Assembly (NCBI GenBank): GCA_030706565.1
Contig: JAUZOH010000003.1
Coordinates: 1-34,431 of the forward strand
DNA from: Bacteroidota bacterium
GTDB taxonomy: Bacteria > Bacteroidota > Bacteroidia > Bacteroidales > JAUZOH01
Direction: 5' to 3'
DNA: 34,431 nt
Every line of letters starts with the position of its first letter. Within the stretch, counting starts at the first letter, position 1. Below the pieces are notes generated by a model, which was not told the origin of the DNA, did not search any database, and saw only the letters and a list, made by a program, of their open reading frames with translations. The position numbers and the translations under genes were made by a program. Shown here piece by piece: positions 1-34,431 of the stretch.

Positions 1-1688
1 TGGAACAATCCTTTGGGAATATCAATTGCCTTAGGATTATCAGTTTTCGATTCAATGATGCTGATAATAAACATAATGGCGAGTATAACCAGGAAGACAA
101 CACCCATTCTGTCGATAAAAGGCAGACAGGGGCATGCAAATTTCAGGATAATGGATAAAGGAATACTGATGATTGCGCCCCAGAGAGCAGCATCGGCGGT
201 AGCACGTTTCCAGAAAAATCCCAGCAGGAAGATAGCCAACACACCCGGGGAAATGAACCCGGTAAATTCCTGAATATATTGGAATACCTGTTCAACCTTT
301 GTAAGTACAGGGCAAACAATTACTGCAACCAGCAATGCTAAAACTGCAACTGAACGGCCGATAAATACAAGGTGTTTTTCCGACGAATCTTTCCGGATAT
401 ATTGTTTATAAATATCCATGGTGAAGATGGTAGAAATACTGTTGATCATGGAACTTAAAGCTGCTACGATTGCTGCAAACAAAGCAGCTACGGCCAATCC
501 TTTTATTCCTTTAGGAACAAAAGCCAATAAAGCAGGATAAGCACGGTCAGGTTTTACCATTTCGTGCTTAACGAGTTGGTTTACAGAATGATATTCGCTT
601 AAGTTAACGGTTTTTTCTGGTTTAGGAGCCACATAAAGAGTCTTCTTGCCCCATTTTACAGAAGTACTCTCTTTTTGCCAAACCATGTTCTTCACAATAC
701 TGTATTCCTGGCCTTTTTTATTTAAAATGTTATGGCCATTTATTTCACTGTCAAAACAGATGTATGCAACAATACCCGGAATTACAACAATAAAAGGAAC
801 TAAAAGCTTCAGATAACCAGCAAGAATAATACCTTTTTGAGCTTCTCTAAGGTTTTTAGCAGCAAATGCCCTCTGGGTGATGTATTGGTTAAATCCCCAG
901 TAGCTCAGGTTGGTGATCCACATACCTCCAATTAAAACGCTTAATCCCGGCAAACTCATATAATCATCAGGATTTGTTTCCTTATGTAAAATCATGTGGA
1001 AATGTTCCGGAGCTCTTTGTAAAACTTCCTGGAAACCGGTAACGACCCCATGGCCACCGGAAATGGCATTTAAACCGATATAAGTAGTAATTAAACCACC
1101 GGCAACCAAAACGGTAACCTGAATAATATCAGTCCATGCAACAGCCTGCAAACCCCCTTTGATTGAATACATACAGGAGAAAATGGCCAATCCAAGGATA
1201 CCGTAAATAAGAGGAATATTAAATACGGTCTGCATGGTTAAAGCGCCCAGGTAAAGAACTGTGGTCAGGTTGACGAAAACGTAAACGGCCAACCAGAATA
1301 TAGCCATGGTGGTACGCACCCTGTTGTCGTATCTTTTCTGTAAGAACTGGGGCATAGTCCAGATATTTTCTTTCAGATAAACCGGAAGTAAAAATTTGCC
1401 CACAAGAATTAAGGTAGCTGCAGCCATCCATTCATAACTGGCTACTGCAAGACCTAATTTAAAACCGGTACCCGACATACCGATAATTTGTTCGGCTGAG
1501 ATATTAGAGCAAATCAAAGTAGCACCAATAACCCACCAGGGTAATGATTTGTCTGCTAAGAAATATTCCTGTGTGGTCTTAAATTCTTGTCCCTTCTTAT
1601 TACGGGAAACAAACAGTCCAACAAAGAGTATCACTATTGCATAAGCAGCAAACACTAAATAATCTAAAAGTGAAAAAGCTGATGTCAT
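1..1688 (-). CDS. sglT: Na+/galactose (glucose) symporter, SSS family, C-terminus cut by window edge
   Basis: This secondary transporter of the solute:sodium symporter family would import galactose or glucose with Na+ across the inner membrane. The frame is open from ATG at 1688 to the window edge, about 562 codons, so the end is missing. Segments match what I know of Vibrio parahaemolyticus vSGLT closely: NISAEQIIGMSGTGF near residues 62-76 (sugar-site Asn, Glu and Gln), ASYEWM shortly after, NLSYWGFNQYITQR in the middle, and FQYIQEFTGFISPG later. Hydrophobic segments run throughout. It lies 60 bp downstream of galT on the same strand and is the third gene of a galK-galT-transporter operon, so galactose is the likely main substrate. 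Family and substrate class are confident; glucose versus galactose preference is inferred from context. Confidence 0.93.
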   Translation of the reverse strand, partial: MTSAFSLLDYLVFAAYAIVILFVGLFVSRNKKGQEFKTTQEYFLADKSLPWWVIGATLICSNISAEQIIGMSGTGFKLGLAVASYEWMAAATLILVGKFLLPVYLKENIWTMPQFLQKRYDNRVRTTMAIFWLAVYVFVNLTTVLYLGALTMQTVFNIPLIYGILGLAIFSCMYSIKGGLQAVAWTDIIQVTVLVAGGLITTYIGLNAISGGHGVVTGFQEVLQRAPEHFHMILHKETNPDDYMSLPGLSVLIGGMWITNLSYWGFNQYITQRAFAAKNLREAQKGIILAGYLKLLVPFIVVIPGIVAYICFDSEINGHNILNKKGQEYSIVKNMVWQKESTSVKWGKKTLYVAPKPEKTVNLSEYHSVNQLVKHEMVKPDRAYPALLAFVPKGIKGLAVAALFAAIVAALSSMINSISTIFTMDIYKQYIRKDSSEKHLVFIGRSVAVLALLVAVIVCPVLTKVEQVFQYIQEFTGFISPGVLAIFLLGFFWKRATADAALWGAIISIPLSIILKFACPCLPFIDRMGVVFLVILAIMFIISIIESKTDNPKAIDIPKGLF

Positions 1689-1748
1689 AAAATGATAATT
1701 TAATTGTTTAAAGTTTGAGAGTAGCTATGTGCAAATTATATTGGATAT

Positions 1749-2792
1749 TTATCTTTTACCTGTTTTATAGTGCAAAATAGGCAGATCCCTGAGCCTTTTT
1801 GCTGCTTCTTCCGGCTTAACCGGGTTGATGATATTGCCTCCTCCCGATTCAAATCCTGCAAGATACTTTAGTTTGTCAGGGGAACGTAAGGGTGGATAAA
1901 ACTCAATGTGGAAATGAAACTTTTCATTGTCCGGGTTCCCATCGCAGGGTGCATTATGAAGCATTGTGATGTTGGGGAATGACATTTCATACAGATTATC
2001 AAACTTCACTATCACTGCTTTATGGATTTCTGCGAGCGACTTGGTCTCTTCAGGTGTGAGATCAGTTATTCTGGCTACGTGACGTTTAGGCATGATGTAT
2101 GTTTCATACACATAGCGGGCAAAGAAAGGAATAAATGCAACGAAATGTTCGTTTTCATATACGATTCTTTCCTTGTTTTCCAGTTCATGCTTTACTAAAT
2201 CGCAGAAAATACAGGAATTTTTTTCTTCCTTATAAAGGACAGCCGATTCCAGTTCGCGGGCAACAATTCTGGGAACGAAACCGGTTGCATAAATTTGTCC
2301 GTGAGGATGAGGATTGGATACTCCTATTGCTTTGCCTTTGTTTTCAAAGATGAGCACATTTTTGATTTCCGGATTTGCCGATAAATTGGTAAATTCTTCT
2401 TTCCATAAATCGACTACATCATACACCTCTTCCAGGTCCATTTCTGCCAGGGTGACATTGTGTTTGGGTGAAAAACAAAGTACACGGCAGGTGCCTTTTA
2501 CAGGCTCAACAATTTCGAAAGGTTTATCCTGATGAACATCAGGGGCATCAAGCGAAAATGAGGCAAAATCGTTGTTGAAAGCAAATGGTTTTTTGTAATC
2601 GGGGTTCTTCAGACCAGAAGCCCTGGTTACTCCGGGACATAGATAACAGGATGGATCATATTCGGGGCTTTCTTCTCCTTCAGCTTTCACCTTGGCTCCG
2701 GACCACGGACGATCGGCTGTGGTCGCTGCCAGTACTACCCATTCCCTTAATATTGGATGCCATCTACGTTCCCAATTGTGTTCTTGTGACAT
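1749..2792 (-). CDS. galT: Galactose-1-phosphate uridylyltransferase
   Basis: This Leloir-pathway enzyme exchanges UDP between UDP-glucose and galactose-1-phosphate, giving UDP-galactose and glucose-1-phosphate in the cytoplasm. The 347-residue product has the normal class I length. It begins with HNWERRWHPILREWVV, has a CYLCPG metal-binding Cys pair near residues 49-52, and carries the active-site segment SNPHPHGQIYATGFVP, whose second His is the nucleophile. A C-terminal HIT-like half contains HFHIEFYPPLRSPDKLKYLAG. The ATG start is followed directly by the conserved N-terminus. It sits 48 bp after galK and 60 bp before the symporter gene, all on the minus strand, and is presumably co-transcribed from the promoter upstream of galK. 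Nothing appears damaged. Confidence 0.97.
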   Translation of the reverse strand: MSQEHNWERRWHPILREWVVLAATTADRPWSGAKVKAEGEESPEYDPSCYLCPGVTRASGLKNPDYKKPFAFNNDFASFSLDAPDVHQDKPFEIVEPVKGTCRVLCFSPKHNVTLAEMDLEEVYDVVDLWKEEFTNLSANPEIKNVLIFENKGKAIGVSNPHPHGQIYATGFVPRIVARELESAVLYKEEKNSCIFCDLVKHELENKERIVYENEHFVAFIPFFARYVYETYIMPKRHVARITDLTPEETKSLAEIHKAVIVKFDNLYEMSFPNITMLHNAPCDGNPDNEKFHFHIEFYPPLRSPDKLKYLAGFESGGGNIINPVKPEEAAKRLRDLPILHYKTGKR

Positions 2793-2840
2793 ATCTTTAT
2801 TGAATCAACTTAAATTTTAATGATTTATTATTTGAAAATT

Positions 2841-4019
2841 TTATGCTAATTGTTTGAGTAAACCTGCACCATTTCCCACTTGTGGCAAATAAAAATCCGG
2901 TTTAAGTCCGGTCTTTTTCTCATATTCTCTGGCCACTGTTTGACAAAATTCATCAACTTTATCTTCTCTGACCAGACTAACCGTACATCCTCCAAATCCG
3001 GCACCGGTCATTCTTGAACCAATGACTCCTTCTACTTTACGGGATTCATCAACTAAGGTATCCAGCTCCACACCTGTAACTTCATAATCACTGCGTAATG
3101 AGTCATGCGATTCGTTCATCAGTTGGCCGAATTTGACCAGGTCACCTTTCTTTAATGCTACTACTGCATCTGTTGCCCTCTGATCTTCACTAACCACGTG
3201 AGTTGCCCTTCTTCTGACTGTTTCATCAGGAATGGCATCAGCGATGCTTAAAAATTCTTTCAGGGTCAATACACCAAGATTCCTTATGGGTTTTACCTTA
3301 TTCAGGTATTCAACTGCTTTTTCGCATTCACCGCGGCGCTCGTTGTACTTGGAATCTGTAAGTTTCCTTTTTTTATTGGTATTGGTAATAACCAGACGGT
3401 AATTTTTTAAATCCAGGGGTACCAGGTCATAATCAAGCGTGTCGCAGTTCAGGTAAATGGCATGGTCTTTTTCTCCCATTCCTACAGCAAACTGATCCAT
3501 AATCCCGCAGTTCATCCCTACAAATTCATTCTCTGCTTTTTGGGATAATTTGACCATTTCAATCGGTTGCAGGCCACATGCAAAAAGATGATTTATGGCA
3601 ACAGAGGTAACCAATTCAATTGATGCGGAAGAGGAAAGGCCTGCTCCATTGGGAATATTGCCTGAAAATAATAGCTCCATCCCCGTAACTTTATGCCCTT
3701 TCTTTGCAAATTGATCAATCACACCTAATGGATAATTGACCCATTCATCGCCAACTTTATGATTAAGTTTTGAAATGGGTATATGGGTCGAAAAATCGAA
3801 ATTGGTTGAAGCAAATTTTACGGCATCGTCCTTTGTTTTTCTGGCGATGAGATAGGTTCCGTAACTTAAGGCACAGGGGAATACATAACCACCGTTATAA
3901 TCCGTGTGTTCACCAATTAAATTAACTCTGCCTGGTGAAAAAAATATAAAAGTTTCCCGGTCGGTTTTCCCATATCTTTTTTCAAATTCTTTAATTAATA
4001 GGCTTTCTATCTCTTCCAT
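2841..4019 (-). CDS. galK: Galactokinase
   Basis: This cytoplasmic GHMP-family kinase phosphorylates galactose to galactose-1-phosphate with ATP, the first committed step of the Leloir pathway. The 392-residue product has the expected length and motifs in order: the signature PGRVNLIGEHTDYNGGYVFP near residue 30, the ATP loop NIPNGAGLSSSASIELV near 125, the catalytic-Asp segment NCGIMDQFAVGMG, and the C-terminal SRMTGAGFGGCTVSL. It starts at ATG 4019 and is the first gene of the gal operon. No epimerase (galE) or mutarotase (galM) gene is next to it in this window. Assignment is secure. Confidence 0.97.
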   Translation of the reverse strand: MEEIESLLIKEFEKRYGKTDRETFIFFSPGRVNLIGEHTDYNGGYVFPCALSYGTYLIARKTKDDAVKFASTNFDFSTHIPISKLNHKVGDEWVNYPLGVIDQFAKKGHKVTGMELLFSGNIPNGAGLSSSASIELVTSVAINHLFACGLQPIEMVKLSQKAENEFVGMNCGIMDQFAVGMGEKDHAIYLNCDTLDYDLVPLDLKNYRLVITNTNKKRKLTDSKYNERRGECEKAVEYLNKVKPIRNLGVLTLKEFLSIADAIPDETVRRRATHVVSEDQRATDAVVALKKGDLVKFGQLMNESHDSLRSDYEVTGVELDTLVDESRKVEGVIGSRMTGAGFGGCTVSLVREDKVDEFCQTVAREYEKKTGLKPDFYLPQVGNGAGLLKQLA

Positions 4020-4059
4020 GGGGAATAATTTTAATTTAAAAAAAATAAAAATGAAGTGC

Positions 4060-4090
4060 TAAAAGTATTTAAAATTATGAAACTGTCAAA
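4060..4090 (-). promoter_or_regulatory. Candidate promoter for the galK operon
   Basis: On the minus strand a TTTG (complement of 4087-4090) is followed after exactly 19 bases by TACTTTTA (complement of 4060-4067). This matches the Bacteroidetes primary-sigma pattern TTTG-N19-TAnnTTTG at all but the last base. Transcription would start roughly 30-35 bases before the galK ATG. Confidence 0.5.
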
Positions 4091-4230
4091 TTATTTTTTT
4101 TTAGTTATTAGGTAAGTTATTGTTTGTTGTTTTATGTAAACTTCATTGCGCGTGAAATTTGCATTATTTTCCTGAAAACGGAAAATTCAAACCGGAAGTA
4201 TTCAAAAACTGAACAAAATTATTGTTGACC

Positions 4231-4262
4231 TTGTTTTTCATTCGATAAAGATTTTAACTTTG
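4231..4262 (+). promoter_or_regulatory. Candidate promoter for the flavodiiron gene
   Basis: TAACTTTG at 4255-4262 is a perfect match to the Bacteroidetes -7 element TAnnTTTG. A TTG at 4231-4233 lies near, but not exactly at, the expected -33 position. The element ends 41 bases before the ATG of the flavodiiron gene. With the galK promoter it divides the 284-bp divergent gap 4020-4303. Confidence 0.5.
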
Positions 4263-4303
4263 TGATACAGGCCATAAAAACAAACTAATTTAATCCACTC
4301 AAT

Positions 4304-5512
4304 ATGAAAATTGACGAAATAATTGATATTACGGCTGATATAAAATGGATTGGAATTCCCGACCCGGATTTAGCCACTTTTGACATAGTGATGCAAACCC
4401 GGTATGGTACCACGTACAATTCTTATTTCATCAATGCCGAAAAGAAAACTATTATTGAGACCTCTAAGGAAAACTTTAAAGATGTTTATTTGGAAAAGGT
4501 GAAGAAGGTGGTAAATCCTTCAGAGGTGGAATATATAGTTTTGGATCATACGGAGCCCGATCATTCGGGCAACCTGAAACATTTATTACAGATTTGCCCT
4601 AATGCCACTGTCGTTGGCAGTGGTACTGCCCTGACTTATTTGCAGGACATGATAGATTTTCCGTTCAAATCCCTCAGGGTGAAAGATGGGGATAAGTTAA
4701 GCCTGGGCAATAAAACCTTGAGTTTTATCAGTGCCCCCAATTTGCATTGGGCCGACAGTATTTTTACCTATTTGGAAGAAGATCAACTGTTGTTTACCTG
4801 TGATTCATTTGGCGCACATTTTTGCCCCGACGGAATTTTTGATGATCAGGAAAGGAATTATGAAGAAGCTTATAAATTTTACTTTGATGTAATACTGAAG
4901 CCTTTTAGCAAGTTTATGCTCAAAGCCATAGAGAAAATACGTCCCTTAGCGATAAAAGCAATTTGCCCGGGGCATGGTCCTGTACTTCGCAGCAGCTGGA
5001 AACAGAAGGTTGATCTGGCAGAGAAATATGCTCAGGAATATTTAAATAATACGACGTCCGAAAAGGGTAACATTCTGGTGGCCTATATTTCGGCTTATGG
5101 ATATACGAAAAATATGGCCGGTGAAGTAATAAAAGGTATACAGTCCGTTTCGTCCATACCCGTTGAAGCCGTGGATATTGAAAAACTTCCGCTTGGCGAA
5201 CTGGAAGAAAAAATCGTAAAAAGCCGGGCTATTCTGGTGGGATCGCCGACCATCAACCAGAATACTTTGTTGCCTGTTTACAGGTTGTTCTCCATAATTA
5301 ATCCTATTCGCGACAGGGGGAAACTGGCTGCAGCATTTGGTTCTTATGGCTGGAGCGGGGAGGCTGTTAAAATTATTGAAGATAACCTGACAAACTTAAA
5401 ATTAAAAATTGCCTGTGAGGGACTTAGAGAAAAATTCTATCCTTATAAAGATAAGGCAGAAAAAAGTTTTGAATTTGGCAAACAATTTGGAACAGCTGTT
5501 CAACAACAATAA
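4304..5512 (+). CDS. Flavodiiron protein (A-type flavoprotein, O2/NO reductase)
   Basis: This cytoplasmic flavodiiron protein reduces O2 to water and/or NO to N2O, protecting anaerobes from oxidative or nitrosative stress. The metallo-beta-lactamase-like domain (about residues 1-250) keeps the diiron ligands: H82, E84, D86 and H87 in DHTEPDHSGN, H148 in NLHWAD, D167 in TCDSFGAHF and H224 in CPGHGP. A flavodoxin domain follows from about residue 256, with FMN phosphate loop SAYGYTKN at 263-270. The 402-residue length fits the minimal class with no fused rubredoxin or NADH module, so electrons must come from a separate rubredoxin or similar donor. It is monocistronic, with its own promoter and a terminator just after the stop. 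The O2 versus NO preference cannot be read from sequence. Confidence 0.94.
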   Translation: MKIDEIIDITADIKWIGIPDPDLATFDIVMQTRYGTTYNSYFINAEKKTIIETSKENFKDVYLEKVKKVVNPSEVEYIVLDHTEPDHSGNLKHLLQICPNATVVGSGTALTYLQDMIDFPFKSLRVKDGDKLSLGNKTLSFISAPNLHWADSIFTYLEEDQLLFTCDSFGAHFCPDGIFDDQERNYEEAYKFYFDVILKPFSKFMLKAIEKIRPLAIKAICPGHGPVLRSSWKQKVDLAEKYAQEYLNNTTSEKGNILVAYISAYGYTKNMAGEVIKGIQSVSSIPVEAVDIEKLPLGELEEKIVKSRAILVGSPTINQNTLLPVYRLFSIINPIRDRGKLAAAFGSYGWSGEAVKIIEDNLTNLKLKIACEGLREKFYPYKDKAEKSFEFGKQFGTAVQQQ

Positions 5513-5526
5513 TATAAAGTTTAATC

Positions 5527-5561
5527 AAAAAAAAAAAGCAGTCCGTAGACTGCTTTTTTTT
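5527..5561. terminator. Bidirectional intrinsic terminator
   Basis: AGCAGTC (5537-5543) pairs with GACTGCT (5548-5554) around loop CGTA, with an A-run before and a T-run after. It can end transcription from both the flavodiiron gene (plus) and floA (minus). The T-run overlaps the floA stop codon by two bases. Confidence 0.9.
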
Positions 5562-6561
5562 ATCGTTTCTTATCATCCGTTTTGCCGGGTTCATGTTTAA
5601 CAGCAGGGCCTGCTATTGACTCGCGCATTTCGGTGTCTGCCTGGATATTTTTCATCCGGTAATAATCCATAACCCCGAGATTTCCATTGCGGAAGGCTTC
5701 TGCCATGGCTTTGGGTATTTCGGCTTCGGCTTCAATAACTTTTGCCCTTGCTTCCTGTGCTTTTGCCTTCATCTCCTGTTCGGTAGCAACGGCCATAGCC
5801 CGTCTTTCCTCAGCTTTGGCTTGGGCAATATTTTTATCGGCATTGGCCTGATCCATCTGAAGGGCAGCGCCAATATTTTTTCCTATATCAATATCGGCAA
5901 TATCAATTGAAAGGATTTCAAAGGCAGTTCCAGCATCTAATCCTTTATTGAGAACCAGTTTGGAAATGGTATCCGGTTTCTCGAGCACATCTTTATGACT
6001 GTTGGCAGATCCTATAGAAGATACAATTCCTTCGCCTACCCTGGCAAGTACGGTTTCTTCACCGGCGCCTCCTACCAACTGCCTGATATTTGCCCTGACC
6101 GTTACCCTTGCCTTGGCAATCATCTGAATACCGTCTTTTGCTACTGCGGTAACGGGAGGAGTATCGATCACCTTGGGATTAACTGACATTTGCACAGCCA
6201 GGAAAACATCCCTTCCGGCCAGGTCTATGGCTGTAGCGGTTTTAAAATCAAGGTCAAGATTGGCTTTTTCGGCCGAAACCAGGGCATGAACGACTTTTTC
6301 CACATGACCTCCGGCCAGATAATGAGCTTCCAGGTCATTCCTCTGCAGGGAGATTCCTGCTTTTTTGCCTTCAATCAGGCTGTTGACAATAATTGAGGGC
6401 GGAACCTTTCTCCAGCGCATGAATACCAATTGGAGCAAGGGTACTCTTACCCCCGAAAGCAAAGACTGAAACCATAAACCTATTGGAACAAAATATAAAA
6501 GTATCCAAAGGGCAATGATGACTGCAATAACTATTACCAGATATAATCCCATTCCTGTCAT
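5560..6561 (-). CDS. floA: Flotillin-like protein FloA
   Basis: This bacterial flotillin-like scaffold protein (SPFH-type, YqfA family) organises functional membrane microdomains. The 333-residue product has an N-terminal membrane segment at about residues 4-28, then [20 protein letters not shown] and the family-typical SPFH region ([40 protein letters not shown]). An Ala/Glu/Lys-rich coiled coil follows at about 238-290 ([20 protein letters not shown]), and [19 protein letters not shown] near the end. Its ATG overlaps the nfeD stop in a TAATG arrangement, indicating translational coupling. NfeD-flotillin pairing is a well-known conserved arrangement. No key region is missing. Confidence 0.95.
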
Positions 6562-7034
6562 TATGATTTGTTTTTAGGTTTGACAATAATTTGTGAACCG
6601 GTAATTTTGACTACTATAACTTCTGTATTTTCATCAATAAAACCGGCAATGGATTTGCCTTCTGCATCAATATCTTTAATCTGAACCCTTCCAATTGGAG
6701 CAAGACGGGTAAGGGCATAACCTTTGTCTCCGGGTTTAATTTCATTTTTTTCGATGGTGTTTACTTTCCCGTCAATTTCGGTATGGAGCATAAGTTTTTT
6801 CCAGGTACTTGATCTGAGGGCAAAGTAAAGGATGATCAATGTAAGGATTAAACTTCCTGCCAGGACATAAGTTCCGGTTACCGGGCCATGCAACTGATAA
6901 GTCATAAAAATACCCCCGATAATCAGTAAAACTCCTCCTATGCCTGCGACATTAATGCCCGGAATGATGAAAAATTCAACCAGCAGAAGAAAAATTCCCA
7001 GAATAATCAGTAAAACAATAGAAATAACAGACAT
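6561..7034 (-). CDS. nfeD: NfeD-like membrane protein, short form
   Basis: This is a short NfeD-family protein (157 residues), normally the partner of a flotillin. It has three predicted hydrophobic segments at about residues 3-24, 28-48 and 52-72, followed by a soluble C-terminal OB-fold-like domain at about 90-155 ([29 protein letters not shown]). The N-terminal ClpP-like protease domain of long NfeD proteins is absent. The stop codon overlaps the floA start by one base, and the gene lies 11 bp after clpS, so clpS-nfeD-floA is probably one transcript. The precise biochemical role of the short form is not known to me. Confidence 0.93.
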
Positions 7035-7045
7035 TCACAAATTCC

Positions 7046-7333
7046 TTATTCAATGGACACGATTAATCCACTGTTTATTAATTCATTTTTAATGGGGCGG
7101 AGCAATTCAAGGCTTCCTTTTTTTACATCACACCTGCCTGTGAAATGCACCAGGTAGGCACATTGTTCAGCCTGAAAAAGATTATGATTGCATACTCTGA
7201 CCAAAGTATGTATAACATACTCAAAGGTGTGAATATCATCATTATGCAAGACAAGGGATTTTAAATCCCTAGGTTCCGGAACAATCTCATCTTCAAAAAA
7301 TTTTTTTTCTTGGATGTTGTCTTTATTTTTCAT
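7046..7333 (-). CDS. clpS: ATP-dependent Clp protease adaptor ClpS
   Basis: ClpS delivers N-degron substrates to the ClpA/ClpC unfoldase for degradation by ClpP. The 95-residue product (ATG at 7333) carries the N-degron pocket motif LVLHNDDIHTFEYVI near residues 25-39 and the helix CNHNLFQAEQCAYLVHFTGR, then a C-terminal strand-helix segment ending SGLIVSIE. I chose ATG 7333 over an upstream in-frame TTG at 7360, because the family's disordered N-terminus is short and no ribosome-binding feature supports the TTG. It is first in a cluster with nfeD and floA; no functional tie between ClpS and the flotillin pair is known to me, so co-transcription may be fortuitous. Confidence 0.93.
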   Translation of the reverse strand: MKNKDNIQEKKFFEDEIVPEPRDLKSLVLHNDDIHTFEYVIHTLVRVCNHNLFQAEQCAYLVHFTGRCDVKKGSLELLRPIKNELINSGLIVSIE

Positions 7334-7467
7334 GGTTGAATGAAAATTTGAATCAATCAAAATTAATTAATTTTTAATATCAAATATAAAACGAATAATA
7401 ATTAATTTTATTAATTTTAATAATGATCTTTTTAATGATAAATATCAATTTTAGAATGATATAGATG

Positions 7468-9402
7468 CTATTTTTCAAGAGTCTGTGCTTTTTTTAGGGG
7501 GATTTTTTCACCATTAAAAAAGGCCACTATATAGGCATCCTTATAATGGTAGTTACGGATTTTTACAACTGCTGCCTGAGCTTCATCAAGAGTTTTAAAT
7601 TTGCCCGCATAGTATTTGATCATTTTGCCTGTCTGGGTACTTACCGTTTCGCCTGAAATGGGAATCAATCCGTTAAAATAGTTATTCTCCACTTCTTTGC
7701 TGAAAACGGCCAGTTGAATTTTATAAACTACCCGGTTTTCGGGCAGTGGTTCATCAATGGGGTAGGGATGGGCCTCAGAATAAGGCGAAGCATATAAAAT
7801 GGTAAAGGGTTCGAAGTCATAATCATTCTTTACTTTTTCGGGCTTTTGATAAGCCGGGAAATTGGACTCATCATTTTCTTTTGCTGAGTTTTTTTCAATG
7901 ACTTCCTGCTGATCCGACTGGTAATTGGGATTTTTTTCTGCCTGATCCCCGTTTTCTTCTTTAGGATTCGAATCGGTCAGCGAATCTTCCTGGTTTTTTA
8001 TTTGTTCCATGGTTCTGGCCTGGACATATTTTTTATCCGCTTCTTTCTGGTATGAAGCAGCTTTGCTTTGTAACTGGGTAATCTCTTTTTTTATTTTCAA
8101 ACGTTCTGCTTCATTGTTGATCCCATTTAGCTGGTCGCGTTTGTCATCGCAAAGGCGCTGCAGGGAATCTGCCCTGATTTGCTGGTGGAGGGCTGTTTTA
8201 ATTAGCAGATTATATGCTGATTCATCAAATTGGGTGGGAACGTTAATTTTCGGTTTATTCTTTTCTTTGTCTGAAGCAGGTTCTGAATTTTTTGTAGCCA
8301 CATTGATTTCGAAATTTGCGAGGTTTCTAATTTCAACCGGATTTGAAATCTTCGAAACCGACAAACCTTCATCCGGCTTTATTGAGAAAACTTTTAGTTC
8401 CGGATTGTTATTGATAACCCGGTTTGTCGTGAAAAAAGCAGCATGTTTACTTTCAACAGGGATGTAAAGGAAATCATCATAAGGCGAATTAACGGGGAAG
8501 CCCATGTTTATGGGTTTCGTCCAGGTATTTGTCTCGCGATTAAATACACTTTTAAAGATGTCCAGCCCTCCCATGCTGTTGTGCCCGGATGAACAGAAAT
8601 ATAAAGTGGAATTGGCTTCGTCAAAATAGGGATAGTCTTCGTCCCATTCCGTGTTGATGGTATTTCCTATATTTTCGGGCTCGCCCCAGGAAAGCTCCCC
8701 TTTCTTTTTTACCCTAAAAATATCCCTGTGAAAATTTTTCTCCTTTGATAAGGCTGAGAAATAAAGATAGTCTCCTGTTTTTATCTGGTTGGGGTAAAAT
8801 ATAACAGAAGCGGCATCTGGATGAGTCCTCCACTTTTCGGGCAGATTATTGCTGCTGATAATCCTGCCATGGAGGGAGTACAGGTTATATTGTTTTGAGA
8901 AATCAGAGGAATCGGAAATGATGCATGAGTATGCGTGCAGAGAGACAAACTTTTGCATGAGCTGCTGTCCGTTTTCGGCAGTTTCAATTGCATGTAAGGT
9001 CAGATGTCTGTCATTTTCTCCTTTTACTCCGGATTCCAGGTACTTCCTGTAGGCATCTTCAGCTAAAGCAAACTGATACGTAAGCTGATATGCCTGTCCA
9101 AGATAAAAGAAGACATTTCTTGGGGTTTCCCTGGAGGAGGCAAACCTCAGGTAATTAATTGCCTGTTCAAGGTCGCGATGCAAATAAAACAGGCAGATTC
9201 CGGAATAGTAGTTATACATGGGATCTTTAGGGAAGCGTTGTAATAATTTGAGGTAACCTGAAAGGGCAGCATTGTACTGTTTCTCCTGAAAATAAGTAAA
9301 GGAACGTTGCTGTAATTCCATTTTCTGTTGAGGAAATGCAGGTATTGTGCATGAAATGAGCAGAATAAATAACAAATACTTTCTTATTTTGCAAAAATTC
9401 AT
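7468..9402 (-). CDS. Exported TPR / PD40 beta-propeller / SPOR-domain protein
   Basis: This 644-residue envelope protein begins with a signal sequence (FCKIRKYLLFILLISCTIPAFPQQ region), ending in a typical Bacteroidetes signal-peptidase site; a lipobox-like LISC is also present. TPR-like helical repeats occupy about residues 25-125. A PD40/WD40-like beta-propeller region spans about 190-325 (DYPYFDEANSTLYFCSSGHN, GGLDIFKS). A Lys/Glu/Gln-rich coiled coil lies at about 400-460, then an acidic low-complexity stretch. A C-terminal SPOR-like domain at about 560-630 (VVYKIQLAVFSK, YYAGKFKTLDEAQAAV) is expected to bind denuded peptidoglycan. ATG 9402 was chosen over an in-frame TTG at 9429 because it starts directly on the signal peptide. 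The TPR-PD40 part resembles PorE-type proteins of the type IX secretion system, but those end in an OmpA-like domain. Function unproven. Confidence 0.85.
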   Translation of the reverse strand: MNFCKIRKYLLFILLISCTIPAFPQQKMELQQRSFTYFQEKQYNAALSGYLKLLQRFPKDPMYNYYSGICLFYLHRDLEQAINYLRFASSRETPRNVFFYLGQAYQLTYQFALAEDAYRKYLESGVKGENDRHLTLHAIETAENGQQLMQKFVSLHAYSCIISDSSDFSKQYNLYSLHGRIISSNNLPEKWRTHPDAASVIFYPNQIKTGDYLYFSALSKEKNFHRDIFRVKKKGELSWGEPENIGNTINTEWDEDYPYFDEANSTLYFCSSGHNSMGGLDIFKSVFNRETNTWTKPINMGFPVNSPYDDFLYIPVESKHAAFFTTNRVINNNPELKVFSIKPDEGLSVSKISNPVEIRNLANFEINVATKNSEPASDKEKNKPKINVPTQFDESAYNLLIKTALHQQIRADSLQRLCDDKRDQLNGINNEAERLKIKKEITQLQSKAASYQKEADKKYVQARTMEQIKNQEDSLTDSNPKEENGDQAEKNPNYQSDQQEVIEKNSAKENDESNFPAYQKPEKVKNDYDFEPFTILYASPYSEAHPYPIDEPLPENRVVYKIQLAVFSKEVENNYFNGLIPISGETVSTQTGKMIKYYAGKFKTLDEAQAAVVKIRNYHYKDAYIVAFFNGEKIPLKKAQTLEK

Positions 9403-9520
9403 TGTTTTTTCAATCAATTGATGTTTCAACTGGCAATGTTAAATAATAAATATTATTTGGTAAATAAATTCCTGAGAGTTTGTTGAAAAAAGATATAAAC
9501 TAAACCTTAAATTTAAATTC

Positions 9521-9528
9521 AAACTTTG
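9521..9528 (+). promoter_or_regulatory. Possible -7 element for bcp-recA
   Basis: AAACTTTG matches seven of eight positions of the TAnnTTTG -7 element and lies 34 bases before the bcp start. No TTTG is seen at the -33 position, so this is a weak call. Confidence 0.3.
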
Positions 9529-9562
9529 TACATTTACAAACATAATTAAAAATATTCCTGCT

Positions 9563-10027
9563 ATGAACAGCTTAAAAGAAGGAGATGTAGCCCCTGCTAT
9601 TGAAACCATCGATCAGGATGGAAATCCATTTTCTCTTGGCAGTTTGAAAGGAAAGAAAGTTGTTTTATATTTTTATCCCAAGGATGATACTCCGGGATGT
9701 ACTGCTGAGGCCTGCAATTTACGCGACAATTACTCATTGTTGAAAGCAAAGGGATTTGAGATAGTAGGTATTAGTGCTGATAGCCAGCAATCACATCAAA
9801 AATTTTCCGGGAAATATACATTGCCTTTTACCCTGATACCCGATGTGGATAAGAAAATCATTAAGGCTTATGGCGTCTGGGGTGAACAAAAGATGTACGG
9901 AAAAGTGTATGAAGGAATTTTACGGACTACCTTTATTATTTCGGAAGAAGGGAAAATCGAAAAAATTTTCACTAAAGTTGAGACCGGTAATCATACTTCT
10001 CAAATATTGAATGAATTGAGTAAATAA
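9563..10027 (+). CDS. bcp: Thioredoxin-dependent peroxiredoxin, BCP/PrxQ type
   Basis: This cytoplasmic thiol peroxidase reduces H2O2 and organic peroxides, with thioredoxin as reductant. The 154-residue length is typical. The thioredoxin-fold core carries [19 protein letters not shown], with peroxidatic Cys46 and resolving Cys51 spaced C-x4-C as in atypical two-Cys PrxQ proteins. The catalytic-pocket Thr43/Pro44 and a downstream Arg in GILRTTFII are present. It lies 10 bp before recA on the same strand, so the two may be co-transcribed; a joint stress role is inference only. Confidence 0.96.
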
Positions 10028-10037
10028 TCATAGTTTT

Positions 10038-11105
10038 ATGGAAAAAGAAAACATCAAGGATTCCAAAGAAAAGGAAGTAAAAGAGAAAAAGGAAACTGCT
10101 GTTGCTGTGAATAAGGAGAAGATCAAGGCCCTTCAGTTAGCGATTGATAAGATAGATAAGGATTATGGGAAAGGGGCTATCATGCGTTTGGGTGATAATG
10201 CAGTGGTAGATGTCCCTGTTATTCCTTCAGGTTCTATCGCTTTGGATATGGCCTTGGGTATTGGAGGATATCCCAGGGGGCGTGTCATAGAAATATATGG
10301 CCCTGAATCTTCAGGAAAAACCACCCTGGCCATTCATGCTATTGCTGAAGCGCAGAAAGCAGGAGGAATTGCAGCAATAATTGATGCTGAACATGCTTTT
10401 GACCGTTTTTATGCTGAAAAGCTAGGTGTGGACGTGGAGAATCTTTTTATCTCCCAGCCGGATAATGGAGAACAAGCATTAGAAATAACAGACAGTCTGA
10501 TTCGTTCGGGTGCTATTGATATTATTGTAATTGACTCTGTGGCAGCCCTTACTCCTAAAGCAGAAATTGAAGGAGAAATGGGAGATTCGAAGCTTGGACT
10601 TCAGGCCAGACTTATGTCCCAGGCATTACGTAAATTAACAGCCAATATCAATAAAACCAATACCTGTTGCGTTTTTATCAATCAGCTTCGTGAAAAGATT
10701 GGGGTGATGTTTGGCAACCCGGAAACAACCACGGGTGGAAATGCCCTTAAGTTTTATGCATCTATCCGTTTGGATATTCGTAGGGTTACTCAGCTCAAGG
10801 AAGGTGATGATGCTACCGGAAACCGCGTCAGGGTGAAGGTTGTGAAAAATAAACTTGCGCCTCCTTTTAGAAAAGCAGAGTTCGATCTGATGTTCGGAGA
10901 AGGAATATCCAAATCTGGCGAAATTGTTGACCTGGGCGTTGATTATGGTATTATCAAAAAGAGCGGCTCCTGGTTTAGTTATGAGGAGACCAAACTTGGG
11001 CAGGGACGCGAAGGGGTTAAACAATTGGTTAAGGATAATCCCGAATTAGCCGATGAACTTGAAAAGAAGATTAAAGAGGCCATGTTGACTAAACCTAAAA
11101 TATAG
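10038..11105 (+). CDS. recA: Recombinase RecA
   Basis: RecA polymerises on single-stranded DNA, performs homologous strand exchange and stimulates LexA-type autocleavage. The 355-residue product has Walker [10 protein letters not shown] at residues 88-96, Walker [13 protein letters not shown] near 160, the L1/L2 region [20 protein letters not shown] near 215-235 and the C-terminal [20 protein letters not shown]. The first ~25 residues are a Lys/Glu-rich extension ([19 protein letters not shown]) before the usual start of the family. The C-terminal acidic tail of E. coli RecA is absent. It follows bcp by 10 bp and precedes the S9 peptidase gene by 6 bp. Confidence 0.98.
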
Positions 11106-11111
11106 TGTTGA

Positions 11112-13190
11112 ATGATGAAAAAATTTGTTTATGCAGGTGTTTTTTTGTTTTTCTTTTCAGCCTGTACCTTTAATAAAAAAGAAGAACCTCCTACTTCACT
11201 TACTAAAGAAGAGATAGCTGGGGGAAAATTGACTCCGGAAATTCTTTGGAAATTTGGCAGAGTAGGAGACTCTCAGTTGTCTCCAGACGGAAAAACAGTT
11301 GTATATACGGTTACGCGTTATAATGTTAAAACAAATAAAAGTAATTGTGATATTTTCTCGGTTTCTACCGGGGATAAAACAGTTACACAACTTACAGATT
11401 TTGAGGGGAATGAATATAATCCCCGTTGGTATCCGGATGGAAGCAGAATAGGCTTTTTACGCGATAAAAACGGTTCTACAGAAATATGGGAAATGAAACC
11501 CGATGGTTCAAAGAAAACACGGGTAACCCGAGTTGATGGCGGGATAAATGGTTTTGAATATTCTCCACAAGGCGATCACCTCTATTTTCTGAAAAATGTA
11601 AAACTGGATACTACTGCCAATGAGAAATATCCAGACCTGCCATTGGCCAATGTGAGGATAATCAATGATATGATGTATCGTCACTGGAATTCATGGTCGG
11701 ACTATACATACAGCCATATTTTTGTTGCTGATTATAAAAAAGGGAAAATAGGTGAACCCAAGGATATTATGAAAGACGAGCATTGGGATTCTCCTCTTGC
11801 ACCTTATTTTGATAATTCTGAAATAAACTGGAGCCCGGATGGCAAATTTATTGCTTATACATGCAAGAAACTCAGGGGCAGAGCTTATGCCCTTAGCACC
11901 AATTCGGACATCTACCTTTATAATATTGAAACCGGGAAAGTTCAGAACCTGACAGAAGGTATGAACGGTTATGACCGTTATCCGGTTTTTTCGCCTGACA
12001 GCAAGTACATTGCCTGGCAAAGCATGAAAACTCCGGGATATGAGTCGGACAAGCAGCGTCTTTTTATTTGCAACCTGGCAACCGGCGAAAAGACCGACCT
12101 GACTGCAAATTTTGATAATAATGCAGCAAATTTCTGCTGGACAAAGGATGGCAGTAAAATCTATTTCATTAGCGGAATAAATGCAACATTTCAGGTTTTT
12201 TGTGCAGATGTTGCCAAGAAAGAAATAAAGCAGGTTACTACCGGGGTTCATGATTACACCTCATTGCATCTTTCGGGTAATACGTTGGTTGGAGAGCGTA
12301 TGTCCATGTCCATGGCTACGGAAATCTTTAAAATCAATCCTGCAAACGGGAATGAAACGCAGTTGACTTTTACCAATAAAAATATTTATGACAATATTAA
12401 AATGGGCAAGGTTGAAGGGCGTTGGATTACCACTACCGACCACAAGAAGATGCTGGTGTGGATCATTTATCCTCCGAAATTTGATCCTCATAAGAAATAT
12501 CCGGCCATTTTATATTGCGAAGGCGGGCCACAGGATCCTGTAAGCCAGTTCTTTTCATACAGGTGGAATTTCCAGATTATGGCAGCCAACGATTATATTG
12601 TAATTGCACCTAACCGCCGCGGACTTCCGACCTTTGGCCAGGCATGGAATGATGAAATTACCGGTGATTATGGCGGACAAAACATGAAGGATTATTTAAG
12701 TTCTGTGGATGCCATGAAGAAAGAACCTTTTGTTGATGGCGATCATATTGGCGCTGTGGGAGCAAGTTATGGCGCTTATTCGGTATACTGGCTGGCAGGT
12801 CATCACCAAAAGAGGTTTAAGGCTTTTATTGCCCATTGCGGAATATTTAATCTGGAAAGTCAATATGCTGAAACCGAAGAACTGTGGTTCCCGAATCATG
12901 ACTTGGGCGGGCCCTATTGGAAAAGTCCCAAACCTAAAAGTTATGAATTTTCACCCCATAAGTTTGTTCAGAACTGGGATACTCCAATAATGATTATTAC
13001 GGGTGGCAACGATTTCAGAATTCCTTATACCGAAAATTTACAGGCTTTCGATGCTGCACAGCTTAGAGGAATTCCCAGTAAATTGCTTTTCTTCCCTGAT
13101 GAATCACATTGGGTGATGAAGCCTCAAAATAGTATTCTTTGGCAAAGGGAATTTTTCGGCTGGTTGGACAAATGGCTGAAAAAGAAATAA
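11112..13190 (+). CDS. S9-family (prolyl oligopeptidase/DPP-like) serine peptidase lipoprotein
   Basis: This predicted envelope serine peptidase releases short peptides from the N-termini of oligopeptides. A lipoprotein signal with lipobox FSAC (Cys18) opens the 692-residue product. Residues about 45-420 form a beta-propeller with repeated PDG/PDS turns (LSPDGKTVVY, NWSPDGKFIAY, FSPDSKYIAW). The C-terminal alpha/beta-hydrolase domain has nucleophile Ser in GAVGASYGAYS, a candidate Asp in IITGGNDFRIPY and the catalytic His in FPDESHWVMKP. Size and layout resemble Porphyromonas DPP5-type enzymes, but substrate preference cannot be read from sequence. It starts 6 bp after recA (an alternative ATG lies one codon later) and is followed by a terminator. 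Confidence 0.92.
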   Translation: MMKKFVYAGVFLFFFSACTFNKKEEPPTSLTKEEIAGGKLTPEILWKFGRVGDSQLSPDGKTVVYTVTRYNVKTNKSNCDIFSVSTGDKTVTQLTDFEGNEYNPRWYPDGSRIGFLRDKNGSTEIWEMKPDGSKKTRVTRVDGGINGFEYSPQGDHLYFLKNVKLDTTANEKYPDLPLANVRIINDMMYRHWNSWSDYTYSHIFVADYKKGKIGEPKDIMKDEHWDSPLAPYFDNSEINWSPDGKFIAYTCKKLRGRAYALSTNSDIYLYNIETGKVQNLTEGMNGYDRYPVFSPDSKYIAWQSMKTPGYESDKQRLFICNLATGEKTDLTANFDNNAANFCWTKDGSKIYFISGINATFQVFCADVAKKEIKQVTTGVHDYTSLHLSGNTLVGERMSMSMATEIFKINPANGNETQLTFTNKNIYDNIKMGKVEGRWITTTDHKKMLVWIIYPPKFDPHKKYPAILYCEGGPQDPVSQFFSYRWNFQIMAANDYIVIAPNRRGLPTFGQAWNDEITGDYGGQNMKDYLSSVDAMKKEPFVDGDHIGAVGASYGAYSVYWLAGHHQKRFKAFIAHCGIFNLESQYAETEELWFPNHDLGGPYWKSPKPKSYEFSPHKFVQNWDTPIMIITGGNDFRIPYTENLQAFDAAQLRGIPSKLLFFPDESHWVMKPQNSILWQREFFGWLDKWLKKK

Positions 13191-13203
13191 GATAAACAAT
13201 ACA

Positions 13204-13239
13204 CAAAAAAAAGCAGTAATTCAGGTTACTGCTTTTTTT
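13204..13239. terminator. Bidirectional intrinsic terminator
   Basis: AGCAGTAA (13212-13219) pairs with TTACTGCT (13226-13233) around loop TTCAGG, flanked by an A-run and a T-run. It lies between the convergent S9 peptidase (plus) and miaA (minus) genes and can serve both. Confidence 0.9.
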
Positions 13240-13254
13240 GTTATTAGGCTAAAG

Positions 13255-14163
13255 TCATAACAAACTTTTAATTCGATTGATTTTTTCCTGTAGGGGCATA
13301 TCTCCTTCAAGCCAGTGAATTTCAATACCATTTCTTTCCATTCTCCTGAACCAGGTCATTTGCCGCTTGGCGAATTGATGAATGGCCGTATTGAGTTTGA
13401 CAAACATCTCGTCGTAACTGATTTTTCCGATGATGAACAAGGTCAGGTATTTGTATTCGAGGCCATAAAAAATTAACTGTTCCGGATTTAGACCTTTAGC
13501 TAACAATTTTTTAACTTCTTCAATCATGCCCAGGTCAATTCTTTGCTGCAACCTGAGGGTAATTCTTTCCCTTTCTACCTGCCGGTCATATTTTACTCCT
13601 ATAAAAAGGCTGTTTATCTTTGGATAGTGGAATTCGATTTCAGGATGATCCTTATAATATACTTCAATTTCAATTGCACGAATGGCGTGTTTTGTAGTCG
13701 TAATATCGCTGGTTGCATGAAGTAGTTTGTAGGTTTTCAGTTTTTCGATAAGTTGGCCCAGTGTCAGTTTTTCAAGTTCTGTCCTGAGCGGTTCATTAAC
13801 CGGAACCTGGATAAGCTTATAGCCTTTTACGGCAGCTTCGATATACAAGCCGGTGCCTCCGCATAAAACTGGAACTTTATTCCTGTTTTTTATGTCTTCA
13901 TAAGCATTCAGGAAATCTTTCTGATATTCGTAAACATTGTATTTATAACCGGCTTCTTTTATATCTATGATGTGATAAGGGATTGTGTTGCCATTCACCA
14001 GATAGTCTTCATAATCCTTGCCGGTTCCCAGGTTCATTCCTTTGTATACCTGCCTGGAATCGGCACTGATAATTTCTCCATTGATCTGATAAGCCAGATT
14101 TGCGGCCAGTGTGGTTTTACCACTGGCTGTAGGCCCTAATATGGTGATCAAATCATAATTCAT
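13255..14163 (-). CDS. miaA: tRNA dimethylallyltransferase, divergent MiaA paralogue type
   Basis: MiaA transfers a dimethylallyl group to N6 of A37 in tRNAs reading codons that begin with U. The 302-residue product has P-loop ILGPTASGKTTLA at about residues 8-20, the DSRQVYKGMNLGTGKDY segment near 35-51 with the catalytic Asp, and PVLCGGTGLYIEAAVKGY near 98-115. The C-terminal part retains the tRNA-contacting FAKRQMTWFRR. Canonical MiaA reads GTAKP after the DSRQVY motif; here it is GTGKDY. That variant fits the second MiaA-like copy that Bacteroidetes often carry, as far as I recall. The protein is slightly short for the family, but no catalytic element is obviously missing. It is convergent with the S9 peptidase gene. 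Confidence 0.92.
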   Translation of the reverse strand: MNYDLITILGPTASGKTTLAANLAYQINGEIISADSRQVYKGMNLGTGKDYEDYLVNGNTIPYHIIDIKEAGYKYNVYEYQKDFLNAYEDIKNRNKVPVLCGGTGLYIEAAVKGYKLIQVPVNEPLRTELEKLTLGQLIEKLKTYKLLHATSDITTTKHAIRAIEIEVYYKDHPEIEFHYPKINSLFIGVKYDRQVERERITLRLQQRIDLGMIEEVKKLLAKGLNPEQLIFYGLEYKYLTLFIIGKISYDEMFVKLNTAIHQFAKRQMTWFRRMERNGIEIHWLEGDMPLQEKINRIKSLL

Positions 14164-14291
14164 CCTAATGGAATAAAATATTATGATTCAAAACTACAGA
14201 ATAATTTTGATAAACTAAGAAACAATCTACCCTTCACAAGTAAAACTTGAAACAGAGGAATTGAAGAATTCAGTAAAAAAAGATGGGATTT

Positions 14292-14612
14292 TTATACAAG
14301 TTGTGTTTCATTTACGCGGGTATTGGTATTTTTTACCCGGTAATTTGGATTTGGAGAATTGGTGAAAAGGGTAGGAGGGTCAACTTCGAAAAGAGTGGGG
14401 TAATCTTCATCAAATTTCTTAAGTATAGCCGAAATAATGGCTTCGCGCATAAACTTACTCCGGTTGGATACCTTATATTTCTTGCAAAAACATTCAATAG
14501 CACTCATCTCTTTGTCATTGAATGAAATATATCGTTTGTTTGTCCTTTTTAAATCCGGTTTGACCTGATTCTTTTTCTTCTTAACTACTACAACCTTTTC
14601 AACTTTTTCCAT
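14292..14612 (-). CDS. Probable ribbon-helix-helix DNA-binding protein
   Basis: This 106-residue protein has a Lys-rich N-terminus (VVVKKKKNQVKPDLKRTNKR), then a short strand (RYISF), a helix (NDKEMSAIECFCKKYKV) and a second helix (NRSKFMREAIISAILKKF). That is the strand-helix-turn-helix order of Arc/MetJ/CopG ribbon-helix-helix regulators. The last ~35 residues (DEDYPTLFEVDPPTLFTNSP) are polar and probably disordered. I used ATG 14612, three codons inside an upstream GTG, because ATG is the usual choice. It lies 128 bp upstream of miaA on the same strand. Two identical palindromes at 14721 and 14798 upstream could be its operators. The fold call is from pattern only. Confidence 0.65.
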   Translation of the reverse strand: MEKVEKVVVVKKKKNQVKPDLKRTNKRYISFNDKEMSAIECFCKKYKVSNRSKFMREAIISAILKKFDEDYPTLFEVDPPTLFTNSPNPNYRVKNTNTRVNETQLV

Positions 14613-14715
14613 ATCAATCACTAGATTTAAACCCTGTATGAATTCTGCAGAAAGTACTATTATTTTTCAACTTTAAAAATAATTATTAATTGGAAAATGT
14701 TTGATATGAATGAGC

Positions 14716-14812
14716 AATAATTGTTAACAAGAAAAGTAGGAAAGAATAGTAGTCTAACTAATTATAAATCAAATTAATAACACAACTATCGCCCGAATTG
14801 TTAACAATAATT
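14716..14812. repeat. Pair of TTGTTAACAA palindromes, possible operator sites
   Basis: The perfect palindrome TTGTTAACAA occurs at 14721-14730 and again at 14798-14807, 77 bp apart. With flanks, the two 15-base copies (14716-14730 and 14798-14812) form an inverted repeat with one mismatch. They lie in the 267-bp gap upstream of the ribbon-helix-helix gene, so autoregulation is possible. The gap is AT-rich, so chance occurrence is not excluded. Confidence 0.45.
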
Positions 14813-14879
14813 TATGAGGGATGAAGCGGGAATGACCTGAAAAAGAGTAATAAATCTCCTTGTTTCCATATAATTCGAT

Positions 14880-15869
14880 TTATTTTAATTGGTTGGAAAA
14901 GTATTGCCTTTCGGTTTCCAGGTTTAAACAGGGGTATTGGTTTTTTAGTCTGTCAATTTTTTGAATATTGTTTGCGAGGAACTTTTGATGGGCTTTTGAC
15001 GCCGGATCAAATGGCCTGTGATGGGCAGCTTTCAGGATAGAATCAATCTCTTCCATAATTTTCAGGGTTTCTTCACCCATATAATTGCGGGTAAAAGATT
15101 CCCATATATAGTGAATGGCAGTATGGTTGGGATGTATCATATCTTCTTCGTAAAAACGGTAGTCGCGTAAGTCGTCCATCATAATTTCATAAGCAGGGAA
15201 ATAACAAACATCCGGAAAAATTTTTTTGAGCTCATGAGCAGCCACCAACAGTGTTGCCTTACTCAGCATATTGGCTTCAGCCCCGTCTTTGAAATGGCGA
15301 ATAGGGCTGACTGTAAAAACAATATGCAGATGATTGTTGAAATTTGTCAAATGGGTAATCAGGGATTTCCAGTTGTTTACTATTTCGTTAAGGCTGAGAA
15401 GATAACGCTTGAATTTGCTTTGCGGTAATTTATGACAATTGGAAACAATTTGTCCTGAAGCAAGATATTCGAAAACCCAGGCAGTTCCAAAAGTAACGAA
15501 CAGAAAATCCGCCTCTTTTAAAAACTGTCCGGATGCTTTAATTCTTTGGTTTATTTGGTTTAGGCAAACTTCCTGGTTTGAATCCGAAAACTGGCTGTGA
15601 TGGTTAAAGCTATTCCATTGCTCATTGTAGAAAAAGAGGTCATTGCTATCAAAAACAGGCTGATTGATCAGTATTTCAAGATTATTCTTTATGGACATAG
15701 GATTATAACACACACCAAAAGGATTAACATCAGCCGTGAATTTATAATTCACCATCAGATCGCCAATATGTTCTATAAAACAGGATCCTATCCATAAACT
15801 TGATGTTTTATAGTTTATTTGGGTATCTACCTTTCTGAGGTCAAAAGTTGTCCTGAATTTATCTTGCAT
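14880..15869 (-). CDS. GSCFA family protein (SGNH-hydrolase-like)
   Basis: This 329-residue protein shows the family signature WIGSCFIEHIGDLM near residues 26-39, followed by the expected NPFGVCYNP and WNSFNHHSQFS. A C-terminal EEDMIHPNHTAIHYIWE supplies the D-x-x-H pair of SGNH-type esterases. The N-terminal FRTTFDL right after the ATG is the usual opening of the family and supports start 15869. The physiological substrate is not known; a role on glycans or lipids is guesswork. The gene overlaps the upstream alpha/beta hydrolase by 43 bases in another frame, suggesting translational coupling. Confidence 0.88.
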   Translation of the reverse strand: MQDKFRTTFDLRKVDTQINYKTSSLWIGSCFIEHIGDLMVNYKFTADVNPFGVCYNPMSIKNNLEILINQPVFDSNDLFFYNEQWNSFNHHSQFSDSNQEVCLNQINQRIKASGQFLKEADFLFVTFGTAWVFEYLASGQIVSNCHKLPQSKFKRYLLSLNEIVNNWKSLITHLTNFNNHLHIVFTVSPIRHFKDGAEANMLSKATLLVAAHELKKIFPDVCYFPAYEIMMDDLRDYRFYEEDMIHPNHTAIHYIWESFTRNYMGEETLKIMEEIDSILKAAHHRPFDPASKAHQKFLANNIQKIDRLKNQYPCLNLETERQYFSNQLK

Positions 15870-16705
15870 TTATTGCCAATGATTTGATCGATCCAATTTA
15901 CAATAAAATTGAATACTTCAGCATTATTATTTTCATTGTGCAGTTCGTGATACATTCCTGTCCAACCCTTAAAAGTTGTATTGGAACTGGTGTTATTGGC
16001 AAATTGGCGACTGGCATTATAGGAAGTAATCCTGTCGCTGGTACCATGCATAAGAAGGAGGGGGATGCTTACTTTATGTTTATTGCTCAGGATTAACCGG
16101 GAAGCTACCTGGATTTCAAAGTATAAACGGGCAGTAATTAAATCGTGCACCAAAGGGTCATCCTTATATTTTTTCACTACTTCAGGATTGTGAGAGATAT
16201 CAGTAGCCTTGAGCCTGGTTTTAGCCAAAAATGAAGGATATATCCGTATGATATTTTTAACCAGTAATGTTTGCCATTCGGGTGGTTGTTGAAAAAGCCT
16301 GAGCAAAGGAGATGTTGAAATGATGCCTGCGATGTGTGGATGATGAGTAATCACATAATTGAGTGCCAGGTTTCCGCCAAGACTATGTCCATAAAGAATT
16401 TTTGGGCTGTCGGGAAAAAGAAGTTGCGACTTTTTTAAGAGCAGGTCTATATCTTTCATCAGATGTTGATAAGATGGAGTATATCCCCTTTTGCCTTCTG
16501 ATCGTCCATGTCCCCTCAGATCGAAAGCTAAAACAGCACAATTTTGATTTTGAAACCATTCCGACCATTGGCTATATCTGCCACTATGTTCTCCCAGACC
16601 GTGTATAAGATTGATAACAACTTTAGGTTTTTCTTTTGTTTGCCAACTTTGTGCAAATAATTTTGTATTGTCGAAAGCACGCCATGTATATTCCTGATGG
16701 AGCAT
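15827..16705 (-). CDS. Alpha/beta hydrolase, monoacylglycerol-lipase-like (serine aminopeptidase S33 group)
   Basis: This 292-residue cytoplasmic alpha/beta hydrolase resembles monoacylglycerol lipases and lysophospholipases. The oxyanion segment NLIHGLGEHSGRY and the FDLRGHGRSEGKRGY loop typical of this subgroup are present at about residues 32-44 and 61-75. The nucleophile is Ser108 in YGHSLGGN. A candidate acid lies in LLLMHGTSDRIT near residue 229, and the His in GMYHELHNE near 257. No signal peptide is visible. It overlaps the downstream GSCFA gene by 43 bases, and the two probably form a pair acting on lipid or acyl substrates. Family is confident, substrate is not. Confidence 0.9.
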   Translation of the reverse strand: MLHQEYTWRAFDNTKLFAQSWQTKEKPKVVINLIHGLGEHSGRYSQWSEWFQNQNCAVLAFDLRGHGRSEGKRGYTPSYQHLMKDIDLLLKKSQLLFPDSPKILYGHSLGGNLALNYVITHHPHIAGIISTSPLLRLFQQPPEWQTLLVKNIIRIYPSFLAKTRLKATDISHNPEVVKKYKDDPLVHDLITARLYFEIQVASRLILSNKHKVSIPLLLMHGTSDRITSYNASRQFANNTSSNTTFKGWTGMYHELHNENNNAEVFNFIVNWIDQIIGNKCKINSGQLLTSER

Positions 16706-16808
16706 AAAAAATTAAATGTATTTGATAATTCTTAGAAAATAATTGATTAACGTTTAATTAACATTTATGAACGGATACGTTTTTAAAAGTAATTTGGTTT
16801 ATATAAAT

Positions 16809-16855
16809 ATAAAAAAAAACCTAAGAAAAGCATAAAATGCAATTCTTAGGTTTCC
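16809..16855 (-). terminator. Intrinsic terminator ending the Che/Sia operon
   Basis: AACCTAAGAA (16818-16827) pairs with TTCTTAGGTT (16843-16852), with an inner GCAT/ATGC stem (16830-16833 and 16837-16840). On the minus strand the hairpin is followed by a run of nine T. It sits just after the stop of the small secreted protein and separates that operon from the hydrolase-GSCFA pair. Confidence 0.88.
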
Positions 16856-16869
16856 TAAAAGGTCAGTAC

Positions 16870-17316
16870 TTATAGTTTTTTAACGAAGGAAAGTATTCCT
16901 ACTGCCGCACCGGGTCTGCCTTCCTGGAAAGATATAAAAACATGATATATTCCAGTTTTATTGCAAGTAAAATCAAAACCGTGGTAATCTTTATGTGTCG
17001 CAAGATTGAATGAGCTCCCAATTAACCTGTTGGTATCAAACAATTGAATAATAGCCTTTCCAGCCGAACCGGAAGAGTTGCAGACAGAGAAACGGTAAAC
17101 AGTACTTTTGCTCAAAACCATTGAAAACTTAGCTACAGGAGGATTCTCACCGGAATGGGCAGACCCCAGGGTGACCTGAAAATCTTTCAGATAGGTGGCA
17201 TCATCCCCAGCATTAGCCGCACATTGTCCAACAAGGTTTTCTAATGATTGAGCTTTAATGTTTATTGCAGACAATATGAATGCAAAAACGAATAAAGTGA
17301 ATATTTTGTGCTTCAT
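16870..17316 (-). CDS. Small secreted protein of unknown function
   Basis: This 148-residue protein starts with a clear signal peptide (MKHKIFTLFVFAFILSAINI, cleaved after KAQ). The mature part looks all-beta (KFSMVLSKSTVYRFSVCNSS, KAIIQLFDTN, YHGFDFTCNKTGIYHVFISF), with four cysteines beyond the signal that may form disulfides, and ends VGILSFVKKL. I do not recognise a named family; the strand pattern recalls small jelly-roll or C2-like modules. It lies 8 bp after the lipoprotein gene and is the last gene of the long operon, immediately before the terminator. Export together with an ABC transporter and lipoprotein in one operon suggests an envelope role, which is inference. Confidence 0.75.
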   Translation of the reverse strand: MKHKIFTLFVFAFILSAINIKAQSLENLVGQCAANAGDDATYLKDFQVTLGSAHSGENPPVAKFSMVLSKSTVYRFSVCNSSGSAGKAIIQLFDTNRLIGSSFNLATHKDYHGFDFTCNKTGIYHVFISFQEGRPGAAVGILSFVKKL

Positions 17317-17324
17317 AAGATTTA

Positions 17325-18233
17325 TTATGATCTGATTAACTTATTGCGAATTTTTTCGGTTTGCTGGATAATATTTTTCAACTGTTCTTTTGTGACATGA
17401 ACCTTGCTGGTCTCACTCTGAACAATGGTCAGCCTTCCATTTTTCTCAACAGATTTAGGTTCTCCAACTTCAATGGTGATCTTAAGAGGATCAAATGTTT
17501 TTTTGATTTCTGTCAGATCATTAACCAGACTTTTTATTTCATTATCCTTTTGAAAATTCTTCAAAACAAGCAACAACTGATTTAAAATATTTTTTTGTTC
17601 CCCAATATTTTCGGTCAGATCTGATGAAGGATGATCTTTGGCTACCTGGGTGGCAAAATATAAACCTTCCACCCAAACCCCGGCAACAATTGCTGCACTG
17701 ATATCACTGCGGTTATTTTTCCTCAGGTAATTGTCCATTTCATTGAAACTGTGTACCGAAACAAACATAAGAGAATCCAGGTTTGTACTGTTGGTGGCCA
17801 ATCTTTTTAAGGTAGAGAAATCAAAAAATTGACCTACATTGATCCCATCAGCTAATTTCTTTATTGCACTTATGTATTCAAGTACTGAAGAAGTCTTGTT
17901 GTACATGTTCAGGTAACCCAGATCAGCACCAAATACGCCAAGGTTATAAGCTTTTTTAAAGCTTGTGTTGTAATCGTCAACATTAGCTGTTGATGCGATA
18001 TACTTTTTTGAGAACGGCACTCCCAAACTTTTGATCAGGGCTGCCATTTCCACAGGCGAAGATATGTTCTGAACAATATCTCCCATTGCCTCTTTTGAAA
18101 TTTCCAACTCCCCACTATTTTTCACCGAGTCCGGTACAGCCATCTGTGACGATGAACTGTTTTTCGATTTACACGAACTGAAGAGAATCATAATGACCAG
18201 GAGCAAATAAGATAGCTTTTTAATCATAACCAT
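17325..18233 (-). CDS. Lipoprotein of unknown function
   Basis: This 302-residue predicted lipoprotein has lipobox LFSSC with Cys21 and a Ser-rich linker (KSKNSSSSQM). The remainder is mostly helical: KKAYNLGVFGADLGYLNMYN near 92-112, IVAGVWVEGLYFATQVA near 182-198, and a Lys/Glu/Gln-rich C-terminus (EQLKNIIQQTEKIRNKLI) that may be a coiled coil. No enzyme motif is visible. It follows the ABC transporter gene after 102 bp, with a possible promoter of its own at 18256, and precedes the secreted-protein gene by 8 bp. A role as periplasmic partner of the transporter is possible but unproven. Confidence 0.75.
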   Translation of the reverse strand: MVMIKKLSYLLLVIMILFSSCKSKNSSSSQMAVPDSVKNSGELEISKEAMGDIVQNISSPVEMAALIKSLGVPFSKKYIASTANVDDYNTSFKKAYNLGVFGADLGYLNMYNKTSSVLEYISAIKKLADGINVGQFFDFSTLKRLATNSTNLDSLMFVSVHSFNEMDNYLRKNNRSDISAAIVAGVWVEGLYFATQVAKDHPSSDLTENIGEQKNILNQLLLVLKNFQKDNEIKSLVNDLTEIKKTFDPLKITIEVGEPKSVEKNGRLTIVQSETSKVHVTKEQLKNIIQQTEKIRNKLIRS

Positions 18234-18255
18234 GTCAATTTATTCACATTCATTA

Positions 18256-18263
18256 CAAATTTA
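18256..18263 (-). promoter_or_regulatory. Possible internal -7 element before the lipoprotein gene
   Basis: The minus strand reads TAAATTTG, a perfect TAnnTTTG -7 element, 23 bases before the lipoprotein start. No TTTG is found at the -33 position. It lies in the largest gap inside the operon (102 bp) and could give extra expression of the last two genes. Confidence 0.3.
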
Positions 18264-18335
18264 GAAATAATATTCATTTTACCTTTAGAATTTATACTTT
18301 ATTAGTGTTTTTTAATAATTTGAATTTATTTATAA

Positions 18336-21300
18336 TTAAGAATTTATACTTTTCTGGCTTTTAGATTTGGATTTACTTTTGAAAGGATAAGAAAAATTCA
18401 GAATTTTTTTAAAGTTTTCAAAATATAAAGTGATATAAAAAAGCAAAGTAAATATCCATATTATAGTCATATTAAACGAATAGGTGTCAAAAAAGTGGCC
18501 TAAAAAATGCTTCCTGGGTGCATAAAAATGAGCCCTGATATCGAGTAAACCGCATACGGAAGGATCTTCATAAACAGGGTCTACCTGTTGAACCAGTTGA
18601 TGGTTATATTCAATAATTTTGTTTTTCTCATATACCTTCCTCACTGCATCCGAAACGCTTTCATTCTGGTAATCATTTTTCATTTGCTTGTAAACTTCAG
18701 GTTTAGTTTGCATCAGATAATTGATCATATTGTTTTTCTCAGAATTGGCTTTTTGAAATTCTTTTGAATAGAAACTGGCAAGATTATCCAGGTAAACCTT
18801 AACGGACTGTGCAATTTGCGTGTTAAATGACTGTGGATTCAGCTTTTCCGGATCAGGAGCCGGCACCGGCACCATTTTTTTCTGATTGGCAATTTCATTT
18901 TTCAGCAATAGCAGAGCATTGGCACTCTTATTGATTTTGTTTGAAGATTGAAGTTCTGAACTTACCTGGTCAAAACGTTTGCTGAGTTCAGGGACATAAT
19001 GGACCTGCTTGAAATCGGCAGCACTTTCAAGTTTTTCAACATCGTAAAAGGTCTTTTCAAACTCATTGTCCTTATATTGGTGTACCATTAATGCTTCGTA
19101 CGACCATTTGGTAACCATAAGGTCGGCAATAACCGGAACTTTACCCACACTGCTTATGTTTCGGTTGAGTTTGTCGAAGCTGAACATGGCTCCGCTTAGC
19201 ATCATCATGGGAATCATCAGAAGGGGTATCAGGATATAAATGGTGACTGCACTGTTGAACGAGGCCGAAACATTTAATCCCAGCATATTGGCAAAAGCTG
19301 CCGTCGAAAAGAGTGCAAACCAATAGGCAAAAGTCATTCCTTTTATTCCCAGAATAGTATTGGCTATCAATACGAACGTTATACACTGTATTGCAGAGAT
19401 GACAAAGAGGATCAAAATTTTAGCGGCCAGGTAAGCCGACCGGCTGAGGTTCAGGAACTCTTCCCTTTTTAATATCTTTCTATCCCTGAATATTTCTTCC
19501 GCACTGATGGTCAGTCCCAGGAATAAGGCAACAATCAGCGCCATGAAAATATAAATAGGTATATTCTCGTTTTCACGGAAGATATACACATTGGATGTAG
19601 GATCGGCAATATACCTGATCACATAAGCCAGGATCAATCCAAGTATAGGTGCCTCAAGCAAATTCAGTGCGATATATTGTTTATTGCTGATTTTGGAAAG
19701 GAAGTCACGAATACTGTATATTTTGAACTGCCTGAACCAGTTGGGAATATTCAGCGTCTTGGGAGGTGCCTCCTTTACCTGTTCGACTTTTTCGGATTTC
19801 AGGTTATTCCGGTAATATTCTTCCCACTTCTGGGGGCTAACTTTTCGTTGGTTGGTGTAACGGCCAAATTCATCGACCACCTTGGCTTCAATGATGTTGA
19901 AAATTAGCTCCGGATTGACATTGCCGCAGGTAGGACATTCACCTACTTCACTGTTTATCTGGGCGTCAATTTTCTTAAAGTACATCACTGCCTCCACAGG
20001 ATTACCGTAATAAATCATGTATCCACCTGTATCCAGGATTATGATCCGGTCGAACATTTTGTATATCTCGCTGGAAGGTTGATGGATGACTACAAAAATA
20101 AGTTTGCCTTTTAAAGCAAGTTCCCGGAGAAGGTCCATCACATTTTCCGAATCGCGGGAAGAAAGGCCTGAGGTAGGTTCATCAACAAAAAGGATGGAAG
20201 GTTCGCGGATCAACTCCAGGGCAATATTCAACCGCTTGCGCTGGCCACCGCTGATTGTTTTGTTCAGGGCTGATCCTACTTTCAGGTTGGCATAATCAAG
20301 CAAGCCCAGACTGGCCAGGGTTTTATTGACCAGCCCTTCAATTTCCCCTTCGGATTTGTCCCTGAAGCATAGTTTAGCGTTGTAATACAGGTTTTCAAAG
20401 ACAGTAAGCTCTTCTATCAGTAAATCATCCTGGGGGATGAGCCCGATAACTCCGTCAAGTTGTTCTTTTTGAGTAGCCAGGTTGATCCCGTTGATCAGCA
20501 CTTCACCTTTTGAAGGGGGTTCATTACCTGCCAAAACATTAAGCAGGGTGGTTTTGCCGGCACCGCTTGCACCCATAATACCGATCAGTCTTCCTTGCTT
20601 TTCGGAGAAGCTAACGTCTCTGATGCCTAAATTCCCATTGGGAAAGGCATAATCAATGTGGTTGACTTCGAACGAAACATGGGCAGATGTGGTATCAGCA
20701 AGGAAATGGGCTACAACATCGCTGTAATAAACAGGTTTGCCTTTTGGCAATTTGATGGCACTGCCGCTGGCAAATAAATTGATGCTGCGTTGAGCCAGTC
20801 CTAAACCGTTGAGGAATAAGTCCTCGTTACCGGTATATTTTAAAAAATAAAGTTCAACACTGGGAACCCTAAGGATGCATATACTGCCATCAAGTTTCTC
20901 TGTCTGCAAATGCTTGGTGGGTAAATACGACTCATCCTTGTCGTTGATGACCAGGATGTTGTTGCTGTCAAATTCAACGGGTTCATCCTTGATAACAAAA
21001 TTCTCAATATTATTGAATTCTTCCTTTGAAACATTAAAAACTTCAGCCACTGTATGGATGATAGCCATCCGCTGGTCTGAAAATTTCCTGTCGGCATTGA
21101 CCAGTTCAAACAAACGGGCCAGGACTACAACTTTTTGTTCCTGGTTTAGGGTTTTGTTTATTTTTTTACAAAGCCCCAGAATCTTAACGGAATCTTTGAC
21201 CGAAGTAAGTTTTACTTTAGCGGCAGAAACGTTTTCGGCTGAAGTTTTATTTGATCCGGCAAATTTATCGAATAAGGCAATATATTCCTTAACTGCCTCA

Positions 21301-21422
21301 ACATCAAGCTGTCTGTCCAGAAAGGAAATCACAAATTCTCTTTCATGCGACTCCACCCCCTCATCTTGTTTGGCGATGATAGCAAAAAGCTGCATTAAAG
21401 CCTTTAGTATCTCTTCACTCAT
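18336..21422 (-). CDS. ABCG-type ABC transporter with TerB-like N-terminal domain
   Basis: This 1028-residue protein joins an ATPase to an ABC-2 permease in the ABCG/White order. Residues about 1-145 form an acidic helical region resembling TerB-like tellurite-resistance domains. A beta-rich linker follows (about 150-245). The ATPase has Walker A GASGAGKT at 284-291, signature SGGQ at 391-394, Walker B LFVDEP at 411-416 and the switch His447 in VVIHQPSS. A possible half zinc site CPTCG lies at 496-500. Membrane helices begin near residue 590 (YIALNLLEAPILGLILAYVI) and continue to about 770. A long soluble helical insertion follows (about 780-965) before the last transmembrane segment near the C-terminus. 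It follows siaC by 55 bp. Substrate is unknown; ABCG-type proteins are usually exporters of hydrophobic compounds. Confidence 0.88.
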   Translation of the reverse strand: MSEEILKALMQLFAIIAKQDEGVESHEREFVISFLDRQLDVEAVKEYIALFDKFAGSNKTSAENVSAAKVKLTSVKDSVKILGLCKKINKTLNQEQKVVVLARLFELVNADRKFSDQRMAIIHTVAEVFNVSKEEFNNIENFVIKDEPVEFDSNNILVINDKDESYLPTKHLQTEKLDGSICILRVPSVELYFLKYTGNEDLFLNGLGLAQRSINLFASGSAIKLPKGKPVYYSDVVAHFLADTTSAHVSFEVNHIDYAFPNGNLGIRDVSFSEKQGRLIGIMGASGAGKTTLLNVLAGNEPPSKGEVLINGINLATQKEQLDGVIGLIPQDDLLIEELTVFENLYYNAKLCFRDKSEGEIEGLVNKTLASLGLLDYANLKVGSALNKTISGGQRKRLNIALELIREPSILFVDEPTSGLSSRDSENVMDLLRELALKGKLIFVVIHQPSSEIYKMFDRIIILDTGGYMIYYGNPVEAVMYFKKIDAQINSEVGECPTCGNVNPELIFNIIEAKVVDEFGRYTNQRKVSPQKWEEYYRNNLKSEKVEQVKEAPPKTLNIPNWFRQFKIYSIRDFLSKISNKQYIALNLLEAPILGLILAYVIRYIADPTSNVYIFRENENIPIYIFMALIVALFLGLTISAEEIFRDRKILKREEFLNLSRSAYLAAKILILFVISAIQCITFVLIANTILGIKGMTFAYWFALFSTAAFANMLGLNVSASFNSAVTIYILIPLLMIPMMMLSGAMFSFDKLNRNISSVGKVPVIADLMVTKWSYEALMVHQYKDNEFEKTFYDVEKLESAADFKQVHYVPELSKRFDQVSSELQSSNKINKSANALLLLKNEIANQKKMVPVPAPDPEKLNPQSFNTQIAQSVKVYLDNLASFYSKEFQKANSEKNNMINYLMQTKPEVYKQMKNDYQNESVSDAVRKVYEKNKIIEYNHQLVQQVDPVYEDPSVCGLLDIRAHFYAPRKHFLGHFFDTYSFNMTIIWIFTLLFYITLYFENFKKILNFSYPFKSKSKSKSQKSINS

Positions 21423-21477
21423 TGTTCAGTTTGTGTTACAAATTTGTAAATATATTGCCAAAATGAAGAAATAACGA

Positions 21478-21858
21478 TTATTCGGAGTATTCGATTTGTT
21501 CGAATGGGACATCGACAATATCAGCATATTCTTCACCGGCTTCCTTCATATCTTCATCATCATCCGGATAATGCCATTTTACCAGCACTTCATTCCCGTT
21601 TTGTTTCATGACTTCAAGTTTCATTAAAACATCGAGAAGTAGCTTTGATGAAGCGGTATTGAAATATTCAAGTTTGAAATTGAATGTGGTTACAGGATTC
21701 GGATGTTTGGTATATTCATCCAGCCAGTTAAGGATAGGGTCGTAAAATAGAGTAACATCTTCCGGCAGCGAACGGCCGGAAATTTCAAAAATATCATTGC
21801 CTGCATCCAAAACTACATTTGGAGTATCTTCAGTACCAGCAATTTTTATGATATCCAT
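21478..21858 (-). CDS. siaC: SiaC-like regulatory phosphoprotein (DUF1987)
   Basis: This 126-residue protein matches the SiaC/DUF1987 family: small, acidic, with FYDPILNWLDEY near 38-49 and KLEYFNTASSKLLLDVL near 62-78. The Thr in YFNTAS is residue 68, the position reported as the phosphosite of Pseudomonas aeruginosa SiaC, where SiaB phosphorylates and SiaA dephosphorylates it. There, unphosphorylated SiaC activates the diguanylate cyclase SiaD. No GGDEF protein is encoded here, so the downstream target must differ or lie elsewhere. The gene is 11 bp after siaB and 55 bp before the ABC transporter. Family is confident; the target is unknown. Confidence 0.88.
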   Translation of the reverse strand: MDIIKIAGTEDTPNVVLDAGNDIFEISGRSLPEDVTLFYDPILNWLDEYTKHPNPVTTFNFKLEYFNTASSKLLLDVLMKLEVMKQNGNEVLVKWHYPDDDEDMKEAGEEYADIVDVPFEQIEYSE

Positions 21859-21869
21859 AGCTCGTTAAT

Positions 21870-22451
21870 TTATAAGTTTCTTGAAATGGTTGAAGTTAAC
21901 AAAAAGAAGGATGTTTCATCATTAATTGGTAAAAAATGATATTGGAGATTTTTACCCGTTTTTCTTTTGATATCAATGAAACCTAAACCCGCTCCCTGTT
22001 TATCAGAAAGGTGTCCTTCTTTAATCTGTTTCTTGTATAATTCTGTAAGTTCTTCTTTATCAAGGCTGTTGATATGCTCCAGCATATTTTTCAAATCATT
22101 GATTTTAGAATTTTCCACAGCATTTCCTGTAGTTACATTGTATTCATCCTCCCCTTTGCTGACTAAGAAAATGCCTCTGCCTGCATAAATAAAATTTCCA
22201 GAGGAAAAATCTTCAGCATGTTTGCTGATATTTTGCAAACATTCGACCATAACGTGGAAAACCTTTTTTTGTACGGTACCCGATTCTGCATCTTTGGCCA
22301 TATTCGATTCAGTCAATGAAGTGAAGGCTTTGGTTATCTGGTGTGTGATTTCACCTTCATACACTAAAGATATTTCGTGTGCTTTCATGGATTTGTAAAA
22401 ATCATATACAAATTCCAAAAATCCTTTTACATCATCTTTATTACTGTCCAT
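21870..22451 (-). CDS. siaB: SiaB-like protein kinase (DUF6272)
   Basis: This 193-residue protein is a GHKL-fold kinase of the SiaB type, expected to phosphorylate the SiaC-like protein encoded next. The N-box is VFHVMVECLQNISKHAE, with Glu70 and Asn74, and a G-box-like GAGLGFIDIKRKTG lies near residues 154-167. There is no receiver, HAMP or transmembrane segment, and no histidine phosphoacceptor domain, as expected for an anti-sigma-factor-like kinase in a partner switch. It starts 27 bp after the PP2C phosphatase gene and ends 11 bp before siaC. The order phosphatase-kinase-substrate is the same as siaA-siaB-siaC of Pseudomonas. Confidence 0.85.
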   Translation of the reverse strand: MDSNKDDVKGFLEFVYDFYKSMKAHEISLVYEGEITHQITKAFTSLTESNMAKDAESGTVQKKVFHVMVECLQNISKHAEDFSSGNFIYAGRGIFLVSKGEDEYNVTTGNAVENSKINDLKNMLEHINSLDKEELTELYKKQIKEGHLSDKQGAGLGFIDIKRKTGKNLQYHFLPINDETSFFLLTSTISRNL

Positions 22452-22478
22452 AAGTTAAAATGATTTAAAAAATATTGT

Positions 22479-25091
22479 TTAAAATTCAATTCCGATTAGT
22501 AATACATCATCAATTTGTTTGGTTTTCCCCTGCCATTCATCAAAATCCCTGGCAAATAAATTATTATATTCATCCATGGAGTAAGAATTATGGGTTAAAA
22601 TATTTTCCCTGACCCTTTGGGGGGAATATTTCTTCAGTTTAGGGCCACCCAACTGATCGGTCAGTCCATCCGAGAAAAAGAAGATTTTATCACCAGGCAT
22701 CAGTTTTATCAGGTGATCGGTAAAATCAGCTTCAGGTTTCCCGGAATTGGGAATACCCCCTATAGCTTTCCGGTCACCTTTATATTCAGTCAGCTCATTA
22801 TTGCGGACATGATAGAGAGGACGGTGTGCCCCGGCAAAATGCATTTCCTGTTTGGCCAGATTTATTTTACATAAGGCAAGGTCCATTCCGTCGCGGGCAT
22901 CAGCGTTTAACCTGTCCTGTTTAAGGGTGGTTCTGACCCCTTTGTGCAACATGTCGCATACTTCGGACGCTGTCAGGTCCCTGGGATGGTCAACTATATT
23001 GTTCAGTATGAAATAACCCACAAAAGAAAGCAATGCCCCGGGTACACCATGGCCGGTGCAATCCACCACGGCCAGGTAAAGGTCATTATCCTTGGCAAAA
23101 AACCAGGGAAAATCTCCGCTTACAACATCCCTGGGTTTATAATACATGAATGATTTGGGAAGATATTTTTGAATCAGACGGGTATCAGGCAAAATGGATG
23201 ATTGAATATGTTGTGCATAGTTGATGCTGTCTTCTATTTTCCGGTTTTTACCCTGTATTTCCTGTTCAATTCGTTTTGTTTCGGTAATGTCGTGGCCAAT
23301 AAAAAGGATGGTTTCCAATTCACTTTCATTAAACTCGGGGATGGCATCAATACTTAGAAAACGGTTCATGCTTTTCTCCCCGGCTTTTAGGGAAATGGTG
23401 AGCTGGGTATTTGTTTTCTTGGGTAAGTTTTTAATTTTATTGGTCGTTTCTTCGAAATATTCTGAGAAAACAGCAGGTATGGATTTGTCTTTAATTGTCC
23501 TGCCAGCTAAATCTGCAGGCCTTAATCCTATATAATCCTCTACTACCGGGTTTGAATAATAGAAAATGCCTGAAGTATTCAGTCTTATGATCATGTCTAG
23601 CGAATTTTCAGAGAGCGACTGCATTTTGGTGCGCATGCGCTCTTCCTTTTCCGCTCTTTTGCGCTCGGTGATATCCCGTGAGTTCAGAATGATGCCATGT
23701 ATGGCGTTGCCATTCAATAAATTACGGCCCGTACATTCAAGGAAGATTTTATCCCCATTGCTTTTTAAAAAGGAATATTGAAGGGTTTGGGTTTCCTGAG
23801 GTTTTTCCAGCAGAGTATGAAGCATAGCCTTCAGATCCGATTCTCCTTTGCTGGTCAGTCTTTCCAGATTTTTACCCTGCATCATTTCTTCGGAACTAAA
23901 ACCCAGAATTTTCTTAACCGAAGGGCTTATAAAAGTCATTTTTAGTTCTTTATCATAAATGGAAATGATCTCGGAAGCATTTTCCAGCAAGGAATGAAGC
24001 CTTTTCTGGGCATTTTCAACTTCAAGCACCTGAGACTCCAGTTTTTTATTTGAGAATTCCAGCTCTTCCTGGGTTGCCCTCATTTCTTCTGCACTCTGAC
24101 GAAGTTCTTCTTCATTTTCCTGAAGTTCTTCGGTCATTTGCTGAGATTCCTGTAGTAATTTTTCTGTCCGCTGGTTAACCTGAAGGTTAAAAATTGTACG
24201 GGCAATAATTTCGCCCAGTTCTTTCAGGAAAATTCTGGTTACCTTGTTTATTTCAGGTTCCAGTGAAGCGAACTCCAGGACGCCCTGTAGTTTCTCGTCG
24301 CTGATCAGGGGAATGATCAGCAAACTTTGAGGCTTTTGATCACCTAAAATACCGGAGGTAATGGAAACATAATCATCCGGTATTTCAGTGCGGTAGATGC
24401 TATCCATTTCGTAGCCGCATTCACCTACAAGGCCCTGGCCGATCTTAAATTCCTGTTGAACGTATTTGCGCCGGTTGTATGCATAAGTGGCTATATTGGT
24501 AAGCGTTTTATGGTCTTCATCATATATATACATGGCACCCTGTGTTACTTTGATGTATCTGATGAGGTTTACAATAACATCATAAGCCAAATCCTCAAGG
24601 CGGCTATGCATTCTAAGAATGTTTGCAATAATTTCTTTTCCTTCAGCAATCCATTTCTGTTCTTTTTCCTTTTGGGAGTTGGCTAAAAGATTATCGCGCA
24701 TGGCTACGAATGATTGACTGAGCAAATCGTTCTGCCCGTCCTGAATTTCTATGCCATAATTTCCTTTTCCGATTTGTTGGGCAATCCAGGCATTTTTTTC
24801 TCTCTCCTGGGCAATTTGTTTGATGTTTTTTTCAAATTTCAGTTGAACAAATTGAATTTTTTGAGTGAAGATATAAGTAACAATTCCGGCCAGTACAGGA
24901 ATGAAATCAATGATGAATAAGGCAGGTATTGAATGATGCATGTGGAGAATTCCACGGAAAGTGCAACTGAAATGATTGATTCCCATTTCAGTGATCCAGG
25001 CGATAATCGGGAAAATAAGGCTCAATACTATTACAGAAATAGTAATGTTATTTCCTGCGATATTCTGCAACTTTTTAAGGTATCTGGACAT
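22479..25091 (-). CDS. Membrane GAF-PAS-PAS-PP2C protein phosphatase (SiaA/RsbU-like)
   Basis: This 870-residue sensor phosphatase should dephosphorylate the SiaC-like protein and thereby reverse SiaB. Two membrane segments lie at about residues 16-35 and 55-76. A linker, a GAF domain at about 160-303, a Glu/Gln-rich coiled coil at about 305-367, and two PAS domains (about 368-480 and 485-605) follow. The C-terminal SpoIIE-type PP2C domain (about 625-870) keeps the metal-site acids: D660 in VVSGDF, D677 in VVDCTGHGVPGALLS, D808 in FFSDGLTDQLGG and the D861/D862 pair. Pseudomonas SiaA instead carries a periplasmic sensor and HAMP, so input here is clearly different. It lies 28 bp after the GAF gene and 27 bp before siaB. 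The ligands of the GAF and PAS domains are unknown. Confidence 0.9.
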   Translation of the reverse strand: MSRYLKKLQNIAGNNITISVIVLSLIFPIIAWITEMGINHFSCTFRGILHMHHSIPALFIIDFIPVLAGIVTYIFTQKIQFVQLKFEKNIKQIAQEREKNAWIAQQIGKGNYGIEIQDGQNDLLSQSFVAMRDNLLANSQKEKEQKWIAEGKEIIANILRMHSRLEDLAYDVIVNLIRYIKVTQGAMYIYDEDHKTLTNIATYAYNRRKYVQQEFKIGQGLVGECGYEMDSIYRTEIPDDYVSITSGILGDQKPQSLLIIPLISDEKLQGVLEFASLEPEINKVTRIFLKELGEIIARTIFNLQVNQRTEKLLQESQQMTEELQENEEELRQSAEEMRATQEELEFSNKKLESQVLEVENAQKRLHSLLENASEIISIYDKELKMTFISPSVKKILGFSSEEMMQGKNLERLTSKGESDLKAMLHTLLEKPQETQTLQYSFLKSNGDKIFLECTGRNLLNGNAIHGIILNSRDITERKRAEKEERMRTKMQSLSENSLDMIIRLNTSGIFYYSNPVVEDYIGLRPADLAGRTIKDKSIPAVFSEYFEETTNKIKNLPKKTNTQLTISLKAGEKSMNRFLSIDAIPEFNESELETILFIGHDITETKRIEQEIQGKNRKIEDSINYAQHIQSSILPDTRLIQKYLPKSFMYYKPRDVVSGDFPWFFAKDNDLYLAVVDCTGHGVPGALLSFVGYFILNNIVDHPRDLTASEVCDMLHKGVRTTLKQDRLNADARDGMDLALCKINLAKQEMHFAGAHRPLYHVRNNELTEYKGDRKAIGGIPNSGKPEADFTDHLIKLMPGDKIFFFSDGLTDQLGGPKLKKYSPQRVRENILTHNSYSMDEYNNLFARDFDEWQGKTKQIDDVLLIGIEF

Positions 25092-25119
25092 AGACTCTTT
25101 ACTTTTACTTATTTATATT

Positions 25120-25914
25120 TTAATTTTTCAGTGCATAACCAATTTTTTCTCCAAGTTGGGAAAAAACATTTTCCATTTGCTTGTCAAAGGGCTTGAAAGA
25201 AGCCAATTCCATAACGCCTATAGTTTCCTTTTCAAGGATAATGGGTACAATCAATAAATTTTTTGGTGTACCTTTCCCCAAGCCTGACAAAATGGTCATA
25301 TAACCTTGAGGAACATCATTAATATTCAGCAACTTCTTATTTTTAGCTGCCTGGCCTGTCAATGTTTCCCCTAATTTAAAAGCTTTGGGTTTTTCTTCCG
25401 AAAAATATGCATATTCAGCGATAGGACTAAACAGGTTGGTCTGTTTTTCAAAGTCGTAGAAAACTCCCTGAACAATGTTGAATTCCTTAGCAATATTAAT
25501 TAAAATTTTTTCAGCATATTGCTCCTGCGTTAAATTTTCTTTGGAAGGCAGGATGTGTTTTGAGATTTCCTGAATATCCACAGTTTCTTTTGTAACATTC
25601 CGAACCTCATTATTTTGTTCGCCCTCAGTTTTTTTTGCAAGTTGAGATTGTAGATCACTGATCCTGGAAGCTAATCCCTTAATATTTTTTTTATTCTTGC
25701 TTTCTGAAAGTAAATAAAGGACAAACATTAAAATTCCAAGAAATGAAACTGTAACCAGATATAAGTATGATTGGGTTTTAGCAGGATTAGCACCTGTATT
25801 CAGCCATGCATTGTGGTTGCTTGAAAAAAGCAGGAAAATAAAGCATAAAAAAAGAAACAAAATTAAATAACTGATTCTTCTGATTTTTCCTAGGTTGTTC
25901 ATTGTAAATTTCAT
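25120..25914 (-). CDS. Two-TM membrane protein with C-terminal GAF domain
   Basis: This 264-residue protein has two membrane segments (about residues 13-30 and 48-68), a polar, partly coiled-coil stretch (SDLQSQLAKKTEGEQNNEV) and a C-terminal GAF domain (about 120-262). There is no output domain. The GAF resembles that of the adjacent phosphatase: compare NLLIVPIILEKETIGVMELA here with SLLIIPLISDEKLQGVLEFA there. The start overlaps the cheB stop in an ATGA arrangement, so translation is probably coupled. It could be a sensory subunit that pairs with the phosphatase, or a competitor for the same ligand; both are inference. Confidence 0.8.
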   Translation of the reverse strand: MKFTMNNLGKIRRISYLILFLFLCFIFLLFSSNHNAWLNTGANPAKTQSYLYLVTVSFLGILMFVLYLLSESKNKKNIKGLASRISDLQSQLAKKTEGEQNNEVRNVTKETVDIQEISKHILPSKENLTQEQYAEKILINIAKEFNIVQGVFYDFEKQTNLFSPIAEYAYFSEEKPKAFKLGETLTGQAAKNKKLLNINDVPQGYMTILSGLGKGTPKNLLIVPIILEKETIGVMELASFKPFDKQMENVFSQLGEKIGYALKN

Positions 25915-26468
25915 TTTAGTTTAAGAAGGAAGTCAATAATTCCGCTGGTTTTAAGTACATAATCTACAGGAGAAGTATTGATTGCTGCTTCTGTCATGGT
26001 TTTTACCTGGCAGTCCAAGGGATCCTGCACAATAGTAAGTCCTTTCAGGTCATGAATTTTTTTTATTCCCAGTGCTCCATCTTTATTGGCACCGCTGAGG
26101 ATAATTCCCACCAATCCTTCTCTATATGCCTGTGCAGCAGTAATAAACGACAAGTCTATGGACGGCCGGGAATGGTTAACCTGTTCCTCGGTGGAGAGGG
26201 CAATTCTGTTTCCCAGTTCAATATACATGTGGTAATTGGCTGGGGCAAGGTAAGCCCGTCCTGCTTTGACCAATTCTTTGTCATTGGGCTCTATAACCGG
26301 AATATTTGATTTGATAGAAAGTGCTTCTACAAACCCCGACCGTATATGTTTGAGCCGGTGCAGGCATAAGAAAACGGGTAATGGGAAATTCTCAGGCAGA
26401 GCATTCAGGATTTTTGAAACCACCTGAAAACTTCCAGCCGAACCTCCTATCATTACTGCTTTGTACAT
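25911..26468 (-). CDS. cheB: CheB-type methylesterase catalytic domain, no receiver
   Basis: This 185-residue protein is the catalytic domain of CheB alone, which hydrolyses glutamyl methyl esters or deamidates glutamine in receptor-like helices. The Ser-His-Asp triad is intact: Ser10 in MIGGSAGS, His37 in VFLCLHRLKH and Asp130 in LSGANKDGALG. YLAPANYHMYIE and SRPSIDLSF are further family motifs. The response-regulator receiver domain of canonical CheB is missing, so activity is not controlled by CheA phosphorylation in the usual way. It starts 3 bp after the degenerate CheR gene and overlaps the GAF gene by 4 bases. No chemoreceptor is encoded in the window. Confidence 0.92.
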   Translation of the reverse strand: MYKAVMIGGSAGSFQVVSKILNALPENFPLPVFLCLHRLKHIRSGFVEALSIKSNIPVIEPNDKELVKAGRAYLAPANYHMYIELGNRIALSTEEQVNHSRPSIDLSFITAAQAYREGLVGIILSGANKDGALGIKKIHDLKGLTIVQDPLDCQVKTMTEAAINTSPVDYVLKTSGIIDFLLKLK

Positions 26469-26471
26469 TTT

Positions 26472-27299
26472 TTAATTTTTTTTCTTATAAATACTCTCAC
26501 TGTTGCAAGCCAGGGAAAACCTATCGTCTTCGCCGAGCGATTCTTTTGTCCCAACAATCAGGTACCCTCCGGGTAACAGACAATCATGGAGGATATTCAC
26601 CATTTTCTGTTGCAACTGATTGTTAAAATAGATCATACGGTTGCGGAAGAGGATTAATTTTACTCTTTCGGCAAGATTTTCAAAGCTAACTGTTTGTTTT
26701 ATAAAACTTACATTTTTTAGCAAAGAAATATCCCTGAAAAAACAATTCTCCTTGTTTTGATAGTAGGAGGAAAGATCGCTTTTCCCGTTGAAGCGTTTGT
26801 AATTATCACTACTGATATTTACTTTGGCCGGATTAAAAATCCCACTTTTCATCTGTTCTATAGCTTTTTGACTCAGGCCTGAAACAATGATTTCTGCTTT
26901 GTCCAAAGCATCCATTTCTTTGAGAACGATTGTCAGCGTGAAAAGTTCCTCTCCACTGACCGAGTTGGGGATCCAAATTTTCAGGCGGGGACTTTCTTCC
27001 AATAATTGTTTAAGCAAATTATCCCTTAAAAACCTCCATAACGAAGGGTCCCGGAACATCTCCGAAGTGTCTGTGGAAATGTCGCATAAGAACTGATCAA
27101 AAAAAATGGGATCGTTATTGTTTAACCTTGCTTCAAGTAGGTCCGGATATTTTATGTCCTGTTTGACCATGAAATACTCAAGTCTTCGCTTAAATGAAGT
27201 AAGGGCATAATCTGAAAAATCATATTGATAATTTTCCCGGATATTCCTTATGATATTTTTAACATCTACAATTCCTAAATCAATTTCACTGCTATTCAT
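26472..27299 (-). CDS. CheR-like protein with degenerate SAM-binding site
   Basis: This 275-residue protein has the CheR layout: a helical N-terminal domain (YDFSDYALTSFKRRLEYF) and a methyltransferase-like C-terminal domain (ERVKLILFRNRMIYFNNQL, PGGYLIVGTKESL). Part of the active site persists (DTSEMFRDPSLW at about 77-88, like TTELFRDP of its neighbour). The SAM-binding loop, however, reads IPNSVSGEELFT at 110-121 where functional CheR has AGCSTGEE, and the acidic ribose-binding segment reads SGLS at 140-143 instead of TDIN. I infer loss of methyltransferase activity and a possible structural or regulatory role. It lies 26 bp after the canonical cheR and 3 bp before cheB. The frame is open throughout, so it is not a plain pseudogene. 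Confidence 0.85.
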   Translation of the reverse strand: MNSSEIDLGIVDVKNIIRNIRENYQYDFSDYALTSFKRRLEYFMVKQDIKYPDLLEARLNNNDPIFFDQFLCDISTDTSEMFRDPSLWRFLRDNLLKQLLEESPRLKIWIPNSVSGEELFTLTIVLKEMDALDKAEIIVSGLSQKAIEQMKSGIFNPAKVNISSDNYKRFNGKSDLSSYYQNKENCFFRDISLLKNVSFIKQTVSFENLAERVKLILFRNRMIYFNNQLQQKMVNILHDCLLPGGYLIVGTKESLGEDDRFSLACNSESIYKKKN

Positions 27300-27325
27300 T
27301 TACACGACAAATATTTAGAGATAAA

Positions 27326-28195
27326 TCAGGATAATATAAAATGTTCAATGTACTCTTCTTTTTTACAATAGACCAGTCCGTTTTTTTCAAATTTCGAAGC
27401 CATCGGGCCAAGAATTGTTTCGTGAACTCCCAACAATAAAGTTCCGTCCGGATAAAGGTTGTCATATAAAAGCTTAAAAACCTTATTTTGAAGTTCGTAG
27501 TTGAAGTAAATGATTACATTTCGGCAAAGAATGATATCAAACTTAGTATAAAAGATATTTCCATCCTTCACCAGGTCCTGCTTTTTATAAACGGCTTTAT
27601 CCCTTAAAAATTTATTCATAATAATGACATCTTTATCCTGATCAATAGTAAAATAATCCGAATAAGGAATGTCCTTATATTCATCATAATTCAGGGGATT
27701 TTGTTTAATTACCTTATCAAAATTATCGAGGTAGTTGATATTAAACCTGTATTTATAGATCCCTTTTTGGGCGGTTTGAAGTACATCTGCATTTATGTCG
27801 GTGCCATAAATTTTGGCCTTTTCGAGCAATCCGGCTTCTTTGAGCAGGATCATCATTGAATAAACTTCCTGACCGGTAGAACATCCCGCATGCCAAATAT
27901 TTATGGTCTTGTTGTTTTTATATTTGGGGAGAATTTTGTATTTGATGTTTTGCCAAATTTGAGGATCTCGAAAAAGTTCGGTAGTATTGACGGTAATATC
28001 TTTGACTGTTTTTTCTAGGAAAACCGGGTTATTTTTTAACTGCGTCAAAAGATCAGGAAAATCGATTCTGTTATCGGATAATACTTTTGCAATTCTCCTT
28101 TTTAAGGATTTATCACTGTATTCACTCAAATCATAATTTGAAACTTCTTTCAGTAGAGAAAAAAATTGTTGCAATTCCTGGTCCGTTATAATCAT
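27326..28195 (-). CDS. cheR: CheR-type glutamate methyltransferase
   Basis: This 289-residue enzyme transfers methyl groups from SAM to glutamates, normally in the coiled coil of a chemoreceptor. The N-terminal helical domain includes YDLSEYSDKSLKRRIAKVL. The catalytic domain has NTTELFRD at 70-77, SAM loop AGCSTGQEVYS at 103-113, acidic TDIN at 132-135 (Asp133) and FDIILCRNVIIYFNYELQ near the end. All known motifs look intact. It is the first gene of the operon, preceded by a candidate promoter at 28248. No MCP, CheA, CheW or CheY gene is present in the window, so its substrate is unknown. Candidate partners are the coiled-coil proteins downstream. Confidence 0.93.
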   Translation of the reverse strand: MIITDQELQQFFSLLKEVSNYDLSEYSDKSLKRRIAKVLSDNRIDFPDLLTQLKNNPVFLEKTVKDITVNTTELFRDPQIWQNIKYKILPKYKNNKTINIWHAGCSTGQEVYSMMILLKEAGLLEKAKIYGTDINADVLQTAQKGIYKYRFNINYLDNFDKVIKQNPLNYDEYKDIPYSDYFTIDQDKDVIIMNKFLRDKAVYKKQDLVKDGNIFYTKFDIILCRNVIIYFNYELQNKVFKLLYDNLYPDGTLLLGVHETILGPMASKFEKNGLVYCKKEEYIEHFILS

Positions 28196-28247
28196 ATATC
28201 AGTTCAAAATTAGCTTTCAAGCAAAAAGTTATTGAATTAATAGTACT

Positions 28248-28255
28248 CAAAAGTA
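28248..28255 (-). promoter_or_regulatory. Candidate -7 element for the Che/Sia operon
   Basis: The minus strand reads TACTTTTG, a perfect TAnnTTTG -7 element, 53 bases before the cheR start. No TTTG is seen at -33. The -33 position instead overlaps ACGTATCCGT (complement of 28275-28284), a 10-mer also found upstream of the hydrolase gene at 16771-16780. Confidence 0.4.
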
Positions 28256-28364
28256 CAATATTTTGTTATTTTATACGGATACGTCCCAATTTTGTTTACC
28301 TAATAGACATTTTTAAAAAATCAGAGATATGCCATAAGTCAATAAAATGTTTCATGAAAACATA

Positions 28365-28372
28365 TAACTTTG
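28365..28372 (+). promoter_or_regulatory. Candidate -7 element for the PurQ-like gene
   Basis: TAACTTTG is a perfect TAnnTTTG element, identical to that of the flavodiiron gene. A -33 TTTG at the proper spacing is not seen. If used, transcription would begin near 28380 and give a leader of about 240 bases that includes all inverted repeats at 28401-28583. Confidence 0.4.
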
Positions 28373-28400
28373 ACCGCTGATTGAGGAGGGAAAATCATAG

Positions 28401-28583
28401 TCCATGTTTGCATAAAATAATGACAGGTATATAGTTATCCTTCCAGGAATCCGTAAGGAGCGGATTCATACGATTTTGAACCATGAATAATTTTCGTAGG
28501 AAACGAACATGTTTGCGAATAAACGCAAAACACGAATGATCCGTCAGCTGACGGATCACCGTAGGTAAAATAGCAAACATGGA
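28401..28583. repeat. 183-bp block of nested inverted repeats
   Basis: The outer arms TCCATGTTTGC (28401-28411) and GCAAACATGGA (28573-28583) are perfect inverted repeats. A second CATGTTTGC at 28508-28516 can also pair with the right arm. Inside are GAATCCG/CGGATTC (28447-28453 and 28461-28467), TTTGCG/CGCAAA (28512-28517 and 28524-28529), and the 22-bp palindrome at 28537. The block fills most of the 423-bp gap 28196-28618 and contains no convincing gene. It may be a structured leader RNA, a small non-autonomous repeat element, or a REP-like sequence; no target-site duplication was seen. Confidence 0.6.
28537..28558. repeat. Perfect 22-bp palindrome
   Basis: The left half TGATCCGTCAG is followed directly by its exact reverse complement CTGACGGATCA, with no spacer. 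Such GC-rich perfect palindromes are typical of dispersed extragenic repeats or of dimer-binding sites. It lies 61 bp before the PurQ-like start codon. No second copy was noticed in this window. Confidence 0.7.
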
Positions 28584-28618
28584 GTTCCATACGACATTTA
28601 AAAATCACTTATTTACGT

Positions 28619-29305
28619 ATGAAATTTGGTGTAGTTGTTTTTCCAGGTTCGTCCGGCAGTGAGGATATGGTATATGTTTTAAGGGACATCCTTGAACAGG
28701 ATACCGTTACACTCTGGCATGAAGATGAAGATTTGCAGGGAGCAAATGCAATCATTTTACCCGGAGGTTTTTCCTATGGTGATTATCTAAGGCCCGGAGC
28801 AATTGCCCGGTTTTCTCCCATTATGCGGTCAATTAAAAATTTTGCCCAGGAAGGGGGATTTATCCTGGGGGTTGGAAATGGTTTTCAAATTTTATGCGAA
28901 TCCGGCTTATTGCCAGGGGCTTTATTGCCCAATATAAATCAGAGATTTATCTGTAAAAATACTTTTATCCGGGTTGATAATAATTACACCATTCTTACTT
29001 CAAAGATTGAGAAAAACAGGGCTTTGAAAATTCCTGTGGCCCATGGTCATGGAAGATATTATGCAGATACGGCCACCCTGGCCAGGATAAGGCAAAATCG
29101 TCAGATTTTGTTCCGTTATTGCGATGAAAATGTGCTCATTACTGAAGGTGCAAATCCGGATGGCTCGGTGGAAAATATTGCCGGTATTTGTAATGAGAAA
29201 AAAAATGTATATGGAATGATGCCGCATCTTGAACGGGCCGCTGATGATGAATTGGGGAATACTGATGGCCGCTTGATTCTCGAATCTATAATAAATACTT
29301 TATAA
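28619..29305 (+). CDS. PurQ-like glutamine amidotransferase lacking the catalytic cysteine
   Basis: PurQ is the glutaminase subunit of phosphoribosylformylglycinamidine synthase, supplying ammonia for step four of purine synthesis. This 228-residue product has the right length and frame: ILPGGFSYGDYLRPGAIA at about 46-63, NGFQILCESGLLPGAL at 87-102, PVAHGHGRYYAD near 141-152 and MMPHLERA near 201-208. The nucleophile position, Cys86 in Bacillus subtilis PurQ (GVCNGFQ), is Gly86 here (GVGNGFQ, codon GGA at 28874-28876). Other family positions also differ: FPGSSGSED for FPGSNCD, GHG for GEG and PHLER for PHPER. The His-Glu pair remains. Hydrolysis of glutamine by the usual route should be impossible. 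It might be ammonia-dependent, a regulator, or a repurposed paralogue. Confidence 0.85.
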   Translation: MKFGVVVFPGSSGSEDMVYVLRDILEQDTVTLWHEDEDLQGANAIILPGGFSYGDYLRPGAIARFSPIMRSIKNFAQEGGFILGVGNGFQILCESGLLPGALLPNINQRFICKNTFIRVDNNYTILTSKIEKNRALKIPVAHGHGRYYADTATLARIRQNRQILFRYCDENVLITEGANPDGSVENIAGICNEKKNVYGMMPHLERAADDELGNTDGRLILESIINTL

Positions 29306-29320
29306 ATTATTCTTCATTAA

Positions 29321-29479
29321 TTGAATTCGCTATACCTACAACCTTATCAACCTTACCTTTTAGTTTCTTTTGAAATTAGTGAAGGAGACAAACCTGTTTG
29401 CAAGATGCCTTTCCCTTTGAAGGATAATACTCATAAACATGAGCGTGAATCTGTCCTTGATAGATTCGTAAAACATTGA
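29321..29479 (+). CDS. Possible small ORF of 52 codons (doubtful)
   Basis: An open frame runs from TTG 29321 to TGA 29477 in the 191-bp gap between the PurQ-like gene and the EamA transporter. It would encode a protein containing PYQPYLLVSFEISEGDKPVC and KDNTHKHERESVLDRFVKH. Amino-acid composition looks protein-like, but there is no ATG near the start (the first internal ATG leaves 24 residues) and I know no homologue. It could be a gene remnant or chance. Confidence 0.2.
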   Translation: MNSLYLQPYQPYLLVSFEISEGDKPVCKMPFPLKDNTHKHERESVLDRFVKH

Positions 29480-29496
29480 AAATTAATTATTTGTAT

Positions 29497-30462
29497 ATGA
29501 ATAAAACGTTAAGTGCACATTTATCTCTTTTAGGTGCCAATGTTATTTTTGGTTTAAATTATATTTTGTCAAAAGATGTAGTTGCCGGTTATTTTTCTCC
29601 GCTTGCTTTTACCCTTCTTCGGGTAACGGGAGCGGTCATTTTATTTTGGGTGCTTGGTTTTTTTATGCCTAAGGAAAAAATAGACCGGTCGGATATCCCG
29701 CGTTTAATCATTGCTTCATTTATGGGCGTTTCATTAAATCAGCTTATTTTTCTCACGGCCTTGAAATTTGGATCGGCTATTGATGCTTCCATCCTGATGA
29801 CCCTCAATCCTGTGATGGTTTTGCTTATTGCTGCTATATGGACTCACGAAAATATCACCTCTTCCAAAATATGGGGAATTGTTATTGGGGCAAGTGGTGC
29901 ATTGCTCTTAATTATTATGGGAGGAAAGTCAGCAATTGGTTTTGGCAACTTTTGGGGAAATATACTTATGTTGCTGAATTGCTTGCTTTGGGCATTGTTT
30001 CTTGTCATTGCCAAACCTCTCATGGTAAAATACAAGTCTGTTACGGTGATGAAATGGGAATTTCTGGTTGGCCTTTTTATCATTCTGCCTTTTTCGTTTG
30101 ATAAAGTTTTTGCCATCAAATGGGATATTATTCCGGGTTATATTATATGGGAATTCTTTTATGTGGTCATTTTTGCAACTTTTTTGGGTTACCTGCTTAA
30201 TATGTATGGATTGAAATATGTAAAGCCTGTATCTGTGAGTGTTTACATCTATGCACAACCTGTTTTTGCTGCTTTTTTCGCTATTATTTTAGGAAAGGAT
30301 GCGCTAAGTATGATAGATATCATTGCTGCATTTCTTGTTTTTCTGGGAGTATATATTGTCGGGAAACAGGGGAAAGGATTATTGCCTGATTTTAAGGCTA
30401 TTACTTTTAAAAATAAGGTGGCTCAGCATATTGGGAAAAATCATTCACTAGGAAAGAACTAA
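29497..30462 (+). CDS. EamA/DMT-superfamily transporter
   Basis: This inner-membrane permease of the drug/metabolite transporter superfamily has the two-EamA-repeat layout with about ten hydrophobic segments in 321 residues. First repeat: LLGANVIFGLNYILSKDVVA, then LIFLTALKFGSAIDASILMT and MVLLIAAIWTHENITSSKIW. Second repeat: GNFWGNILMLLNCLLWALFL and YIYAQPVFAAFFAIILGKDA. The C-terminus is a basic cytoplasmic tail. I took ATG 29497; a TTG 21 bases upstream is in frame but less likely. Members export amino acids, nucleotides or drugs, and the substrate here cannot be assigned. It is 191 bp after the PurQ-like gene on the same strand. Confidence 0.9.
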   Translation: MNKTLSAHLSLLGANVIFGLNYILSKDVVAGYFSPLAFTLLRVTGAVILFWVLGFFMPKEKIDRSDIPRLIIASFMGVSLNQLIFLTALKFGSAIDASILMTLNPVMVLLIAAIWTHENITSSKIWGIVIGASGALLLIIMGGKSAIGFGNFWGNILMLLNCLLWALFLVIAKPLMVKYKSVTVMKWEFLVGLFIILPFSFDKVFAIKWDIIPGYIIWEFFYVVIFATFLGYLLNMYGLKYVKPVSVSVYIYAQPVFAAFFAIILGKDALSMIDIIAAFLVFLGVYIVGKQGKGLLPDFKAITFKNKVAQHIGKNHSLGKN

Positions 30463-30536
30463 TAAAAATAAACAATATATATATAGTTGGTTATTAATGG
30501 ATTATTATTTTTTTTTAAATAAATATTGAGAAAATA

Positions 30537-30566
30537 TTTGCAGGGAAAAAAAAGTTTATACCTTTG
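30537..30566 (+). promoter_or_regulatory. Promoter for tRNA-Glu(UUC) and rpsT
   Basis: TTTG at 30537-30540 is followed after 18 bases by TACCTTTG at 30559-30566, an almost ideal match to the Bacteroidetes vegetative promoter. It ends 30 bases before the tRNA gene. This is the strongest promoter signature in the window. Confidence 0.8.
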
Positions 30567-30596
30567 CAGTCCCAAGTTCAAGGGATTTAGATACAA

Positions 30597-30668
30597 GGTC
30601 GGTTCGTCTAGGGGTTAGGACGTCAGGTTTTCATCCTGGTAACAGGGGTTCGATTCCCCTACCGACTA
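30597..30668 (+). tRNA. tRNA-Glu (anticodon UUC)
   Basis: A complete cloverleaf can be drawn. The acceptor stem is GGTCGGT with ACCGACT (first pair G-U), and the D arm is GTC/GGAC-type. The anticodon stem is TCAGG/CCTGG with loop TTTTCAT, so the anticodon is UUC. The T arm is GGGG-TTCGATT-CCCC. The 3' CCA is not encoded. It is 27 bases upstream of rpsT and probably co-transcribed. Confidence 0.96.
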
Positions 30669-30695
30669 CATTTTAAAAAATAAAATTTATTTATA

Positions 30696-30947
30696 ATGGC
30701 AAATCATAAATCATCAGTTAAAAGAATTAGACAGGACAAAACAAAGAACGAGCGAAATCGTTATAATGCAAAAACTGTCCGCAATGCCGTTAAAAAACTC
30801 AGGGAATGTACCAGTAAAGATGAGGCTGCAACTTTATTGCCCAGCGTTTCATCTATGCTCGACAAGTTGGCCAAGAAAAGAATTTTTCATAAAAATAAGG
30901 CCGGTAATTTGAAATCTGAGCTGACTAAGCACGTGAATAGCCTGTAG
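30696..30947 (+). CDS. rpsT: 30S ribosomal protein bS20
   Basis: bS20 binds 16S rRNA early in assembly of the small subunit. The 83-residue, Lys/Arg-rich, helical product opens with the family signature MANHKSSVKRIRQDKTKNER and contains KLAKKRIFHKNKAGNLKSEL near the end. Length is normal. It is preceded by tRNA-Glu(UUC) under the same promoter and followed by a strong terminator. Confidence 0.97.
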   Translation: MANHKSSVKRIRQDKTKNERNRYNAKTVRNAVKKLRECTSKDEAATLLPSVSSMLDKLAKKRIFHKNKAGNLKSELTKHVNSL

Positions 30948-30973
30948 AAAAAAATAGTTTTATTTTAGCATAT

Positions 30974-31001
30974 AAGCCTTCCCCAACGGAAGGCTTTTTT
31001 T
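30974..31001 (+). terminator. Intrinsic terminator after rpsT
   Basis: AAGCCTTCC (30974-30982) pairs perfectly with GGAAGGCTT (30988-30996) around loop CCAAC, and is followed by a T-run to 31001. Confidence 0.93.
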
Positions 31002-31084
31002 GTACAAAAATTTTGTTAAATTATTTAATTTCATTATCTTAATTCAAGATTTAAGATATTGAAATCAAAGGTATTGGTTCTATA

Positions 31085-31792
31085 ATGCAGGGTACGATGG
31101 ACGAATACAAAAATTTGACAATAAAAACCTGGGCTGTTGAGGACAGGCCCAGAGAAAAATATTTGTTGAAGGGATTATCCAGCCTGACAAATGCAGAATT
31201 GATCGCCATCCTGATTGGCTCCGGGAACCGTAATGAAACGGCCGTAGAATTGGCCAAAAAAATACTGCAAAAAGTTCAGAATAATTTGAACCTGCTGGGT
31301 AAATTAAGTTTAGAGGATCTCATCGAAAACAAAGGCATAGGGAAGGCCAAAGCCATTACCATTATTGCAGCACTTGAATTGGGCCGAAGAAGAAATTCGA
31401 CCGGGATTATGGAAAGGAAAGTAATCAAAACAAGCAGGGATGCATTTGATTTACTTCATTCGCAATTGTCTGATTTACCTTATGAAGAATTCTGGGTGCT
31501 TCTTTTAAACCGGGCGAATAGAGTGATTGACAAAATAAAAATCAGCAAGGGTGGGATTTCAGGCACCGTTACTGATGTGAAAGTTATTCTTAAAAACGCT
31601 ATTGAAAAATTGGCATCATCACTGATTGTTTGTCACAATCATCCTTCTGGTAACCTTTTACCTAGCCACAATGATACAGAGTTTACAACCAAACTCAGGG
31701 AGGATGCGAATATGATGGATATTAAACTCCTGGATCATCTGATTATTGCTGATGGCAAATATTACAGTTTCGCTGATGAAGGATTAATTTGA
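31085..31792 (+). CDS. radC: RadC family JAB-domain protein
   Basis: This 235-residue RadC-family protein has an N-terminal helix-hairpin-helix part (LTNAELIAILIGSGNRNETA and LIENKGIGKAKAITIIAA) and a C-terminal JAB/MPN metalloprotease-like domain. The metal motif is CHNHPSGNLLPSHNDTEFT (H-x-H, S and D of the JAMM consensus). Despite its name, a role in DNA repair is disputed and its substrate is unknown. The ATG at 31085 is used; a second ATG four codons later is equally possible. It is monocistronic, between the rpsT terminator and an unrelated gene. Confidence 0.94.
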   Translation: MQGTMDEYKNLTIKTWAVEDRPREKYLLKGLSSLTNAELIAILIGSGNRNETAVELAKKILQKVQNNLNLLGKLSLEDLIENKGIGKAKAITIIAALELGRRRNSTGIMERKVIKTSRDAFDLLHSQLSDLPYEEFWVLLLNRANRVIDKIKISKGGISGTVTDVKVILKNAIEKLASSLIVCHNHPSGNLLPSHNDTEFTTKLREDANMMDIKLLDHLIIADGKYYSFADEGLI

Positions 31793-31951
31793 TATCCCTG
31801 TATGAGGGAAAGCGAAAATGATAGGATGAGGCAATTTGAGATTTATTGTCTCATCATGATGTTGGATGCACTGAATAACTGGTTCAGCTTTATCAAATAA
31901 TGGAATATTACAGAAGTCATCATTGAATTTTTGATAATCCATTTTTCCCAT
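31784..31951 (-). CDS. Possible antisense small protein, 55 codons
   Basis: On the minus strand an ATG at 31951 opens a frame through the 157-bp gap between radC and the FemAB-like gene, ending at 31784 inside the radC 3' end. The product would include MGKMDYQKFNDDFCNIPLF and TINLKLPHPIIFAFPHTG. Codon use looks more coding-like than usual for intergenic DNA, and base composition is near that of genes. The start overlaps the plus-strand start codon at 31950. No family is recognised, and it may be a gene fragment. Confidence 0.3.
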   Translation of the reverse strand: MGKMDYQKFNDDFCNIPLFDKAEPVIQCIQHHDETINLKLPHPIIFAFPHTGISN

Positions 31952-32879
31952 GCCAGTCAGATATCTTAAAAATAATGAGATTAATTTTAGCCGGTGGGAT
32001 CGTTGTATGAAAAATTCCATCAACGGTTCTGTTTATGGTTATTCGTGGTATCTGAATGCGGTAGCCGGACAGTGGGATGCGTTAATGGAAAATGATTATG
32101 AGACCGTCATGCCCCTGACTTTCTCGGTCAGGTATGGGAAATATATATTGTATCAACCCATTTTCACTTATTATCTGGGGATTTTTTCCACAAAAATAAC
32201 GGATTCTAACCTGGTGAGCCGTTTCCTTGAACAGCTTTCTCAAAGGTTTTCCTATAGTGATATGGTTTTGAATAAGTTTAATAAATTGGATTCTATTCCT
32301 TTTAAAGTTTCATTAAAACCTTCTTATGAACTTGACCTGATTCCGGGATACGAAAAATTAAAAGGTAAATTTTTACCTGATACTCAGCATAACATTAAGT
32401 TAGCGAACGATAACAAAATACAAATAATTCCCAATATCAATCCTAAATCTTTTCTGCAGTTTTATTTGACGGTTCATCCTTTTATGGATGAAAACAGATT
32501 AAATATTTTACAGGTCATCATCAACACCGGCCTTAAATATAAAATGGCGGATATTTATGGAGCATATAACAAAGAAAAAAAATTAATTGCTGCCTGTTTT
32601 TTTATTTGGTCGCATAAGAAAGTCATATTGTTAATGCAGGCTGTGACCAGGGAAGGTTATAGAAGTGGTTCCATTTATTTGCTGATCGACCAGTTCATCA
32701 GAAATCAATGTGAAAAGAATATTACATTAAGTTTTGAAAGCAGTACACATTCCGTAGATATTGAAATATTTAAAGATTATGCTGCTCAAGCCTGTAATCA
32801 TGCAATTTTAAAAATGAATGATTTGCCATGGTATGTTGATTTCCTAAAATTAATTAATTATGACAAATATATTAGGTGA
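31950..32879 (+). CDS. FemAB/GNAT-like acyltransferase-fold protein
   Basis: This 309-residue protein looks like a double-GNAT (FemAB-like) fold. An N-terminal half carries SINGSVYGYSWYLNAVAGQW and MPLTFSVRYGKYILYQPIFT. The C-terminal half carries KMADIYGAYNKEKKLIAACF, HKKVILLMQAVTREGYRSGS and SIYLLIDQFIRNQ, a GNAT-type acyl-CoA/aminoacyl site pattern. Such proteins move aminoacyl or acetyl groups, but the substrate here is unknown. The 3' end overlaps upp by 20 bases in a different frame. Family assignment is from pattern and moderately sure. Confidence 0.7.
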   Translation: MPVRYLKNNEINFSRWDRCMKNSINGSVYGYSWYLNAVAGQWDALMENDYETVMPLTFSVRYGKYILYQPIFTYYLGIFSTKITDSNLVSRFLEQLSQRFSYSDMVLNKFNKLDSIPFKVSLKPSYELDLIPGYEKLKGKFLPDTQHNIKLANDNKIQIIPNINPKSFLQFYLTVHPFMDENRLNILQVIINTGLKYKMADIYGAYNKEKKLIAACFFIWSHKKVILLMQAVTREGYRSGSIYLLIDQFIRNQCEKNITLSFESSTHSVDIEIFKDYAAQACNHAILKMNDLPWYVDFLKLINYDKYIR

Positions 32880-33510
32880 ACAAAATTCAATTTTTAACGA
32901 GTATATTGCTGAGTTACGTGATACTACAATTCAGCAGGACAAGATGCGTTTCAGGAAAAATCTGGAAAGAATGGGAGAGATTTTTGCATACGAGATCAGT
33001 AAAAATTTCAATTATTCGAAGAAATCCATAGAAACTCCGCTGGGCGTGGCAGAAGTGCCTGTATTATCAGATAAATTGGTAGTAGCAAGTATTATGAGGG
33101 CCGGCTTACCCATGCATCAGGGATTACTTAATATTTTCGACAAAGCCGAAAATGGTTTTGTGGCATCATACCGGAAATACAGCAAAGACAATACTTTTAC
33201 GGTGAAAATTGAATATACTTCCTGTCCGCGGCTTGATGGAAAAATCCTGATACTTGCAGACCCCATGCTTGCTTCGGGCATATCCATTGAGTTGGCTGTA
33301 AAAGCTCTTCTGGAAAAGGGAGATCCTGTTCATATTCATATCGCATCCGTCATTGCCAGCAAAGAGGGGGTTAATTATCTGTGCAAGCGACTGCCATTGA
33401 AAAAAGTCACTCTCTGGCTTGGAGCAGTTGATGATGAACTCACCGTCAGTTCTTTAATCGTACCGGGCATGGGTGATGCCGGAAACCTGGCATTTGGAGA
33501 GAAAACATAA
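32860..33510 (+). CDS. upp: Uracil phosphoribosyltransferase
   Basis: Upp makes UMP from uracil and PRPP for pyrimidine salvage. The 216-residue product contains LRDTTIQQDKMRFRKNLERM, VASIMRAGLPMHQGLL at about 83-98, the PRPP-binding loop ILADPMLASGISI near 130-142, and the uracil-binding C-terminal VPGMGDAGNLAFGEK. The PRPP loop differs from the common DPMLATGGS (Thr to Ser, Gly to Ile), and the usual GDAGD is GDAGN. Overall length and order are normal. It overlaps the preceding gene by 20 bases, so translation may be coupled, although no shared function is evident. Confidence 0.9.
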   Translation: MTNILGEQNSIFNEYIAELRDTTIQQDKMRFRKNLERMGEIFAYEISKNFNYSKKSIETPLGVAEVPVLSDKLVVASIMRAGLPMHQGLLNIFDKAENGFVASYRKYSKDNTFTVKIEYTSCPRLDGKILILADPMLASGISIELAVKALLEKGDPVHIHIASVIASKEGVNYLCKRLPLKKVTLWLGAVDDELTVSSLIVPGMGDAGNLAFGEKT

Positions 33511-33532
33511 AAAAAACTGCTTAACGCAGTTT
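33509..33532. terminator. Terminator between upp and tRNA-Glu(CUC)
   Basis: AAACTGC (33514-33520) pairs with GCAGTTT (33526-33532) around loop TTAAC. On the minus strand it is followed by a run of eight T, so it is a good terminator for the tRNA. On the plus strand the T-run is only three, giving a weaker terminator for upp. Confidence 0.75.
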
Positions 33533-33565
33533 CAATATAAAAAAATAAAACTAAGTAAAAAAGTG

Positions 33566-33638
33566 TAGCGCGTAGCAGGATCGAACTGCTATCTTCGGAT
33601 TGAGAATCCGATCTCCTAACCATTTAGAGGAACGCGCC
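33566..33638 (-). tRNA. tRNA-Glu (anticodon CUC)
   Basis: On the minus strand the acceptor stem is GGCGCGT with ACGCGCT (first pair G-U, as in the other tRNA-Glu here). The D arm is CTC/GGAG. The anticodon stem is TCGGA/TCCGA with loop TTCTCAA, giving anticodon CUC. The T arm is GCAG-TTCGATC-CTGC. The 3' CCA is not encoded. Length is 73 nt. Confidence 0.95.
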
Positions 33639-33795
33639 ATTTAGGTTAGCATGATTTGATCAAGCCGACGCAAATTTATATCTTTTCTTTTAATAAATAA
33701 AGACCTTGCTGGCAAATTTTCAATAAAATGCCGGATGAAAGCGAAATTATTGAAAATTAAGAGATAGCATAATTCATGCTAAGCCAATGATTCTT

Positions 33796-34431
33796 TTAAT
33801 TTTCCTGGTAGCAGATAATTTTATACAACATTTTGGGGCGTATCAACCGAGTAACGAATGCTAAAAACATGGAAACGGAGATAAAAATCAGCAGAGCCGG
33901 TATCCAGCCCGGGACGAAGTAACGGATGACTATTCCTGAAAATAAAATTCCTGTTAGAAAACATAATAATTGAACCGGAATTTTGTATCTGACATTCAGC
34001 CTGAATGTCTTTTTTGCAAGAAGCATTTGTGCCAAAGCAGATAAAGTCTGGGTTGCCAGGCTCGAGCAGGCTGCTCCCAAAGCTTTATAACGGGGGATAA
34101 GCAGGAGGTTAAGACAGATATTTAAAATGACTGCCGATGCGGCTATCCGGTTCAGTTGTTTAAGGTTCCCTCCTGCAGTGAGTAAAGTGCCGAAAATATA
34201 AGTCGTGGATATGCCAATAAACCCTAACATCAATATGCCAAAGACTTTTGGAGATTCATCCACTACGCTGGTGTAAAGCATGTGCACGATTCCATTTCTG
34301 AAAAATAAGCAGCTGACTGCAATGGTTGCAGCGGGAACAAATAAAAGCAGGTATGAAAATTCCGTCATTTCACCGACAGGCTCCTTATGGGAAAGCATTT
34401 TTGAGAAAATGGGCAGTAACAATCCTGCAAA
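33796..34431 (-). CDS. Polysaccharide flippase-like (Wzx/MATE-type) membrane protein, C-terminal part only
   Basis: This frame is open to the window edge, so only the last 211 codons are visible and the N-terminus lies outside. The visible part has several membrane segments: FSYLLLFVPAATIAVSCLFF, VFGILMLGFIGISTTYIFGT, LNRIAASAVILNICLNLLLI, IPVQLLCFLTGILFSGIVIR and IPALLIFISVSMFLAFVTR. The segment LLTAGGNLKQLNRIAASAVI, with LLIPRYKALGAACSSLATQT after it, is typical of the C-terminal half of Wzx-like oligosaccharide flippases of the MOP superfamily. These move lipid-linked sugar units across the inner membrane. The flanking genes give no further clue. Confidence 0.85.
   Translation of the reverse strand, partial: FAGLLLPIFSKMLSHKEPVGEMTEFSYLLLFVPAATIAVSCLFFRNGIVHMLYTSVVDESPKVFGILMLGFIGISTTYIFGTLLTAGGNLKQLNRIAASAVILNICLNLLLIPRYKALGAACSSLATQTLSALAQMLLAKKTFRLNVRYKIPVQLLCFLTGILFSGIVIRYFVPGWIPALLIFISVSMFLAFVTRLIRPKMLYKIICYQEN

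Follow-up and report, generated by a model that had tools for sequence, protein, structure and literature searches.

Why should a gene for a chemotaxis-type methyltransferase whose cofactor site is degraded be kept in frame between an intact cheR and a cheB? The question is raised by positions 26472–27299 of a 34,431-nucleotide stretch of contig JAUZOH010000003.1 from a Bacteroidota bacterium of the order Bacteroidales (assembly GCA_030706565.1); this whole stretch is referred to as the window. The gene and its relatives in other genomes are termed psR, a name introduced here. psR is part of an operon-like row of minus-strand genes at positions 18336–28195:

27326–28195, minus strand: intact cassette CheR, 289 aa (Pfam CheR 7.8e-38; all SAM motifs kept)
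26472–27299, minus strand: psR, a CheR-fold protein with a degraded SAM site, 275 aa (Pfam CheR 7.8e-25)
25911–26468, minus strand: CheB, catalytic domain only and without a receiver, 185 aa (Pfam CheB_methylest only, 7.8e-48)
25120–25914, minus strand: GAF protein with hydrophobic N-terminal segments (TM-GAF), 264 aa (Pfam GAF_2; conserved in the cassette)
22479–25091, minus strand: GAF-coil-PAS-PAS-SpoIIE protein, SiaA-like phosphatase, 870 aa (Pfam SpoIIE, PAS, GAF)
21870–22451, minus strand: SiaB-like kinase (DUF6272; NCBIfam SiaB_fam_kinase 5e-51)
21478–21858, minus strand: SiaC-like phosphoprotein, 126 aa (Pfam SiaC 2.9e-41)
18336–21422, minus strand: TerB-ABC transporter protein, last gene of the cassette (Pfam ABC_tran, ABC2_membrane, TerB), kept in most complete cassettes

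The predicted SpoIIE/PP2C phosphatase, SiaB kinase and SiaC appear to form a partner-switch gene set of the SiaABC type; the SiaA model matches the 870 aa protein at 6e-52, under the model's cut-off. The SiaABC system of Pseudomonas aeruginosa likewise has the phosphatase, the SiaB kinase and the SiaC phosphoprotein in one operon (PMC7647112), but the present cassette joins them to CheR, psR, CheB and TM-GAF, and no SiaD-like cyclase gene was identified in it. This coupling of chemotaxis-type methylation genes with a Sia-type partner switch is found in many Bacteroidales. No chemoreceptor, CheA or CheW was found among the cassette proteins scanned, and the cassette is therefore not a canonical chemotaxis cluster. 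The same genome gives six MCP matches, all on other contigs. Its contig 6 encodes a CheR of canonical type and a CheB with a receiver domain, and shows no MCP match; this second cluster (L062, 1703–9044) also contains an open reading frame that resembles a histidine kinase in sequence, and a Glu-coil GAF-PAS protein. A promoter scan of the region did no better than on shuffled sequence.

The psR open reading frame has no internal stop codons and lies 26 bp from cheR and 3 bp from cheB; the coordinates and gaps given in an earlier sequence-only reading of this DNA were reproduced. Identity to the adjacent CheR is 31%. The PF01739 CheR SAM-binding domain scores 87.9 bits (cut-off 27), above the Pfam threshold, and the 275 aa chain contains CheR domains only, with no CheW fusion. 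The AlphaFold2 model of psR (pLDDT 93.3) has CheR 5ftw as its top PDB match (TM 0.79/0.84). The intact CheR, modeled as a control, gives TM 0.75/0.84 with the same structure, and psR fits equally well, in agreement with the earlier proposal that the fold has been kept. psR is a member of the CheR family both by descent and by fold. With CheR (PF01739/PF03705; 5ftw, 1af7, 5xlx) it shares the fold, the N-terminal helical part, the FRD(P) segment with Arg98, the RN..IY segment with Tyr235 and a gene position beside CheB. It differs from CheR as a clade without the ribose-binding Asp and the first Gly of motif I, and with a signature of its own, FRN[KQR].

The state of the SAM site was assessed by column counts over 76 psR sequences and 73 CheR sequences of the same cassette, from other genomes of the order Bacteroidales. 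Residue numbers were obtained by mapping the alignment onto the Salmonella CheR chain. The positions in the window are:

27051–27053, minus strand: retained Arg83, equivalent to the catalytic Arg98 of Salmonella CheR (76/76 psR)
26946–26972, minus strand: degraded motif I, psR residues 110–118, IPNSVSGEE where CheR has HAGCSTGQE (column counts)
26877–26879, minus strand: position of the ribose-binding Asp (Asp154 in Salmonella CheR), Gly141 in psR (column counts)
26628–26648, minus strand: psR signature F218-R-N-R221..Y224 where CheR has C-R-N-V..Y; Y224 is equivalent to Tyr235 (column counts)

The Asp154 column is acidic in 73/73 of the neighbouring CheRs vs 2/76 psRs. It is variable in psR (S, C, T, V and Y occur), and no acidic substitute near the lost Asp is fixed across the family. 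The first motif-I Gly is present in every CheR (73/73) and in 14/76 psRs, His102 in 72/73 CheRs and in none of the 76 psRs; G104, G108 and D154 are never found all three together (0/76). The second motif-I Gly is kept in 69/76 psRs, and Glu129 in 68/76 with Asp in the remaining 8. The sequence-only reading had set AGCSTGQE against PNSVSGEE and TDIN against SGLS, and these align column for column; its statement that the glycine-rich loop is removed holds for the first Gly but is too strong for the rest, as the window psR keeps G116 and E118 (equivalent to Glu129).

The catalytic side presents a different picture. Arg98 is present in 76/76 psRs, Asn231 in 75/76 and Tyr235 in 65/76, with Phe in 6 more; the window psR keeps both Arg98 and Tyr235, whose catalytic roles in CheR have been described (PMC3447774). 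W88 (76/76), G250 (76/76) and E253 (75/76) are also maintained. Around the RN pair, the preceding Cys is changed to Phe or Tyr in 67/76 psRs and the following Val to Lys, Gln or Arg in 61/76. psR thus has the catalytic Arg98 and Tyr235 of an active CheR and lacks its glycine loop and ribose-binding Asp. The decay is far beyond chance: cofactor columns that are 100% conserved in CheR are eroded in the psRs, and other CheR columns are invariant. psR is almost certainly not a normal methyltransferase, and the case for a dead enzyme is strong; from the residue pattern, it has probably lost SAM binding. Work on the CheR-like domain of CheWS showed that combining E297A with D321A abolished the binding of both SAM and SAH, and that D321A by itself was enough to lose the chemotactic response (PMC10653840). 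By our own pattern matching, E297 and D321 would correspond to Glu129 and Asp154. CheR homologues lacking the conserved catalytic residues are also represented by the N-terminal-TPR CheRs, which are suspected to be inactive (PMC3447774). These lose the catalytic R98 and Y235, whereas psR mostly keeps both, loses the cofactor site and has no TPR.

A first tree groups its 22 psRs in a single clade (99/99), separate from every CheR, and the clade holds in a more widely sampled tree (crown support 98/99). Two members at the base of the clade are less decayed. G417 has retained the Asp, and L082, which belongs to the same class but to a different order, has GCASGEE and an acidic residue. The dN/dS ratio of psR is 0.02–0.18 (same-genus pairs with finite dS), usually above the values for CheR or CheB, and psR is clearly under purifying selection. 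The psRs are an ancient clade in Bacteroidales and no local accident. An assembly or frameshift artefact was considered and is ruled out by the open frame and the conserved clade. That this is a retained, cofactor-dead CheR, as had been proposed, is well supported by the single clade, the single conserved cassette and the purifying selection. Orthologues with intact motifs were to count against that proposal; none occur inside the clade, but in Cytophagales, and in one family of Bacteroidales, the place of psR is taken by a homologue whose motifs are intact.

A near-intact basal relative of psR (L187, 7548–8285, genome G215) stands alone with no adjacent cheB, on a contig that also encodes an intact cheR-cheB pair. 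A single-sequence scan of genome contigs produced no matches and an alignment-based scan did; a plasmid collection gave distant CheRs only, with ≤32% identity among the matches listed.

The neighbourhood of psR points to CheB. The CheB of the cassette has no receiver, and S10, H37 and D130 are invariant in 22 orthologues, i.e. the catalytic triad is kept. At 76/76 loci the gene immediately upstream of CheB is psR, in most cases at ≤10 bp. CheR lies upstream in the same cassette at 69/76 loci and is not adjacent in 7; at 16 loci a gene is inserted between CheR and psR. Two of these inserted genes were scanned, and both encode HAMP-GAF-PAS proteins. Such sensors between cheR and psR (L033, 8874–11528; L034, 5729–8101; and similar ones) have no kinase or MCP output domain.

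Co-occurrence was examined across 295 sampled Bacteroidales genomes. A cassette CheR is found in 100, of which 90 have a cassette CheB, and psR precedes CheB in 88 of these 90. The two psR-less CheB genomes belong to one family (f54) and have an intact CheR in the psR slot; in a cassette of this family (L041, 8129–14466) that CheR is the only one, and two SiaB genes are in tandem. No psR match came from the ten cassette-CheR genomes that lack such a CheB, in a search that a weak psR may escape (one real psR scores 160 bits). In seven of the ten (G006, G413, G510, G008, G415, G353, G547) the CheR neighbourhood was read, and psR and CheB are absent from it; the other three are G468, G515 and G550, of which the first two are incomplete. 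Families f9 and f132 each include one genome with the psR-CheB pair and others that have CheR without it. Joint loss has to be read with the caveat that psR and CheB adjoin, and a single deletion takes out both. The partial correlation of the psR and CheB distance matrices falls from 0.57 to 0.06 once one genus (G013/G419) is removed; this mirror-tree signal came from the single genus and was discarded as support. Because adjacency is invariant and presence and absence are shared, with CheR separable or kept alone, the genomic association suggests a role tied to CheB rather than to CheR. A docking or regulatory role had been a fair inference from the sequence; it was centred on CheR and on a CheR/CheB scaffold, however, and the genomic evidence favours CheB.

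The slot before CheB also bears on the origin of psR. In Cytophagales cassettes (e.g. Rhodocytophaga, Nafulsella, Marivirga) a single intact CheR is directly before CheB. In Bacteroidales psR holds this slot, and the intact CheR upstream belongs to another clade. Further degraded CheRs occur outside the order; each immediately precedes a CheB that is followed by an intact CheR:

L168, 5572–6402: degraded CheR before cheB
L169, 6213–7037: degraded CheR before cheB
L170, 4696–5517: degraded CheR before cheB
L189, 9770–10573: degraded CheR before cheB

These share the Cys to Tyr and Val to Gln changes and have Glu at the Asp position. They are either early psRs or parallel cases: a tree with psR and these sequences (X1) as one group is not rejected (p 0.41), and p-AU is 0.05 when psR is forced to be sister to the Cytophagales single CheR. 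The single CheR in Cytophagales, together with the degraded CheRs before CheB outside the order, suggests a division of labour, in which methylation passed to a second CheR and the old one kept a non-catalytic role tied to CheB.

A candidate substrate is found in the phosphatase, between its GAF and PAS domains:

24036–24167, minus strand: phosphatase coil, residues 309–352, candidate methyl-accepting region (conservation in 44 orthologues)

The coil has Glu pairs at 321/322, 328/329, 335/336 and 342/343, a spacing of exactly seven. In the methylation helices of MCPs, Glu pairs are likewise spaced seven residues apart. Conservation of the coil in the 44 orthologues is 0.77, vs 0.67 overall, the highest among the segments compared. 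Similar coils are present in the inserted sensors and in hybrid proteins linked to CheR-CheB. The phosphatase coil may thus be a CheR/CheB target outside chemoreceptors; this stays a prediction, because coils of this kind occur widely in GAF/PAS proteins. In family f7, where CheB is missing, the coil is eroded in three genomes. That erosion tracks the loss of CheB is suggestive only, since the correlation is spoiled by G028, where psR and CheB are present and the coil is eroded too.

The reading preferred here, with a confidence slightly short of even, is that psR, a pseudoenzyme descended from CheR, has ceased to methylate and would work with the adjacent receiver-less CheB on a Glu coil. SAM binding would be gone, but psR keeps CheR's fold and its acceptor-side residues, by virtue of which recognition of the Glu-rich coil has most likely survived; this is the coil that CheR would methylate, in the phosphatase of SpoIIE type and in the HAMP-GAF-PAS sensors. 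On it psR may dock or position CheB, taking over the targeting or regulation for which this CheB has no receiver. Methyl groups would be added by CheR and taken off by psR together with CheB. The methylation state may in turn tune the phosphatase, which would set SiaC phosphorylation in the manner of SiaA in Pseudomonas (PMC7647112). We infer the binding of psR to CheB and to the coil, the methylation of the coil and its effect on the phosphatase.

Several observations support this reading of psR as a partner of CheB: the loss of the cofactor side with the acceptor side kept in 76 psRs, the invariant adjacency and joint presence and absence with CheB, the recurrence of degraded CheRs before CheB outside the order, a CheB with no receiver yet an intact triad, and the low dN/dS together with a fold score against 5ftw equal to that of CheR. 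The persistence of Glu129 in psR, itself a cofactor residue, counts against it.

A rather unlikely alternative is that psR acts as a decoy or brake, which occupies the coil without methylating it and limits CheR, independently of any contact with CheB. Retention of the acceptor-side residues with the cofactor side gone agrees with this, as does the presence of CheR in the same cassette at most loci; it leaves unexplained why psR is fixed to CheB and vanishes with CheB while CheR remains. It is unlikely that the pocket has been rebuilt for another ligand, making psR a sensor subunit, as in the SAM-sensing, non-catalytic CheR-like domain of the spirochete (Treponema) protein CheWS (PMC10653840), even though the psRs do share a conserved pocket pattern of their own (Pro111, SG[ED]EL, F/Y218, K/Q/R221). 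CheWS is, like psR, a CheR fold used in signalling and reported to be without residues for catalysis. However, its SAM site still has the Gly, Glu and Asp, and it binds SAM, forms a fusion protein with CheW and belongs to receptor arrays, whereas psR is free-standing, goes with CheB and has kept the Glu but lost the first Gly and the Asp, in a column that is variable.

A heterodimer in which psR serves CheR as the non-catalytic subunit is judged improbable. METTL14 of METTL3-METTL14 provides the precedent, a methyltransferase-fold paralogue described as a non-catalytic, RNA-binding and stabilising subunit (PMC13087807), and the cheR and psR genes do occur together at most loci. METTL14 is of an unrelated family with an RNA substrate, whereas psR would pair with a demethylating enzyme; several lineages keep CheR without psR, a sensor gene is often between the two, and the partial correlation of the psR and CheR distance matrices is just 0.09. 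There is very little to be said for psR as a working methyltransferase whose SAM site is just unusual: Arg98, Glu129, Asn231 and Tyr235 are mostly present and the basal relatives G417 and L082 retain an acidic residue, but Asp154 is non-acidic in 74/76 psRs with no acidic residue fixed nearby, and the D321A mutant of CheWS no longer responds to SAM (PMC10653840). That the gene is decaying and about to be lost, as the long branches of psR and its faster evolution than CheR and CheB might indicate, is hardly credible and is already contradicted by a dN/dS well below 1, a frame open in essentially all loci, and an ancient single clade in a fixed slot before CheB.

Inactive CheR-like domains are known already, in CheWS and the N-terminal-TPR CheRs. 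No account was found of a conserved, free-standing pseudo-CheR that appears tied to CheB in an operon of the SiaABC type. The open-licence literature yielded no description of the psR family or the cassette, nor any report of a catalytically dead CheR neighbouring CheB or of SiaABC combined with CheR. A more specific version, held as a tentative and rather doubtful proposal, is that a methyltransferase pseudoenzyme has turned into a dedicated targeting subunit of CheB, and that a receptor-independent CheR/CheB pair reversibly methylates the phosphatase coil and so sets the SiaB/SiaC phospho-switch.

CheR and CheB are ordinarily viewed as a receptor-modifying pair. Here they are found in a partner-switch phosphatase operon without a chemoreceptor and, on the best reading, an old CheR has become a permanent, non-catalytic companion of CheB. 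This may represent a route for a methyltransferase in which the chemistry is given up and recognition is kept. The cassette offers a concrete test case for CheR/CheB methylation of signalling coils outside receptors, in this instance in a phosphatase.
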